NCBI RefSeq assembly: GCF_003054265.1
Contig: NZ_QBKT01000013.1
Coordinates: forward strand, 1-64,000
Length of the DNA: 64,000 nucleotides
Direction of reading: 5' to 3'
DNA from: Kordia periserrulae
Lineage (GTDB): Bacteria > Bacteroidota > Bacteroidia > Flavobacteriales > Flavobacteriaceae
Shown: one piece after another, positions 1 to 64,000 of the stretch
How the letters are laid out: every line of letters starts with the position of its first letter
Position numbering within the stretch: the stretch's first letter is position 1
Notes under the pieces: generated by a model
The model's input: the letters and a program-made list of their open reading frames with translations, nothing else
Databases searched by the model: none
What the model was told of the DNA's origin: nothing
Program-made: the position numbers and the translations under genes

Positions 1-102
1 AAAATGAGTGTTCTTAATGCTGTAAGAAACAAATTATTACATATTGCTATGGCTGTAATTAGAAATCAAACTTTTTACCAAAATCGCTTGTTTTTATCAT
101 AG
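1..102 (+). CDS. IS110-family transposase, C-terminal end (partial)
   Basis: The window opens inside a reading frame that ends with TAG at 100-102. The 33 visible residues (motifs KMSVLNAVRNKLLH and NQTFYQNR) resemble the extreme C-terminus of IS110/IS116-type transposases, which typically end with a KNK-hydrophobic-N-x-RNKL stretch and a YxxN motif. The rest lies left of the window. IS110 elements lack terminal inverted repeats, so the right end of the insertion cannot be placed. The family call rests on a short tail only. Confidence 0.5.
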   Translation, partial: KMSVLNAVRNKLLHIAMAVIRNQTFYQNRLFLS

Positions 103-260
103 AAATCGAACTGACAATTAGTTATTTCTCAGTGAATTATGAATTACATAGTGATTTCTTAGGTCGAACTCACGTGATATTACTAAAATATGAACTTTCA
201 GAATGACGACTTTACAACTTTATAATGCTTAATAGATTTTCTAAGAACCTCTCCAAAAAC

Positions 261-332
261 ATCAAGACAAAAAAATATTTTATCTTGATAAGTTGCACAA
301 AACATCTTGATAAAAAATAATTTTATCAAGAT
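261..332. repeat. Two adjacent hairpins from one 12-base word
   Basis: Positions 261-289 and 304-332 each form a 12-bp stem with a 5-base loop. The second is perfect (ATCTTGATAAAA ... TTTTATCAAGAT); the first has one mismatch. The same word therefore occurs four times in alternating orientation within 72 bases. They lie downstream of the minus-strand VKOR gene and could terminate its transcript, but the second hairpin also sits downstream of the IS110 remnant and may be part of that insertion. The rest of 103-372 shows nothing recognisable. Confidence 0.6.
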
Positions 333-372
333 GAAATTTATGGCGACTTAAAGTAAGTTGAAAAGTTAGTGT

Positions 373-1932
373 TTATTTTTCTTCTTCATTCTCACCTTGC
401 AACTCCAAAATCATATCTTGAATAAATAACGGTAAGTCCTTAATCTCATACGATTTTGGGAAGAATTGATTGTTCAAAATACTGGCTGGCGTATAATGTA
501 CATCGTTGATATCGCACCATTGTTTGTGCGCTTCCAAATATTCGATAACCATTGAATTTTCAGAAATGCCAAACTTTGCCTGCCACGCGTCTACGTTTCT
601 ATTGGCAAACCAGTCTTGTAAAGCTTCGTACGATTTTTTGGGATCTTTTATGTATAAATCAACCAATTGAGAAGCAATTTGTGTGCTTTTATTGTCGGTA
701 TTTGGTGGTACATTAAAAATGAATTCAAGTTGAATATCATTTCCGTAGGTCTTCATTAATTTGTCATACGATTCAAAAGCTGCCGTGCAAAAACCACACA
801 ACGGATTGGTAACGCCTTGCAATTTGATTGCGCCATTTGGATTTCCAAACACAATACGCAATTGCTCAGGAATCACATTCGAATTGATGACCGATTGCTC
901 TTGCAACATGGTTTTAAACAACTCTGGATTGCGCTTAAACTTTAAAAAGTCTGTTTCGGTAGTAGCCAATTTTTCGTGACTTTCCCAATACGATTTGCAA
1001 TACGTCCAACCGATGTACAACAGCGCAAAAATGCTCACCAATTGTACTACATATTCAGCGAAAAAATACCAAGCATATTCAAAAGTCACCAATAATAAAG
1101 CAGTTTGTAAAACCAAAATTCCCGCAATTAGCAGACATAACGCACACCATTTTTTCAATACGACACCTTGTCGATACAACGCGTATAGTACAATAGGAAT
1201 TCCCGCTAAGGACATTCCGAGTAATGTTGCTTGATGAAAGCCGATAGACGACAAGGCTAAAAATAATCCCGCAAAAAACACAAAAGAAGCATCGCTCAGC
1301 GAAATAACTCCAAAGATTTTGTTGCCTTTGGTATTGATAACTTCACCACAGGTACTATTTTTTGAAATGGCGCCGCATACTTTAGCAACAGCTTTACTTT
1401 TAATGCCCAAATCTTCTCGAATGATTAAAATGCTAACATACAGTCCAACAAGTGTCAATGCCGTATATAATAAGTACACCAAACTAAAATTGATAATCAC
1501 ATTGGCGGAAGCAACTGCTGCCACAATAAAATAGGGAAGTGCTGCCTGAATTGATTTTACATTCGAGATTTTTTCCTGCTCTTCAACCGCTACAATCGTT
1601 CCTGTCCAAATTTCGGTAAAAGCTACTTCAGAAAGTTTCTCTTTCTTTTCATCTGCTTTGGTAATTCGAATATCATTTCGCTTCTTTTCTGCTAACACAA
1701 CTTCGTCGCCACGTTCTCCTTTTACCAAGGCTAAAAACGTATTCGGCATTTGGTCTAGTGCTTCTTTGGGAACAGTTGCTGCCAAATTATCAATTCCAAA
1801 ATAATCAAGCGTATCGGTAATCGATTTTAAGCTCGGATATTCTGGATGCGATAAAAATTGTAGGTTTAATAATTCCCGATTGACATCTAAATAGCCATTA
1901 TTAGTTAGCAAAGAAAGTATGATATGTTCCAT
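373..1932 (-). CDS. VKOR/thioredoxin fusion with C39-like N-terminal domain
   Basis: 519 residues. Residues 1-110 resemble the peptidase C39-like domain of Bacteroidota secretion proteins (HPEYPSLKSITDTLDYFGI) but lack an obvious catalytic Cys, so it probably binds rather than cleaves. Residues 130-315 are a multi-span membrane vitamin K epoxide reductase-like domain with Cys186/Cys195, the conserved Ser region and CxxC Cys263-Cys266. Residues 350-519 form a DsbA/thioredoxin-like domain with CGFC (Cys379, Cys382). Family knowledge: VKOR-DsbA fusions re-oxidise their thioredoxin domain and make disulfides outside the cytoplasm. Next upstream on the same strand is a double-glycine-leader peptide with four cysteines, its likely client (inference). 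A near-consensus TATATTTA lies upstream of the start. Confidence 0.85.
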   Translation of the reverse strand: MEHIILSLLTNNGYLDVNRELLNLQFLSHPEYPSLKSITDTLDYFGIDNLAATVPKEALDQMPNTFLALVKGERGDEVVLAEKKRNDIRITKADEKKEKLSEVAFTEIWTGTIVAVEEQEKISNVKSIQAALPYFIVAAVASANVIINFSLVYLLYTALTLVGLYVSILIIREDLGIKSKAVAKVCGAISKNSTCGEVINTKGNKIFGVISLSDASFVFFAGLFLALSSIGFHQATLLGMSLAGIPIVLYALYRQGVVLKKWCALCLLIAGILVLQTALLLVTFEYAWYFFAEYVVQLVSIFALLYIGWTYCKSYWESHEKLATTETDFLKFKRNPELFKTMLQEQSVINSNVIPEQLRIVFGNPNGAIKLQGVTNPLCGFCTAAFESYDKLMKTYGNDIQLEFIFNVPPNTDNKSTQIASQLVDLYIKDPKKSYEALQDWFANRNVDAWQAKFGISENSMVIEYLEAHKQWCDINDVHYTPASILNNQFFPKSYEIKDLPLFIQDMILELQGENEEEK

Positions 1933-2076
1933 CTAATTTCGTTTAATTTTGGTAGGGGAAATTAAAACTGTTTTTTTTACAGACTAAATATAGAAAGTAT
2001 TTTTGAGCTAGAAGCAATGGATAGTTCTTTTTAAGAATTCACTTTGTTTAATTTATAAAATAGCACATTACTAGTT

Positions 2077-2100
2077 TAAAAAAGCGGACGCAAGTCCGCT
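2077..2100 (-). terminator. Rho-independent terminator after the GG-leader peptide gene
   Basis: On the minus strand a perfect 7-bp stem (AGCGGAC ... GTCCGCT, loop TTGC) is followed directly by six T. It sits 28 bases past the stop of the small peptide gene, so the peptide has its own short transcript, separate from the downstream VKOR gene. Confidence 0.8.
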
Positions 2101-2128
2101 GTATAATTTTCTCAGAATGATGTTCTTA

Positions 2129-2290
2129 CTATGCGCAAGGTGAATTATATGGCAATTCACACAAAGGTGCGCTCCAATAACCGCCACAATTAAGGCATTC
2201 TTCTTCTGTTCGTGGCCAAGCGCCACCAGTAATTGTACTTTGTTCTTTTTTTCCGAGTACGGTTCCTAATTTTGAAATACTTTGTAACAT
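2129..2290 (-). CDS. Double-glycine-leader, cysteine-rich small peptide
   Basis: A 53-codon gene. The leader, residues 1-23, ends KEQSTITGG; KKEQ/KxEQ followed by a GG site is the usual form of flavobacterial double-glycine leaders, which are cut by C39 peptidase-containing exporters. The 30-residue core starts AWPRTEEEC and has four cysteines (residues 32, 35, 44 and 52) plus CGG and aromatic residues, compatible with two disulfides. It has its own terminator (2077-2100). The adjacent VKOR/thioredoxin fusion carries a C39-like domain. No peptidase-ABC exporter is in the window. Function could be bacteriocin, pheromone or another secreted peptide; the sequence does not decide. Confidence 0.75.
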   Translation of the reverse strand: MLQSISKLGTVLGKKEQSTITGGAWPRTEEECLNCGGYWSAPLCELPYNSPCA

Positions 2291-2400
2291 GATTTGTATT
2301 TTTTTGGTTAATAATACTCAAATTACAAAACAGATGTAAGAAAAGTTTACGGTTATTCCGTACTTAACGTTTTTTTAATTTTTTGAAGGAATTAGGATGA

Positions 2401-3693
2401 TTACCACTCATTAATGCGATTGGCATCCAACTTTATAAAGATAAATAGTAATATGGTGAAGCCCCAAAGTCCCGAACCACCATAACTAAAGAACGGCAGT
2501 GGAATTCCCACAGTAGGAAATAAACCAATCACCATTCCGATGTTAATGGCAAAGTGAAAGAAAAGAATTGCGGCGACACTATAGCCGTACACGCGACTGA
2601 ATTTATTTTTTTGTTGTTCGGCTCTGTTTAAAATTCGTAAAAGTAAGATTACAAATAAAAAAATCACGACTGAGCTCCCAACAAATCCCCATTCTTCACC
2701 AACGGTTGTAAAAATGTAATCAGTATCTTGCGCTGGAACAAAATCACCTCGCGTACGTGTCCCTTTTTGCCAACCTTTTCCCCAAAATCCACCAGAACCA
2801 ATCGCAATTTCTGATTGATTGGTGTTAAAACCAATGGTTTGTCGCATTTTTTCCTGCTTTACAGGATCTTTTTCCAAGCCCAATACCAAGGTAAAACGAT
2901 CGCGTTGATGTTGTTGAAATACATTGTAAAAGATATAGTTTACAGCTAAAATAAATCCAATCGCAGCCACTAAAGAAGTAAGTGCTAAGGTCGTTTTTCG
3001 TTCTTGCTTTAGCTTCTTTTTAAAAATGATAAAAATGCACGCCAATCCGAACACGGCTGTCCCAATAATGGTGTAAATATATCCGAGCTTTAGCGTGATA
3101 ACAAAGAGTAATACGAGTGAAAAACCAATCCATAAATAAATAGCAGGCAATCCTTCGCGATATAGCACAAAGAAAAAAGCCATATATACCATGGCACTTC
3201 CTGCGTCGGGTTGTAACATGATGAGCATTGGCGGCAATAAAATAATCGCAAAGGCAAATAATTGATGCTTAAAGTAGTTGATATTTGTTTGAATATCACT
3301 CAGAAACTTTGCCAATGCCAATACTGTGGCGACTTTGGCAAATTCGGAAGGTTGTAGTGTAAAGCTTCCAATAGCATACCAAGACGTAGCGCCATTGATA
3401 TTTTTTCCTAACACCATTAAACCAAGCAAACTTGCCAAGGAGATAACGTATATAATACTCGAAAATCGTTCGTAAAATTTGGCTTCTATAGAGAGAATTA
3501 AAATAATGATTGCCACACTTGTGCCAATAAAAAACAACTGTTTTCCATACAATTGGTTCATATCGAAAAAGCCACCTGCACTTTCGGTAATGGAAGCGGA
3601 GTAGATATTTATCCAGCCCATTCCAACTAGTAAAAAGTATAGCAATATGGAAAGCCAGTCTATTTTTTTGACAAATTTTACTTCTCTACTCAT
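2401..3693 (-). CDS. rodA: Rod shape-determining protein RodA (SEDS glycosyltransferase)
   Basis: 430 residues with about ten membrane segments, of the FtsW/RodA/SpoVE family. Family knowledge: RodA polymerises lipid II glycan strands together with its partner class B PBP. Family landmarks are visible: QPDAGSAMVY, the FVPAQDTDYIFTTVGEEWGF block containing the essential acidic region, and GIPLPFFSYGGSGL near the C-terminus. The start overlaps the 3' end of the PBP2 gene by 8 bases, as expected of translational coupling with its enzymatic partner. It is the last gene of the mreB-mreC-mreD-mrdA-rodA unit. Confidence 0.95.
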   Translation of the reverse strand: MSREVKFVKKIDWLSILLYFLLVGMGWINIYSASITESAGGFFDMNQLYGKQLFFIGTSVAIIILILSIEAKFYERFSSIIYVISLASLLGLMVLGKNINGATSWYAIGSFTLQPSEFAKVATVLALAKFLSDIQTNINYFKHQLFAFAIILLPPMLIMLQPDAGSAMVYMAFFFVLYREGLPAIYLWIGFSLVLLFVITLKLGYIYTIIGTAVFGLACIFIIFKKKLKQERKTTLALTSLVAAIGFILAVNYIFYNVFQQHQRDRFTLVLGLEKDPVKQEKMRQTIGFNTNQSEIAIGSGGFWGKGWQKGTRTRGDFVPAQDTDYIFTTVGEEWGFVGSSVVIFLFVILLLRILNRAEQQKNKFSRVYGYSVAAILFFHFAINIGMVIGLFPTVGIPLPFFSYGGSGLWGFTILLFIFIKLDANRINEW

Positions 3694-5569
3694 TAATTGT
3701 GAATGGTTTTCCGCTTAGTGGTTTTGCATATTCTTCTTCCAAACTCTTCTCCAACACTTCCTTCTCCATGTATTTTAAAGTAACTTCGCCTTTTAAATAT
3801 CTTTCTATTAGTAAACTAGAAATTTTTCCTGCCCAACGCGCTCCATAGTATCCATTTTCTACAAAAACAGCAATGGCAATTTTAGGATTTTCTTTTGGCG
3901 CGAATGCAATAAAAATAGAATGGTCGGTCAACTGTGTGCGTACTCCGTCGATTTTTACAAAGTTTTCAGCCGTTCCTGTTTTTCCACAAATTTCAATGCC
4001 TGGCACATTCAAAAAACGAGCGGTTCCACCTTTTTTCATGCTAAATACATCGTGCATTCCCTGAATAACAGGCTCAAAATGTTGTTTGTCTATCGTAGTA
4101 TGTTTCGGTTCAGTAAAATGTGGATTGTCTATAGGTTTTCCGTCTATTTTTTTGATGATGTGTGGCGTGTAATAATGTCCTCTATTTGCAATAGCAGCTG
4201 TCATATTTGCCAATTGAATTGGTGTCAATTCTACTTGCCCTTGTCCAATGGCGTTGGAAATGGTATTGAGAACATGCCATTTGTCATGCTTAAAATAGTG
4301 ATTGGTATAGTAATCTCCTGTGGGAATCAATCCTTTTCTTCCGGTAGATAAATCATTGCCAAAATAATCGCCCAAACCAAAACTTTTGATATGATTGCTC
4401 CAAACATTCATGCCTTCTCGTGGCGAATCGTATTTGCTAATGATTTGACGATAGGTATTCGCAAAATACGCATTACACGATTTGGCAACACCGTTGATGA
4501 CATTTCGTTTTCCGCCGCCACAATGGCAACCCATTTTTCGTCCGCTACGTCCGTAAATATATCCGTGATGACAGGTATAGGTAGACGTTGGTGTAATGAC
4601 ACCTTCTTGCAAACCAACCAAGGCATTTAAGGTTTTAAAAGGCGAACCTGGCGGATACGACGCTAGCAAACCTCTGTCGTATAGTGGTTTACTGATAGAA
4701 TCGTAATGCAATTCATTATAATTTTTGGAACGTTCGCGACCAACGAGCAAATCTGGATCATAGCTTGGTGCAGAAACCAATGCTAAAATTTCTCCTGAAG
4801 AGGGTTCAATAGCCACAATTCCACCGCGTTTATTGATCATCAATTTTTCACCGTATGCTTGCAATTCCGCATCAAGCGTAATTTGAATGTCTTTTCCGTT
4901 GACGGGAAGCGTGTCTAAACGCCCATTTTTATACGGGCCGATAACGTTGTTGTGAATGTCTTTTTGAATGCGTCGTACACCTTTTACACCGCGTAAAACT
5001 TCTTCGTACGATTTTTCAATTCCGGTACGCCCAATGAGTTCTCCCGATTGGTAGTTTGTATTTTTTTCTAGGTCTGAATTGTTTACTTCGCTAATAAACC
5101 CTAATACATTGGCACCATGATCGGTTTGATAGTTACGAATGGAACGTTTTTGAATATAAAATCCTTTGAAACGATGCATTTTTTCTTGAAGATACGCGTA
5201 ATCCTTTTTAGCCATTTGTGCGACAAATACGGAGGGAATTCGCTTTGAATAGCTTTTGGCTTTTTCAAGTTTCTTCTCGTATTCTTCAGGTGTAATGCGT
5301 AATAGTTTACAAAACTCAGGAATGTTAAACGGTTTCACTTCGCGTGGAATGACCATCACATCATACGACGGCTGATTTGCCACAAGTAACTTTCCGTTTC
5401 TATCGTATACATAGCCGCGTTCAGGGTAGGTGTATTCTGTTTTGATGGCACTATCGTTTTGAAAATTCGTTGCCACTTTTTCTTCATTAAATAATTGAAG
5501 ATAGGAGAGACGTCCTGTATAGATGACTCCAACAGCAATGACAACAAGGTATAACAAAAGTTTCCTCAT
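3686..5569 (-). CDS. mrdA: Penicillin-binding protein 2 (elongation transpeptidase)
   Basis: 627 residues: short cytoplasmic start, one membrane anchor (residues about 4-25), PBP dimerisation region, then the transpeptidase domain. Active-site motifs are intact: Ser309-Pro-Phe-Lys312 (SxxK), SCN near residue 367 (SxN) and KTGTAEN near 533 (KTG). A cysteine/histidine cluster (TCHHG ... GCHCGGG) between SxxK and SxN may bind metal, as in other PBP2 proteins. It cross-links peptidoglycan of the side wall with RodA. It overlaps mreD upstream by 4 bases and rodA downstream by 8. Confidence 0.95.
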   Translation of the reverse strand: MRKLLLYLVVIAVGVIYTGRLSYLQLFNEEKVATNFQNDSAIKTEYTYPERGYVYDRNGKLLVANQPSYDVMVIPREVKPFNIPEFCKLLRITPEEYEKKLEKAKSYSKRIPSVFVAQMAKKDYAYLQEKMHRFKGFYIQKRSIRNYQTDHGANVLGFISEVNNSDLEKNTNYQSGELIGRTGIEKSYEEVLRGVKGVRRIQKDIHNNVIGPYKNGRLDTLPVNGKDIQITLDAELQAYGEKLMINKRGGIVAIEPSSGEILALVSAPSYDPDLLVGRERSKNYNELHYDSISKPLYDRGLLASYPPGSPFKTLNALVGLQEGVITPTSTYTCHHGYIYGRSGRKMGCHCGGGKRNVINGVAKSCNAYFANTYRQIISKYDSPREGMNVWSNHIKSFGLGDYFGNDLSTGRKGLIPTGDYYTNHYFKHDKWHVLNTISNAIGQGQVELTPIQLANMTAAIANRGHYYTPHIIKKIDGKPIDNPHFTEPKHTTIDKQHFEPVIQGMHDVFSMKKGGTARFLNVPGIEICGKTGTAENFVKIDGVRTQLTDHSIFIAFAPKENPKIAIAVFVENGYYGARWAGKISSLLIERYLKGEVTLKYMEKEVLEKSLEEEYAKPLSGKPFTINE

Positions 5570-6072
5570 GAATTTTTTCGACTAAATAAAGTTATTGATA
5601 GCGCGATGATTAGAATGGTAAAGATACTAAAGAATGCTGTATTTCTTAGGATGATTAGGATAGAAGAAATGTTAAATATTTCTAAGAGAAAAAAGAAGAA
5701 ATGATGAATTACAGTTAAGATGATAATGTACACCAAACGCTGTCCTGTCGCTGTATTTTCAAGTTTTACAGATTGATGCTCGTAACTCACACCAAACGCA
5801 AAACGCAATACAAACGGACGAATGTAGGCAATAACAGTGCAGGCAAAAGCATGTGCGCCGCCTGTGTCTGAAAACATATCTACCGTAAGGCCTAACAAAA
5901 AAGCAATGATTAAGAAAGTACTTCGGTTGGCATTTAACGGAAATAGAAAGATAAAGTAGATATATACCAACGGATTGATATAACCCAAGAAGTCAATATG
6001 ATTGCATATCAACACCTGCGCTAATACCGCTAGGACAAATCGGATGCTATTCCAAAAAATGACTGGGCCCAT
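5566..6072 (-). CDS. mreD: Rod shape-determining protein MreD
   Basis: 168 residues, almost entirely hydrophobic, about five membrane segments. Length and gene order (mreC immediately upstream with no gap, mrdA overlapping downstream) identify it more firmly than sequence, since MreD is poorly conserved. Family role: inner-membrane component of the elongasome that couples MreC to RodA/PBP2. Confidence 0.85.
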   Translation of the reverse strand: MGPVIFWNSIRFVLAVLAQVLICNHIDFLGYINPLVYIYFIFLFPLNANRSTFLIIAFLLGLTVDMFSDTGGAHAFACTVIAYIRPFVLRFAFGVSYEHQSVKLENTATGQRLVYIIILTVIHHFFFFLLEIFNISSILIILRNTAFFSIFTILIIALSITLFSRKNS

Positions 6073-6894
6073 TTAGTTTTCAGGAGCTAATAAGTTATCA
6101 ATTTCTTCTCTGTGCAAGTTTTCAATGATGTATACATGTTCCAAATCGGTCATGTCGTTGAACAATTGCACGTTTATCTTGTATAAGTTTTCTCGGGTAT
6201 TGAGTTGAAAGTCTTTGACCGTTCCAATGGGAATGCCTTTTGGAAATAGCGTAGAGTTTCCACCTGTAATAATCGTATCGTTTTCGGTAAATTGAGCCAA
6301 TTTTTCAATGTCTTCTAACTGTACGATATTTGGATTTTTCCCATCCCAAGTCAACGTTCCGAAATGATTGGTGTTTTTAAGTTGCGCATTGATTTTAGAG
6401 ATGGAGTTTAAAATACTAATCACCGTTGCGTGACTGCCACCGACACGATCTACAATTCCAATAACGCCTTTGGCATTGATAACGCCCATGTCCGTCGCAA
6501 TGCTGTCGTTGCTTCCTTTGTTAATCAGCAAAATGTTGTTACGACTTGAATAGCTGTTTTTGGTAATTTTTCCTGAGCGAAATAAATAATCTGTCGCATA
6601 CGAAGTGCTATCCACAAACTGAATGGTTTGTAAGCTGTCTTCTTTATTGTAAAGAATGTTTTTGAGTCGGCGATTTTCTTCTACCAAACGTTCATTTTCT
6701 GACTTTAGATTGAAATAGGAAGAAATTCCATTTGCCTTTTCGTAAATACCGCCCGAAAGCCAATTGGCAGAGTTGATGAACTTACTTTTATGATACGAAT
6801 GCGATTGAACGGTAAAGAGCAACGAAATAGATAGCAACATCAAAAACAGAATAAAATTTTTATTCCTGATTAGAAAGTTAATGATATGTTGCAT
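6073..6894 (-). CDS. mreC: Rod shape-determining protein MreC
   Basis: 273 residues: N-terminal membrane anchor (about residues 12-30), a coiled-coil stretch (about 60-85, NERLVEENRRLKNIL), then the beta-rich periplasmic MreC domain with GVIGIVDRVGGSHATVI and the later GGNSTLFPKGIPIGTV motif. It bridges cytoplasmic MreB and periplasmic PBP2. Seven bases separate it from mreB; it abuts mreD. Confidence 0.92.
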   Translation of the reverse strand: MQHIINFLIRNKNFILFLMLLSISLLFTVQSHSYHKSKFINSANWLSGGIYEKANGISSYFNLKSENERLVEENRRLKNILYNKEDSLQTIQFVDSTSYATDYLFRSGKITKNSYSSRNNILLINKGSNDSIATDMGVINAKGVIGIVDRVGGSHATVISILNSISKINAQLKNTNHFGTLTWDGKNPNIVQLEDIEKLAQFTENDTIITGGNSTLFPKGIPIGTVKDFQLNTRENLYKINVQLFNDMTDLEHVYIIENLHREEIDNLLAPEN

Positions 6895-6901
6895 GTCTTA
6901 C

Positions 6902-7939
6902 TTAGTTCTTCTTCCCAATTAGTACACTTTTGAACTTGTTGAGGTTTTTCAGCGTAATTCCTGTTCCGCGCACTACAGCACGCAATGGATCTTCGGCAAT
7001 ATACACAGGTAAGTCAGTTTTTTGCGAGAGACGTTTATCCAATCCACGAAGCATAGAACCACCACCTGCAAGATAAATTCCTGTATTGTAAATATCGGCA
7101 GCCAATTCTGGTGGCGTTTGCGATAGGGTTTCCATCACCGCATCTTCAATTCGTAAAATAGATTTATCTAAGGCTTTGGCAACTTCACGATAGGAAATTT
7201 GTACTTGCTTTGGTTTTCCTGTGAGCAAATCACGTCCTTGTACTGACATTTCTTCTGGCGGAACTTCTAAATCTTCCGTCGCGGCACCAATTTGAATTTT
7301 AATTTTTTCAGCGGTACGTTCTCCCACATACAAGTTGTGTTGCGTACGCATATAGTACACAATATCGTTGGTAAATACATCACCTGCTACTTTTACCGAT
7401 TTGTCACAGACAATTCCACCCAAAGCGATTACGGCGATTTCCGTAGTTCCACCACCAATATCTACAATCATGTTTCCTTTTGGTTGCATGATATCGACAC
7501 CGATACCAATGGCTGCTGCCATTGGCTCGTGTATCAAATATACTTCTTTTCCATTCACTCGTTCTGCCGATTCTTTTACGGCGCGCATTTCCACTTCTGT
7601 AATTCCGGATGGAATACAAATCACCATTCGCAACGAAGGTGGAAATAATTTCTTTTTGAGTGCTGGAATATTTTTTATGAACAGACTGATCATTTTTTCA
7701 GAAGCATCAAAATCGGCAATCACACCGTCTTTCAATGGGCGAATGGTTTTAATGTTTTCATGAGTTTTTCCCTGCATACGAGCCGCTTCTTGACCCACCG
7801 CAATGATTTTATTCGATATGCGATCCCTGGCGACAATTGACGGACTGTCAACAACCACTTTATCATTGTGAATGATTAAGGTGTTTGCAGTTCCTAAATC
7901 TATCGCTATTTCCTCGGTTAAGAAATCAAAAAATCCCAT
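6902..7939 (-). CDS. mreB: Rod shape-determining protein MreB (actin homologue)
   Basis: 345 residues, full family length. Actin-fold nucleotide motifs are clear: phosphate-1 IDLGTANTLI (residues 13-22), phosphate-2 VDIGGGTTEIAVI (about 160-172) and the adenosine motif YLAGGGSMLRGLD (about 288-300). It organises the elongasome beneath the membrane. First gene of the mre-mrd-rodA unit; 428 bases of purH 3' half do not overlap it, and 68 bases separate it from purH, enough for a promoter of its own (a near-consensus TACCTTTA is present on the minus strand). Confidence 0.97.
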   Translation of the reverse strand: MGFFDFLTEEIAIDLGTANTLIIHNDKVVVDSPSIVARDRISNKIIAVGQEAARMQGKTHENIKTIRPLKDGVIADFDASEKMISLFIKNIPALKKKLFPPSLRMVICIPSGITEVEMRAVKESAERVNGKEVYLIHEPMAAAIGIGVDIMQPKGNMIVDIGGGTTEIAVIALGGIVCDKSVKVAGDVFTNDIVYYMRTQHNLYVGERTAEKIKIQIGAATEDLEVPPEEMSVQGRDLLTGKPKQVQISYREVAKALDKSILRIEDAVMETLSQTPPELAADIYNTGIYLAGGGSMLRGLDKRLSQKTDLPVYIAEDPLRAVVRGTGITLKNLNKFKSVLIGKKN

Positions 7940-8007
7940 CTGTTATGTCTGCTATTAATATGTGTTTTAGTAATTCCGTGTTTGTAACTTTTAAAGGTAC
8001 GAAAATT

Positions 8008-9540
8008 TTAATGTTTAAAGTGTCTTGTGCCCGTAAATATCATTGCAATATTGTGCTCGTTACAGTAATCTACACTTAATTGATCTTTGATAGATCCACC
8101 AGGTTGAATAACCGCTTTTATTCCTGCCTTGTCTGCGATTTCTACACAGTCTGGAAACGGAAAAAACGCATCACTTGCCATGACAGCTCCGTTTAAGTCA
8201 AATTTGAAACTATTCGCTTTTTCAATCGATTGACGCAAGGCATCTACACGACTTGTTTGTCCAGTTCCGCTGGCACACAATTGTTTGTTTTTGACCAATA
8301 CAATTGTGTTCGATTTTGTATGCTTGCAAATTTTAGAGGCAAATAATAAATCTTCTAACTGCGAATCTGTTGGTTTATTGTTTGTTGGATACGTTATATC
8401 TTCTAATGAATCCGTTTTATTGTCTTTATCTTGAACTAGCGCACCATTTAAACAGGTACGTACTTGTGTTTGTGGCAATTCCACTTCGTTTTGAATCAAG
8501 ATGATTCTGTTCTTTTTCCCTTTTAAAACGGCTAACGCATCGTCATCATACGAAGGCGCGATTACGACTTCACAGAAGAGTTTGTGAATTTCTTCAGCCG
8601 TAGCTTTATCAATTTTTGTATTCGCGATTAAAATTCCACCAAAAGCAGATACAGGATCACCCGCTAAGGCATCTACATACGCTTGGTGAATGGTTGGGCG
8701 CGTTGCAAATCCGCAAGCGTTGTTGTGTTTTAAAATCGCGAAAGTTGGATCGTCTCCTGTAAATTCGTTCATCAAGTTTACAGCGGCATCTACGTCGAGT
8801 AAGTTGTTGTAGCTGAGTTCTTTTCCGTGTAATTTTTCAAACATTTCGTCAAAGTTTCCAAAGAAGAATCCGCGTTGGTGTGGATTTTCTCCGTAGCGCA
8901 ATACTTTTCCTTGCGTTTCGCTAATTTTCAACGAAGCAATCGAATGATCGTGATTGAAATAGTTGAAAATTGCCGTATCGTAATGCGAAGACACATTGAA
9001 TGCTTTCGCCGCAAAGGCTTTTCTATCTGCCAAAGAAAAAGCACCTTCTTGTGTTTCTAATAACTCCAAAAAGCTTCCGTAATCGTCTACCGAAGAAACG
9101 CACATCACATCGGCAAAGTTTTTCGCCGCAGCTCTGATGAGAGAAATTCCTCCAATATCAATTTTTTCAATGATATCTTGCTCACTCGCCCCAGAAGCAA
9201 CGGTTTTTTCAAACGGATATAAGTCTACAATGACAATATCGATTTGTGGAATTTCATATTGTGCCAATTCGGCAACATCACTTTCATTGTTTTGACGATT
9301 TAAAATACCACCAAATACTTTTGGATGTAAGGTTTTTACGCGTCCGCCCAAAATGGAAGGATACGAGGTTACATCTTCTACAGGAACGACAGGAATACCA
9401 AGGTCTTTGATAAATTTTTCTGTTCCTCCCGTGGAGTAAATAGTAATATCTAATGCGTGTAGTTTTTGTACGATGGGCGCTAAACCGTCTTTGCTAAAAA
9501 CCGAAATTAAAGCTGATTTCGCTTGTTTTTGGGAATTCAT
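8008..9540 (-). CDS. purH: Bifunctional AICAR formyltransferase/IMP cyclohydrolase
   Basis: 510 residues from the ATG at 9540. An in-frame codon at 9579 would add 13 residues without family support, and a TACTTTTG promoter lies at 9577-9584, so the shorter form is chosen. The N-terminal MGS-like domain (SALISVFSKDGL, YSTGGTEKFI) is the IMP cyclohydrolase; the C-terminal part (LRYGENPHQRGFF, KHNNACGFA, DAFFPFPD) is the formyltransferase. It performs the last two steps of IMP synthesis using 10-formyl-tetrahydrofolate. Apparently a single-gene transcript. Confidence 0.96.
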   Translation of the reverse strand: MNSQKQAKSALISVFSKDGLAPIVQKLHALDITIYSTGGTEKFIKDLGIPVVPVEDVTSYPSILGGRVKTLHPKVFGGILNRQNNESDVAELAQYEIPQIDIVIVDLYPFEKTVASGASEQDIIEKIDIGGISLIRAAAKNFADVMCVSSVDDYGSFLELLETQEGAFSLADRKAFAAKAFNVSSHYDTAIFNYFNHDHSIASLKISETQGKVLRYGENPHQRGFFFGNFDEMFEKLHGKELSYNNLLDVDAAVNLMNEFTGDDPTFAILKHNNACGFATRPTIHQAYVDALAGDPVSAFGGILIANTKIDKATAEEIHKLFCEVVIAPSYDDDALAVLKGKKNRIILIQNEVELPQTQVRTCLNGALVQDKDNKTDSLEDITYPTNNKPTDSQLEDLLFASKICKHTKSNTIVLVKNKQLCASGTGQTSRVDALRQSIEKANSFKFDLNGAVMASDAFFPFPDCVEIADKAGIKAVIQPGGSIKDQLSVDYCNEHNIAMIFTGTRHFKH

Positions 9541-9576
9541 TCTAATTGAGTTGTTTAATTGTGTTGTGTGAAGCTG

Positions 9577-9584
9577 CAAAAGTA
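9577..9584 (-). promoter_or_regulatory. Bacteroidota -7 element upstream of purH
   Basis: On the minus strand TACTTTTG matches the Bacteroidota TAnnTTTG consensus exactly. It lies 37 bases before the purH ATG at 9540, giving a leader of about 30 bases. No clear TTG at -33. Confidence 0.6.
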
Positions 9585-9713
9585 CTAATTCACACGAAAA
9601 AAAAGGTATTTTATGTTAATAAAAAATTATGATCTAAATATTTCTATCCAATTCAAAAAAATGCATTTGAGCAATATATTTTTTCTTACTTTTATTGAAA
9701 TAATAATTTTAAC

Positions 9714-10469
9714 ATGAGTATCGTAGAATCTTCTTTTGACTTTGTTAAGTCTATGACTGACAAATCAAAACCCTTGAGAACAAGATTAATTATAATCTTT
9801 TCGCTTTTAACATTGGTTCTTATATTCGAATTAGGCTTCAAAACAAGTTATAACATTCATTTAAATAATAAACTTTCTCAACTAGAAAAGTTACAAGATT
9901 TAAAAAAAGATTTTAGTAATGATCCTGTGAAAATGAAATCTATTTATGTATTAGAAAACGAAGTTATTGGTAGAAAGCATTATTTGGACTACTTTAGAAC
10001 AAATGAGTTTAAGAAATATACTAATGCTGAAATTTTCCTGTTTCTAGAGAAGACAAATAAAAGAATAGATTCTTTGAATAGAATTATAAATTCTCTAGAT
10101 GTTGATAGTCTAAGTAAATATTTAAAATATGAACACAGTAACATTGTTATTAAGTCCGTATCAAATGATAATAGTAATGATTTGTCATTATTTTGGACTT
10201 TTATATCATTTAGCTATCTAACTTTAGCATTCTTTGCAGGACTTATATTTGCTCCTTTGTTTGATAAAGACTTAAAACTTAAAGATTACTTTTTTGGACT
10301 AATTTTCTATTTAATATTTTTTACAGGAATAACATTTATCTTAGTATTGGTAGGTTCTTTGATTCCTGTAATTAATAATAATCCATTAATTAATTATTTT
10401 ATATATGGAAGTGTTCATCTTGTATTAAGTTTATTAATAGTTTATTTAATACGCGGAAGAATATTTTAA
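9714..10469 (+). CDS. Unrecognised membrane protein
   Basis: 251 residues, family not recognised. One membrane segment at about residues 22-43, a charged extracytoplasmic or cytoplasmic loop of about 110 residues, then four hydrophobic segments from about 155 to the end. Low GC, Lys/Asn-rich loop. It stands alone, with more than 360 bases free of genes downstream. Topology resembles small sensor or channel-like proteins, but no motif supports a function. Confidence 0.75.
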   Translation: MSIVESSFDFVKSMTDKSKPLRTRLIIIFSLLTLVLIFELGFKTSYNIHLNNKLSQLEKLQDLKKDFSNDPVKMKSIYVLENEVIGRKHYLDYFRTNEFKKYTNAEIFLFLEKTNKRIDSLNRIINSLDVDSLSKYLKYEHSNIVIKSVSNDNSNDLSLFWTFISFSYLTLAFFAGLIFAPLFDKDLKLKDYFFGLIFYLIFFTGITFILVLVGSLIPVINNNPLINYFIYGSVHLVLSLLIVYLIRGRIF

Positions 10470-10673
10470 GAAATTAAATTACTGTAAAAAAAAAACAGAC
10501 AAACGCATCTTTAAATAGCATTTGTCAGTTTCAATATGTGTGATGCTGAACCACACTTCAATTCAACTCAGTGTAAAAGTTCAGCATGACATCTTTAATA
10601 ACTAAAAGATTTCTTAGGAAAGTATCTCAATACTCACTACTAACATCTCAAAACCAATTTCGTTTCAAAGTAC

Positions 10674-10790
10674 TTCTCGATACAAAATTTTTCCAAAATT
10701 TCACTCGAAGTGACGGTTTGGAACAATGTAAGATTATAGGTTCTTGAAACGTCACTTCGAGTGTTTTTCGTCAGAAAAATATATCGAGAA
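10674..10790. repeat. Nested long inverted repeat
   Basis: Inner arms of 14 bases match perfectly: CACTCGAAGTGACG at 10702-10715 and its complement at 10750-10763. Outer arms TTCTCGATA (10674-10682) and TATCGAGAA (10782-10790) are also perfect and correctly ordered, so the 117-base block can fold into one long interrupted hairpin. It looks like an intergenic repeat element (several copies per genome would be expected). Apart from this, 10470-10832 holds nothing I can name. Confidence 0.7.
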
Positions 10791-10832
10791 CAGCTGTGAA
10801 TTTCAGAACTTTATACGTTTAGATAGTTTTTT

Positions 10833-11291
10833 TTAAGAAAGAATCTCCGCCACTTTCGCATTCACAAATTCCAAAAATGCTTCGTCTTCTTTCGTAAACG
10901 GATCTGGCGTGTGTGAATCAATATCAATTTGTCCAATATTTTCACCGTTAACAAAAAGTGGAATCACGATTTCCGCTTTTACGTGAATGCTACACGCAAT
11001 ATAATTGTCTTGTGCGCTTACGTCTGGAACCAAGAAGTTTTCGTTAGAAACCGCTACTTGTCCACAAATTCCTTTTCCAAATGGAATAATCGTATGGTCG
11101 GTTGGTTCGCCCGCAAAGGCACGTAGTTTTAGTTCAGGTTTGTCGCCATTTTTAAAGTAAAAACCAACCCAGTCGTAATGTTCAAAGTTTTCCTGTAATA
11201 CTTGGCAGACTTTCGTCAATCGGTCATCTACAGATAGGTTTTCTGTGGAAATGATGCTTGCTATTTGAGGTTTGTAGGTTTCGAATTTCAT
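10833..11291 (-). CDS. GAF-domain free methionine-(R)-sulfoxide reductase
   Basis: 152 residues, a single GAF domain. Landmarks of the fRMsr (YebR/MsrC) family are visible: GKGICGQVA, then VPDVSAQDNYIACSIHVKAEIVIP and GQIDIDSHTPDPF. Cysteines in GICGQ and IACS are at the positions of the redox-active pair. Family role: reduces free methionine-(R)-sulfoxide in the cytoplasm. A TATTTTTG element lies at 11314-11321 on its strand. A generic GAF sensor is the alternative, but the length and cysteines favour the enzyme. Confidence 0.85.
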   Translation of the reverse strand: MKFETYKPQIASIISTENLSVDDRLTKVCQVLQENFEHYDWVGFYFKNGDKPELKLRAFAGEPTDHTIIPFGKGICGQVAVSNENFLVPDVSAQDNYIACSIHVKAEIVIPLFVNGENIGQIDIDSHTPDPFTKEDEAFLEFVNAKVAEILS

Positions 11292-11313
11292 GTAGTTTTT
11301 CTTTAATACGAGA

Positions 11314-11321
11314 CAAAAATA
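11314..11321 (-). promoter_or_regulatory. -7 element of the GAF/fRMsr gene
   Basis: TATTTTTG on the minus strand, an exact TAnnTTTG match, 23 bases upstream of the ATG at 11291. Confidence 0.55.
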
Positions 11322-11514
11322 GTCGAAAAAAAGCTAAAAATCTTTCATCAAACTAAGAATAAAATCACAGAAAAAGCGAATACGACAAAACTTGTTGAAA
11401 ATGTGATATTTTAAAGGTTTTAGAGTATGTTTGTAAGTGAATTTAAAAACTAGGTTTTAAAAATAAACCTTATTACAAAGGATAAAATTTTCGTTTTTAA
11501 TTTTCGTTTTCTTT

Positions 11515-11552
11515 GCTTGCCCAACATTTCGACTGCGCTCAATGTGACAAGC
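11515..11552. repeat. REP-like small inverted repeat
   Basis: GCTTG and ACATT near the left edge pair with AATGT and CAAGC near the right edge around a TTCGACTGCGCTC loop. It is the only structure seen in the 326 bases between the GAF gene and xrtF, besides a TATGTTTG (11426-11433) that could be a distant promoter for xrtF. Confidence 0.45.
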
Positions 11553-11617
11553 GTAAACAAGAAACTTTTTACTTTTCACGAGTAATGAGGCTATGGATAT
11601 GAAATTAAATTTTTACT

Positions 11618-12145
11618 GTGTTTAAAAGCATTCAAAAATACAAATCAGCACTGGGTTTTATCGTCAAGTTTTTTGTCGTGTATGCAATGTTGACGTATGT
11701 GTATAGTTTGTATTTGTCCAATTTTGATGGCGAACCTGATGGTGTCACTCGAATTGTAGCACAACAAACAGAAAGTATTATTAATACGCTAGGATATGAA
11801 GCTAGTGTTGAAGTGCACGATGCTGAACCTACCATGAAATTGTTAGTGCATGGTAACTATGTGGGGCGCATTGTGGAAGGTTGCAATTCGGTCAGTGTGT
11901 TGATTTTGTTTATTACGTTTGTGATTGCCTTTACAGGAAATTTGAAAAATACGGTGGTGTTTTTGTTAGTCGGAAGTGTGTTGGTATATCTGGCAAATTT
12001 GATTCGAATTGTGATTTTAGGCATCGGATTGTACAGTTTTCCTGAACAAGAATACTTGTTGCATCAAATTGTATTTCCGACGATTATTTACGGAATGGTG
12101 TTTTTGTTGTGGATGTTGTGGGTGCAAAAATTTTCAAAAAAGTAG
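11618..12145 (+). CDS. xrtF: Exosortase family protein XrtF
   Basis: 175 residues with about four membrane segments. The exosortase catalytic triad is in place: Cys in VEGCNSVSV (about residue 89), Arg in NLIRIVILG (about 129) and His in HQIVFPTIIYG (about 149). Exosortases are membrane transpeptidases that process proteins with a C-terminal anchor signal; XrtF is the compact flavobacterial type. Start is GTG at 11618; the only later in-frame ATG (residue 24) would cut into the first membrane segment. Followed directly by its dedicated partner, stop and ATG abutting. Confidence 0.9.
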   Translation: MFKSIQKYKSALGFIVKFFVVYAMLTYVYSLYLSNFDGEPDGVTRIVAQQTESIINTLGYEASVEVHDAEPTMKLLVHGNYVGRIVEGCNSVSVLILFITFVIAFTGNLKNTVVFLLVGSVLVYLANLIRIVILGIGLYSFPEQEYLLHQIVFPTIIYGMVFLLWMLWVQKFSKK

Positions 12146-12586
12146 ATGAAAAAAGTTTGGAAATATATCGTAATCGGATTCCTTTTTGGATTGTTAGTGC
12201 TGATTCGTGCGTTTGAATATCAATTGTTTTACGATCCGTTTTTGGACTTTTTTAAGTACGATTATTTCCAAGGAACCATTCCCGAATATGAAACGTGGTC
12301 GCTCTTTTGGAATCACGTATTTCGCTATGGTTTGAATATGTTAGTTTCCTTAGCCATTATTTACGTAGCTTTTGAAAATACAAGTGTTGTAAAATTCTCA
12401 GTAGGTTTATATTTGGTAGCGTTTCTCATTTTGAGTTCGCTGTATTTTTATTTGATAAAACACGATTTGGCAGAAGATTATTTACTCACCTTTTACGTAC
12501 GCCGTTTTTTAATTCAGCCACTTTTTGTGTTGATTTTGTTGCCAGCGTTTTACTATCAGCGGAAAATTAAGCATGAGGAATTTTGA
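12146..12586 (+). CDS. Exosortase F system-associated membrane protein
   Basis: 146 residues, about four membrane segments. Begins immediately after the xrtF stop codon. The motif YDPFLDFFKYDYF after the first membrane helix is characteristic of the small partner that always accompanies XrtF in Flavobacteriaceae. Its biochemical role is unknown; context suggests it assists or regulates the exosortase. Confidence 0.85.
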   Translation: MKKVWKYIVIGFLFGLLVLIRAFEYQLFYDPFLDFFKYDYFQGTIPEYETWSLFWNHVFRYGLNMLVSLAIIYVAFENTSVVKFSVGLYLVAFLILSSLYFYLIKHDLAEDYLLTFYVRRFLIQPLFVLILLPAFYYQRKIKHEEF

Positions 12587-12594
12587 ATCGCTGC

Positions 12595-12800
12595 GCTGTT
12601 CGCTGCGCTTAATTCAAGGATTTAAAAATTCAATGATTCAAGGTTTTTCTTTTTGCTTTGCTGTTCGCTGCGCTCAATTCAAGGATTTAAAAATTCAATG
12701 ATTCAAGGTTTTTTTCTTCGCTTTTTAGATTACTGTCGCTTTTAGAGTTTAGACCGCTTCGCTGTTCGCTGCGCTCAATTCAATGATTCAAGGTTTTTTG
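12595..12800. repeat. Three imperfect tandem copies of a ~55-base repeat
   Basis: Copies begin with GCTGTTCGCTGCGCT at 12595, 12660 and 12761 and end with TTCAATGATTCAAGG followed by a T-run. The first two are nearly identical over about 54 bases; the third lacks an internal 15 bases. The array follows the exosortase partner gene by nine bases. Confidence 0.8.
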
Positions 12801-12851
12801 TTTGGTTTTACTCAATTTAAGGATTTAAGTTTTTTAGATTGTAGGCGGGAA

Positions 12852-13106
12852 TCATTTTTGAACACTACAGTAAAGCTTCAAAATGCTGCCAATGTCTTTT
12901 TTTATAAGATTGTAGAGTAGTGGGATGTTTGTTGGTTTTAAGTGTTGTAATTTATGTGGCAAAATGTTCTTTTTACTAATTCTCATTAATTCCCCTAACT
13001 CTATCAATGAATGTTGAGAAATCGATTTCATCAGTGCCAAACCTCTGTATAAGTCGCTCAGAAATACTTCTTCCTCATTTCGATTTAGAATGAATATCCA
13101 TTCCCT
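12852..13106 (-). pseudogene. Open-frame remnant, unrecognised
   Basis: An 84-codon open frame bounded upstream by a TAG at 13107-13109. It reads EWIFILNRNEEEVFLSDLY...; the apparent protein-like composition starts before any good start codon, so it may be the tail of a decayed gene. No family recognised. The rest of 13110-13439 holds no gene I can support (only a 28-codon ORF at 13339-13425). Confidence 0.25.
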
Positions 13107-13439
13107 CTAGCAGTAACAACTTTTTTTGTAAAATCTATGACGTTGTAATGATTCTTTTTTGTAATAATCAAGAGAATGCAGAATCACCATTTTACGAATA
13201 GATCATACATCAAATAAATTAGTTGCCGTTCTACTGGTGGAACATTTTTTCCAACTTTAAATCCCATGAATAATATTATTGCATCTAACTGTTTTACAGT
13301 ATGAAACGGTTGGGTTTCTAAGTGTGTTTTTATTCATCATGGAAAAAGTTGATGTGGAACAAATACCTGCAAGTATTGAATCCCAACTATTTTGTAATGG
13401 CATGTCGTGGACGGTTGATTATTAGAGCTATAATAGTCA

Positions 13440-14861
13440 TTAATCCAATTTTAATAGATTAAGTCTCTTCTTATTAATTTTACCCTTATCAGTATCATAA
13501 AAAGCTTGATAGAAGGAAAATTCTTTTCTATCATGTTGTTTACATTTCTTCTCTATAATTCTCATTATATCGAGTTTGTGAGATTTTAATGTTTTTATTC
13601 CAAAAATAATTCCCTCTAAGTCATTAAAATCATATTTTAACTTTCGATTTTCTTTCTCGTGGTAAGCATTAAGCATATTAGTAATAATAAGTCGAAATTC
13701 ATTCTCATAATCCCAATCATCTAGTTTTGTTGTCATCCCTATTTTATAATTTTCATGATGTTTTTTTATCCACTCTCCTGACTTATCTGTTATTGGTTCG
13801 GCACATGAACTTATATTTCCATTATCGTCTGTATACCATTGAGATTTTAGAACACCAACTTGTAATCTTCCTAAGTTTTTAAAAAAATTAATTTCTACAT
13901 GTCTATTTTCATAAATAACCTCATGGAAAGTATGAGGTCGCATTCCAATTATTGGACCTGTATCATTATGACCGTATTCTGTTATCAAATCAATTTGCTT
14001 CTTAGATCCATGTGATTTGGTTTTGAATATTAAACATACTCCTCGGTGCTTGTCTGCATAGTTGCCCCAAACAGATGAGTTCTCACAAGTAGACATAAAA
14101 CAAGCAGTAAACCACTCAGGATAAATCATAGTTTCTGCCTTAATTAAAAATGCATCAGGAAATTCTTTAAAAATAAAACTATATTTTGGCGGAATTTCTT
14201 TATCAAGATTATTATATGATGATATTAGGTCTAATTCCATTACAATAGAGTTTGTTGTAGAAAACAATTTTTCGCTTAAATTTTCTATTTCATGAAATTC
14301 TTTTTCTGATTTATTTATTAAAATAAAGTTATTAGAACTCTCTCTTTTTTTATCAAGGAATTTTTCTACGCTATTAATCTTAAATGGTTTTTTGAGTAAT
14401 TGATTCTCATAATAGACAATTGAAATGATATTTATTAGCTTATAATGAATAAGTCTTAAATAAGATAATAGCTCATGACGGCGTATTTTATTTCTCCTAT
14501 TAGCCAAATTTGCTGGTAACTCTTTCAATAACTCATCTTTGAATGACTTTTCTAAAATCTTTGTAATTATTTTTTTGTAGTTCGGAGATGGATATTGTTT
14601 GTGGTTCTTTAAAATTGGTATACTTTTAATGTCAATCAGCGAATCCTTTTTTGAAACAATGGTCAATGCAAACACATGCTCTAGACAGAGAATATAATGT
14701 TTTAAAAAGTTTTTCCAAATAATTTTATCTCCTTGCCAGAATAAGTCAAGATAACCTTCAATAGGGTCATTTAATTCTTCTAGTGAGGCAAAATAGATTT
14801 CTTGATTCTCAAGTTCTTTGTATTTACCTAATATATTTTCAATTGTTCGAAATCTATACAT
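13440..14861 (-). CDS. DUF2971 domain-containing protein
   Basis: 473 residues. The N-terminus (YRFRTIENI ... IYFASLEELNDPIEGY) and the block CFMSTCENSSVWGNYADKH followed by GVCLIFK are typical of DUF2971 proteins, whose molecular function is unknown; some occur near phage-defence genes. The central 150 residues are Lys/Asn-rich and less typical. It is an isolated, low-GC gene between repeat-rich gaps, which suggests acquisition. Cytoplasmic, no membrane segment. Confidence 0.75.
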   Translation of the reverse strand: MYRFRTIENILGKYKELENQEIYFASLEELNDPIEGYLDLFWQGDKIIWKNFLKHYILCLEHVFALTIVSKKDSLIDIKSIPILKNHKQYPSPNYKKIITKILEKSFKDELLKELPANLANRRNKIRRHELLSYLRLIHYKLINIISIVYYENQLLKKPFKINSVEKFLDKKRESSNNFILINKSEKEFHEIENLSEKLFSTTNSIVMELDLISSYNNLDKEIPPKYSFIFKEFPDAFLIKAETMIYPEWFTACFMSTCENSSVWGNYADKHRGVCLIFKTKSHGSKKQIDLITEYGHNDTGPIIGMRPHTFHEVIYENRHVEINFFKNLGRLQVGVLKSQWYTDDNGNISSCAEPITDKSGEWIKKHHENYKIGMTTKLDDWDYENEFRLIITNMLNAYHEKENRKLKYDFNDLEGIIFGIKTLKSHKLDIMRIIEKKCKQHDRKEFSFYQAFYDTDKGKINKKRLNLLKLD

Positions 14862-15102
14862 TCAAATGTTGATTTTTAGTAGCTATGCTTAGTAGTCCAT
14901 AGCATACGTATAACAGAGATTCCTGTTATTTTTATTATAAACAAACATGTGTGTCTGTTGCGTTTTTATTTACGCTTAAAACTACAATTTTCTTATGTAG
15001 GGTCAAAATTAATTCATAATGAAGAAGTAGCATCAATCAAAAAGAACACTTAAAGCAAACTTATCAAAACACAAACAACAAACAACAAAGAACCAAAAAA
15101 AC
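14862..15102. other. Gap with cassette-boundary-like sequence
   Basis: Contains ACGTATAACAGAGATTCC followed by TGTTATTTTT at about 14906-14935, closely resembling the ACGTATAACAG stretch at about 17941-17951. Both lie just upstream of a copy of the plug-protein 3' end, so the similarity between the two loci extends beyond the 97-base repeat. No gene seen. Confidence 0.4.
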
Positions 15103-15199
15103 CTAATCACTTTCCACAAGTTCAATAATCCGTTTTTCGGAAATCAGGCTTACATCTTTGGAAATACCTTCAATATACATGACAATGGCTTTAAGGTTT
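15103..15199 (-). pseudogene. Duplicated 3' end of the TonB-plug protein gene
   Basis: These 97 bases match 18145-18241 with two differences, including the stop codon position (15103 aligns with 18145). They encode the last ~32 residues of the plug protein (LKAIVMYIEGISKD..., ELVESD) with no start. Past 15199 the match stops abruptly. The two copies are direct repeats bracketing 15200-18144. 15200-15464 is otherwise empty. Confidence 0.85.
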
Positions 15200-15464
15200 A
15201 TTGTTTGTATCAGTTTATATGTCAAAAGCCACAATAGAAAATCACTAGCCATAATCAAAAATTTTCTTTACAAATATTTCTTTTTGGATATAATGAAGCA
15301 CGCTTTTTAGGTGTTGGTTTTTGGCTTTTGCATAAAAGTACGTGGAATTAGCATTGAATCGCAAAGTCTTGTTTTTAAATACATTATAAAATAATTCTCA
15401 GATTTTCATCCGTTCCCGTTCTCTTGATTGTCTAAAGAGTATAAACCACAAAATTATATTCAAG

Positions 15465-16469
15465 ATGAAAGACAAAATGAAACAAGTCCAAATGCAAGAT
15501 TACGGTTCACCCGAAGTTCTAAAGTTGGTTGAAACTGAAATTCCAACTCCAAATGCTGGCGAAGTGCTAATCAAAGTAAAAACAATAGGTGTAAACTACT
15601 CTGATATTCTTCGTAGAAAAAACACGTATTTTCAAGAAACACCATTACCGTTTGTTTTGGGTACAGAGGCAGTAGGCGAAATCGTTGCTGTTGGTGAAGG
15701 TGTAACTATTCCTTATATAGCTGGAACAACGGTATTAGCCATCTTACCACACGCAAGTGGATATTCCGAGTATGTCACGGCTATTGCCCAATACTGTGTT
15801 CCGTTACCGCCTGAAATTGATGAAGAAAAGGCTACAGCAATTTTCGTTCAGGGTACGACCGCTCAACTAATTATTTCGAAAGTTGCCAATGATTTAAAAG
15901 GAAAAATAGTTCTTGTGAATGCATCGGCAGGCGGTGTTGGTTCGCTTTTGGTGCAATTGGCGAAACGCAATGGGGCAACTGTTATAGGTGCAAGCAGTTC
16001 TGATACAAAGATGGAAATATCTAAAGAGTTGGGTGCTGATTTTACGGTCAACTATTCCAAACCTGATTGGTCAAAAAAAGTTAAAGACTTGACTGATGAA
16101 AAGGGTGTAGATATTGTTTTTGAAATGGTTGGTGGCGAAGTTTACAACCAAAGTTTACAGTGTCTAAAGCAAGGTGGTCAGATTATTGTTTTTGGTTGTG
16201 CCAGTGGTGTTCAGGGAAGTATTCATCCAGAGTTTTTTGTAGATGAGAATATCACACAATCAGGTTTTAATTTAGCATACTTTATCAATCATAAAATGGG
16301 ATTATGGCGAGAAGCCTTGGAAACTGTTATCGGTCTTTTAATGCAAGGAAAACTAAATGTTGAAACAACGCATAGGTTTGCTCTTGAAGAAGCTTCTTCT
16401 GCTCACAAATCGATAGAGAGCAGAATCACTACAGGTAAAGTGATACTCACTACGAAATATCAAAATTGA
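15465..16469 (+). CDS. Zinc-independent quinone oxidoreductase (MDR superfamily)
   Basis: 334 residues. N-terminal GroES-like domain (NAGEVLIKVKTIGVNYSD, LGTEAVGEI) and a Rossmann domain with the NADPH-binding motif NASAGGVGSLLVQLAK (about residues 145-160). No catalytic zinc ligands, as in the QOR/crotonase-reductase-like branch. Likely NADPH-dependent reduction of quinones or reactive enones. Fourteen bases upstream of a sigma-factor gene on the same strand, so probably co-transcribed. A second in-frame ATG is four codons in and could be the real start. Located inside the patch flanked by direct repeats. Confidence 0.85.
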   Translation: MKDKMKQVQMQDYGSPEVLKLVETEIPTPNAGEVLIKVKTIGVNYSDILRRKNTYFQETPLPFVLGTEAVGEIVAVGEGVTIPYIAGTTVLAILPHASGYSEYVTAIAQYCVPLPPEIDEEKATAIFVQGTTAQLIISKVANDLKGKIVLVNASAGGVGSLLVQLAKRNGATVIGASSSDTKMEISKELGADFTVNYSKPDWSKKVKDLTDEKGVDIVFEMVGGEVYNQSLQCLKQGGQIIVFGCASGVQGSIHPEFFVDENITQSGFNLAYFINHKMGLWREALETVIGLLMQGKLNVETTHRFALEEASSAHKSIESRITTGKVILTTKYQN

Positions 16470-16482
16470 TTAATTTTATAAA

Positions 16483-17319
16483 ATGAAACATACAGATCAG
16501 GATTTATTATTAGATGCGTTGAATGGAAACATCAACGCATTTCAATCGTTGTTTGCGGAATTTCAACCACAACTCAAATCGTATTTGTATCGTCTGTTGG
16601 CAAATCGAAATGATGCAGAAGATATTACACACGATACTTTTATTAAGGCATACGATAACCTAAAAACATTTAAAGGCGAGGCATCTTTAAAAACTTGGGT
16701 TTTTCAAATTGCTACAAGTATTACTTATAATTATTTGAAACGTAGAAAAAGATGGGTCCCAAATGTTTCCGAACAGGCAAAGAATTTGGTTCTGAGTAAT
16801 GCTGATTTAGCAGGCAGAATTGTAAAAGTGGCTCAGACTTCTGAATATGGTAAATATGAAATAAAAGAGCATATTGACACTTGTTTCACTTGTATCTCAA
16901 AGAATTTGCCAATAGAAAATCAAATCGCTTTGATACTCAAGGATATTTATGATTTTTCCGTAAATGATATTTGTATGATACTTGAAAAAAGCGAAGGAAC
17001 TGTTAAGTACCTTTTGAAAAATGCTAGAGGTTTAATGACAGATATTTTTGATAATCGTTGTGCACTGGTCAATAAAAATGGTGCTTGTAATCAATGTTCA
17101 GAATTGAATGGTTGGTTCAATCCAAAACAAAACCAGCAAGAGGCACTTTTAAAATTGGACTTGGTCAAAAAATCCAAAAAGTACAATCGAGAAGAGTTGT
17201 TCAAATTGAGAACCACTTTAGTCAAAGCAATCGACCCATTAAAATCAGATGGTTTTGAGTTACAGGAAATTTTATTAAAATGTAATCAGATGGCGATGGG
17301 TGAAATTCAAAGAGAATAA
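16483..17319 (+). CDS. Sigma-70 family RNA polymerase factor with cysteine-containing C-terminus
   Basis: 278 residues. Region 2 is clear (NRNDAEDITHDTFIKAYDNL, TWVFQIATSITYNYLKRRKR) and region 4 covers about residues 135-190 (IALILKDIYDFSVNDICMIL). Beyond it is a 90-residue extension with Cys193, Cys202 and Cys205 (CALVNKNGACNQC) and a second pair CFTC at 134-137; such cysteines could bind zinc or sense redox state (inference). Paired with an upstream quinone oxidoreductase. No anti-sigma gene adjacent, which is unusual for an ECF-type factor and would fit self-sensing. Confidence 0.85.
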   Translation: MKHTDQDLLLDALNGNINAFQSLFAEFQPQLKSYLYRLLANRNDAEDITHDTFIKAYDNLKTFKGEASLKTWVFQIATSITYNYLKRRKRWVPNVSEQAKNLVLSNADLAGRIVKVAQTSEYGKYEIKEHIDTCFTCISKNLPIENQIALILKDIYDFSVNDICMILEKSEGTVKYLLKNARGLMTDIFDNRCALVNKNGACNQCSELNGWFNPKQNQQEALLKLDLVKKSKKYNREELFKLRTTLVKAIDPLKSDGFELQEILLKCNQMAMGEIQRE

Positions 17320-17372
17320 AGGTTCAGTTCAGAGTTAATTTTAGTTCAAATTGTGATTTTCGCGTATTGTGT

Positions 17373-17428
17373 ACAACGTTTCGGCTATGCGCAGTGTACC
17401 GAAAGGCATTGCGTATAGGTTTTGTTGT
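17373..17428. repeat. attC-like imperfect palindrome
   Basis: CTATGCGCAGTG (17385-17396) pairs with CATTGCGTATAG (17407-17418) allowing two G-T pairs; outside, ACAAC pairs with GTTGT at 17424-17428. The arrangement of short outer arms, longer inner stem and unpaired bases recalls integron attC sites, and it lies directly before the 3' end of a single-gene cassette-like lipoprotein gene. The canonical RYYYAAC/GTTRRRY core is only approximate, so this is a candidate. Confidence 0.4.
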
Positions 17429-17434
17429 TGGTAG

Positions 17435-17923
17435 TTATTTCTCATTTAATTCGACTACAAATTCTTTTCTTAGGTCTGATTTAATATTCACTTTTACAGG
17501 TTGAAATTCAACTGGCTCCTTATTCGATTCAAAATACTCCTTTGTACCTGTAGTGTCTTTTTCAAAATTCTCTGGTAATATGTTTAATCCAATCATAAAA
17601 TTCAGAGTTATAATTGAGTCAGTTGTCTGAAAATAGCAAAAGGTCTGAGGCGTACTAAGTCCATGGTAATAACCTAAAGTGTCATTTTCGTTATTTGTCA
17701 CAAAGCACCAAATTTCTTTAGGTCGTTTAAAAATTTTGTCAGGCAAATAACCTTCACTAAGTCCTAAAGTGTCAGTCCAATCTACGTAATACAAGTTCCT
17801 TTCATAGTCTTCTGGAATGAGTTCGTATTTCAACTGAATTTTGCTTTTGTCAGGTTTGCTAGTCTTCTAGCAACCAAATAGAATCATGATTAGAAAAAGT
17901 AATATGTAAATCTGCTTTGTCAT
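17435..17923 (-). pseudogene. Lipoprotein gene interrupted by an in-frame TAG
   Basis: Reading from the ATG at 17923 gives a lipoprotein signal MTKQIYILLFLIMILFGC, then TAG at 17867-17869 immediately after the lipobox cysteine, then the same frame continues for 143 more codons (KTSKPDKSKIQLKYELIPEDY...). A 132-residue protein could start internally at 17833 but would be untargeted. The signal-peptide frame is strong evidence for a recent nonsense mutation (or a sequencing error). No family recognised. The gene sits between an attC-like palindrome and a CGTATAACAG stretch. Confidence 0.75.
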
Positions 17924-18144
17924 TCTTTAATTGCCGCCAACGTACGTATAACAGAAACTAATTTTAAAAAGTAACTTCCTATTATTTTTCATAAATGTAA
18001 AACAAAACCCACAGATACACAATGCGGTTTTCCGTAAAGGTGAAAATTTACCTCTCAAAAACTCACACACTCATACACTCAAAACACAACAAACAACCAG
18101 CAACTAGCAACCAACACTTCGACAGGTTCATTGTGGACAAAAAA

Positions 18145-20529
18145 CTAATCACTTTCCACAAGTTCAATAATCCGTTTTTCGGAAATCAGGCTTCCATCTT
18201 TGGAAATGCCTTCAATATACATGACAATGGCTTTAAGGTTTCTGTGTTGTACGCTAAAGTTGAGTGCGCCTCTTCTAGGAATCGTATTATTCGGTCGCCA
18301 ATCGATAGCGCCAAATCGTTGGAATGTATTATCTGTATACGATTGGTATTTGGGTTCGTAATATTGTTTGGGAACACTAAAACCAATCGGTGGCGTATAG
18401 GCTACGTATGATTCGCGAGGAACATTTTCGCCAACGACTAACGGATTTTTTCTAGTGAAAATTTTAATCACACCACCAACGCCTCGCACGCCATATCCTT
18501 GTCCCGTTTTGTTGACAATAATTCGATCTACATTGGCGGAGGAAAAATTCCGTAGCATCGCAAAATCGGTTAAAGGCGCACCATCTACAAAGATTAACGG
18601 CGAAATATATCCTGGCGGATTTCCCGCTTGTAAGGTGAGTTTTTTGCGAGTAAATATGCGTAAATTTTGCATGTCAAAAGGATCATCAGAAACATCGTAA
18701 CCACTGTTTTCAATAAAATCTTTTACTTGCGGATATTGTAAATATTCCTTCTCGCCAAATTTTGTTTCTTTTCCGTTGACCATCATCGGGTCGCGGGTTT
18801 CCTTTGTTTTTTTGTTAGAACCTTCTAAAAGCACAGCATCCAAGTCTACCGCGTCTTTTGGGAAGAATCCGTCAGGTAGGATGAAAATGGTGTTTTTGTT
18901 TAAGAATGAACGGTCAATTTTTGTATTTTTTGGAAGTGTTTCTTTTTCATTATTCGCACTGTAATTCAAGTATAATTTGGGTTTGATAAACGTTTGATTG
19001 TACCCAACCGCCGAAAAACGAAGTGCTTCTCCTTCTTGCGGATATAAATTTTTAATCACAAATTTTCGCTCATTGTTTAAAGGAATAAATTGTGCCGCTT
19101 GTGCTTTGGTATCATGTAAAAATAGTCCTTTTACACGTTTTACGGGGAAATTTAGCGTTCCGTTGATGGTAATTCCCCTGTCGGTGTTTGACTTTTTGGG
19201 AGCTTTTTCAAAAATAGGTGTCCAATCGTACGCGCTCCAACCTTGTGTAATGAGCAATGCGTCTAGCGCTTCTCTTTTCGTTTTGGTAGTATTTGGGAAG
19301 TAGTATTTCGGATTTTCAATTTCGCCACGCACATACGGTTTTAAATAAAATTCCGAAAAAATACTATGTGCGGGATTGTACGCTTCTGTTGTTGCAGGCA
19401 ACACAGAAATGCTCACATTGGCATCTAAAATCCCCGATTTCCGCTTGACGAGATATACTGAAAAACTCGCATATTCGTTTTCAACAGTATCTTTTTTTAC
19501 CATGACAGAAAGTTTTTTGGGTACTTTCTGATTGAAAAACATGCGTTCCAACACAGGAACTTTTCCATCAAAAAGCGTGATGGTATTTACACCATGAAAA
19601 AGTCGATTACGCGGAATACGGAGCAATGCTTTTTTATCATCTTTAAAGGAAAATGGCAATGTTCGTGCTTTTCCGTCTTTGTGAATTAATAGCGTATATT
19701 CTTTGGAAATGATAGACGACAAGGTTTCCGAATTGGTCTGTAATGAAATTTTGATGCTGTCTTGTTCAAAAGCATTTACTTGAATGGCAATTCCAGTATT
19801 TTTTGCTTTTGGCAAGAATTGCTCGCTAGTTTTTTCTTCTTCAAAAGTAATTTTTGCTTTGTAATTGGTGTTATTTTTTGGAGTAAGTTGAAATGTGCCA
19901 ATTCCGTAGTTATTGCCTTCAAATGTGGTGATTTCAGTATTATTTTCATCATAAATTTGACCAGAAACATACACGCCTTTTCCTTCTTGATTGATGGCTT
20001 TAAAAGCAACCGTATTTTCAATATTCTTGACCAAATGTCCGCCTTCGGGTAAAAATTGAATATCGTAGGCTTTTGTTGTTTGCGAATCAGCTAGTTTATT
20101 TTTACCATAAACAACAATTTCTGCAATAAATGCATCTTTTTTTTGAACGTCTAGCATTTGTTGAGTAGCTGCTTTGATATAGTATGTCCCCGAATTGAAT
20201 TTTTCATCCAATTCAAAGTTTCCATATCCTAATCCTTGTTGTAGTCGGATGAGTTTTTTTGATATTTCGGTGCCGCTTGCATCGTAGATTGCTACGTATA
20301 AATTGGTAGGATAGATGGCAATTTTTTCATCTTTTCTGCTAAAAGTATAGGCTTTGAACCAGACTTCTTCTCCCACCAAATAACTTGTTTTGTTAAGATG
20401 AAGATATACGGAAGCTTGGTCTGAGAGTTTAAAATGCGTTTGATACCGTTCAGAAACAGTTGTTGTTTGCGAAAATGCATTCCAACCAAAACAAAGCAAT
20501 ATGCATACAAAATAATAGATCTTTTTCAT
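18145..20529 (-). CDS. TonB-dependent receptor plug/MG2-like surface protein, copy 1
   Basis: 794 residues from the ATG at 20529 (signal peptide ending GWNAFSQ; five extra upstream codons to 20544 lack support). N-terminal alpha2-macroglobulin MG2-like domain (VYLHLNKTSYLVGEEVWFKA), mid-protein beta-rich modules, and a C-terminal plug-like domain (PLIFVDGAPLTDF, RIIVNKTGQGYGVRG). There is no 22-strand barrel, so it is not a transporter by itself; this type may act at the outer membrane. Paralogue of the next gene. Its last 97 bases are duplicated at 15103-15199. Confidence 0.85.
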   Translation of the reverse strand: MKKIYYFVCILLCFGWNAFSQTTTVSERYQTHFKLSDQASVYLHLNKTSYLVGEEVWFKAYTFSRKDEKIAIYPTNLYVAIYDASGTEISKKLIRLQQGLGYGNFELDEKFNSGTYYIKAATQQMLDVQKKDAFIAEIVVYGKNKLADSQTTKAYDIQFLPEGGHLVKNIENTVAFKAINQEGKGVYVSGQIYDENNTEITTFEGNNYGIGTFQLTPKNNTNYKAKITFEEEKTSEQFLPKAKNTGIAIQVNAFEQDSIKISLQTNSETLSSIISKEYTLLIHKDGKARTLPFSFKDDKKALLRIPRNRLFHGVNTITLFDGKVPVLERMFFNQKVPKKLSVMVKKDTVENEYASFSVYLVKRKSGILDANVSISVLPATTEAYNPAHSIFSEFYLKPYVRGEIENPKYYFPNTTKTKREALDALLITQGWSAYDWTPIFEKAPKKSNTDRGITINGTLNFPVKRVKGLFLHDTKAQAAQFIPLNNERKFVIKNLYPQEGEALRFSAVGYNQTFIKPKLYLNYSANNEKETLPKNTKIDRSFLNKNTIFILPDGFFPKDAVDLDAVLLEGSNKKTKETRDPMMVNGKETKFGEKEYLQYPQVKDFIENSGYDVSDDPFDMQNLRIFTRKKLTLQAGNPPGYISPLIFVDGAPLTDFAMLRNFSSANVDRIIVNKTGQGYGVRGVGGVIKIFTRKNPLVVGENVPRESYVAYTPPIGFSVPKQYYEPKYQSYTDNTFQRFGAIDWRPNNTIPRRGALNFSVQHRNLKAIVMYIEGISKDGSLISEKRIIELVESD

Positions 20530-20743
20530 AGATAGCAAGTGCAACAGTTTTCATTTTTGACAATTGTACCCGACACTGTTAGGCGTTACTTGTAAATGAT
20601 TTCTGCTGAAGTTTATAATTTCCTAAATGGGGGAATTTTATAAAAAAATAAACAACTACTGTATGTTAATTTAAAATACAGTAGTTGAAAATTAATCTAC
20701 GTAAAAGATACTCTAAATTTTTGAAATTGAAAATGACGCGTTT

Positions 20744-23092
20744 TTATCGAATTTGGATCGTTTTTCGCTCCGAAATCAACTGTCCACTTTCGGAAATTCC
20801 TTCAATAAATAGTGTGATGTTTTTGGTGTATGTATCATATATTTTGAAAACAGTTGCGTCTTTTGTGTTGAGTTCTACCATGGGCAACCACGAAACTGTT
20901 CCGTATTTTTGAAAGATAGGATTCAAATACGAAGCATATTTTGGCGCATAGTATTTTTTGCCAGTTTCAAAGGTTTCAGGTGATTGCGCCGATAAGTACA
21001 CAGCTGTATTTCCACTTTTCTTAAATAGTGGCGTTTGGCGCGAGTATATTTTGATGACACCTGTGGTTTGTTGTTGCATTGTGGGAATGACACTGTATCT
21101 ATCGGTAACAATACGCTCAATTTCTGCCAAAGACATATTGTATAAAATATCAAAATTGCGCAGTCGAACATCATTGAAAAACACAGCAGGTTCACCTGCT
21201 TTGGGAATACGAGATGTAATAAATACTCTTCCCATATCTTCGGAAGCATTAAAACCATTAAAATTGAGATACTGTACAATATTAATGTAGCGACTATACT
21301 CTTCGAGTGTGATTTCAGTAACGCTAGGATTGTTCATAAAAAGATTGTTGAACTTCGGTGTTTCTTTTTTCTTTTCAGCTTTTAAAAGAACCGTGTCCAG
21401 TGCTTCAGCATTTTCATAAAAAAAGTCTTTCGGTATATTAAAATTAGAAGTTACTGATTGAATTTTTTTCGTTTCGTTCAAATAACTTTCCGAAAGTTTG
21501 TCTTCCTCATTCGAGATTAAAAATCGAAGATACATGCTTGGTTTTTTCAACGCACCTTTATCATTGATATACGAAAAACGTATTTCTTCCTCTTTTTCCA
21601 AAAAGAAATTAGTGAGTTTAAACGATTGATTTTCATCCAAATCAATGAATTTTGCAGGATGATTTTTTGTGGCGTGTAAAAAAAGCTGTTCCACACCTGA
21701 CGCTGGTCGATTGACACGACCGGAAATGGTAATTCCGTTTTCGAAGCGATGTGTCGTTAACGGTTTTTTGCTAAAAATATCCTTCCAATCGTAGCGACTC
21801 CATCCTTGCGTAAGCAGTAAGATATCCAACTCGTATTTTTTCTTCTTATCCATATTCTCGAAATAATACTTTGGATTTTCTATAAAACCTTTTGCATGTG
21901 GTTTTAGATAAAACGCGGAAATAATGGAATGTTTCGGGTGATATGCTTCGGTTTCTTCGGGCAAAATAGAAATACTGACATTGGCGTTTTCGTTTAATTG
22001 CAATTCATTTACAGAAAGAATGATAGAATCTTTGACATTATTTAATTTTGTAACATTGATTTTTGAACTTTTAATGCCATCATCGTTAAAAAAGATGCGT
22101 TCTAAAATCGGCTTTTTATTTTCATCAAATACCGTAATAATGTTGATTCCTTTGAACAACTGATTTCTTTGAATACTTACCGCTTTTTTGACATCGCTAA
22201 ATTGTAAGGTTGCTATTTTGAGTTTTCCACTTTGGTGGATTAAAATTTTGTACGCTTTCTCAGCATTGTTTTTTAGCGTTTCTTCATTCGTACTAAAATC
22301 TAAGATAACTTTATCATCTAACGAATTTTGAAGCATGAGCGAAATACCTTGTGTTTTTATTTCTGGTAATTTAGTGGTGATTGTAGAGTCATTTTTTAAT
22401 GTAATTTCTGCGGTGTATTTCGTATTTTTTTGAGGTTGTAAGAGAAACTTTCCCATGCCGAGTGCGTTACTTTTAAACGACGCGACTTCCTTTTTGTTTG
22501 AATCGTACACAACTCCAGAAGCTATTACGCCTTTTCCGTTGTTATCAATCACTTTAAAACCGATATTGCTAAGTGTATTTGCTACTAAATGTCCGCCTTC
22601 TGGCAAGAATTGAAAATCGTATTTGGCTACTTCCCCTTTGGTGTTGTCAGTAGTTTGTGTGTCGGTAAGGATTTCAATTTTTTGGATGAAGGCATCATTT
22701 TCTTTAAAATTTTTCATCCAATTGGTTTCTGCTTTAATGTAATAAGTACCCGCCGAAAAGATAGAATCTACGGCAAAATTTCCGTATGTGACGCCATTTT
22801 GAGCGGCGTATAATCCTTTTTTGACTTGATTTCCTTCGTCATCATAAATACCAACTTTAATATTGGTAGTTCCCTTTGAAGCGAGTTGATTTCTTTGGTC
22901 GTACGCATAGCCTTTGAACCAAATTTCTTCACCTTTAAAGTAGGTTGTTTTGTTGAGATGTAGAAATAATCCTTCTCTTGGAAGTTTAAAGTACGAGTAG
23001 TATTCGTCTTCGATGGTAGTTTGTGTTTGTCCGAAAGAAATAAACGGTAAAGTGGTAATGAGACACAATAGGAAGAATGTTGTTTTTTTCAT
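20744..23092 (-). CDS. TonB-dependent receptor plug/MG2-like surface protein, copy 2
   Basis: 782 residues, signal peptide ending ISFGQ. Same layout as the downstream copy: LFLHLNKTTYFKGEEIWFKG near the N-terminus, FLPEGGHLVANTLSNIGFK, ILPEETEAYHPKHSI and a C-terminal plug-like stretch (AVFFNDVRLRNFDILYNM, TGVIKIYSR). Clearly a tandem duplication; 214 bases separate the two. Substrate unknown. Secreted to the periplasm or outer membrane. Confidence 0.85.
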   Translation of the reverse strand: MKKTTFFLLCLITTLPFISFGQTQTTIEDEYYSYFKLPREGLFLHLNKTTYFKGEEIWFKGYAYDQRNQLASKGTTNIKVGIYDDEGNQVKKGLYAAQNGVTYGNFAVDSIFSAGTYYIKAETNWMKNFKENDAFIQKIEILTDTQTTDNTKGEVAKYDFQFLPEGGHLVANTLSNIGFKVIDNNGKGVIASGVVYDSNKKEVASFKSNALGMGKFLLQPQKNTKYTAEITLKNDSTITTKLPEIKTQGISLMLQNSLDDKVILDFSTNEETLKNNAEKAYKILIHQSGKLKIATLQFSDVKKAVSIQRNQLFKGINIITVFDENKKPILERIFFNDDGIKSSKINVTKLNNVKDSIILSVNELQLNENANVSISILPEETEAYHPKHSIISAFYLKPHAKGFIENPKYYFENMDKKKKYELDILLLTQGWSRYDWKDIFSKKPLTTHRFENGITISGRVNRPASGVEQLFLHATKNHPAKFIDLDENQSFKLTNFFLEKEEEIRFSYINDKGALKKPSMYLRFLISNEEDKLSESYLNETKKIQSVTSNFNIPKDFFYENAEALDTVLLKAEKKKETPKFNNLFMNNPSVTEITLEEYSRYINIVQYLNFNGFNASEDMGRVFITSRIPKAGEPAVFFNDVRLRNFDILYNMSLAEIERIVTDRYSVIPTMQQQTTGVIKIYSRQTPLFKKSGNTAVYLSAQSPETFETGKKYYAPKYASYLNPIFQKYGTVSWLPMVELNTKDATVFKIYDTYTKNITLFIEGISESGQLISERKTIQIR

Positions 23093-23186
23093 AAAAGTGG
23101 GATGTTAATGTGTGAAATTACACCACAAAAAGAATACCAATACATTCAAGCTTTAACAAAAAAGATGAAACTCTTGCGTAAAGTTC

Positions 23187-23228
23187 ATAAAAAAAAGCCT
23201 TTCAAATTCAAGGAATTGAAAGGCTTTT
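23187..23228 (-). terminator. Terminator of groESL
   Basis: Perfect 10-bp stem AGCCTTTCAA (23195-23204) / TTGAAAGGCT (23215-23224). On the minus strand it is followed by a long T-run. It lies 28 bases past the groEL stop. Confidence 0.85.
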
Positions 23229-23251
23229 TGAGTTTTCTATGGTGAGTGATA

Positions 23252-25192
<1,941 letters not shown>

Positions 25193-25243
25193 TTTATTTG
25201 TATTTAATTTTTTAATTGTTTGATTATTTACACGTATCAATTA

Positions 25244-25284
25244 GACAGAAATTATGCCATTGTACGAATGCTGACATAGTGACA
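25244..25284 (-). promoter_or_regulatory. groESL promoter region with TGTCA-motif and -24/-12-like element
   Basis: On the minus strand TGTCACTATGTCA (25284-25272) is followed after 12 bases by TGGCATAATTTCTGTC (25259-25244). The latter keeps the sigma-54 invariant GG and the G at the correct 10-base spacing, though the -12 half is imperfect (CTGT rather than TTGC). The same 13-base TGTCA motif, with one change, occurs upstream of miaB at a similar distance from its -7 element, so a shared regulator or alternative sigma factor is the other reading. Leader to the ATG is about 45 bases. Confidence 0.5.
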
Positions 25285-25292
25285 AGCTGAAA

Positions 25293-25328
25293 CAAAAAAT
25301 GCCAACTTGTATAAGACAAGCTGGCATT
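25293..25328 (-). terminator. Terminator of the miaB-to-secG gene row
   Basis: AATGCCAACTTGT (25299-25311) pairs with ACAAGCTGGCATT (25316-25328) with one mismatch; A-run on the left and T-run on the right make it usable in both directions. It separates secG from groESL, so groESL has its own promoter. Confidence 0.8.
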
Positions 25329-25355
25329 TTTTTATGCTAAAAAACGACAAAGAAA

Positions 25356-25703
25356 TTATTTTCCTTGTCCGTTTGTAGTGTCGTTTGTTGTATTGGTATC
25401 ATTAGTTGCAGGCTGCTCTGTTTGCTGAACTTCTTTGTTTGCAAGTTTCGACTGTCTATCGTTTGCACTCAAGTTGGTAAAGTTTGTAATTAAGATTAAC
25501 GCAATTAAGATAGTTCCTAACGCCCATGTACTTTTATCTAAAAAGTCAGTTGTTTTTTGTACACCACCAATTTGCTGATTTCCACCGCCGCCAAAAGTAG
25601 ATGATAATCCTCCACCTTTTGGATTCTGCACCATTATTACCAGCATTAATAAGAATGCTACAATAAGGATTAATACTATAAATACGTAATAAGTTGAACT
25701 CAT
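25356..25703 (-). CDS. secG: Preprotein translocase subunit SecG
   Basis: 115 residues. Two membrane segments (residues about 4-22 and 58-76) separated by the signature VQNPKGGGLSSTFGGGG. The C-terminal 40 residues are Gln/Asn/Thr-rich and not conserved, as in other Bacteroidota SecG. Stimulates SecYEG translocation. Last gene of its row, seven bases after the upstream gene. Confidence 0.93.
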   Translation of the reverse strand: MSSTYYVFIVLILIVAFLLMLVIMVQNPKGGGLSSTFGGGGNQQIGGVQKTTDFLDKSTWALGTILIALILITNFTNLSANDRQSKLANKEVQQTEQPATNDTNTTNDTTNGQGK

Positions 25704-25709
25704 TGTTTA

Positions 25710-26786
25710 CTAATTATTTTGTTGTAATTTTTTTATTGCTCGAATTTGGTCTGCAAAGAAACCACTTTTTTCTGGATATTTCAAAATTAAAATGTCATAA
25801 GCTTTGATTGCTTTTTTATATTTTTTTTGTTCCAGATATACTTTCGCCAACGTTTCCGTCATCAGTACCGATTGATCTACGCTGGCATCACTTGCTAAAT
25901 TGATGGTTTTTTCAAGTGTTGGCTTGGGTGTAATCTTCGGATTTTTGCCTATAAACTTGTCTATCAGCGCAAATCTTTTTTGTTTTTCTGCTTCGTTTGG
26001 TGCTGCTTTTTCAGATTTTGTAACTTCTTTTGGCGCTGTTTCTTCTTCGCTAGTAATGATTTTTGGACGTTCGTCAGAGCGATCAATTGGTTGGAAGTTT
26101 GTTAGTTGAAGCCATTCTGCAAACGAATGTTTTTCACTTTTATTGAACGATAACGGTTTTCCTAATTGTAAGGTTTCTTCAGGAGCTTCGGAAGTTGAAG
26201 TTACTTTTTTAGCGGCTTTTTCTTTTTTCTTTTTCTTCTTGTCCTTTTTTCGCTTCTTTTTCGATTTTTTCGTGTCTGTTTCAACTGGAGTTTCAGTTTC
26301 CGTAGCTGTTACCGTTTTAGTTTCAACTTCAACTTCAAGTTCAGGTTCAGATTCAAGTTCAGGTTCAACTTTAATTTCCTTAGGTTGAAATAACTCTGGA
26401 TCGAGAATGGCATCTGCTTCTTGAATTTTTGTCTTAATGGCTTCTTCCATAAGAAGATGCTGATTTACCACAACTTCTTCCGCAGTGACGTCAATATCAT
26501 TGATATTGTTGTGCGTTTCCTTGATGGTGCTCGAAATTTCGTGCTGCTCAAAAGTATTAGAAGTAATAAAATCAAACAAAATACTGCGGTCGGTCGTATA
26601 TGCTGCGGTGATTTTTAGGTGTTGGTTGTATTGAAAACTATCTTGATTTTTTAGTCCTTTTAAATGTACTACGCGCGCTGCTTGAAAGTACGGAAACTGC
26701 TTTGCAATGGCTGCAATAGCTTCCGTTTGTGCCGCGTTGATATGCACAGGATTTTGAAGGATGTATGTAAAATCAGAAATGTTCAT
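25710..26786 (-). CDS. Tetratricopeptide-repeat protein of the lptE-secG cluster
   Basis: 358 residues, no signal peptide. N-terminal ~100 residues are a conserved flavobacterial domain (ISDFTYILQNPVHINAAQTE). The middle (about 140-200) is an acidic Glu/Val/Thr stretch followed by a Lys-rich block (KKSKKKRKKDKKKKKKEK). The C-terminus holds a TPR-like pair (AKVYLEQKKYKKAIKAYDIL). Always found between lptE and secG in this family, function unknown. One base separates it from lptE. Confidence 0.8.
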   Translation of the reverse strand: MNISDFTYILQNPVHINAAQTEAIAAIAKQFPYFQAARVVHLKGLKNQDSFQYNQHLKITAAYTTDRSILFDFITSNTFEQHEISSTIKETHNNINDIDVTAEEVVVNQHLLMEEAIKTKIQEADAILDPELFQPKEIKVEPELESEPELEVEVETKTVTATETETPVETDTKKSKKKRKKDKKKKKKEKAAKKVTSTSEAPEETLQLGKPLSFNKSEKHSFAEWLQLTNFQPIDRSDERPKIITSEEETAPKEVTKSEKAAPNEAEKQKRFALIDKFIGKNPKITPKPTLEKTINLASDASVDQSVLMTETLAKVYLEQKKYKKAIKAYDILILKYPEKSGFFADQIRAIKKLQQNN

Positions 26787-26787
26787 A

Positions 26788-27306
26788 TTACCAATTTGCC
26801 AAACTTGCGTTGAAAATATCTAATGTGATACGGTCAAAAATTTCTTGATGCGCCGTACTTTTTATGGCAGGCAATTGCGTACTCGCAGGATAGTCGTAAA
26901 AGAACGAAAATCGTCTATCAAAGTCGTCTTCCGGTCTGTTTTTGTGCGTAAAACGAACTTGTACGCCTATCGTCAATCGGTTTTGTGCTGCTGTATTGTT
27001 AGCTGTTGCGGTCATTGGTGATACGCGATATTCCACAATTTCGCCTTCATAGGTTAAATCGCCATTGGCTCTTACCAAATCCAAACTTGTTTGGTTTAGA
27101 ATAAAATCCTGTAAAGCTAACGTAAAATCTCTATCAAGTCCAGGCTCAATGATAGGCGCGTTGTTTTGGAAAAAGTTGACTTGGTATGTACTTGCATTCA
27201 AGTCACCTGTTCCTGTAAAGTTATATTTTCCACAAGCTGCGATGACTGCTGCAATAACAAGTGTTGTGATGATGTGTATCTTTTTCATGTGTTTATTTTT
27301 TGACAT
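26788..27306 (-). CDS. lptE: LPS-assembly lipoprotein LptE-like
   Basis: 172 residues. Lipoprotein signal with lipobox VIAAC; the mature part resembles the LptE family of Bacteroidota (FTGTGDLNASTYQVNFFQNNA, VQVRFTHKNRPEDDF, QEIFDRITLDIFNASLANW). LptE plugs the outer-membrane LPS translocon LptD. The start at 27306 overlaps the activator stop as TAATG, suggesting coupling; an ATG six codons in (27288) would give a more compact signal peptide. Confidence 0.85.
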   Translation of the reverse strand: MSKNKHMKKIHIITTLVIAAVIAACGKYNFTGTGDLNASTYQVNFFQNNAPIIEPGLDRDFTLALQDFILNQTSLDLVRANGDLTYEGEIVEYRVSPMTATANNTAAQNRLTIGVQVRFTHKNRPEDDFDRRFSFFYDYPASTQLPAIKSTAHQEIFDRITLDIFNASLANW

Positions 27307-28568
27307 TATAAATCAAATTGTTTGATTTTTCGATAGAGCGTACGTTCAGAGATTCCTAATTCTTTGGCTGCTGCTTTTCGTTTTCCTTTGTTGCGTTCTA
27401 GTGCTTTTTTGATGAGTTCCAATTCTTTGTCGTGCAGCGAAAGTGTTTCTTCTTCTTCCACATCTTCGGCAAAATGATATTTGTCTTCTTCGTTCATAAC
27501 GCTGACTTCAGGAGGAATGGATAATAATTTTACTGGCGGAGTCGTTTCTTCTTCCTCATGGAAAAATTCTTCCGTTTCATCGTCACCATATATTTTTTGA
27601 ATCAAACTTTCGTTTTCGTCTTTTACTTTTTGTGAAACGCCATGTTGCATGAGTTCCATGGTAAGTTTTTTGAGGTCGTTTAAGTCACTTTTCATATCAA
27701 AAAGCACTTTGTACAAAATTTCACGTTCCGAACTAAAATCGCTATCGCTTTTTTCTTTCTCAATAACCGCAGGCAGATTTCCTGTGTTGTTCGGTAAATA
27801 CTGACGTAATTTTTCAGCCGTAACGGTTCTGTTTTCTTCCAATACAGAAATTTGTTCAGCTACATTTCGCAACTGACGAATATTTCCGCTCCAGCGATAT
27901 TTTACCAACATTTCGGTAGCTTCTTCATTTAAACGAATAGAAGGCATTTTATACTTCATGGCAAAGTCGGACGCAAATTTTCGGAATAGGAGATGAATGT
28001 CGTCTTTTCGCGCACGCAACGGCGGAAGGTGAATTTCAACCGTACTTAAACGATAGTATAAATCTTCTCTAAATTTTCCTTTTTTGATGGCTTCAAACAT
28101 GTTCACATTCGTCGCTGCTACAATACGCACGTTTGTTTTTTGTACTTTGGATGAACCTACTTTGATGAATTCGCCATTTTCCAACACACGTAGCAAGCGT
28201 ACTTGGGTTGTTAGTGGCAATTCTCCCACTTCATCCAAAAAAATAGTTCCGTTATCGGCTACTTCAAAATAACCGTTTCGGGTTTGCGTAGCTCCAGTAA
28301 AAGCGCCTTTTTCATGACCAAATAATTCACTGTCAATCGTACCTTCGGGAATGGCACCGCAGTTTACGGCAATGTATTTTCCGTGTTTTCTGTGTGAAAG
28401 TGAATGTATAATTTTTGGAATACTTTCTTTACCAACACCACTTTCACCCGTCACCAATACAGAAATATCGGTTGGCGCTACTTGTATGGCTTTTTCGATG
28501 GCGCGATTGAGTGCAGCATTGTTTCCAATGATTCCGAAACGTTGTTTGATCGCTTGTATGGATTCCAT
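27306..28568 (-). CDS. Sigma-54-interacting transcriptional activator
   Basis: 420 residues. AAA+ domain: Walker A GESGVGKES, sigma-54 contact loop GAFTGA, Walker B GTIFLDEVGEL, sensor region REDLYYRLSTVEIHLPPLR. C-terminal Fis-type helix-turn-helix (KGKRKAAAKELGISERTLYRK, split by an acidic linker of ~110 residues). No N-terminal receiver, PAS or GAF domain, so activity is probably set by amount or by a partner. A sigma-54-like element lies upstream of groES 2 kb away; a link is inference. Confidence 0.93.
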   Translation of the reverse strand: MESIQAIKQRFGIIGNNAALNRAIEKAIQVAPTDISVLVTGESGVGKESIPKIIHSLSHRKHGKYIAVNCGAIPEGTIDSELFGHEKGAFTGATQTRNGYFEVADNGTIFLDEVGELPLTTQVRLLRVLENGEFIKVGSSKVQKTNVRIVAATNVNMFEAIKKGKFREDLYYRLSTVEIHLPPLRARKDDIHLLFRKFASDFAMKYKMPSIRLNEEATEMLVKYRWSGNIRQLRNVAEQISVLEENRTVTAEKLRQYLPNNTGNLPAVIEKEKSDSDFSSEREILYKVLFDMKSDLNDLKKLTMELMQHGVSQKVKDENESLIQKIYGDDETEEFFHEEEETTPPVKLLSIPPEVSVMNEEDKYHFAEDVEEEETLSLHDKELELIKKALERNKGKRKAAAKELGISERTLYRKIKQFDL

Positions 28569-28585
28569 GTAGTTGTGGTAGTTTT

Positions 28586-29566
28586 TTAGTTTATATATTC
28601 AAATGTTTCGTCAATGGTAATGGTAACGTCACTAGAAACTGTTGGAACGGAAGTAAAAATGGTTCCGTTTCGCGTGATAATTCTATTACTTGCATCGTAT
28701 TGAATGTCCAAATTAGAGCTTCCTTGCTGCGTCGTAACACTTGTGACATTATTAGGACTGTAAATCATCGCTTGCCAATGCTCGTATTGATCGTCGTATT
28801 CATCATTTAAGATAGAGAATACATACAAATCATTTAGCGAGTTGAGTAGCGGATTTGTGTTATTGTCATGCGCATACGTATAGGTATTTGCATCTTGTCC
28901 TGTAATTACAATAGACGTGATATTTCCAGCACTATCGTACGAAATGTTTTCTGTTTTAATAATCGTTCCATTTTCCATGGTTTCTCTCAATACTAATTTG
29001 CTCGTAGTAGCATCAAAAGTGAATTTGGTAGAACGATTGGTTCCTTCTCGTACACGTGTTATTTCGTTGTTTCCGTGTGTGTAAGAGAAAATGAAGTTTT
29101 CAGAAGTATCTTCTAAATCTTCATAGCTGATTTCGGTTATTTTATCAAGATTGTAGTTAATGGAAGTTCTGTTGACGAGTACACCATCTACAGACGTGTT
29201 TACTTGCGTCACTCTGCTAAATTCATCACGAAGAATAGTACTCACGCCATTTACGGTAATTCCTAAAAAGGTAAATGTGGTGTTTTGCGCTAAGAATTGA
29301 TTGTTTAAATTAATAACAAAATCCGTGATAAACGTAGTATCATCTCCTGCAGATGAGAATGTTTTTATATAATCATAATCTGCAAGCTGCGTTGAAGTAA
29401 TAGGCACAGGATCAGGGTCTACAGGATCCGGATCGGGTTCTGGGTCTGTCGTAGGATTGCCAGTAGCAGGTTGTTCAATGATAATTTCACCATCATACGG
29501 TTCATTATCGCACGAAATACAAACGAGCAATAGCGAAAGCAAAAGGTATGACAATGTTTTTTTCAT
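28586..29566 (-). CDS. Lipoprotein with YD-repeat-like beta modules, copy A
   Basis: 326 residues. Lipobox CISC (Cys19), then an acidic DPDPDPVDPDP linker, then repeated short beta segments (SYTHGNNEITRVREG, SYDSAGNITSIVITG) resembling RHS/YD-type repeats. Likely anchored at the cell surface. Paralogue of the gene upstream; 17 bases apart, in the same transcript as miaB. Function unknown. Confidence 0.8.
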   Translation of the reverse strand: MKKTLSYLLLSLLLVCISCDNEPYDGEIIIEQPATGNPTTDPEPDPDPVDPDPVPITSTQLADYDYIKTFSSAGDDTTFITDFVINLNNQFLAQNTTFTFLGITVNGVSTILRDEFSRVTQVNTSVDGVLVNRTSINYNLDKITEISYEDLEDTSENFIFSYTHGNNEITRVREGTNRSTKFTFDATTSKLVLRETMENGTIIKTENISYDSAGNITSIVITGQDANTYTYAHDNNTNPLLNSLNDLYVFSILNDEYDDQYEHWQAMIYSPNNVTSVTTQQGSSNLDIQYDASNRIITRNGTIFTSVPTVSSDVTITIDETFEYIN

Positions 29567-29583
29567 GTAATTATTTGATGATT

Positions 29584-30534
29584 TTAATATTGAAATGCTT
29601 CCGATTGTGTAATATCTACGCCATCACCAAGGTCAATTATACTGTCTCTACTTGTGATGTCGTTATTCGCATTGTACATTACGTTGAAATCCACAGTTCC
29701 ATCAGTAGATTGTAAACTAATCCAATTGTTTGCGGAATAGAAAGTGGCTAAATAGGAACCGATTTCGGCATCATTGTCTTGGTCAAAAATTGCAAATAAA
29801 ATTTGGTCGTTAAAGACTGTTTTTAAGGGATTTGTGAAAGTATCAAACAAAAATGTATTGGTAACGTTAGTACCTCCAGAAATATCTGAACCTATACAAT
29901 TTCCACTTGCATACGTTAATACTTCAAGCTGTGTGCTAGTAGTTCCAGAGAACGATTCGAATGAAATCAATCGGCTATTGGAATCAAACGTAAATACCGC
30001 AGATTCACCTGCGGCTGCATTGGTTCGAGTAACAGTATTTCCGTTGTATGCGAATGTATAGGTGTAATTTTCAGAGCTATCGTCAAAATCTTCAAAAGCT
30101 ATTTGCGTGATATTGTTGCCAGTATAGGTAACAATGGTTCTGTTGGTGACATTTCCACCACTCATAGCTTCTACTTGAATGATTTGCCCATTTGTATCTC
30201 TAGTAATTAAACTTGTTCCTGTGTCAGTAAATCCTAATGCAGTTGTTTCAATATTGGCAGAGACTACAATTCCATTGTTAATGATGAAATCAGAGTTTAC
30301 AATAATTTCTCCAAAAAATGGCACATTTGAAGTTGTATCAAGCGAATATGTTGATAATGTAGTACCGTTATTGCCACCATTATTTCCGCCACCGTTTCCG
30401 TTACCGCCACCGCCATTATTTCCACCGTTGCTTGCAGGTTCTTGAATGACAATTGTTGGGTCTAGCAATTCATTATCGCAAGAAAAACAGCAAAAAGCGA
30501 GTATAATTGTGGTGATTGACAGTATTTTTTTCAT
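29584..30534 (-). CDS. Lipoprotein with YD-repeat-like beta modules, copy B
   Basis: 316 residues. Signal with lipobox CFSC, then a Gly/Asn-rich linker (about residues 37-62) where copy A has a Pro/Asp linker, then the same pattern of modules (TYTGNNITQIAFEDFDD, FTFDSNSRLISFES). The swap of linker type with conserved module layout points to duplication followed by divergence of the spacer. Sits 15 bases after miaB. Confidence 0.8.
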   Translation of the reverse strand: MKKILSITTIILAFCCFSCDNELLDPTIVIQEPASNGGNNGGGGNGNGGGNNGGNNGTTLSTYSLDTTSNVPFFGEIIVNSDFIINNGIVVSANIETTALGFTDTGTSLITRDTNGQIIQVEAMSGGNVTNRTIVTYTGNNITQIAFEDFDDSSENYTYTFAYNGNTVTRTNAAAGESAVFTFDSNSRLISFESFSGTTSTQLEVLTYASGNCIGSDISGGTNVTNTFLFDTFTNPLKTVFNDQILFAIFDQDNDAEIGSYLATFYSANNWISLQSTDGTVDFNVMYNANNDITSRDSIIDLGDGVDITQSEAFQY

Positions 30535-30549
30535 AATATGCTTTTTTGA

Positions 30550-31995
30550 TTAATTATTATCTGAAAGTCCAACCGCTTCCCCAAGTAAGGTTGCTGAAGT
30601 ACAATCGATGATTTTTACATTGACAAAATCACCCGGTTTGTAATTTTCTTTTGGAAATACGGCTACGGTATTTTCGGAAGTTCTTCCTTTCCAATGCGCG
30701 TCTGATTTTTTGGAAGTTCCTTCAATCAATACTTCTTTTATTTTTCCAACTTGCGCTTTGGTTCTGTACGCACTGTGTTCTTGTTGTAACGCGATGATTT
30801 CTGCCAATCGGCGCTTTTTTACAGGTTCTGGTACGTCATCTTCCATTTTTCGTGCTGCCATGGTTCCAGGTCGTTCCGAATAGGCAAACATGTATCCGAA
30901 ATCGTATTTTACATAGCGCATTAAGGATAATGTATCTTGATGGTCTTCTTCAGTTTCTGTTGGAAAACCAGCAATCATGTCTTGTGAAATTCCGCATTCA
31001 GGAATGATTTCACGAATTTTATCGATGAGTCGGAAATATTCTTCGCGCGTATGCAAACGGTTCATTTCTTTTAAAATACGGTCGCTTCCGCTTTGTACAG
31101 GTAAGTGAATATAGTTACAGATATTTTTATGTTTTGCCATCACAAGTAATACATTTTCGTGCATGTCTTGCGGATTGGACGTAGAGAAACGCAAACGTAG
31201 TTTTGGAAATCTCGTTGCGACCATATCCAGCAATTTGGCAAAATCGACCGCCGTTGCTTTTTGCATTTCAGAAGCTTTGCTAAAATCTTTTTTCAAGCCG
31301 CCGCCGTACCACAAATAACTATCTACATTTTGCCCAAGCAAGGTGACTTCTTTGTAGTTTTTATCTACCAATTCTTGAATTTCTTCTAAGATGGATTGCG
31401 GATCACGACTGCGTTCGCGTCCACGTGTAAACGGCACTACGCAAAACGTACACATATTGTCACAGCCTCTAGTAATAGAAACCAGCGCGTTGATTCCGTT
31501 CGAATTTAAACGTACAGGCGAAATATCTCCATAGGTTTCTTCTTTGGAAAGAATGACATTCACCGCATTGCGACCTTCGTCAATTTCTTGTACTAAATTT
31601 GGCAAGTCCTTGTAAGCATCTGGTCCTACAACCATGTCTACAATTTTTTCTTCTTCCAAAAACTTACTTTTCAAACGTTCTGCCATACAGCCCAACACGC
31701 CTACTTTCATCGTCGGATTGTTTTTCTTTACCGCATTGTATTTTTCCAAACGCTTGCGGACAGTTTGTTCCGCTTTATCGCGAATAGAACAGGTATTTAC
31801 CAACACCAAATCCGCTTCTTCCAAGCGATTGGTGGTATTAAATCCTTCTTTTGCCAAAATAGACGCCACAATTTCGCTGTCAGAAAAGTTCATCTGACAG
31901 CCATAGCTTTCAATATATAATTTTCGTGTATTCTTCGGATTTTGTGCTAAAACAATACTTTCTCCTTGTTTGCTTTCGTCAATAATCTTCTCCAT
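30550..31995 (-). CDS. miaB: tRNA-2-methylthio-N6-dimethylallyladenosine synthase MiaB
   Basis: 481 residues. N-terminal MTTase domain with three cluster cysteines ([36 protein letters not shown]), radical SAM core with the CxxxCxxC motif in [21 protein letters not shown], and a C-terminal TRAM domain. Adds the methylthio group at A37 of tRNAs. First gene of the row running to secG. Confidence 0.97.
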
Positions 31996-32133
31996 TGTAC
32001 TATATTCTGTAACTTGAATTTTTACTCGATAATCGAGATTTATAATGTTCCGACGTTTGCGTCGTAGTGTTTTAATAGTTTCTACTGAATACTTCGTGAA
32101 CTTTCCCCCGAAGTAATTGATTCAAATAGGGTA

Positions 32134-32172
32134 CAAAGATAGGATTATTTCCATCATAGTGACATAATGACA
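32134..32172 (-). promoter_or_regulatory. miaB promoter with TGTCA motif
   Basis: On the minus strand TATCTTTG (32141-32134) is an exact TAnnTTTG -7 element, preceded 18 bases upstream by TGTCATTATGTCA (32172-32160), a 13-base motif found with one change upstream of groES. Confidence 0.6.
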
Positions 32173-32255
32173 TGTTAAATACCTGTTTTTTCAACGCAAC
32201 CTTTTGGAGGTATTGGTATCTACGGTGTAAATCAACCAACTAACAACTGCACTTC

Positions 32256-33500
32256 ATGAAAATCAATCGCGTATTTCTACTCATTGCAACATGTTTATTT
32301 TTGTCTTGTTCGAATGATAAAGACTATGAATATGTCAGCGTAGCAACACCAATTACCGTAACCTCTGCCGAATTACGTTCGTCTATCGAAGTGCAATCGC
32401 CCAAAAGCATTGTGCAATCGGGAAAAATTTACGCATACAATCAATATATATTTATCAATGATGTTGACAAGGGTGTACATGTCATTGACAATCGGAATCC
32501 GTTGCAGCCAACCATTGTCAACTTTTTGAAAATTCCGTTAAATAGAGACGTTTCTATCAAAGACAATTATTTATATGCTGATAGTGGAAGAGATTTGGTG
32601 GTTTTTGACATAAGTCAGGTCAATAGCATTGAGTTTGTGGGACATGTACAAAACGTATTGGAAAATTACCAAACGATTGATTATCCTGAAAATGCAGATT
32701 ATTTTAATTGGGAAGGATACAATTATGAAGAAGATATTATTGTGGGTTGGGACATTGCCGTTGAACGAAGAGAAATTCAAGAAGATATTTATTATACTAC
32801 GGGAGCAGAAGCAGCAAATGACGGCGGCGGAAATACAGGTTCAGGTGGCTCTTTGGCACGTTTTAAAATTGTAGACCAATATTTATATGCGGTTGATATA
32901 AATAAAATCAATGTGTTTGATATTCAAAATTTGGAAACGCCTGTAAAAGTCAAGGAAGAATACGTGACATGGGAATCGGAAACTATTTTCTATCAAGACA
33001 ACAAACTATTCATTGGAACGCGCACGGGTATGTATATTTACGACATTTCACAGCCAAGCTCACCAACATTTATATCTAGCTATGATCACATGAAATTCTG
33101 CGATCCTGTCGTTGTAGATGGCGATTATGCGTATGTAACACTTCGCACGGGAGGAAGTTGCATGGATGGTGAACTGCAAATGCTAGAAAGTCGCTTAGAA
33201 ATCATCAATATCTCTGACATTTACAATCCACAATTGGAAGAAACTTATATTATGGACGAACCGTATGGTTTGGGAATCCACAATGAAAAACTCTTTATCT
33301 GTGATGGCGCTTCTGGATTAAAAGTGTACGACAAAACCGATATTTCAAACTTACAATTATTGCAAAACTTTAATGCGAATGATGCGTACGATGTCATTCC
33401 GATGCAGGACAAACTCTTGCTTATTGGCGGAAACACGCTTTCACAATACAATTACACAGCAACAGGAATTGAGCTCATAAGTGAGTTTACAGTTCAATAA
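32256..33500 (+). CDS. LVIVD-repeat surface lipoprotein
   Basis: 414 residues. Lipobox LFLSC (Cys19). The mature protein has a series of beta-propeller-like LVIVD repeats (GVHVIDNRNPLQPTIVNFL, DLVVFDISQ, INVFDIQNLETPVKV, GMYIYDISQPSSPTFI). Likely exported and anchored on the outer membrane surface. Divergent from miaB; followed by a hairpin terminator. Ligand unknown. Confidence 0.85.
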   Translation: MKINRVFLLIATCLFLSCSNDKDYEYVSVATPITVTSAELRSSIEVQSPKSIVQSGKIYAYNQYIFINDVDKGVHVIDNRNPLQPTIVNFLKIPLNRDVSIKDNYLYADSGRDLVVFDISQVNSIEFVGHVQNVLENYQTIDYPENADYFNWEGYNYEEDIIVGWDIAVERREIQEDIYYTTGAEAANDGGGNTGSGGSLARFKIVDQYLYAVDINKINVFDIQNLETPVKVKEEYVTWESETIFYQDNKLFIGTRTGMYIYDISQPSSPTFISSYDHMKFCDPVVVDGDYAYVTLRTGGSCMDGELQMLESRLEIINISDIYNPQLEETYIMDEPYGLGIHNEKLFICDGASGLKVYDKTDISNLQLLQNFNANDAYDVIPMQDKLLLIGGNTLSQYNYTATGIELISEFTVQ

Positions 33501-33527
33501 TTACCATTACAACAACTTTCATTTTAG

Positions 33528-33563
33528 AAGAAGCCTGTTTTTTTTAGGAAAATGGGCTTTTTC
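33528..33563 (+). terminator. Terminator after the LVIVD gene
   Basis: AAGCC (33531-33535) pairs with GGCTT (33555-33559) with additional pairing inward, followed by TTTTT. Thirty bases past the stop. Confidence 0.55.
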
Positions 33564-33637
33564 GTTTTTTTCGGGAACCTTTTAAAAAATAAATGCGTCT
33601 ATACTAATAGAAAGCAAAAACATTAACAAAACCCTAT

Positions 33638-34696
33638 ATGAAAAAGCAACTTTTAAAAATAACTTTTTTGTCTATTGTCGGAATGCTAATTTTTTCGTGT
33701 TCCGATTTAGACGACAATGAAGAAATAGGAACAGTTTCTCTTGAAAACATCATTCAAAAAGAATCAGAATTATTTAGTTTGATTGAACGTGTAGCTGAAA
33801 CCGAAGACGAGGATGAAATCACTTGTATCAAATTTCTCTACGCGTTTACCATGTTGGAGTTTGATGCCGATTTAATGGTAGTGAATCAGTATACAGTATC
33901 TAGCGATGAAAACTTTAGTTTTATTTTGGAGAATATTTCAGATGGCAATAGTATCGGAATCAATTTTCCTATACAAAGTGTCTTAGAAAGCGGTGAAGAA
34001 TTCCTCATTCAAAACAAAGACGAACTTAAACTAGCGATTGACGATTGTATAGAAGCACAGCAAGAAGAATTGGCGGGACAATGCAGTTTACTATTGCAAG
34101 AATGCGTGTGGATTGTAAGTCACGATGAAGAAACGGAAGATATGTATGAAAACGCCGTGTTTGATGTGGCTGAAGACGGAACGTTTAAATTTTACAACAA
34201 TGGCGAACTGCAAGAAGGAACATGGATTGTGTATTTTATTGAAGACGAACTGCACACAAACATTACCTTTGAAGCAGAAGGAATAACGGCTGACGATTGG
34301 AATTTCGATTGGAAAGTCATCAGTTTTACCAGTGAAACCATGATTTTTGAAAACAACGGTATCAGTTATACACTTACCAAAGAGTGTGATGGCAACTATT
34401 GTACACAACTCATTTTTGAGGAATGTGAAGGAATTGACGGTTCGGGAATTTCAGAATTTGTGTTTGAAAATTACATACCTTGTATTTTACAAATTGAAGA
34501 TTTAGCCGAATTAACCGATGACGATAGCATTGCATTCTACGAAACGCAATTAGATGCTGATGTGGAAACAAATCCGCTTTCGCAAACATCGTATCAAAAC
34601 ATCATGCAAGAGCAAACGATTTATGTGCGAGTGAATTACGGAGTTGCCAATGAATTTTTTATCATTCCAATCACGATTATTTCGACAACTTGTTAA
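33638..34696 (+). CDS. Unrecognised lipoprotein
   Basis: 352 residues. Lipobox LIFSC (Cys21), acidic mature protein. Segments such as CVWIVSHDEETEDMYENAVF and DGTFKFYNNGELQEGTW resemble lipocalin-like/META-type beta modules seen in flavobacterial lipoproteins, but I cannot assign a family. Six cysteines in the mature part. Its stop overlaps the possible start of the sigma-factor gene, so the two may be expressed together. Confidence 0.75.
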   Translation: MKKQLLKITFLSIVGMLIFSCSDLDDNEEIGTVSLENIIQKESELFSLIERVAETEDEDEITCIKFLYAFTMLEFDADLMVVNQYTVSSDENFSFILENISDGNSIGINFPIQSVLESGEEFLIQNKDELKLAIDDCIEAQQEELAGQCSLLLQECVWIVSHDEETEDMYENAVFDVAEDGTFKFYNNGELQEGTWIVYFIEDELHTNITFEAEGITADDWNFDWKVISFTSETMIFENNGISYTLTKECDGNYCTQLIFEECEGIDGSGISEFVFENYIPCILQIEDLAELTDDDSIAFYETQLDADVETNPLSQTSYQNIMQEQTIYVRVNYGVANEFFIIPITIISTTC

Positions 34697-35286
34697 AAAC
34701 AATTCAAATACAAAACAACCAAATTGGGCAACCATTTTTGAAACACACAAACGCTACAACATATAACATAAAAGCTTTAATCAAAGGTGATGAGTTGGCT
34801 CAAAAAGCAGTGTACGATGCTTTTGCGCCCAAAATGTTAGCGGCGTGTCAAAACTTTATTTCCGATAAAACCATGGCGGAAGAAGCCATGAATAACGGTT
34901 TTGTGAAAGTGTTTTTCAATATCAAAAAATACAAAAATGAAGGAAGCTTTGAAGGTTGGATTCGCAAAATCATGATTCGGGAAAGTCTGTCGTATCTGCG
35001 AAAGAAAAAATTTCTCATTGCTTCGCAGAGTGACATTATTTTAGAGCAACAAAAAACCTATCAAAAACCTGTAGAAGAAGTTTCAGAAATTCAGCGACTA
35101 GTAATGCAGCTTCCACTGGAATTCAAGTTGGTGTTCAATTTATATGCGGTAGAAGGGTATTCGCATACAGAAATTTCGGAGTTGTTAAACATTCCTGAAG
35201 CAACCTCAAAAACACGTTTGTTTAGAGCGCGAAAACTACTAAAAGAACAATTGCAAACCCTAAAAAAAGCACATGGAAGATTTTGA
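34690..35286 (+). CDS. ECF-type RNA polymerase sigma factor
   Basis: 198 residues if started at TTG 34690 (overlapping the previous stop); TTG at 34738 is also possible. No in-frame ATG precedes the conserved region, so a non-ATG start is needed. Region 2: QKAVYDAFAPKMLAACQNFI, FEGWIRKIMIRESLSYLRKK. Region 4: LPLEFKLVFNLYAVEGYSHT, ISELLNIPEATSKTRLFRAR. The next gene overlaps by 14 bases and encodes a single-span protein, the usual anti-sigma arrangement. Confidence 0.88.
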   Translation: MLKTIQIQNNQIGQPFLKHTNATTYNIKALIKGDELAQKAVYDAFAPKMLAACQNFISDKTMAEEAMNNGFVKVFFNIKKYKNEGSFEGWIRKIMIRESLSYLRKKKFLIASQSDIILEQQKTYQKPVEEVSEIQRLVMQLPLEFKLVFNLYAVEGYSHTEISELLNIPEATSKTRLFRARKLLKEQLQTLKKAHGRF

Positions 35287-36430
35287 TTACATAGACGAGC
35301 TTGCTAAAAAAGCACTTTCGGACCGTACGGAAACGCCTTCCAAAGATGGCTGGAATGCGGTGCAGCAACAAATGGCACAAAAAAAACGTAAAAAAGCGTT
35401 CCTATATATAGTGTTGCTATTGCTTATTTGTTCTTTCGGAATTTTTATTGGCGTAAGTTCGATGACGGACGCAACAGAAACTTCTGTTTCAAACAAAAAT
35501 GCCCAACAAACAAAAGCAACTCTTACAAATCATAACGCAACAACAATAAAAGATTCAAGTTCAATTTCGAGTTTAACTTCAAATGCAACAATCGTAGATG
35601 ATGCCAGCAGAGATGAGCAGGATTCAACTGATAAAACATCAGAAACAACTCCAAATCAACACGTAACTACTAACAATTTTCATGGTGAAAAAAATGGATT
35701 GGCTTCAACTCAGACTGCGCATCATTCGCGATTAACTGAAAAAAATAACACAGCAAAAGAAACGGCAACGGCGAATCGTTCATTAAGCACATCACAATTT
35801 GACACAAAAACAACAGCAACTTTTTTCAGTGAAAAAGAGGAGTTGTATGCAAACGCTAAAGGTGTTATAGTATATGAGTGGGAATTAATCGCTCCAGAAA
35901 TACTTCAAAAGAAACGCAGCAAACAAACCAAGAAAAAACCAACAAAAATTTACGAGCAATTGGATTTGATGGTTGGTTTCAATGGTTTTGCAAAACCGAA
36001 CGATTACAATTTTATAGGTTCGTATGTATTTGAATTATCCTATACAGGCGAAAAAAAGCTAAACAAAAACTACTTTTATACGTATGGCGGCTCATTGCAA
36101 TTCAGAAATCTGCGCTTTAAACAAGATTCGCTCAGTTTTAACAGAGGAGAGTTGAGCCTAAACATTCACACAGGAATCAAAAGAGGTTTTGGTGAGTTTG
36201 CTGTCGAAGCTGGCGGTTATGTGGGATATGAATTGTATTCGCCAAACAATGAATTTTTCAACAATAACAACATCAACTTCTTTGACCGTAAAATCAATTA
36301 TGGACTTTTTTCAGTACTGCATTATAAAAAAGTTGGTTTGGTGTTCAAATATGAATTTTCGCCATACATAAACTATCTCGGAGCAAAGCAATTTGGGGCG
36401 TTTACCGTTGGTGTCAAATACGATTTTTAA
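35273..36430 (+). CDS. Anti-sigma-like single-span membrane protein
   Basis: 385 residues. Cytoplasmic N-terminus (residues 1-40, with SKDGWNAVQQQMAQKKRKK) suited to bind a sigma factor, one membrane span (about 41-62), a long Ser/Thr/Asn-rich low-complexity linker (about 65-190) and a beta-rich C-terminal domain ending GVKYDF like a small outer-membrane barrel. Overlaps the sigma gene by 14 bases. Anti-sigma role is inferred from position and topology. Confidence 0.7.
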   Translation: MEDFDYIDELAKKALSDRTETPSKDGWNAVQQQMAQKKRKKAFLYIVLLLLICSFGIFIGVSSMTDATETSVSNKNAQQTKATLTNHNATTIKDSSSISSLTSNATIVDDASRDEQDSTDKTSETTPNQHVTTNNFHGEKNGLASTQTAHHSRLTEKNNTAKETATANRSLSTSQFDTKTTATFFSEKEELYANAKGVIVYEWELIAPEILQKKRSKQTKKKPTKIYEQLDLMVGFNGFAKPNDYNFIGSYVFELSYTGEKKLNKNYFYTYGGSLQFRNLRFKQDSLSFNRGELSLNIHTGIKRGFGEFAVEAGGYVGYELYSPNNEFFNNNNINFFDRKINYGLFSVLHYKKVGLVFKYEFSPYINYLGAKQFGAFTVGVKYDF

Positions 36431-36507
36431 GTGTGTAAAAAGTAAAAATGTGCAGCCATAAAAACGGTGGAATCTCAAAAAAATGTGTCCGTTTTTAAAA
36501 ATCTAAC

Positions 36508-36515
36508 TACTTTTG
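36508..36515 (+). promoter_or_regulatory. -7 element of topA
   Basis: TACTTTTG, an exact TAnnTTTG match, 19 bases before the topA ATG. Confidence 0.6.
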
Positions 36516-36534
36516 TACTCTGAAAAAATAATAT

Positions 36535-39018
36535 ATGGCAAAGAATCTGGTAATTGTTGAGTCACCCGCAAAAGCAAAAACGATAGAGAAATTTTTAGGA
36601 AAAGATTACAAAGTTGAATCGAGTTTTGGACACATTGCAGACTTACCTTCGAAAGAATTGGGCGTGAATGTTGAAGGCGATTTTGAACCTGAATATATTG
36701 TATCGAGCGATAAAAAAGCAGTTGTAAAAAAACTAAAAGATTTAGCAAAAAAAGCAGAAACTGTATGGCTAGCAAGTGATGAAGACCGTGAAGGAGAAGC
36801 GATTGCATGGCACTTGTCAGAAACGCTAAAACTCGATCCAAAACGCACAAAACGAATTGTGTTTCATGAAATTACCAAATCGGCAATTCTAAAAGCAATC
36901 GACAATCCAAGAGAGATTGATTACAACTTAGTAAACGCACAACAAGCACGAAGAATCTTGGACAGATTGGTAGGGTATGAACTCTCACCAGTATTATGGA
37001 GAAAAGTAAAAGGTGGATTGTCTGCCGGACGTGTGCAATCGGTTTCGGTGCGATTAATTGTAGAGCGCGAACGCAGTATTCAAGAATTCACACCAGAAGC
37101 ATCCTATAAAATTTCAGCAGAATTCATAAACTCAGAAGGGAAAAAGTTCAAAGCGAAAATGAACAAAACCTTCTCAACACATGAAGCTGCTAAAAAATTC
37201 TTAGCAAAGAATGTAGGTGCCAATTTCAAAATTGCCAACTTAGAAACCAAGCCTGCAAAAAAATCGCCAGCAGCACCATTTACCACATCAACACTACAAC
37301 AAGAAGCCTCACGTAAATTATATTTCTCGGTAAGTAAAACCATGACTTTAGCGCAACGTTTATACGAAGCGGGTTACATTACTTATATGAGAACGGACAG
37401 TGTAAATCTTTCTAATGATGCTAAAAATGCAGCAAAAGAAGAAATCATCCGTTCGTATGGTGAAGAATACAGTCAGCCAAGAAACTACAAAAGCAAAGCC
37501 AAAGGCGCACAAGAAGCGCACGAAGCCATTCGTCCTACAAACATGGAAAACCATTCAGTAGATGCAGAATACGATCAAGTGCGTTTGTATGAGCTTATTT
37601 GGAAACGAACATTGGCTTCACAAATGAGCGATGCTCAACTAGAGCGTACCAATGCCAAAATAGAAGCCAATACACACAGTGAACGCTTTACAGCAAATGG
37701 AGAAGTGTTAAAGTTTGAAGGTTTCTTAAAAGTATACCTAGAAGGAAAAGATGATGACGAAGAAGAGCAAGATGGCATGCTGCCAGAATTATTTGTGGGT
37801 GAAAACGTAACAAACGATTACATCACAGCAACACAACGCTACACAAAACCGCCCTATCGTTTCACAGAAGCTTCTTTGGTAAAACAATTGGAAGAACTAG
37901 GAATTGGGCGACCATCTACGTATGCGCCAACCATTTCAACCATTCAAAATCGTGGATATATCGAAAAAGGAACGGTAGAAGGTGAAGAACGACAATACGA
38001 GCAACTGACCTTAAAAAAGGATAAAATCATTGAAAAGCAACTCACAGAAAAAGTAGGTTCAGACAAAGGAAAGTTGGTGCCGACGGACATTGGAATGATT
38101 GTGAATGATTTCTTAGTGAAAAATTTCTCATCAATTCTCGATTATAACTTTACAGCAAAAGTTGAGCAAGACTTTGACGATATTGCCTCTGGAAATGAAG
38201 AATGGAAAGACATAATGAAAGATTTCTACAAAGATTTCCATCCAAAAGTAGAAGATGTCAAAGAAAATGCTGAGCGCGAATCGGGAGAACGCATCTTAGG
38301 AACTGATCCTGAAACTGGAAAACAAGTTAGTGTGCGTTTGGGAAGATTCGGGCCCATGGTGCAAATTGGAACGGTTGACGACGAAGAAAAGCCAAAATTC
38401 GCCAGTTTAAGTCCAGATCAGCAACTGAATACCATTACGTATGAAGAAGCGATGGATTTATTCAAATTACCAAAAACCTTGGGTGAATACAAAGGAGAAA
38501 CTGTTGAGGTGAACAATGGTCGTTTTGGTCCGTATGTGAAATTTGGGAAAAAATTCATTTCGCTAGACAAAGGAGAAGATCCGCTAAGCGTAGAAATGGA
38601 TAGAGCCAAAGAATTGATTGACGAACGCGAAAAAGCGGATGCGCCAATTGGAAAATATGAAGGACATGATGTTACCAAAGGTGTTGGTCGTTTTGGACCA
38701 TTCTTAAAATGGAATGGCATCTTTATCAACGTGAATAAAAAATACGACTTCGATAATCTCTCGCAAGCAGATATTGAAGAATTAATTGAAGATAAAAAGC
38801 AAAAAGAGCGCGAAAAAATCATTCACAATTGGGAAGCAGAAGGTATTCGTGTTGAAAAAGCGCGTTGGGGAAGAAGTAATATCATTCAAGGAAAAACCAA
38901 AATTGAGCTTCCAAAAACAGTGGATGCTACCAAATTAACCTTGGAAGAAGTTCAAAAAATCATAGCGGAAAAAGCTCCAAAGAAAAAAACAAAGGCAAAA
39001 GCAAAAGCTAAAAAATAA
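36535..39018 (+). CDS. topA: DNA topoisomerase I
   Basis: 827 residues. Toprim domain (NLVIVESPAKAKTIEKFLG, ASDEDREGEAIAWHL), active-site tyrosine in GYITYMRTDSVNL, and FTEASLVKQLEELGIGRPST. The C-terminus lacks Cys4 zinc fingers and instead has repeated GRFGP modules (residues about 600, 665 and 730) and a Lys-rich tail, the Bacteroidota form. Relaxes negative supercoils. Its stop overlaps the next ATG by one base (TAATG). Confidence 0.97.
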   Translation: MAKNLVIVESPAKAKTIEKFLGKDYKVESSFGHIADLPSKELGVNVEGDFEPEYIVSSDKKAVVKKLKDLAKKAETVWLASDEDREGEAIAWHLSETLKLDPKRTKRIVFHEITKSAILKAIDNPREIDYNLVNAQQARRILDRLVGYELSPVLWRKVKGGLSAGRVQSVSVRLIVERERSIQEFTPEASYKISAEFINSEGKKFKAKMNKTFSTHEAAKKFLAKNVGANFKIANLETKPAKKSPAAPFTTSTLQQEASRKLYFSVSKTMTLAQRLYEAGYITYMRTDSVNLSNDAKNAAKEEIIRSYGEEYSQPRNYKSKAKGAQEAHEAIRPTNMENHSVDAEYDQVRLYELIWKRTLASQMSDAQLERTNAKIEANTHSERFTANGEVLKFEGFLKVYLEGKDDDEEEQDGMLPELFVGENVTNDYITATQRYTKPPYRFTEASLVKQLEELGIGRPSTYAPTISTIQNRGYIEKGTVEGEERQYEQLTLKKDKIIEKQLTEKVGSDKGKLVPTDIGMIVNDFLVKNFSSILDYNFTAKVEQDFDDIASGNEEWKDIMKDFYKDFHPKVEDVKENAERESGERILGTDPETGKQVSVRLGRFGPMVQIGTVDDEEKPKFASLSPDQQLNTITYEEAMDLFKLPKTLGEYKGETVEVNNGRFGPYVKFGKKFISLDKGEDPLSVEMDRAKELIDEREKADAPIGKYEGHDVTKGVGRFGPFLKWNGIFINVNKKYDFDNLSQADIEELIEDKKQKEREKIIHNWEAEGIRVEKARWGRSNIIQGKTKIELPKTVDATKLTLEEVQKIIAEKAPKKKTKAKAKAKK

Positions 39019-40187
39019 TGGAGTTCGAATTTTTATCGCCTGTTAATGACTTATTAATAGCTCATAATGAACTGTTATCTAAGCAAGCTTTAGGAAATCA
39101 AATAGACATTCATTCGTCCAAAAACGGGATTCCTGAATCAATTGAAACGGCTAAATTCGCCATCATTGCTGTGTTGGAAAATCGCAGCGATATCAATTAT
39201 TTGGGTGAAAACTTAGACTTACTCGAAATCCGAAAAGCCTTTTACAGTCTATATCCAGGCAACTGGAATCACAACATTGTTGATTTAGGAAATCTTCAAA
39301 AAGGAAATACTGTTGATGATACCTATGTGGCGCTCAAAAGCATTATGGAGCCGCTGCTCAAAAAAAATATCATCCCTATCATTTTAGGCGGAAGTCAAGA
39401 CTTGATGTACGCGATGTATCGCTCGTACGATAATTTGGAGCAAACGGTCAACATTGTCAATGTAGACAGTAAATTTGACTTTGGTGCTGTTACGCAATCG
39501 GTGAGTAATCATTCGTACATGGGAAAAATCATCACGGAAGCACCACACAATCTATTCAACTACAGTAATATTGGGTATCAAACCTATTTCAATGCGCAAG
39601 AAGAAATTGACTTGATGCAAAAATTGTTCTTTGATGCGTATCGTTTAGGAAAAGTTTCTAGCGATATTAGTATTGTAGAACCAATTACACGCGATGCCGA
39701 TATTGTCGGAATTGACTTGTCTGCTGTTAAAGCTTCAGAAGTTAGCGGAAATCAAAATACTTCGCCCAATGGTTTGGATGGAAAAGAAATCTGTGCCATC
39801 AGTCGCTATGCAGGAATCAGTGACAAAGTATCTTCCTTTGGTATATTTGAATACCGAAACTCCAAAGACGAAGAAATTACCGCAATGTTGGTGGCGCAAA
39901 TGATTTGGTATTTTATAGAAGGTGTTAATTATCGCGTAAAAGACTATCCATTTACCTCAAAAGACGATTATTTAAAATATATTGTGCCAAACGACGTTGA
40001 AGAAATGGTCTTTTACAAAAGCAACAAAACAGAAAGATGGTGGATAGAAATACCATTTATTTCAAGTTTGAATAATAAATTAAAAAGACATACGTTATTA
40101 CCTTGCACACACCAAGATTATTTGAATGCTTGCAACCAAATAATCCCTGAAAGATGGTGGATGGCGTATAAAAAAAGTATAAATTAA
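39018..40187 (+). CDS. Arginase-fold (ureohydrolase-like) protein with degenerate metal site
   Basis: 389 residues, arginase/formimidoylglutamase family by fold and context. The metal-ligand motifs differ from active enzymes: GGSQD in place of GGxHD, VDSKFDFG in place of DAHxD, and GIDLSAVKASEVSG in place of SxDxDxxDP. This suggests loss of the dimanganese site and a non-catalytic or altered role. Coupled to topA (TAATG) and just upstream of gldK, an arrangement retained in gliding flavobacteria as far as I recall. Confidence 0.75.
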   Translation: MEFEFLSPVNDLLIAHNELLSKQALGNQIDIHSSKNGIPESIETAKFAIIAVLENRSDINYLGENLDLLEIRKAFYSLYPGNWNHNIVDLGNLQKGNTVDDTYVALKSIMEPLLKKNIIPIILGGSQDLMYAMYRSYDNLEQTVNIVNVDSKFDFGAVTQSVSNHSYMGKIITEAPHNLFNYSNIGYQTYFNAQEEIDLMQKLFFDAYRLGKVSSDISIVEPITRDADIVGIDLSAVKASEVSGNQNTSPNGLDGKEICAISRYAGISDKVSSFGIFEYRNSKDEEITAMLVAQMIWYFIEGVNYRVKDYPFTSKDDYLKYIVPNDVEEMVFYKSNKTERWWIEIPFISSLNNKLKRHTLLPCTHQDYLNACNQIIPERWWMAYKKSIN

Positions 40188-40208
40188 ATAAGCGTGTTAA
40201 AAAAACCT

Positions 40209-40216
40209 TAAATTTG
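40209..40216 (+). promoter_or_regulatory. -7 element upstream of gldK
   Basis: TAAATTTG, an exact TAnnTTTG match, leaves a leader of about 120 bases before gldK, leaving room for post-transcriptional control. Confidence 0.45.
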
Positions 40217-40338
40217 TATTGATAAAAAGCAATTTAAAACCATTAGTTTTTAGAACAAAAAATTGTTTTTTTAAAAATAAATAGATAGGTTTACGCCCTT
40301 AAAATCTATAAAAAACGTATTAACCTCAATAATTCCGT

Positions 40339-41703
40339 ATGAAAAAGATTGTTGTATTAACAGCCGTTTTAGCATTTCTTTATAGCTGTGGTTCAAAAGA
40401 CAGAGGTGAACTAGTCGGTGTCAAAGGAAAAAAATGGCATCCTGAAAAACCGTATGGTATGACGCTAGTTCCAGGTGGGTCATTTATCATGGGTAAGTCT
40501 GACGACGACATTGCTCAAACAAAAAATGCACCTACAAAAACTGTAACCGTTCCATCGTTCTACATGGATGAAACAGAAATCACAAACAGCGAATACAGAG
40601 AATTTGTGTACTGGGTTCGTGATTCTGTTATCCGAACAAAGTTGGCAATTTTAGCTGATGAGGAAGGAAAAACTGATCCCAACGAAGACGGAATAGCTAA
40701 GTATGCTTTTAAAGATGCAGACACGACAGACATGACTGCTTGGGAAAAGTATTATAATGCGAATTATGCGGGAATGGGACCAACAGGTTACGAAGGAAGA
40801 AGGTTAAATATGGACGAGGAGTTAATATGGGATTTTTCTGAAATTCCTGACGAGTTCTATGCTGAGGTAATGGATTCTATGTATATCTCTGAAGAAGAAT
40901 CATACAATGGTCAACGTACGATTGATTGGACAAAGGTTCGTTTTCAATATACGTGGATGGACATTGAAAGTGCTGCAAAAAACAAAGGGAAAAAGCGTAC
41001 GGATTTTATCAAAAGAGAAAACTTAGAAATTTATCCTGATACTACAGTTTGGATTAGAGACTTCGAATACTCTTACAACGAGCCAATGCACAACGACTAT
41101 TTTTGGCACGATGCATACAACGACTATCCTGTAGTTGGTGTTACTTGGAAACAAGCAAAAGCATTTTGTGAGTGGAGAACACTAAAAAAGAATATCTACA
41201 GAAAAGAAAGAAAGCGTCACCTAATCAACAAATTCAGATTGCCATCTGAAGCAGAGTGGGAATACGCTGCAAGAGGTGGACTTGAAGGAGCAACGTATCC
41301 TTGGGGTGGTCCTTACACAATGAACGACAGAGGTTGTTTCTTAGCAAACTTCAAACCATTACGAGGAAACTATGCAGCTGACCAAGCATTATATACTGTA
41401 GAAGCGGATGCGTTTGAGCCGAATGATTTCAACCTATACAACATGGCAGGAAACGTTTCAGAATGGACAGCATCTTCCTATGATCCTAGTTCGTATGAAT
41501 ACATGTCAACCATGAGTCCAAACGTAAACGACACACTCAACAAGCGAAAAGTAATTCGTGGAGGTTCTTGGAAAGACGTTGAATACTTCTTGCAAGTAAG
41601 CACTAGAGACTTCGAATATAAAGATTCAGCACGAAGCTACATCGGTTTCAGAACGGTACAAAGCTACATGGGAACAGATGTTATCGGAACAGTCAAAAAC
41701 TAA
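40339..41703 (+). CDS. gldK: Gliding motility/T9SS lipoprotein GldK
   Basis: 454 residues. Signal peptide with lipobox around LYSCGS. FGE-sulfatase-like (SUMF1) domain with PGGSFIMG, DETEITNSEYREFV, FRLPSEAEWEYAARGG, NMAGNVSEWTAS and VIRGGSWKD. With GldN it forms the outer-membrane-associated ring of the type IX secretion system; the enzymatic activity of the FGE fold is not thought to be retained. First of the gldKLMN operon. Confidence 0.97.
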   Translation: MKKIVVLTAVLAFLYSCGSKDRGELVGVKGKKWHPEKPYGMTLVPGGSFIMGKSDDDIAQTKNAPTKTVTVPSFYMDETEITNSEYREFVYWVRDSVIRTKLAILADEEGKTDPNEDGIAKYAFKDADTTDMTAWEKYYNANYAGMGPTGYEGRRLNMDEELIWDFSEIPDEFYAEVMDSMYISEEESYNGQRTIDWTKVRFQYTWMDIESAAKNKGKKRTDFIKRENLEIYPDTTVWIRDFEYSYNEPMHNDYFWHDAYNDYPVVGVTWKQAKAFCEWRTLKKNIYRKERKRHLINKFRLPSEAEWEYAARGGLEGATYPWGGPYTMNDRGCFLANFKPLRGNYAADQALYTVEADAFEPNDFNLYNMAGNVSEWTASSYDPSSYEYMSTMSPNVNDTLNKRKVIRGGSWKDVEYFLQVSTRDFEYKDSARSYIGFRTVQSYMGTDVIGTVKN

Positions 41704-41784
41704 TTATCGTAATACTTAAATAAACCACGGTTAACCCAACACTTAAATTTATTAACTAAACACTAAACTAAAAATTAGATTATT

Positions 41785-42417
41785 ATGGCAAAGAATGGCA
41801 AGATCACGCTAACGAACATGGTATATGGCCTTGGAGCGGCAATTGTAATTGTAGGAGCATTATTTAAAATTCAGCACTGGCCTTACGGTAGTGAAATTTT
41901 AACGCTAGGAATGATTGTAGAAGCACTTGTATTTACATATTCAGCATTTGAAAGACAAACAGACGAATTAGACTGGTCGTTGGTATACCCTGAATTAGCA
42001 GGAGGATCGGCAAAAGCAAAAGCTAAAAAAGAAGAAGCTGCTGACGCAGAAGGATTGTTATCTAAAAAATTAGACAACTTATTAAAAGATGCTAGAATTG
42101 ATAGCGAATTAATGAGCAGCTTGGGTGAAAGCATTCGCAACTTCGAAGGAGCAGCAAAAAGCATTTCTCCAACTGTAGATGCAATTGCATCCACTAAAAA
42201 ATACAGTGAAGAAATGTCTTTAGCAGCAGCACAAATGGAATCATTAAACAGCTTGTACAAAGTACAAATGGAAAGTGCTAACCGTCAAGCAGCAATCAAC
42301 GAAGAGGCTGTAGAAAATGCAGCGAAGTTAAAAGAACAAATGCAATCATTAGCATCGAACTTATCATCATTAAATGGTGTATATGGTGGAATGTTATCTG
42401 CAATGAATAAGAGCTAA
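41785..42417 (+). CDS. gldL: T9SS motor protein GldL
   Basis: 210 residues. Two membrane helices near the N-terminus (about 12-32 and 38-57) with the conserved FKIQHWPYGSEIL between them, then a long cytoplasmic helical domain. With GldM it forms the proton-driven rotary motor of gliding and T9SS. The Glu in MIVEALVF lies within the second helix, where the essential acidic residue is expected. Confidence 0.97.
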   Translation: MAKNGKITLTNMVYGLGAAIVIVGALFKIQHWPYGSEILTLGMIVEALVFTYSAFERQTDELDWSLVYPELAGGSAKAKAKKEEAADAEGLLSKKLDNLLKDARIDSELMSSLGESIRNFEGAAKSISPTVDAIASTKKYSEEMSLAAAQMESLNSLYKVQMESANRQAAINEEAVENAAKLKEQMQSLASNLSSLNGVYGGMLSAMNKS

Positions 42418-42471
42418 TTAGTTACTTACCTAATTTAATTCAACAAAAATTAACAAAAAAACTAATTAGAA

Positions 42472-44040
42472 ATGGCAGGAGGAAAAGTATCTGCAAGGCA
42501 GAAAATGATTAACCTGATGTACTTGGTGTTCATCGCAATGATTGCAATGACGATGACCAAAGAAGTATTATCAGCGTTTGATTCTATGAACTCAAAATTT
42601 GTCAGCACCAATGAATTGACTGACGAATCTAACGACCGTTTATTAAAAGGGTTAGAGCAAAAAGCAAACGAAAAACCAGCGGAATTTAGCATTCCAGCGC
42701 AAAAAGCAGAGCGAATCAGAGCAATCTCAGATGATTTCAATGCGTATCTTGAAGATATTAAAAAAGATATCTTAGAAGGTGGTCAATATGAAAGAACTGA
42801 AGAAGGTGCATTACCAGCTGAAAAAATGGACAAAGGTGACTACTTAGATGAAAAGTGGTTTACAGGTGACCGTTTAACGAAAGAAGGAGAAGCGGTTATG
42901 GCGCGTATTCGTAAATATAAAGACGATATCAGAGGTGTACTTGGTGATGACCAAACATACACAACGGCAATCGAAAACTTTGAAAAAAGATTTGATTTGA
43001 GCGATGTAAAACCAAATGAAGGAGCGAAGCTAGGTTATTTAGATTATAATTTTAAAGGTTTTCCAGCAGTTGCATCGTATGCTAAAATTACAGCAATGCA
43101 AAATGATGTAAAATCTACTGAAGCTAACTTATACAACCTATTCTTAGGAAACTCGTTAGAAGAGGCAATTACATTGAAAAACTATCAAGCAATTGTACTT
43201 CCTGAAAAGAATGCGTTTTTTGCAGGCGAAGAATTTAGAGGAACAGTTGTATTAGGAAAATACGCGAACGTATCTCCAATCAAACTTTCTGTAAACGGAA
43301 ACGATATATCTTTAAAAGAAGAAGGCGCACTAGACTCAGTAGGAAATGCTTTGGTACGATTCAAAACAGGAAACGTAGGAGAACACGAAGTAAAGGGTAC
43401 ATTTACCTTTGTTGAAAAAGGGGAGGAATTACCAATTGAATTCAAAGCAAACTATGTAGTAGTACCACGTCCAAACTCAGCAACAATTTCTGCTGATAAA
43501 ATGAACGTAGTATACCGTGGAGTAGACAACCCAATGACAATTTCATTTGCGGGTGTTCCTGATAATAAAGTAACTGCTTCAGCACCTGGATTACAGAAAA
43601 AAGGAAATGGTTCATATAATATGAAGCCAACTGCAGGCGGTAGAGAAGTAACTATTAATGTTAGAGCTACACTTGATGATGGTTCATCTTCAACAGATAG
43701 CAAAACATTTAGAATTAAAGAAATCCCTGCGCCAACAGGATTCTTTAGAGGACTTTCTGGATCGCAAAAAATGTCTAAATCTGGAGTTGCAAAAGGAACC
43801 GTAAAAGCTGATTTCGAAGATTTCGATTTCGATTTACCGTTAACTGTAACACAATTTGACTTTAAAGTACCTGGACAGCCAACAATTACTGTTCAAGGAA
43901 GCAAGTTAGACTCAAGAGCACAAAACGCTTTAAATAGAGCAAAAAGAGGACAAACGGTACAAATTCTTAATATCAAGGCGAAAAGTAATGGTCCGCTTAT
44001 TAAGAAAGTATCACCAGTAATTATTGAAATTACAAACTAA
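42472..44040 (+). CDS. gldM: T9SS motor/stator protein GldM
   Basis: 522 residues. One N-terminal membrane helix (KMINLMYLVFIAMIAMTMTK) followed by a long periplasmic part with four domains: a helical bundle (about 40-225) and Ig-like modules to the C-terminus. It spans the periplasm from GldL to the GldK/GldN ring. Typical length. Confidence 0.97.
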   Translation: MAGGKVSARQKMINLMYLVFIAMIAMTMTKEVLSAFDSMNSKFVSTNELTDESNDRLLKGLEQKANEKPAEFSIPAQKAERIRAISDDFNAYLEDIKKDILEGGQYERTEEGALPAEKMDKGDYLDEKWFTGDRLTKEGEAVMARIRKYKDDIRGVLGDDQTYTTAIENFEKRFDLSDVKPNEGAKLGYLDYNFKGFPAVASYAKITAMQNDVKSTEANLYNLFLGNSLEEAITLKNYQAIVLPEKNAFFAGEEFRGTVVLGKYANVSPIKLSVNGNDISLKEEGALDSVGNALVRFKTGNVGEHEVKGTFTFVEKGEELPIEFKANYVVVPRPNSATISADKMNVVYRGVDNPMTISFAGVPDNKVTASAPGLQKKGNGSYNMKPTAGGREVTINVRATLDDGSSSTDSKTFRIKEIPAPTGFFRGLSGSQKMSKSGVAKGTVKADFEDFDFDLPLTVTQFDFKVPGQPTITVQGSKLDSRAQNALNRAKRGQTVQILNIKAKSNGPLIKKVSPVIIEITN

Positions 44041-44059
44041 AATTATTAAACTATTTGTT

Positions 44060-44953
44060 ATGAATTTGAGAAGTTTATTTACGATTGCATGTACATTCCT
44101 AGTTTCAGGATCAATGTTTGCACAAGCAAATTTATTGAATGCCAAAGATCCTAGTGAAATTGGTGTAAAAACGGAAGCGCAGAAAAAAGCTGACAATGAT
44201 GGTCCGTTACCGTATGGATATGTAGATGACAGAGATATTCTTTGGTCAGCAACGACTTGGGAAATTATTGATCTTGATGAAAGAGTAAACTTCCCTTTGT
44301 ACTATCCAATTGACACAGTTGGAATGCGTGCCGACAGACGTTCTTTGTACGATGTCTTAATGAAGAATATCAAGTCTAATAAAATCCAAAAAATTTATGC
44401 AGACGGTAACTTTACTGAAGTTCGTACATTAAATGATATTCAATCAAGTTTAAAGAAAGTAGATACCTTACCAGAAGGTATCGACCAATTAAACAGAGGT
44501 GAAAAATTATCTGATGAATTTATTGAAGTAAGAGAGCTAACAGCTGGAGACATTGAAGCATATCACGTAAAAGGTGTTTGGTATTTTGACAAGCGTCAAG
44601 GTGAATTAAAATACCGCTTGCTTGGAATTGCTCCTGTATCACCTGAAGCACAATTTGTAGATTTAGACGGACAGCAAGATTTAATTGAATTGTTCTGGGT
44701 TTTCTATCCAGATGCACGTGAAATTTTGCACGAAGCGAAAGCTTTCAATGACCGAAATGCGGCTGTGCCATTGTCGTTTGATCACTTGTTAAACTCAAGA
44801 AGATTTAACGGAATCATTTACAAAGAAGAAAATGTACAAGGCGATAGGCGTGTTAGAGAATACGTAAAAGATAATTCACTCATGCAGTTGTTAGAATCGC
44901 AACGAATCAAAGAAAAAATTCGAGGAAGAGAACAAGACATGTGGAATTACTAA
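44060..44953 (+). CDS. gldN: Gliding motility/T9SS protein GldN
   Basis: 297 residues from the ATG at 44060, which gives a signal peptide (FLVSGSMFAQ); an earlier in-frame start at 44024 would overlap gldM and lengthen the signal. Motifs DDRDILWSATTWEIIDLDER, INFPLYYP-like and WVFYPDAREILHEAK-type segments fit the family. Partners with GldK. Last gene of the operon, with a terminator 25 bases on. Confidence 0.95.
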   Translation: MNLRSLFTIACTFLVSGSMFAQANLLNAKDPSEIGVKTEAQKKADNDGPLPYGYVDDRDILWSATTWEIIDLDERVNFPLYYPIDTVGMRADRRSLYDVLMKNIKSNKIQKIYADGNFTEVRTLNDIQSSLKKVDTLPEGIDQLNRGEKLSDEFIEVRELTAGDIEAYHVKGVWYFDKRQGELKYRLLGIAPVSPEAQFVDLDGQQDLIELFWVFYPDAREILHEAKAFNDRNAAVPLSFDHLLNSRRFNGIIYKEENVQGDRRVREYVKDNSLMQLLESQRIKEKIRGREQDMWNY

Positions 44954-44978
44954 AATTCATAACATAACAATACTGAAA

Positions 44979-45005
44979 ACGCTCACTAATTAGTGGGCGT
45001 TTTTT
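44979..45005 (+). terminator. Terminator of gldKLMN
   Basis: ACGCTCAC (44979-44986) pairs with GTGGGCGT (44993-45000) with one G-U pair, loop TAATTA, followed by TTTTT. Confidence 0.85.
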
Positions 45006-45012
45006 ATTTTTG
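45005..45012 (+). promoter_or_regulatory. -7 element of the FAD oxidoreductase gene
   Basis: TATTTTTG, an exact TAnnTTTG match overlapping the T-run of the preceding terminator, only 5 bases before the ATG at 45017; the transcript would be nearly leaderless. Confidence 0.45.
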
Positions 45013-45016
45013 CACT

Positions 45017-46078
45017 ATGGTAGATTATATAATTGTCGGATTAGGGTTGGCTGGTATCGCTTTTTGTGAAGAACTTGAAGCCGCAGGGAAGAGTTTTATC
45101 GTGTTTGAAGACAACTCTCAGCAATCGTCAACAGTGGCTGGCGGATTGTACAATCCCGTAGTTTTAAAGCGATTTACACCGGTGTGGAATGCTGATGAGC
45201 AATTGGAAGTCGCGCTGCCTTTTTACGAAGCTTTAGAAGAAAAACTCAACGCACAATTTGATGAAAAACTCCCTGTATTACGACGCTTTGCTGCTGTTGA
45301 AGAACAAAACTTATGGTTTGAAGCCGCCGACAAACCCAAACTTACACGCTATTTAGATACCAAATTAATTCACAATACCAACGAATCAATCAACGCGCCT
45401 TTCTCACTTGGAAAAGTAAACGAAACAGGCAGAATATTTACAGAAAAACTGCTCAAGGCTTATCGTAACTATTTGACGGCGAAAAATCGTTTGCAAAACG
45501 AGCGTTTTCAATATGAAAAAATAGTATTCACCAACAATGAAGTACATTATGGAAAGCTTCAAGCAAGGCATATCGTTTTCTGTGAAGGTTTCGGTGTCAA
45601 GCAAAATCCGTACTTTTCATACTTACCATTAAACGGAACCAAAGGCGAATTACTTACTATCAAAGCACCCAATTTAAAAGTTGAGGAAGTTGTAAAATCG
45701 GCTGTTTTTATCATCCCGATAGGAAACAACACCTATCGAATTGGAGCAACCTATAATTGGACAGACAAAACCAATCTTCCCACAGAAAAAGCCAAAAAAG
45801 AATTAACAGAAAAACTCGATACACTCATCAATTGCGATTACGAAATCATAGACCAAGTTGCAGGCATACGACCAACAGTTGTGGATAGAAGACCGTTAGT
45901 AGGAATACATCCAGCACATTCACAATTGGCCGTTTTAAACGGTTTAGGAACACGCGGTGTGATGATTGCACCAACTGTAGCCAAACAACTCTACAATCAC
46001 ATCGAAAACAGCGCTGTATTGCCAGAAGAAGTCAATATTGAACGTTTTAAAGATTATTTTGAGAAAAATACAGATTAA
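45017..46078 (+). CDS. FAD-dependent oxidoreductase (DAO family)
   Basis: 353 residues from the ATG at 45017. The dinucleotide-binding motif DYIIVGLGLAGIAFCEEL starts at residue 3, so the shorter start fits better than an in-frame codon at 44993. The C-terminal GIRPTVVDRRPLVG and GLGTRGVMIAPTVA blocks are typical of D-amino-acid/glycine oxidase-like flavoproteins. Substrate unknown; cytoplasmic. Confidence 0.88.
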   Translation: MVDYIIVGLGLAGIAFCEELEAAGKSFIVFEDNSQQSSTVAGGLYNPVVLKRFTPVWNADEQLEVALPFYEALEEKLNAQFDEKLPVLRRFAAVEEQNLWFEAADKPKLTRYLDTKLIHNTNESINAPFSLGKVNETGRIFTEKLLKAYRNYLTAKNRLQNERFQYEKIVFTNNEVHYGKLQARHIVFCEGFGVKQNPYFSYLPLNGTKGELLTIKAPNLKVEEVVKSAVFIIPIGNNTYRIGATYNWTDKTNLPTEKAKKELTEKLDTLINCDYEIIDQVAGIRPTVVDRRPLVGIHPAHSQLAVLNGLGTRGVMIAPTVAKQLYNHIENSAVLPEEVNIERFKDYFEKNTD

Positions 46079-46467
46079 CTCCGTTTCGGATCCTTTTCCT
46101 TATCGTAAGAAATAAACAAATTAATCCAAATATTTCGTGAAAGTCGCATAATGATTGGCATAAACCCAATCAACGTTCCCATGATGATAAAAAATGTTGT
46201 CAATAAATCTGAAATTCCAATAAAATAACGCGCAATAATAAAAGCAGCGACAGCAAAAGCAATTCCTACGCCATAACTTACATACATAGCGCCGTAAAAA
46301 AAGGAAGGTTCAATCTTATACCGTGTACCGCAATGCGAACAAGTTTCGTGCATTTTCAGCGTAGTATTCAGTTTATACGGATTTTTCACCTGATACATGC
46401 TTTCATTTTGGCATTTTGGGCAACTTCCCGTTAAAATACTATTTAATTTCGTTCCTTTTTTTAACAT
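46075..46467 (-). CDS. DUF983 membrane protein with zinc ribbon
   Basis: 130 residues. N-terminal zinc-ribbon cysteines (SCPKC ... CSHCGTRY), then two membrane helices (about 58-80 and 85-105). DUF983 proteins are of unknown function. Convergent with the FAD gene, overlapping by 4 bases. TACTTTTG at 46501-46508 on its strand is a good promoter element. Confidence 0.88.
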   Translation of the reverse strand: MLKKGTKLNSILTGSCPKCQNESMYQVKNPYKLNTTLKMHETCSHCGTRYKIEPSFFYGAMYVSYGVGIAFAVAAFIIARYFIGISDLLTTFFIIMGTLIGFMPIIMRLSRNIWINLFISYDKEKDPKRS

Positions 46468-46500
46468 TTGTAAAATATATTTTCAGACAGTCTTACGCTG

Positions 46501-46508
46501 CAAAAGTA
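46501..46508 (-). promoter_or_regulatory. -7 element of the DUF983 gene
   Basis: TACTTTTG on the minus strand, exact TAnnTTTG, 34 bases before the ATG, in the divergent gap to the ABC-F gene. Confidence 0.55.
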
Positions 46509-46548
46509 AGACATACATTTTACAAAAACGGTAACTTTTGTCACACAC

Positions 46549-48471
46549 ATGATAAATATTCACAACATAGCTGTTGCTTTTGGCGGCGAGTATCTTTTTA
46601 AAGAAATTTCGTTTCGACTTAACGCGGGTGATAGTGTCGGATTGATAGGGAAAAATGGCGCAGGAAAATCTACCTTGTTAAAAATTCTTGCCAAAGAAAA
46701 CGAGCCAGATGAAGGAGAAATTGCCACAGATAAAGATGTTTCCATTGGTTTTTTAAAGCAGGATATTGAATTTATGCAAGGACGTACCGTTTTGGAAGAA
46801 AGTTATGAAGCTTTTGAGGAAATTCGCGAACTCGAATTGCAAATCGATCGCATCAATCATCAACTGGCAGAACGAACCGATTACGACAGTGAATCGTACA
46901 ATGAGCTCATTGTGAATTTAAGTGAATGTACTGCGCGTTATGAAATTTTAGGCGGTTACAATTACAAAGGCGATACCGAACGTGTGCTGCAAGGATTGGG
47001 TTTTAAGCGTGAAGATTTTGACAAAAAAACAGATACTTTTTCGGGCGGTTGGCGCATGCGAATTGAATTGGCAAAATTATTATTGCAACAAAACGATATT
47101 TTACTGCTAGATGAGCCGACGAACCACTTGGATATTGAATCGATTATTTGGTTGGAGCAATTTCTAAAAAACTTTCCAGGAGTTGTTATTATCGTATCGC
47201 ACGATAAAATGTTTTTGGACAATGTCACCAACAGAACAATTGAAATTTCTTTGGGAAGAATCTACGATTACAACAAACCCTATTCAAAATATTTGGTGCT
47301 GCGTGAAGAAATTCGCGAACAGCAATTGGCGACGCAAAAAAATCAGGAAAAGCAGATTCAACACACGGAAAAACTTATTGAAAAATTTCGCGCAAAAGCT
47401 TCCAAAGCTTCTATGGCGCAATCGCTCATCAAAAAACTCGAACGCATTGATCGCATTGAAGTCGATGAAGATGACAATGCTGTGATGTCTATTCAATTTC
47501 CTATTTCGATTCAACCTGGAAAAGTGGTGATAGAAGGTGAAAACATCTCTAAAAATTACGGTGAAAAAAAGGTGCTTTCCAGCGTAGATTTGTTTGTGGA
47601 GCGCAGTAGTAAAATTGCGTTTGTTGGGCAAAACGGTCAGGGGAAATCTACCTTAGCGAAAATCATCGTTAATGAAATTCCGCACGACGGGCGATTGGAA
47701 TTAGGTCATAACGTACAAATTGGCTATTTCGCGCAAAATCAGGCAGAATATTTAGATGGCAGCCTTACGGTAGAAGAAACCATGATTGAAGCGGCTGACG
47801 AAAAAACACGACCCAAAGTGCGTGATATGTTAGGTGCTTTTCTCTTTAGAGGTGAAGAAGTGGATAAAAAGGTAAAAGTACTTTCTGGAGGCGAACGAAA
47901 TCGATTAGCGCTGTGTAAAATGCTCTTACAACCCTTCAATGTATTGGTGATGGACGAACCGACAAACCATTTAGACATTAAATCGAAAAACGTGCTCAAA
48001 ACCGCATTGCAAAACTTTGAAGGAACGCTCATTCTCGTTTCGCATGATCGTGACTTTTTACAAGGATTGACCAATAAAGTTTATGAATTTAAAGACCGAA
48101 AGTTAAAAGAATATTTAGGCGATATCAATTACTATTTGGAAGAACGACAAGTGTCTGATTTACGCGAAGTAGAAAAACGAACGGTTGTAAAGCAGGAAAC
48201 AGAAGAGAAAGAAGCGCCAAAGCAATCGTACGAATCGCAAAAAAAATTAAAATCGCTCAACAACAAACTTAACAAAGTAGAACGTGCCATTTCCGATTTA
48301 GAAAAGGAAATAAAAGACATCGATATGGAATTGGCGGTAAACTACGAGGAAACCATTGCGCAACCTGATTTCTTTGATACATATCAAGGAAAAAAGAAGG
48401 AATTAGAAGTGTTGATGCAAGATTGGGAAGTCATACAAGAAGAAATGGAAGCTTTGGAAGCTGAATTATAA
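46549..48471 (+). CDS. ABC-F family ATPase
   Basis: 640 residues, no membrane domain. Two ATPase cassettes: Walker A GLIGKNGAGKSTLLKIL and GQNGQGKSTLAKI, signatures FSGGWRMRIELAKLL and LSGGERNRLALCK, and DEPTNHLD in both. The linker (about 240-310) and a C-terminal coiled coil (about 560-640) are typical of the Uup/EttA group, which act on ribosomes. Which subfamily is not decided here. Confidence 0.95.
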   Translation: MINIHNIAVAFGGEYLFKEISFRLNAGDSVGLIGKNGAGKSTLLKILAKENEPDEGEIATDKDVSIGFLKQDIEFMQGRTVLEESYEAFEEIRELELQIDRINHQLAERTDYDSESYNELIVNLSECTARYEILGGYNYKGDTERVLQGLGFKREDFDKKTDTFSGGWRMRIELAKLLLQQNDILLLDEPTNHLDIESIIWLEQFLKNFPGVVIIVSHDKMFLDNVTNRTIEISLGRIYDYNKPYSKYLVLREEIREQQLATQKNQEKQIQHTEKLIEKFRAKASKASMAQSLIKKLERIDRIEVDEDDNAVMSIQFPISIQPGKVVIEGENISKNYGEKKVLSSVDLFVERSSKIAFVGQNGQGKSTLAKIIVNEIPHDGRLELGHNVQIGYFAQNQAEYLDGSLTVEETMIEAADEKTRPKVRDMLGAFLFRGEEVDKKVKVLSGGERNRLALCKMLLQPFNVLVMDEPTNHLDIKSKNVLKTALQNFEGTLILVSHDRDFLQGLTNKVYEFKDRKLKEYLGDINYYLEERQVSDLREVEKRTVVKQETEEKEAPKQSYESQKKLKSLNNKLNKVERAISDLEKEIKDIDMELAVNYEETIAQPDFFDTYQGKKKELEVLMQDWEVIQEEMEALEAEL

Positions 48472-48477
48472 AAGTCG

Positions 48478-48485
48478 TATTTTTG
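48478..48485 (+). promoter_or_regulatory. -7 element of the CPXCG gene
   Basis: TATTTTTG, exact TAnnTTTG, four bases before the ATG at 48490. Confidence 0.45.
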
Positions 48486-48489
48486 CAGG

Positions 48490-48672
48490 ATGAACGAACA
48501 TTTTTTTCAATGTCCTTACTGTTGGGAGGAAATCTCCATGTTGATTGACACGTCGGTACGTGAGCAAAAATATATTGAAGACTGTGAAGTTTGTTGCAAT
48601 CCGATAGAAATTTACGCACAAACAGAAGATGGTGAAATCACAGTTTTTGACGCAAAAAACATTGAGCAATAA
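48490..48672 (+). CDS. CPXCG-motif cysteine-rich protein
   Basis: 60 residues with CPYC near the N-terminus and CEVCC near the middle (residues about 36-40), the four-cysteine pattern of the small CPXCG protein family (probable zinc binding, function unknown). Nineteen bases after the ABC-F stop with its own -7 element. Confidence 0.85.
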   Translation: MNEHFFQCPYCWEEISMLIDTSVREQKYIEDCEVCCNPIEIYAQTEDGEITVFDAKNIEQ

Positions 48673-48711
48673 AAAAGTTTAAAATTTCATTGCTAGAATA
48701 AAAAATGATTG

Positions 48712-48719
48712 TATATTTG
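48712..48719 (+). promoter_or_regulatory. -7 element of the initiator tRNA
   Basis: TATATTTG, exact TAnnTTTG match, 11 bases before the tRNA 5' end. Confidence 0.65.
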
Positions 48720-48730
48720 CAGTCCAATAT

Positions 48731-48803
<73 letters not shown>

Positions 48804-48814
48804 CTAGAGTTGAC

Positions 48815-48846
48815 AAGGCTTCACAGAAATGTGAGGCCTTTTTTGT
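48815..48846 (+). terminator. Terminator of the tRNA gene
   Basis: AAGGCTTCAC (48815-48824) pairs with GTGAGGCCTT (48831-48840), one G-U, loop AGAAAT, followed by TTTT. The remaining 200 bases to 49043 hold nothing recognised. Confidence 0.85.
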
Positions 48847-49043
48847 TTTAATGGGTAAAACATAGGTAAAACAAATGGTTGAATAACTTGTGTCGAAATG
48901 ATGTAATATGCAACCTGTATAAAAACCTGAAATCAAAATAAACCATATTGAATCATATAAATATTAAGCGAAGCAGAGATAAGTTCTTCCTTGAAAGTAC
49001 TCTTTGTTTTTCAGGATAATATCACGGTAAACAAAAATGAAAT

Positions 49044-49460
49044 TTATTTGTTTAATATCAAATTGTGAGTGATAACCAATTCTCCATTGTCTATTGCAAA
49101 ATAAACATAATCAGCCATATCAAGATCTTCTAGGATATCCTGTATTGTATTTACAGCATACTCTTCAAATAAATAGGATGCCAAATTGACAATAATATTT
49201 CCATTTTTCGTAATATTATTGAAAGCAAACGATATTCCTAATGGCACTAAAAAATCACTACAAAATTTAATGATATCACTTTTTGTGGAATTCCTAGGCA
49301 GAAGTTTCATGTTTAAAATAGTATCATCATAATGAAGTGAGAAGAATCGGATATATCCTTTTTCATCTATGAATGCCTGATTACGGTATATTATAATCTC
49401 TTTAGTAACACCATGACTTAATGTTACGTTCGCTTTTATATTATTTTCATTATATGGCAT
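49044..49460 (-). CDS. Unrecognised small cytoplasmic protein
   Basis: 138 residues, no signal peptide or membrane segment, alternating beta strands then an acidic helix (YAVNTIQDILEDLDMADY). Family not recognised. First gene after the initiator tRNA, transcribed toward it, low GC. Confidence 0.6.
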   Translation of the reverse strand: MPYNENNIKANVTLSHGVTKEIIIYRNQAFIDEKGYIRFFSLHYDDTILNMKLLPRNSTKSDIIKFCSDFLVPLGISFAFNNITKNGNIIVNLASYLFEEYAVNTIQDILEDLDMADYVYFAIDNGELVITHNLILNK

Positions 49461-49553
49461 AGGGCGCGTTTTATGTTAATAAGTAAAATATAAGCAATTA
49501 CTTACTTTTAAGTTGTGCAAAATTTTATATTTTTATAATCAAAAATATATTGA

Positions 49554-50030
49554 TTAATTTGAAGAGGGATAAAAATTATCGCTACCAGTAAGTATGTGAT
49601 CCCAGTCATAGTTAGTGTTAGGCCTTACTAAATTCCATAAAGTTTTAATTACGGGGTCTCCATTCTCATTTTTTTGACATTTACCAGTCCAGCTAGTAAT
49701 ACTTCCTATACTCCCCCACCTAACAGTAAAGGAAATAACTTTAGCATTATTTGTTTTACACGTTTTGCATAAGTCTTCTGAGTCTACAATTGCATCATTA
49801 ACCCATCCTATTAGTGGATAACTAGAAGAACCTCCTCCTGAAGGAGACGTGTAAGTTCCTGTTATTTTACCTGTGGCTGTATCTAATGTATCAATAGCCA
49901 AGGTAGAACCACTATCATTTTTCCAAGCCCCTATTGGGTTTTCACAGGTTGGTTTTGTATTAGTTTCTTGGCCCCAAGCAGAAATAGAAAACAATAATAT
50001 TAGAACTGAGAGATTTAAAATTTTTTTCAT
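49554..50030 (-). CDS. Secreted avidin/streptavidin-family protein
   Basis: 158 residues with a signal peptide (cleavage near SAWGQ). The mature protein aligns by eye with streptavidin along its whole length. Streptavidin biotin ligands and counterparts here: N23-Asn38, S27-Ser42, Y43-Tyr60, S45-Ser62, W79-Trp105, T90-Thr112, W92-Trp114, W108-Trp132, W120-Trp143, D128-Asp151, with matching spacing (for example GSTL, GTYTSP, SFTVRW, TSWTGK, SDNFYP). Four extra cysteines (29, 88, 91, 118) could form disulfides, as chicken avidin does. Predicted to bind biotin outside the cytoplasm; oligomeric state cannot be told. No biotin-synthesis genes are adjacent. Sits in the accessory block beyond the tRNA. 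Confidence 0.85.
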   Translation of the reverse strand: MKKILNLSVLILLFSISAWGQETNTKPTCENPIGAWKNDSGSTLAIDTLDTATGKITGTYTSPSGGGSSSYPLIGWVNDAIVDSEDLCKTCKTNNAKVISFTVRWGSIGSITSWTGKCQKNENGDPVIKTLWNLVRPNTNYDWDHILTGSDNFYPSSN

Positions 50031-50159
50031 GATTAAGAATTTTAGATTAGTTGAGTATACATATTTTATTTTCCTTTAAATCTAAATTTTTCGTTTATCA
50101 TTTCCTTACGGTTTTCCTCAATCACGTAATATTTTTTCAATTATTTAAATTAGAGCATA

Positions 50160-50188
50160 GAAAAAGCAGACCAACTAAAGCCTGCTCT
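50160..50188 (-). terminator. Possible terminator after the JAB-domain gene
   Basis: On the minus strand AGCAG ... CTGCT around a TTTAGTTG-containing loop is followed by TTTTTC, about 25 bases after the stop. Short stem. Confidence 0.4.
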
Positions 50189-50210
50189 AATCTTTTAAAA
50201 ACAAAACGTT

Positions 50211-50669
50211 TTACAATAAACTCTCATCCGCAAAGCTAAAATAACTATCTTCTGTAATGATAAGATGATCGAGGAGTTTGATATCTAGCATTTCACCAGC
50301 ATTTTGTATTTTTTTCGTTATGGCTTTATCTGCACTAGATGGTTTTAATGTTCCGGAAGGGTGATTATGCACCAAAATCATGGCGACTGAATTTGAAAGC
50401 AATGCGGCTTGTAACACTACGCGGATATCAACTAGCGTGCCGGTGATGCTGCCGATACTGATTAGATAGTAACCAGTGATTTTATTTGAGTTGTTGAGAT
50501 AGAGTGCGTACATGTGTTCTCTGTGATTGATTTGATCGAGCGGGAAGAATTTACGAACGCATTCATTGACATGTCTTGAGCTTGATATTTTTTCGAGTTC
50601 AATATTTTTTTGTTTGATGTAATTGAGCTGAATTTCTCCGATTAAGTTTTTTGAATTTGTGATTATCAT
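50211..50669 (-). CDS. RadC-like JAB domain protein
   Basis: 152 residues from the ATG at 50669 (a TTG at 50678 is in frame but less likely). JAMM motif complete: conserved upstream Ala/Ser-rich strand, HNHPSG, then SSAD (HxHx7-8SxxD). RadC family proteins of this short type, without the N-terminal helix-hairpin-helix, are common cargo of Bacteroidota plasmids and integrative elements, with no proven enzymatic role. Supports that this block is mobile. Confidence 0.88.
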   Translation of the reverse strand: MIITNSKNLIGEIQLNYIKQKNIELEKISSSRHVNECVRKFFPLDQINHREHMYALYLNNSNKITGYYLISIGSITGTLVDIRVVLQAALLSNSVAMILVHNHPSGTLKPSSADKAITKKIQNAGEMLDIKLLDHLIITEDSYFSFADESLL

Positions 50670-50861
50670 ATCTGCCAAATTTTAGTGAACAATTATTTGG
50701 CGAAAACAAGCAATCTTGAACAGCGTACATAACACAAGGAAAAGTTTCACTACATGAAACCCTTGTGGTTTTACGCCAAGATTAGCTTTGACAAAGAATT
50801 GTTAAGCGAATTTGGCTACTTGAAGAATAAGCTAGAAATAATTAATGATTGTAGCATATAA

Positions 50862-51386
50862 TCAATGAACTTTTGTGAGAATAATGTCGGTAGGGATATT
50901 AAAGGTTCTATCATCTGTTTCTAATCGCAAATCTTTTTTTTCTTTTATTTTCCAAGTTGCTGTAGGGCTGCATCCTATACAGTTTCCTGTGTTGATAATT
51001 TCCATTGTCAATGAGCCAGAGATGTGAGTATAATTAGGGTTATTAATTGTGTTATCATCAATTCCAGCTTTTAAAAGAGTTCCGTTACTACTTCCATAAA
51101 TTACAGAGCCGTATGTTAATCCATGCCCTATATCTTTGTTTGATTTGTAAATAACAGTAGGGATTCCATTAGAGTTTGTTTGTAACAATGAATAATGTCC
51201 ACCTATATCCCCATCCTCATCTAAAAAAAGTTGAATGCGAAATATTTGATTGCCATTTTCCCACTCCCATGTACCAACAAAGGGTGTGTTAATATTTTGA
51301 CTCACAGTTTTAGTTTGTGCTTTAACGTTTGTAGAAGCACCGCAAGAAATTAATAAAAATATGATTGTGGTTATAAAAAGTCTCAT
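50862..51386 (-). CDS. Lipoprotein of the DUF6705 type
   Basis: 174 residues from the ATG at 51386, giving lipobox FLLISC. The block FVGTWEWENGNQIFRIQL is the hallmark of a group of flavobacterial secreted proteins (DUF6705-like, my recollection). Lipocalin-like beta composition. Starts 12 bases after the stop of the upstream secreted protein, so the two form an operon. Confidence 0.7.
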   Translation of the reverse strand: MRLFITTIIFLLISCGASTNVKAQTKTVSQNINTPFVGTWEWENGNQIFRIQLFLDEDGDIGGHYSLLQTNSNGIPTVIYKSNKDIGHGLTYGSVIYGSSNGTLLKAGIDDNTINNPNYTHISGSLTMEIINTGNCIGCSPTATWKIKEKKDLRLETDDRTFNIPTDIILTKVH

Positions 51387-51397
51387 AATGAATAGTT

Positions 51398-52906
51398 TTA
51401 GATGCAAGGCGTTTCTTTTATTAAGTTTGGTGATGTGTTTTCAAAAGATACCTGTGTGAAATTTTGAAATGAACTGTCAGATTTAAACAAATTAATACCC
51501 ATGTCAGCCTCACTCAGCATTAGTAAAAAAGAGGCAAGTACAGCTTCATTGTTTGTATTGTTAATTGTAATTTGAGTAGTGTTTCCTTCGAAATATTTTT
51601 TATAAAGTTTGTTGTATTTATCTTTTGCAGCAAGCCATTTTTGTGCCAAAACAAAGTCTGATGGAATGGATGGTGTTAATTTATAATAGAAAAAATCTAC
51701 GAATTTACTCATGTCATTAATTGTTAAAGCATAATGTGTGCCTTTTCCTGTTGCTAAAAAAGCAACAAAATTATTATTTATATTATTGTTTTGCGATAGT
51801 CTTGCAAATGATTCTATATCTTCCATAGTAAATATAGAGTAAGTGTCTTGCCCTGTTGTAGTCGCTGTTTCGTAATGCGTATGGATGAATGCCATTATAA
51901 TTACGTTAGCTGGAATGTTTGGTATTTTTATCTTTGGGTCATTTGCCGTTCCCTGTACAGCACCTAATTCATTCATATTCGCAACTTTAAACAATGCTTT
52001 TTCATATGCTTCATCTAAATCATTATTTAAATTATTGGCAGCAACTCTAAAATTTTCATTTTCAGTGATAAAAGTTTTTATTTTATTGCATTCTGCTTCA
52101 ATATTCAGATCACCAATAGGAATAGTTTCTACGGGCTCTTCATCATCTGGCATACTGTCTGGATCATCACCTCCGCTTCCGCCAGCATTGTTATAGTCAT
52201 TCCCATCTGAAGCAGTTCCGCTGCCAGTACAACTCCATATATTGACAGTTTCCCAACCGCATTCTTGTGACGCACGTGAGCAACTAAAAACTGTAATCAT
52301 ACACGGGCAGCTATTATCGCCCCATTCATGATGCTCATTACCACTACATGTTATATAGGAGCAAGTGTAAACCTCTTGCGTGTCGATAAGTTGAGGTGCG
52401 CCGTCCAGACAGGGACTAGTTCCACCGATTCCACTTTTATTTTGTAAAATTACATTTCCACCCAGTTGATTCATAGTCGCCTGTGTATAATCAAGTACTA
52501 TACCATCATTATTGTCGATAATCGGGTACTTGATTAAATATTGATATTCCGTACCATCATCATAAATAAGGAGCATGTAATTTACTAAATTTACATTTGA
52601 TTCTGGGTGCTGAGCTAATAGGGTATATTGAGTGTAATAATTTTTTTCAATTATTTGGATGTTTTCTAAATCAAGCGTAAAGCTTTGTGTTTCCTGAGTT
52701 TTAGATAAATCTTCTTCAATAGCGAGTTTTTGAAGTTTTTTGAAAACATAACTATTGGATGCTCGCAAATGTTCTCCATTAGACATTTTAATAATAAACT
52801 CGGGTTTATTTGGAATTTGCGTAGTTTGGTCATCTATCTCTTGGCATCTAGGCATCAAGAAAATTGTGATAATCGTGATAAAAAAAGTTCTAAAAATGTG
52901 TTTCAT
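51398..52906 (-). CDS. Secreted Cys-rich protein with JAMM-like C-terminal domain
   Basis: 502 residues. Signal/lipoprotein-like N-terminus (LMPRC). Residues about 165-245 hold ten cysteines (CSYITCSGNEHHEWGDNSCPC). A Gly/Asp-rich linker (about 245-270) leads to the C-terminal half with IIMAFIHTHYE and, 18 residues on, FTMEDIESF: an HTH...TxxD pattern close to the JAMM metallo-isopeptidase motif (HxH...SxxD), with Thr replacing Ser. Could be an exported peptidase-like toxin or processing enzyme; domain call is by motif only. Confidence 0.6.
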   Translation of the reverse strand: MKHIFRTFFITIITIFLMPRCQEIDDQTTQIPNKPEFIIKMSNGEHLRASNSYVFKKLQKLAIEEDLSKTQETQSFTLDLENIQIIEKNYYTQYTLLAQHPESNVNLVNYMLLIYDDGTEYQYLIKYPIIDNNDGIVLDYTQATMNQLGGNVILQNKSGIGGTSPCLDGAPQLIDTQEVYTCSYITCSGNEHHEWGDNSCPCMITVFSCSRASQECGWETVNIWSCTGSGTASDGNDYNNAGGSGGDDPDSMPDDEEPVETIPIGDLNIEAECNKIKTFITENENFRVAANNLNNDLDEAYEKALFKVANMNELGAVQGTANDPKIKIPNIPANVIIMAFIHTHYETATTTGQDTYSIFTMEDIESFARLSQNNNINNNFVAFLATGKGTHYALTINDMSKFVDFFYYKLTPSIPSDFVLAQKWLAAKDKYNKLYKKYFEGNTTQITINNTNNEAVLASFLLMLSEADMGINLFKSDSSFQNFTQVSFENTSPNLIKETPCI

Positions 52907-53103
52907 AAATTACGTATTGTTTGCAAAACAGTCCGCTTGGGGGAGCCACATCTTTTTCTATCTTTAATAAAGATATCTAATTTCTTACAAAAAAATGGTG
53001 TTTCACTGACATTTTTTTATGTCTGCAATATATATAACTCTTTTCGGCAATAATTACGGGATTCCACAATTAGGTGAATTTTTTCAATTTTTTTTAAACA
53101 AAG

Positions 53104-53127
53104 AAAGCCACTCAATTGAGTGGCTTT
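53104..53127 (-). terminator. Terminator after the Lys-rich protein gene
   Basis: Perfect 24-base palindrome AAAGCCACTCAATTGAGTGG (continuing CTTT); T-rich on both sides. Lies 26 bases past the stop at 53153. Confidence 0.7.
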
Positions 53128-53152
53128 TTAGTGTAAAAAGCTTTTGAGAATT

Positions 53153-53569
53153 TTAGAGCTCAAACTCCATAAGCTGCTTTTCCAGTTCTTCTTTTTTGTT
53201 TTCAAGCGTGGTTTGTAATTGTGTTGCGACAAGCGTAATCAAATTACTATTGGTGGTTTTAAACTCCATGCCCGATGCGTCTTTGAGGTAAAAAGAACAG
53301 CTATCACTGCTGTTGTAATTAAAGCGTGAAAGGCTCAAAAGCGTTTCCACCAAACGTTCTCTTTTTGCACTGATGCCTTTAAGCTTTTCCAATCGCTGAA
53401 TGCGTTCCAAAAGATTGACAGGCTGTTTTGCAGAATCGGGATTTTGCTTTTGCGGCGTTTCCTTAGCTGGTTTTACTGCCTCTTGTGCCAGTTTTTTTGT
53501 AACGGCTGTTTTGGCTGTTGTCGTTTCTTTTTTCGCGCTTCCATTTTGTTTTACTGTTGCTGTTTCCAT
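53153..53569 (-). CDS. Unrecognised Lys/Ala-rich protein of mobile-element type
   Basis: 138 residues, no signal peptide. N-terminal 55 residues are a disordered Lys/Thr/Ala/Pro-rich tail (VTKKLAQEAVKPAKETPQK); the C-terminal half is helical (LLERIQRLEKLKGISAKRERL) with a coiled coil at the end. Similar proteins occur in Bacteroidota integrative elements near RadC genes (recollection). Function unknown; nucleic-acid binding is plausible from charge alone. Confidence 0.6.
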   Translation of the reverse strand: METATVKQNGSAKKETTTAKTAVTKKLAQEAVKPAKETPQKQNPDSAKQPVNLLERIQRLEKLKGISAKRERLVETLLSLSRFNYNSSDSCSFYLKDASGMEFKTTNSNLITLVATQLQTTLENKKEELEKQLMEFEL

Positions 53570-53600
53570 GATTTAAAGTTTTAAATTATTAAAATGTTTT

Positions 53601-53815
53601 CGTGCTTTGGCGGATATTGTGGCAAGTGCCAAAGCAGTGCATAAATGGCCGCAGCAGATGAAAAGGCAAGGCATTTATCGGTTATTTTTTGTGCGCAAAA
53701 AATGCTGGTAAATCCCGAAAGGGTTGCCTTGCAAGCGCGCAAAGGCGAACGGCTAAATTTGCAAATGATTTGGGATTTGTGCGCAATGGACAATGCGAGA
53801 TTGTAAAAAATTAAA
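53601..53815. other. Hairpin-dense non-coding block
   Basis: GC-richer than its flanks. Visible: TGCTTTGGC (53603-53611)/GCCAAAGCA (53628-53636); TTTTTTG-tgcg-CAAAAAA at 53685-53702; CCC-GAAA-GGG GNRA-capped hairpin at 53714-53723; long-range GCAAGGCA (53666-53673)/TGCCTTGC (53725-53732). An open frame crosses it on the minus strand but looks unlike protein. Candidate structured RNA or replication/transfer site. 53816-54008 is AT-rich and holds only the promoter of the next gene. Confidence 0.5.
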
Positions 53816-53969
53816 ACAAATAAGCAGCTACGAAGTATATAAAAAATAAAATTAAAGAGTAGTAAGTTTAAAATTTTTAAAAATATTGGATTAGAGTTAT
53901 TTTTCTTTACTAAGACTGACATTCTGAGATGTGACTGAAATTCTTTCTTAAATCTTTGTTTTATTTAAT

Positions 53970-53977
53970 TAACTTTG
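53970..53977 (+). promoter_or_regulatory. -7 element of the methylase gene
   Basis: TAACTTTG, exact TAnnTTTG match, 31 bases before the TTG start at 54009. Indicates this unit is adapted to Bacteroidota transcription. Confidence 0.5.
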
Positions 53978-54008
53978 TAAGTTTAAGTTAATTTTTATTT
54001 ATTTAAGT

Positions 54009-57000
54009 TTGAAAAGTATTGCTGCAGATTTTTTTGATAAATTAGGTTTTAGTTTTGGTGAAGATTTAAGACCTGAAAAAATCTTTATTGAAAATGCACC
54101 TGAACTTAACGGAAAAATAATTCATTCCACTTTTTATTACGATAGTCCTAACCAAACAAATACTTCTTTTTATTTTATAAATAAAGCTTTAAGTAAGAAT
54201 GAATTAAAAGAAATTAAAAAGTATGTTTGGAATGAAAATAAAGTTGATTTATTATTTTATTTAAAAAATGATGATTCCTCAAAACTAGTATTACAATACG
54301 CTAAAGTTTCTCCTAAAACAGCAGATAGTGATTCGATATTAGATGTTTTTAAAATATCAAATGAAGAACAAAGCAAAATTGAAAATATCCAACGTTGGAA
54401 ATTTGATAGTGGTCTATTTTGGACAAACTACCAAGAATTTTTAACAAGAAGTAAAAACTTCAAAAGCATTGACAAAGAGTTAGTATCTACACTTGAGGCT
54501 CTTAAAAATCAATTAAATGATGTTCTGACCTTATTTTTAGAAGATGAAGAAAAAAAAGAAGAATATGTTCAAGCCCTAATTGATAGAACTCTATATATAA
54601 AGTATTTAGAAGACAATCATATTATCAACTCCTACTTTTATGAGCATCATTTTAAAGATAGCGAAACTGATTACAAAAAATTGTTATATAATGCAGATAG
54701 TTCAGGCTTAAATAAATTGTTTGAGATTATTCACGACATATTTAATAATGAATTATTCGAGAAACCAACGATACCAGAAAAATACTTAAATACTGCTATT
54801 TGTAGTTTAATACACGACTCTTTAAATCACAACATTGAGGTTGGACAACTACGGCTTTTTGATTTTAGATTTGACATAATACCTGTTGAATTTATTAGTT
54901 ATATCTACGAAATATTTTTAACAGATAAACAAAAGGAAAACGGCATTTTCTATACACCAAAAAAATTGGCTCAACTAATAGTTGATGATGTTATTCCAGA
55001 AAATGAAATAGGTTCAGTATTAGACCCCTCTTGTGGCTCTGGGATGTTCTTAATCACTGCTTTTCAAAGACTTTTAGAAAACAGCAATGAAGATACATTA
55101 ACCGATATTGCTACAAGAATTGAGTTTAGAACTAAACTTTTAGAAGATAACATCTTTGGTATAGAGAAACAGATCACAGCACAAAGATTTACGCTTTTCT
55201 CATTATCATTACAACTATTTAGAGGGTTAGAAAAAACTCAGATAAGAGACTTTATTGCAAAACAATTAAAGGAAAAAGGGCAGGTAGAGTTATTTAAAAA
55301 GCATCGTTTTTTCAAAAACATTCAACACGCCAATTCATTAGAGGTTGAGGCAGATAAAATACCTCACGCAGATAAAACATTTTCATACATAATAGGAAAC
55401 CCACCATTTACAACTAAAAATGTTAGTCCTGATACTCGTAACTTTGTGAAAGAATACAAATCAAATACTCTTAACGAAGAACTGACCACCGAGAAGATAA
55501 TTGGTAGTCTTCAAATATCTCAATGCTTTTTTCTTAAAATTAGGGATTGGAGCAACCCTAATACTAAATTCGGGTTTGTATCTAATAGTTCAAACTTCTA
55601 TAATGAAAACTCAAAAGATTTTCAAAAATTCTTTTATTCTGAATATAAAATAGATAAGATTTATGAACTTTCGAGAGTAAAAAAAATACTGTTTGAAAAT
55701 GCAGTTGAAAGTGTTGTTTCTCTAATTTTCTCCAACAACGATAATAATGCTGTTAACAACCTAATCAAATACTACCTTGTTGATGAGGGCTTATTTTCTA
55801 AAAAACCTTTTGAACTTCTCATTATTCAAGAGGATAAAATAAGAGAAATTTTACAAAGCGATTTACAGACCTGTAAAGCCAACCTTAGAGATTATTTAAT
55901 AGGAAATGACTTTGATTTAGAATTAGTAAAGAAACTAAACCAAAACCCTACTTTGAATGGTTTTTTAAAGAAAACTAAGAGTTATAGAGGATTTGAAATT
56001 TGGGGAGAAGATGCAAGGAAAAAAGAATTTGAACTAACCAAAGAAAATTGGAAAGGATTATCTCCACAGTATAAAAATGAATATCTTCAAAAGTTTATTT
56101 CAAAATACTTTAAGAATGAAAGAGATACTCATTTTGACAAGGCTTATATTAAACCCAAGAACCTACAGCCGTTTGTTATCACTCCAGTTGACAAATACAT
56201 AAGTTCTATAGATAATTTTCATAGACCTCGACCAAAAGAAGTATATACAGGAAATAAGTTATTGCTTAGAAGAATTGGCAGTCATTTAAACTGTGTCTAC
56301 AGTAATAAAGAAGATTATTTTGATTTTTCAGTATATACTATCAAGTTAGCAAACGAAAAAAATTATCCTCTTTTTTGTGCTTTATTAAACTCTTATATCG
56401 TTCAGTTTTTTTTAGATTTTTACTTGAGAAAAAGATTGTTAGACTCTTTCTCCAGAATTGGAGTAGATGACATAAAAGAAATTCCTATACCAAAGGATTT
56501 AGAGAGCGATACAGCCATCAAATTATCTAAAATAAGTGATGACCTAACAAATGGTTTAGTTGATTATAGTGAAGTGAAAAATGAGTTAAACGAACTCGTG
56601 TTTGACCTCTATGAATTATCTTTTTTAGAACGCCAAAGAATTAAAGATTTCTTTATTGAAAAGAAAACAATTAGTGTATCTAAAAATGAAATAGGCGAGT
56701 ATATAGAAACCTTAAATACTTCCATTGAAATCTTTTTAAAGAACTCTGTTAGTTTTGAGACAAAACACAACAAAGGCATAGGATTGGTTGCTATAAAAGT
56801 TAACTTAAACGGTTCATCTAATACTCCTTCCGCCAAGAAAACAGGCTTATATCTTTTAAATGAAATTTTTGAGCAAAACCCTCAAGAAAACTTTTTAGCA
56901 TCTCGTGAAAAAATTTGGGGAAAGGATTGTGTTTACATCATTAAGCAAGACTTGAATATTAATTGGAGTAAAACAAAAGCCTATGAAGATGGGCAAGAGG

Positions 57001-57023
57001 TGTTAAAAAAATTGATGCGTTAA
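54009..57023 (+). CDS. Type IIG-like N6-adenine DNA methylase/restriction protein
   Basis: 1004 residues, TTG start. Residues about 1-110 form an alpha/beta N-terminal domain (NKVDLLFYLKNDDSSKLVLQ), then a helical region (YVQALIDRTLYIKYLEDN) typical of type I HsdM/type IIG enzymes. Methylase core: motif I VLDPSCGSGMFL (about 336-347), motif IV NPPF (about 463-466). A target-recognition region follows (RPRPKEVYTGNKLLLRRIGS ... LNSYIVQFFLDFYLRKRL), and the last 150 residues are extra. I see no clear PD-(D/E)xK site within it, so cleavage may be supplied by the overlapping next gene. Confidence 0.85.
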   Translation: MKSIAADFFDKLGFSFGEDLRPEKIFIENAPELNGKIIHSTFYYDSPNQTNTSFYFINKALSKNELKEIKKYVWNENKVDLLFYLKNDDSSKLVLQYAKVSPKTADSDSILDVFKISNEEQSKIENIQRWKFDSGLFWTNYQEFLTRSKNFKSIDKELVSTLEALKNQLNDVLTLFLEDEEKKEEYVQALIDRTLYIKYLEDNHIINSYFYEHHFKDSETDYKKLLYNADSSGLNKLFEIIHDIFNNELFEKPTIPEKYLNTAICSLIHDSLNHNIEVGQLRLFDFRFDIIPVEFISYIYEIFLTDKQKENGIFYTPKKLAQLIVDDVIPENEIGSVLDPSCGSGMFLITAFQRLLENSNEDTLTDIATRIEFRTKLLEDNIFGIEKQITAQRFTLFSLSLQLFRGLEKTQIRDFIAKQLKEKGQVELFKKHRFFKNIQHANSLEVEADKIPHADKTFSYIIGNPPFTTKNVSPDTRNFVKEYKSNTLNEELTTEKIIGSLQISQCFFLKIRDWSNPNTKFGFVSNSSNFYNENSKDFQKFFYSEYKIDKIYELSRVKKILFENAVESVVSLIFSNNDNNAVNNLIKYYLVDEGLFSKKPFELLIIQEDKIREILQSDLQTCKANLRDYLIGNDFDLELVKKLNQNPTLNGFLKKTKSYRGFEIWGEDARKKEFELTKENWKGLSPQYKNEYLQKFISKYFKNERDTHFDKAYIKPKNLQPFVITPVDKYISSIDNFHRPRPKEVYTGNKLLLRRIGSHLNCVYSNKEDYFDFSVYTIKLANEKNYPLFCALLNSYIVQFFLDFYLRKRLLDSFSRIGVDDIKEIPIPKDLESDTAIKLSKISDDLTNGLVDYSEVKNELNELVFDLYELSFLERQRIKDFFIEKKTISVSKNEIGEYIETLNTSIEIFLKNSVSFETKHNKGIGLVAIKVNLNGSSNTPSAKKTGLYLLNEIFEQNPQENFLASREKIWGKDCVYIIKQDLNINWSKTKAYEDGQEVLKKLMR

Positions 57024-57748
57024 TGGAGAAAAGAGAGTATATAAAAATTGCTGAACCAATTTCTCATTTCCCTACAGATATTAATCTTTTAAGGGAATTA
57101 AATAATGATTTTTGGAAAGATTGGGTACTTTACTACCTCCTTGATTTTTATAAAAATTACAACGCTCAAGAGCTATTAACTATTATACAGAATGAGCAAA
57201 CTAAGAAGTTTCCAAGAACAGAAAGAGAGTTAGCCAAATATCTTAGAAAACATCTCAAAAATAATATAAAATTAAACTTGCAAGGATTTAAAGTTATTGG
57301 AGAAGCAACTAATGACGAAGATATTGAAGGTAATTATGATATGATAATTCTTCATTCTTATTGGGAGGATGAGTTTTATTTTGAATGTAAAAACCTGTCA
57401 CTTAATTCCGAAAAAGCTCTCATAAAAAAATACATATACACAAAGATTTACCCTAAAGGTCAACAATCAAAAAAAGATGGCGGAGTGTATCGTTATTTTA
57501 ATGGTAAGTACGCTCAAAGCCAAAATTTCGGTGGTATGCTTGGCTTTGTTTTAGGTGATGATATACAGGAAATAAAAAATAAGATCATAAATGATTTAAA
57601 TGAAAAATTTGATACCACACCTGAGGGAGATTTGAAACAAATTCACCTTGACTCAATACAATCGAATAACTTTACTTTTGACAGTGTTCATTACAGAAAA
57701 GGGCTCAATTTCACTTTACACCATATTCTATTCGATTTTGTAAAATAA
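57023..57748 (+). CDS. PD-(D/E)xK-like nuclease partner of the methylase
   Basis: 241 residues; ATG overlaps the methylase stop by one base (TAATG), implying coupled translation. A nuclease-like pattern is visible: Asp106 in EGNYDMIIL, then Glu121-Cys-Lys123 in FYFECKNL, the D-x14-ExK arrangement with hydrophobic strands on either side. The C-terminal YRYFNGKYAQSQNFGGMLGF resembles restriction-endonuclease-type accessory proteins. Most simply the cleavage subunit of a two-gene restriction system; no named family recognised. Confidence 0.6.
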   Translation: MEKREYIKIAEPISHFPTDINLLRELNNDFWKDWVLYYLLDFYKNYNAQELLTIIQNEQTKKFPRTERELAKYLRKHLKNNIKLNLQGFKVIGEATNDEDIEGNYDMIILHSYWEDEFYFECKNLSLNSEKALIKKYIYTKIYPKGQQSKKDGGVYRYFNGKYAQSQNFGGMLGFVLGDDIQEIKNKIINDLNEKFDTTPEGDLKQIHLDSIQSNNFTFDSVHYRKGLNFTLHHILFDFVK

Positions 57749-57858
57749 AATGTGATGTAATCTTTAACTTAATGTGAGCTTATAATAAGTTCTCAAATGT
57801 GAAAATTGATGGTGAATTGCCTTTGTTGGGGTAGAAATTTTTGTTACACATTATTTGC

Positions 57859-58050
57859 TCATAAATTCAATAAATCTTCCCAAACATCATCAAAACTTTT
57901 CTGAAATTCGAACAATTGTTTTTCCAATTCATTGGCGATGCAAACGTAATCATTACCGTCGGGTAGGAGTTTGATTAGGGCTTGCATCAGTCCGTTAATG
58001 TGAATGAGCTGATCTTCCAATTCGTGTAGTCTTTCATTGGCAGATGACAT
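57859..58050 (-). CDS. Small helical protein coupled to the recombinase
   Basis: 63 residues, two heptad-rich helices (NERLHELEDQLIHINGLMQ, NELEKQLFEFQKSFDDVW). Its start overlaps the recombinase 3' end by 17 bases, so it is translated from the same message. Possibly an accessory or excision factor; no family recognised. Confidence 0.6.
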   Translation of the reverse strand: MSSANERLHELEDQLIHINGLMQALIKLLPDGNDYVCIANELEKQLFEFQKSFDDVWEDLLNL

Positions 58051-58639
58051 TTGCGTATTCTCCTTTTTCTATCTCCCATACTCTTTTGGCGATTTCGCGT
58101 TCTTCGCTGCCTATTACATCCAAATAAATGGCTGTGGTTTCCAACCGGCTATGACCAAGCCATTTTTTTACTGTGGTAATTGGTGCTTTATCCGCCGCCC
58201 GCACGGCAAAGCCGTGGCGAAGACCGCGGGCGCAGGCACGAGCGCCCCAAATACCCGCTTCAAGCATGACAGTTTTGACATGGCGTGATGCGCTACGCAA
58301 AGAGAATTGCCAAAGATACTGTGACTTTTTACCCTTAAATTGTACGTAACTCTTCAAATCATTGAGCAAGAAATCAGGTAACGGGATCTCGCGATAGATT
58401 CCACGCTTGCGTTTTTTGAGCGTTTCTAAAACGACAGTCTTGTTTGAAAAATCGAGATTGCTTTCACTCAAATTATGAATTTCAGCGATGCGGGCGCCTG
58501 TATAATACAGCAGCTGACAAAACAGACGAACATGAACAGGACGTTTTTTTGTGCATTCCAAAAAGCGTAAACGCTCGGTTTGATTTAGATACTTTCGCTG
58601 ACCGTTCCGGTCGTGCAATGAAATTGTAGGTTTATACAT
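58034..58639 (-). CDS. Tyrosine recombinase/integrase
   Basis: 201 residues, close to a minimal catalytic domain with a short N-terminal arm-binding part. Catalytic residues: Arg in YYTGARIAEIHNL (about residue 51), RGLRHGFAVRA (Arg of HxxR; the usual first His is Arg here), His in KWLGHSRLETTA and nucleophile Tyr in AIYLDV. The gene is visibly GC-richer than its neighbours (58190-58260), suggesting transfer. It likely integrates or resolves the right-hand element. Promoter-like TATACC lies at 58684-58675 upstream. Confidence 0.88.
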   Translation of the reverse strand: MYKPTISLHDRNGQRKYLNQTERLRFLECTKKRPVHVRLFCQLLYYTGARIAEIHNLSESNLDFSNKTVVLETLKKRKRGIYREIPLPDFLLNDLKSYVQFKGKKSQYLWQFSLRSASRHVKTVMLEAGIWGARACARGLRHGFAVRAADKAPITTVKKWLGHSRLETTAIYLDVIGSEEREIAKRVWEIEKGEYANVICQ

Positions 58640-58923
58640 GATTATTTGGGTTTTAAAAATTTAACTGTCTGATTATTAGGTATATTCAGTCGAATATTCA
58701 AACAAAAAGTGTGTTTTTTCCTGATTTTAACAAAAATATCATCTTAAAGTTGTTCAGATGCCTCTTTTCATGGCTCAAAACATACTGCTGTACGCTCCCA
58801 ATGGCAGACTATACCTAATTTTCGGACAAGTTCAGCCTTATGGAGAAAAAATCTTTTTAAAAACAGCAATCTAGTGTTGTTTTATACGGCTGAATACATA
58901 AATAACCATTAAAATTTAACATT

Positions 58924-59046
58924 ATGGGAGAATGGGAAAAAGTTGGAGAGGTATACCGAAAAAAGAAGAAAAAGAACGATGGATGGGGCGGAATAGTTGT
59001 CGCTATCATTATTCTTTTAATCATCGTTAGTCAGTGTAAATCATAA
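58924..59046 (+). CDS. Small single-span membrane protein
   Basis: 40 residues: a Lys-rich block (RKKKKKN) then one membrane helix GGIVVAIIILLIIVSQC. Ten bases before the next gene. No family recognised; the clean topology supports it being real. Confidence 0.55.
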   Translation: MGEWEKVGEVYRKKKKKNDGWGGIVVAIIILLIIVSQCKS

Positions 59047-59056
59047 AATATCGGTC

Positions 59057-59530
59057 ATGAAAAAAATCATCATGGTGGCGTTTGTGTTTTTATGCGTGGC
59101 AACCAATATTCAGGCACAAGAAAAAGATCCCCTAAACCCGCCTGTTCGTGAAGGCGGGTATGGTGATGCGGTAACTTGTTCGGGGAAGAATAAAGCACTA
59201 GTGCTTTTTATTTTAGGCGGAAAAGGAAAAAAGGAAGAACCTGAGAAATATACAGCCAGTGAATATGCAAAGTTATTGCAAGCGGGATTCAAAAACCCCA
59301 AATACACCAATTATCCAACTGAAACAGTTGTATATTATCGCGAAACTAACAAATATGGACCAACCGTTGCTCGTATCATAATCAATGGACTACGTTATGA
59401 AACAGATAGTGGAGCTTCTGTTTTTTCACCATCAATGATTGGAAATTACATTGACGTCTTTACAAAATATTATCGCGAGAAAAACAATATTCCCTTAAAA
59501 GATAAGCAGATCACTACAGATAATAATTAG
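59057..59530 (+). CDS. Exported protein carrying a palindromic insert
   Basis: 157 residues, signal peptide ending NIQAQ. The first mature residues (PLNPPVREGGYG) are encoded by an ACCCGCCT-8-AGGCGGGT hairpin at 59136-59159, which looks like a repeat element inserted in frame. The rest (TASEYAKLLQAGFKNPKYTN, YYRETNKYGPTVARIIING) is not recognised. Probably co-transcribed with the small membrane protein; convergent with the coiled-coil gene. Confidence 0.65.
   Translation: MKKIIMVAFVFLCVATNIQAQEKDPLNPPVREGGYGDAVTCSGKNKALVLFILGGKGKKEEPEKYTASEYAKLLQAGFKNPKYTNYPTETVVYYRETNKYGPTVARIIINGLRYETDSGASVFSPSMIGNYIDVFTKYYREKNNIPLKDKQITTDNN
59136..59159. repeat. Palindromic element inside a coding sequence
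   Basis: Perfect 8-bp stem ACCCGCCT/AGGCGGGT with loop GTTCGTGA, far GC-richer than the surrounding gene. Confidence 0.6.
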
Positions 59531-60333
59531 AGATTCATACCAATTACCTTGTTCGATTTATCGTTTTCATTATCTAAGGCATTATCATGCTGCTGCTTAA
59601 ATTCGGAAGAATTTTGGACAACAATATTAAATTTGTCTGTAATTTTTTCTGAGTCTTGAAATACATCACTTTCTGAGTTTTCATTCATTTGAGCCTTTAA
59701 GAGTGTGTATGTATTTTCCGTTTCAAAATGTGCGTGTTCAAGAATCTTATCAAAATCCATGTCCAATTTTTGAGCGCGGGCTTCCATCGCCTCTAATTGG
59801 TTCATTAGTTTTTGATGCTGCGGATTATCGGTATCGAAATGCTCACCAGCAATTAGATACGCTTTATGTGCCAAGTTCTTAATGTCTGATTTTAGAGTTT
59901 CAATACTGTCACAATTTTGCCGCTCCAAATTGAGCATAACTGCCATAATCTCTCCGGGCGACATCGCATCCAAGTCATCGCGCTCAATCCCGTAATGCTC
60001 AATCAAAAATTCAATGCTGCCATTGGTATCTTTTGCGGCAATCAGCTTTTGCGCATCGATGGATCGTTTTTGCAAGCGTTCCAACTCTGCCAAGCGTTCC
60101 GCCAATTGATCAAGAATTTCCTCAAATCTGCGCATTGCTTCTTGATGGGCGAGTAATTGCTGCAACACAAAATCATAATCTTGGCGTTTTTTGATATGTG
60201 TTTTCTTTGAATTATGCTCTTGGTGGCTTGTGCCTTCGATCTGACCAATCTCGTCACTCTCACCACGCATGCCATAATCGTGGTTAACCTTTTTCAGATG
60301 ATTGGAATGTTCACTATGTTTATTGCCCGTCAT
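59527..60333 (-). CDS. Coiled-coil protein of the mobile element
   Basis: 268 residues from the ATG at 60333; a GTG at 60342 would add three. Charged His-rich N-terminus, long coiled coil at about residues 55-90 (LLAHQEAMRRFEEILDQLAE), a central helical domain (DDLDAMSPGEIMAVMLNLER) and an acidic tail. No signal peptide. Not recognised; composition resembles accessory proteins of proteobacterial conjugative elements. Confidence 0.65.
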   Translation of the reverse strand: MTGNKHSEHSNHLKKVNHDYGMRGESDEIGQIEGTSHQEHNSKKTHIKKRQDYDFVLQQLLAHQEAMRRFEEILDQLAERLAELERLQKRSIDAQKLIAAKDTNGSIEFLIEHYGIERDDLDAMSPGEIMAVMLNLERQNCDSIETLKSDIKNLAHKAYLIAGEHFDTDNPQHQKLMNQLEAMEARAQKLDMDFDKILEHAHFETENTYTLLKAQMNENSESDVFQDSEKITDKFNIVVQNSSEFKQQHDNALDNENDKSNKVIGMNL

Positions 60334-60431
60334 GGCTCCCACCCATATATAAAATCACTACTATAAGTATGGCAGAAAAGCGTTAATGAATGGTTAGTGT
60401 ATAGAGATTGATACAGTTATAATGTCATTAT

Positions 60432-60487
60432 TTGCCAATAGATGTTGTCGCTGTTATAATCATATTATAAGATTAAGTTTAAAGGAG
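60432..60487 (+). promoter_or_regulatory. Sigma-70-type promoter, palindrome and Shine-Dalgarno of parDE
   Basis: TTGCCA (60432-60437), a 17-base spacer and TATAAT (60455-60460) match the proteobacterial consensus. TTATAATcATATTATAA at 60454-60470 is palindromic, a likely ParD operator overlapping the -10. AAAGGAG (60481-60487) sits 8 bases before the ATG. None of these is typical of the Bacteroidota genes in the rest of the window. Confidence 0.75.
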
Positions 60488-60495
60488 ATATTATA

Positions 60496-60741
60496 ATGAC
60501 ATCGATGAACGTATCGCTGCCAAACCAAATGAAAAGCTGGGTTGAAGGAAAAATAGTTGAGGGTAAATATCATAATGCGAGTGAATATATTAGAGATTTA
60601 ATTCGTAGGGATCAGGCAGAAGCAGAAAGAAATCTGGCATTTAAGACTGCTATTGATTTAGGGCGAAACAGCGGTACTAATAACAGATCAAGCAAAGACA
60701 TATTCGCACAAGCCAAGATAAAAGCTGAAAAAATTAAATGA
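60496..60741 (+). CDS. parD: ParD-type antitoxin
   Basis: 81 residues. Ribbon-helix-helix N-terminus MTSMNVSLPNQMKSWVEGKI followed by YHNASEYIRDLIRRDQ, the ParD/CopG signature; the C-terminal tail wraps the toxin. Overlaps parE by 4 bases (ATGA). Autoregulation via the upstream palindrome is likely. Confidence 0.92.
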   Translation: MTSMNVSLPNQMKSWVEGKIVEGKYHNASEYIRDLIRRDQAEAERNLAFKTAIDLGRNSGTNNRSSKDIFAQAKIKAEKIK

Positions 60742-61037
60742 AAAATTTAAAGTTTTCACGTCAAGCTGTTTTGGACATTGAGGAAATTTATCTTTACGGT
60801 TTTATCAATTTTGGGGAAGGGCAAGCAGATTCATATGCTTCTCGGATGCAGAAAAATTTAGAAATCATTTCTTCTAATCCGGATATAGGTAGATTAGATT
60901 CAAGAATAAACCCTGCTATCCACCGTTTTGATTTTGCCAGGCACGCTATATTTTATGACGTTACCGATAGTGAAATAATTATTATAAGAATACTCCACAT
61001 AACAATGGATTTTCTTCAACACCTTAGCCAAAATTGA
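60738..61037 (+). CDS. parE: ParE-type toxin
   Basis: 99 residues of the RelE/ParE superfamily: SRQAVLDIEEIYLYG, NPDIGRLDSRI, FDFARHAIFYDVTD and IIRILHITMDFLQHL. Family role: DNA gyrase poisoning, neutralised by ParD. Stabilises the element. Confidence 0.9.
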   Translation: MKNLKFSRQAVLDIEEIYLYGFINFGEGQADSYASRMQKNLEIISSNPDIGRLDSRINPAIHRFDFARHAIFYDVTDSEIIIIRILHITMDFLQHLSQN

Positions 61038-61083
61038 TAGTGTGAAGGCTCAAGATTATTTAAACAGTAAAATAGGGACAAAA

Positions 61084-61182
61084 ATGGATTTGAGGATTCT
61101 CAAAGCAGAAATGATTGTTCATATATATACTGCGGTTGGCGTGGGCGTGGCGATTTTGAGTTTTATTAAGTTTTTTTCATAG
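61084..61182 (+). CDS. Possible 32-residue membrane peptide
   Basis: MDLRILKAEMIVHIYTAVGV followed by a hydrophobic helix ending IKFFS. AGGGA 7 bases upstream of the ATG. Short; single membrane helix. 61183-61326 shows nothing. Confidence 0.35.
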   Translation: MDLRILKAEMIVHIYTAVGVGVAILSFIKFFS

Positions 61183-61326
61183 TTGTCATTAATATTGCAG
61201 TGCTGAATTAATTTTATTGAAGCGTCTGCTATTTTCCATATGATATATTATCACATTTTATCTAATTGCACCCTGTCCAAAATGTAACCTGCAATATATT
61301 TTGGCGAGATTATCTTTGTGAAATTT

Positions 61327-61626
61327 TTAATCGTCAAATATCATAGCAGCTAAGAAAACGGGAGTTGCCAATATTGAAAGTGCGGGAATGGCTATTGCTA
61401 GACCAATTCCGACTACAGCCTCAGCCACTTTTTTTTCGTTTGATTGAGCGTAAACCTTAGTCACTCTGCCCGCTGCTTCTCCTATTGTGGAATCGCCTGT
61501 GATCGCGCCTACTGTAGCACTTACAATGTGCGGGGCACAATTACTGGCTATCTTTCTAGTTTTTTCATCTTCACAAATAGCTTCTGATGATTCATTAATA
61601 GATTTTAGTACTGCTGAATAGCTCAT
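61327..61626 (-). CDS. Small Ala/Gly-rich protein with C-terminal hydrophobic span
   Basis: 99 residues. Middle HIVSATVGAITGDSTIGEAAG and C-terminal hydrophobic stretch (VVGIGLAIAIPALSILATPV) ending IFDD. Two cysteines near the N-terminus. Not recognised. No Shine-Dalgarno, unlike its neighbours. Confidence 0.5.
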   Translation of the reverse strand: MSYSAVLKSINESSEAICEDEKTRKIASNCAPHIVSATVGAITGDSTIGEAAGRVTKVYAQSNEKKVAEAVVGIGLAIAIPALSILATPVFLAAMIFDD

Positions 61627-61814
61627 AATTTTTAATTTTATTATAAGTTACTAATTTATAGTTATAAACTCTAACTTATTTAATATAAAATGGTTGTATT
61701 TAACTCTTTTTAACAATAATATATTGTAATTTACTATAAATAGTGTCAAATAATTAAATGTAATGAGTAGAAATATTCCTTAATTTTTCCAATGAAAAAC
61801 AATAATTATTTTAA

Positions 61815-62414
61815 TCAAAGCTTTGGAGCATCAGAAGATAACTGGTATTTCAGATTATGTGTTACGGGTTCTGCCTTGTCTGTTCGTAAGGCTTGATTCA
61901 TTTGATTAAACTGCCAACGTAGATTTGACCTATCTTTTTCTGTAAAATCTTCACCATCTTTTTCATGTGCTTCTTCAATTGATTTTTCAAAATTCTTATG
62001 ATTTAGTACAAATATATTAAGTCTAGTCAGTCCTTCTATCATTTCCTTTTCATAGGGGTTTGAAATATCGAGCCCCCATTTTTCCATTTTTAGAGCCATA
62101 TTTTTCACGCTAGCCTTAAAAGTCTCAGGATCTTGATGTTTCGCCAGTTTATAATAAGTATTGTAGTAGTTGGATTTGGCAGCCAAAATACCCAAAAATT
62201 CAGCTCTAGATATTCTTCCGTCTGCTACAATATCCTGTGCATGCTTATCTGAAAAATAGATCATCATATCTTTTTTATATTGTTCAGGATTTATAAGCTT
62301 ATAGCCATTTTCGGGAATTACTTCACATACCATGTGCTCAATACTTTTATATTGAGAATGAATATACTCAATCATTTTTTCTCTTAATATCAGAGAATCA
62401 CTCGATTCTGCCAT
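61815..62414 (-). CDS. Unrecognised helical protein
   Basis: 199 residues, predominantly helical, no signal peptide. Contains KDMMIYFSDKHAQDIVADGR, which resembles an EF-hand-like acidic loop (DxxADGRIS), and a C-terminal LRWQFNQMNQALRTDKAEP. GGGAG Shine-Dalgarno 9 bases before the ATG; TATACC at 62449-62444 upstream is a likely -10. Possibly an effector or element-specific protein; not assignable. Confidence 0.6.
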   Translation of the reverse strand: MAESSDSLILREKMIEYIHSQYKSIEHMVCEVIPENGYKLINPEQYKKDMMIYFSDKHAQDIVADGRISRAEFLGILAAKSNYYNTYYKLAKHQDPETFKASVKNMALKMEKWGLDISNPYEKEMIEGLTRLNIFVLNHKNFEKSIEEAHEKDGEDFTEKDRSNLRWQFNQMNQALRTDKAEPVTHNLKYQLSSDAPKL

Positions 62415-62485
62415 AATATACTCCCTAAGTTACAATTTCATTAGGTATAGGATGGCACAGTTTCTTTAAAAAATAGTTAATATAA

Positions 62486-62752
62486 TTAATGCACCATTTT
62501 GCTTGTTTTTCCTAGACTTTCAATGATTCCAGCATACATCTCTTTGAGAAAATCTCTGTGTCTTTCTGCGGCTTTTATCGGATCTCCATGCCCTATGAGT
62601 TGAACCAAATTATAATCCCCTATTGTATAGATTAAATTCTCAATAGGCTCTTCCCTGAAGCTATTAAGTGTATCTACATATGTTTTGGCGATTTCAAACT
62701 GCTCTTTGGTCAAAGTTGCAGAATGGTCTACTAAGTCTTTCTTTTTTTTCAT
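62486..62752 (-). CDS. Unrecognised small protein
   Basis: 88 residues, Lys-rich start, then FEIAKTYVDTLNSFREEPIE and GDPIKAAERHRDFLKEMYAG. Strong AGGAG Shine-Dalgarno 6 bases before the ATG and a TTGTTT-17-TATAAT promoter just upstream. Divergent from the next gene. No family recognised. Confidence 0.6.
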   Translation of the reverse strand: MKKKKDLVDHSATLTKEQFEIAKTYVDTLNSFREEPIENLIYTIGDYNLVQLIGHGDPIKAAERHRDFLKEMYAGIIESLGKTSKMVH

Positions 62753-62789
62753 TTTTTCTCCTAAATTTTCTAACTTGTGATGTACGAAA

Positions 62790-62818
62790 ATTATACCGTA
62801 AAAGTGCTTTTAAAACAA
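62790..62818 (-). promoter_or_regulatory. Sigma-70-type promoter of the 88-residue gene
   Basis: On the minus strand TTGTTT (62818-62813), 17-base spacer, TATAAT (62795-62790). A second TATAAT/17 arrangement within the right-hand block. Confidence 0.65.
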
Positions 62819-62823
62819 GAATT

Positions 62824-63357
62824 ATGGATAAGGATATGCTTGAATACCTAAAGTCAGAAATGGATAAGGACATGCAAAAAAAGCGAGCGGCTTTAGAGCA
62901 GGAGCTAAGAAACAATCGAGAAAATATCAAGCCTGTTGGCTCAGCGAAAATGCAAGCAAAAGCTTTAGAAGAACATGAAAAACAAAAACGCATAGAGCTT
63001 GAGGCAAAAATGAAGGAATACCAAAAGAGGCTTGAATCCCAAAGGTTTAAAGATGTAGGGGGAAGTTATGATGCGGCTCGTAGGCAGCTTGAACAAAATC
63101 AGAATACTAATGAGGTTAATACAAAGCAAATGGAATTAGATAGACAAAATAGAGAAGCCGTTGAGCGAGCAGAACAAGCTCAAAATTTAAAGCACGAAAG
63201 AGACCAGAAAAAAAGAAAAGAGGAAAATGAGAAAAAGAAATCTCAAGAACTAAAAAATCAAGAGCAGACCAAAGAGTTCGCCCAAAAAGCAGAGCGAGAT
63301 AGACTTCGTGCGCAATTTAATAGGGAGAATGATCGCTATAAAGACAGAGGAAGATAA
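62824..63357 (+). CDS. Highly charged coiled-coil protein
   Basis: 177 residues from the ATG at 62824 (a 52-codon extension to 62668 reads over the opposite gene and is not credible). Almost entirely Lys/Glu/Gln/Arg heptads (KMQAKALEEHEKQKRIELEA, QKKRKEENEKKKSQELKNQE), predicted long coiled coil. Such proteins are common beside type IV secretion genes; function unknown. Confidence 0.65.
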   Translation: MDKDMLEYLKSEMDKDMQKKRAALEQELRNNRENIKPVGSAKMQAKALEEHEKQKRIELEAKMKEYQKRLESQRFKDVGGSYDAARRQLEQNQNTNEVNTKQMELDRQNREAVERAEQAQNLKHERDQKKRKEENEKKKSQELKNQEQTKEFAQKAERDRLRAQFNRENDRYKDRGR

Positions 63358-63358
63358 T

Positions 63359-64000
63359 CTAAGATTTGTAATCAGGATCCTTATCGTACATCCCCTGAAA
63401 ACGTGAGGCAAAAACTTTAGTGTAAACTTTAGCAATTACTTCATTGAGATTATCTTTATAATATGGTACTTTTTCCAATAAAAGAGGTGGTTTTCCAGCC
63501 CTTAAAATATATTGCCGGTTACTTTCGGCCGATATGTCTAACGCGACTTCACTCTCTGTTCTTAATCTAGCGGCATCATTACCTTTTGAGCCTCTAGCAT
63601 ATGATTTTAATCTTCTGTCTCCTAGTTTTTCACTTATAAATTTAGTAGTCTCTCCATGAGAAACAGCAAAAACCTGTACCGCCCGGCTGTTATTAATAAA
63701 GGTATTGGTGTTTCCTTTGTAAATATCTTTTAATGTTCCTAAATCTTGAATAAATGGCCACATTACTAAATTATAACTAGCCAGTAATCCAAAAGCTTTT
63801 TCGACCTCTTTCATTCTTCCAAGTGAGGTAAACTCATCCATTATCATAAGGATTGGGGTTTTAGATTTACCACCAATAGATATCTGTGCTAATACGAGAT
63901 TAATGAAAAGGCGTATAAATCTGTTATGCGTTTCTAATAATTCTGGCGGTAAGATGAGATAAATAGTGGTTGGATTTTCTTTTAATTCTTTAAAATCAAA
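63359..64000 (-). CDS. Type IV coupling protein (VirD4/TraG), C-terminal part, runs off window
   Basis: At least 213 residues; the frame is open to the window edge. Walker B in KTPILMIMDEFTSLGRMKEV, followed by LLASYNLVMWPFIQDLGTLK and NTFINNSRAVQVFAVSHGET, the conserved C-terminal ATPase segment of the VirD4/TraG family; TTIYLILPPELLETH precedes it. Coupling proteins feed the relaxosome to the type IV secretion channel. The sequence follows the proteobacterial VirD4 pattern. Shows that a conjugative or mobilisable element continues to the right. Confidence 0.88.
   Translation of the reverse strand, partial: FDFKELKENPTTIYLILPPELLETHNRFIRLFINLVLAQISIGGKSKTPILMIMDEFTSLGRMKEVEKAFGLLASYNLVMWPFIQDLGTLKDIYKGNTNTFINNSRAVQVFAVSHGETTKFISEKLGDRRLKSYARGSKGNDAARLRTESEVALDISAESNRQYILRAGKPPLLLEKVPYYKDNLNEVIAKVYTKVFASRFQGMYDKDPDYKS

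What the first reader, a model, noticed from the sequence alone, without database searches (positions are those of the whole stretch)
49554..50030. Intact avidin-family protein in an accessory block of a flavobacterium
The streptavidin biotin-contact residues I can place by eye (Asn, two Ser, Tyr, Thr, four Trp, Asp) are present in order and with matching spacing, behind a signal peptide. Extra cysteines suggest disulfide bridging. Its location beyond a tRNA, among RadC-like and secreted proteins, suggests it is cargo, perhaps depriving competitors of biotin.
Basis: partly seen in the sequence, partly recalled or inferred. Interest (0 to 1): 0.75.

Follow-up and report, generated by a model that had tools for sequence, protein, structure and literature searches.

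The report
Avidin gene on a mobile element
A marine bacterium carries an intact-looking biotin-binding avidin gene as a passenger on a DNA element inserted at a tRNA gene; avidins in this phylum and on mobile DNA are already described, so this is ordinary in kind.

Summary
The 158-aa ORF at 49554-50030(-) is an avidin: Pfam PF01382 at 7.9e-28, 11 of 11 Trp and polar streptavidin contacts checked are identical, and the model has eight strands; the 50 PDB matches listed (of 758) are all avidins.

The "cargo" idea is supported at the DNA level. The gene lies about 0.75 kb inside a 29.6-kb element with integrase, relaxase and coupling protein, bounded by a 47-bp exact repeat of the tRNA-Met 3' end. 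Congener G005 lacks this element at the junction. Congener G006 has a related element at the same tRNA with RadC and recombinase genes but no avidin. Avidin occurs in 1 of 11 genus, 1 of 397 family-sample and 1 of 395 phylum-sample genomes, always this one.

Novelty is low. The genome is probably Kordia periserrulae (4,725,576 bp against 4.73 Mbp published), already named as an avidin carrier by Laitinen et al. 2021, who also report plasmid avidins. The element context is the addition. Biotin binding, assembly and ecological role are untested.

The parts
49554..50030 (-). avidin-family protein, 158 aa, putative signal peptide
   Evidence: PF01382 E 7.9e-28; eight-stranded model, avidin matches
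48731..48804 (+). tRNA-Met (CAT), integration target
   Evidence: ARAGORN
48760..48806 (.). left end repeat of the element, 47 bp; exact copy at contig C13:78329-78375, outside the window
49044..49460 (-). 138-aa ORF between the left end and avidin, function unknown
   Evidence: no Pfam match up to E 0.1
50211..50678 (-). RadC-like JAB-domain protein, shared with the G006 element (86.9% DNA identity over 50208-50815)
   Evidence: PF04002 6.1e-39
50862..51407 (-). DUF6705 protein with putative signal peptide
   Evidence: PF20448 4.8e-10
51398..52906 (-). 502-aa putatively exported protein overlapping the DUF6705 ORF, no Pfam match up to E 0.1
54009..57023 (+). type IIG-like restriction-modification enzyme
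   Evidence: PF02384 2.4e-15; PADLOC REase_MTase_IIG 1.4e-40
58034..58639 (-). short tyrosine recombinase, shared with the G006 element (87.1% DNA identity over 57872-59048)
   Evidence: PF00589 1.4e-19
63359..64000 (-). C-terminal part of a VirD4/TraG coupling protein (804 aa; gene runs to C13:65773)
   Evidence: PF02534 1.6e-67

Best explanation
The gene encodes an exported avidin that binds free biotin tightly, with a tetramer somewhat more likely than a dimer. It is passenger cargo of a 29.6-kb integrative mobilizable element inserted at a tRNA-Met gene of a marine flavobacterium that is probably Kordia periserrulae. The host has its own biotin synthase, so exported avidin would lower free biotin for neighbours, grazers or hosts more than for the producer. 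Shown here: family, conserved site residues, element ends, a congener without the element, a related element with other cargo. Predicted: barrel fold. Inferred: export, assembly, biotin binding, mobility today, biotin deprivation.
For: Pfam Avidin 7.9e-28. PDB sequence matches: 158 distinct sequences at E<=1, best 3.6e-11, the 60 shown being avidins. 11 of 11 Trp and polar contacts identical to streptavidin. Eight strands, mean pLDDT 75.5; the 50 listed of 758 PDB fold matches are avidins. 47-bp exact repeat at both ends of 29,615 bp. Integrase next to the right end, relaxase and coupling protein inside. In G005 the two flanks are contiguous and overlap by the 47 bp. G006 has a related element at the same tRNA with other genes in the place of avidin and no avidin in its genome. 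84 of 72,556 plasmid records carry a relative at E<=1e-5, 53 of the 84 typed conjugative. bioB over cut-off in 11 of 11 genus genomes, this one included.
Against: No binding, export or expression data. Four of seven further site positions differ from streptavidin, three of them in the lid loop. The model rests on 3 sequences; residues 81-94 are below pLDDT 50 and the five models range from 57.4 to 75.5. Ser replaces the Asp equivalent to D128 in both deltaproteobacterial relatives, so not every relative need bind alike. 43% identity to dimeric shwanavidin speaks against a tetramer. A BioY match in the host is below cut-off, so its biotin uptake is not settled. GC of the avidin gene (35.2%) is close to the flank (36.1%; element 34.2%), so composition does not show it to be foreign. 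G005 is not an untouched site: it has a further tRNA-end copy 35 kb on and probably holds another element.
Confidence: 0.8

Rival explanations
1. The avidin binds a biotin-like antibiotic or precursor rather than mainly biotin, protecting the producer, as reported for streptavidin and acidomycin.
For: The abstract of PMC13336041 reports streptavidin binding and neutralising acidomycin. The one Burkholderia glumae plasmid relative whose neighbourhood I read lies next to a polyketide synthase and an MFS transporter gene.
Against: No biosynthetic enzyme was recognised among the element proteins scanned; not every ORF of the element was scanned.
Confidence: 0.1
2. The protein is an avidin-fold protein that no longer binds biotin, like fibropellins.
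For: Avidin-fold proteins without biotin binding exist (fibropellins, discussion of PMC8033661). Lid-loop positions differ from streptavidin.
Against: All 11 checked Trp and polar contacts are kept; frame intact.
Confidence: 0.1
3. The gene is an old chromosomal flavobacterial gene, not mobile cargo.
For: Its GC is near that of the flank.
Against: No match in 10 of 11 genus genomes and 396 of 397 family-sample genomes; it lies inside a repeat-bounded element that G005 lacks at this junction.
Confidence: 0.03

Closest known systems
Putative avidin of Kordia periserrulae, species named in Laitinen et al. 2021 (PMC8033661)
   Different: Their sequence table could not be read here (no look-ups in supplementary files), so identity is inferred. 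The sections I read describe no integrative element for it.
Avidins on Xanthomonas and Burkholderia glumae plasmids
   Same: 45% and 44% identity, same C29/C118 pair, carried on plasmids.
   Different: Lack the 7-residue insert with C88/C91; plasmids rather than an integrated element.
Avidins of two deltaproteobacterial MAGs (L002, L003)
   Same: 47% and 43% identity, shared SYPLIGWVN stretch.
   Different: No C29/C118 pair, no insert, Ser in place of D151.
Shwanavidin (3szh), a dimeric avidin (dimer recalled)
   Same: 43% identity over 101 aligned columns; joins the window protein in the tree at 92/85.
   Different: No Trp at the W143 position; long branch, so its place is unsure.
Chicken avidin, AVR4, xenavidin
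   Same: Best PDB sequence matches, fold, Cys pair.
   Different: 32, 35 and 37% identity over the aligned stretches.
Streptavidin
   Same: 11 of 11 checked Trp and polar contacts.
   Different: 29% identity, no Cys in the aligned chain, four more residues between strands 5 and 6, different lid-loop residues.

Membership tests
Avidin family (PF01382) | Profile match over curated cut-off | tested here: met
   97.6 bits against 24
Avidin family (PF01382) | Eight-stranded barrel like avidin/streptavidin | tested here: met
   8 strands predicted; TM-score by target 0.73-0.81 in the 50 listed PDB matches; a prediction, not a solved structure
Avidin family (PF01382) | Biotin-contact residues | tested here: met
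   11 of 11 Trp and polar positions; of 7 further recalled positions 3 kept, 4 changed
Avidin family (PF01382) | Biotin binding | not testable with these tools
   needs purified protein
NCBIfam streptavidin equivalog NF047623 | Score over curated cut-off | tested here: not met
   30.3 bits against 300; so an avidin, not streptavidin itself
Short dimeric avidins (rhizavidin, shwanavidin) | No Trp at the streptavidin W120 position | tested here: not met
   W143 present; shwanavidin has Pro aligned there. Rhizavidin was not aligned. Against this, 43% identity to shwanavidin.
Tetrameric avidins | Four-chain assembly | not testable with these tools
   W143 is consistent with it; no complex was modelled
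Integrative mobilizable element | Integrase and terminal direct repeats at a tRNA, and a relative lacking the insert | tested here: met
Integrative mobilizable element | Relaxase and coupling protein | tested here: met
   TrwC 1.7e-62 and T4SS-DNA_transf 1.6e-67
Integrative conjugative element | Full type IV secretion set (VirB4 and others) | tested here: inconclusive
   none recognised among the element proteins scanned, but not every ORF was scanned and no VirB4 search was made

The most novel reading that the evidence does not exclude
Avidin is an exchangeable weapon or shield gene that mobile elements pass between phyla: in this marine flavobacterium it fills a cargo slot between the tRNA end and the RadC gene, which a sister element in a congener fills with other genes, while relatives ride plasmids of Xanthomonas and Burkholderia.
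Probability: 0.3. Interest if true: 0.45.

Novelty: already known. Interest (0 to 1): 0.25.

Why it matters
What bacterial avidins are for is an open question. A single avidin gene on a defined element, beside one congener without that element and another with a related element and other cargo, gives a natural comparison of with and without. Beyond that it is one more avidin in a phylum where they are already catalogued.

Tried and rejected
Viral contigs gave 7 pattern matches, none confirmed as a relative, phage records gave no match of 50,697 and PHROGs none for avidin, so a phage origin has no support. Family and phylum samples gave no second avidin; Laitinen et al. name other Bacteroidetes carriers, so such samples miss rare holders. 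A tree of 11 rows has 1 starred branch of 8; it joins the window protein with shwanavidin (92/85), flags shwanavidin as a long branch and warns of long-branch joining, so I draw no clade claim. The idea that vertebrate avidins derive from this group, prompted by the PDB ranking, was dropped: the tree joins animal avidins with streptavidin and tamavidin (94/98, not starred). Redox gating of the biotin site by C88/C91 was considered and set aside: they lie between strands 4 and 5, the barrel end away from biotin in known avidins (recalled). That DUF6705 next door is a second avidin-like barrel was tried: BLASTP best E 8.2, and the model is too poor to use (pLDDT 47.9). RadC is not specific to this element: each of 11 genus genomes has at least two matches. 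No plasmid record of 72,556 matches the 502-aa protein at E<=1e-3. A 16S primer pattern found nothing in the window.

For these I lowered the main confidence from 0.85 to 0.80 and raised the non-binding rival from 0.08 to 0.10.

Full report
Observation. The ORF at 49554-50030(-) encodes 158 aa with no internal stop. Pfam Avidin matches at 7.9e-28, 97.6 bits against a cut-off of 24. It is not the NCBI streptavidin equivalog (30.3 bits against 300). Among solved structures 158 distinct sequences match at E<=1, best 3.6e-11; the 60 shown are avidins or avidin relatives. In an alignment with six PDB chains and four bacterial relatives, 11 of 11 Trp and polar streptavidin contacts that I checked are identical (the contact list and numbering are recalled). 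Of seven further recalled positions, G48, L110 and L124 are kept and A46, V47, N49 and A86 differ.

Structure. AlphaFold2 with 3 aligned sequences gave mean pLDDT 75.5 and pTM 0.67, five models 57.4-75.5, with eight strands (34-37, 43-49, 55-62, 69-79, 97-105, 110-120, 126-137, 143-155). Foldseek against the PDB gave 758 matches at E<=10; the 50 listed are avidins, AVRs, avidin chimeras or mutants, xenavidin or zebavidin, TM-score by target 0.73-0.81. The segment 81-94, which holds C88 and C91, is below pLDDT 50. C88 and C91 lie in a 7-residue insert absent from the four bacterial relatives aligned.

Cysteines and assembly. C29 and C118 correspond to the bridge of chicken avidin (recalled; C29 one column off). 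They are present in the Burkholderia and Xanthomonas plasmid proteins and absent from L002 and L003. W143 aligns with streptavidin W120, the residue that reaches into the neighbouring subunit's site (recalled), which argues against a short dimeric avidin. Against that, the protein is 43% identical to shwanavidin over 101 columns and the tree joins the two at 92/85, with a long-branch warning. Assembly is therefore open.

The element. A search of the tRNA region in the genome found a second exact copy of its 3' end at C13:78329-78375. A script confirmed the longest shared stretch as 47 bp, starting at 48760 and 78329, and a span of 29,615 bp. Just inside the right end is a 463-aa tyrosine integrase with arm-binding, SAM-like and catalytic domains; inside are a TrwC relaxase and a VirD4/TraG coupling protein. 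From the left end, the first ORFs of at least 60 aa inside the element that I take as genes are a 138-aa ORF and then avidin. In G005 the left flank (84% identity) and the right flank (86%) are contiguous and overlap by exactly the 47 bp, and nothing else of C13:46500-80000 matched the 18.1 kb of G005 compared. So G005 lacks this element here; but a further tRNA-end copy 35 kb on suggests that it holds another one. In G006, the closest congener at this place (91% DNA identity), the DNA at the same tRNA shares RadC (86.9%), the short recombinase (87.1%), the 53.1-53.8 kb stretch (93.5%), and more distantly (68-71%) three further stretches including the integrase. It has two other genes, 401 and 323 aa, between tRNA and RadC and no avidin match in the genome. 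A further copy of the tRNA 3' end (78-119 bases aligned or fewer, 86-100% identity) within 40 kb of this tRNA-Met is seen in at least 7 of 11 genus genomes (G000, G002, G003, G004, G005, G006, G009), so the site looks like a hotspot; at most 40 candidates per genome were scored there.

Distribution. PF01382 was found in 1 of 11 genus genomes, 1 of 397 in a family sample and 1 of 395 in a phylum sample, each time only this genome; none of 14 control genomes has it. A pattern search of the collection of 84,980 species genomes, which reaches close relatives only, gave 19 pattern matches of which 2 were confirmed, both deltaproteobacterial MAGs. Plasmids: 84 of 72,556 records at E<=1e-5, 47 Xanthomonas and 37 Burkholderia, 53 typed conjugative; 85 at E<=0.01. 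Phages: no match of 50,697 records.

Host. The genome has 4,725,576 bases in 38 contigs. The published Kordia periserrulae type strain is 4.73 Mbp with 36.2% GC (passage of PMC6767994); the window left of the element has 36.1%. One congener is a single contig of 5,500,985 bases without isocitrate lyase, as published for K. antarctica (passages of PMC7477175). Against certainty: two other congeners, G001 and G008, also lack that family, no named sequence was compared, and the host was matched on size, composition and one gene family only. bioB is over cut-off in 11 of 11 genus genomes; the one BioY match in this genome is below cut-off.

Literature. Laitinen et al. 2021 (PMC8033661: abstract, whole results and the first of two parts of the discussion read) name Kordia periserrulae among Bacteroidetes with putative avidins, report five plasmid cases and association with DNA-recombination genes, and propose defence, anti-grazer or competition roles. 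The abstract of PMC13336041 (abstract and outline only) says that streptavidin binds acidomycin. Four searches of the held open-licence library (25 of 354 papers listed; 20 of 263; 10 of 10,630; 8 of 11) listed no paper whose title or abstract start concerns an avidin in an integrative element of Kordia.

Verdict. A genuine avidin-family gene, probably already catalogued, now placed on a defined integrative element. The most likely mechanism is export and tight biotin binding, with deprivation of competitors, grazers or animal hosts as the likely but untested benefit.

Noticed in passing
window 48731-48806 and equivalents in the genus: The tRNA-Met site looks like an integration hotspot: at least 7 of 11 genus genomes show a further copy of the tRNA 3' end within 40 kb.
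   Followed up: partly
G006:C3:362887-401032 (L018, L019): A sister element of about 37 kb at the same tRNA with different cargo, including 1144-aa and 866-aa proteins, the latter ending in an HNH-like stretch by eye.
   Followed up: partly
window 50211-51407: RadC and DUF6705 genes lie close together here and also at G006:C2 (297-300 kb) and G008:C4 (186-189 kb), perhaps a recurrent accessory pair.
   Followed up: no
window 51398-52906: 502-aa protein without Pfam match contains an HTH...S..D stretch resembling a JAB/JAMM metal motif by eye.
   Followed up: no
C13:78526-79773 (L017:18526-19773): A different tyrosine recombinase gene (PF00589) lies just outside the right end; its DNA follows the tRNA directly in G005, perhaps the start of a second, tandem element.
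   Followed up: partly
G000:C12:122280-122334: Another near copy (96%) of the tRNA-Met 3' end lies on a different contig of the same genome.
   Followed up: no
L025 (Burkholderia glumae plasmid): The avidin gene there sits between a type I polyketide synthase and an MFS transporter gene.
   Followed up: no
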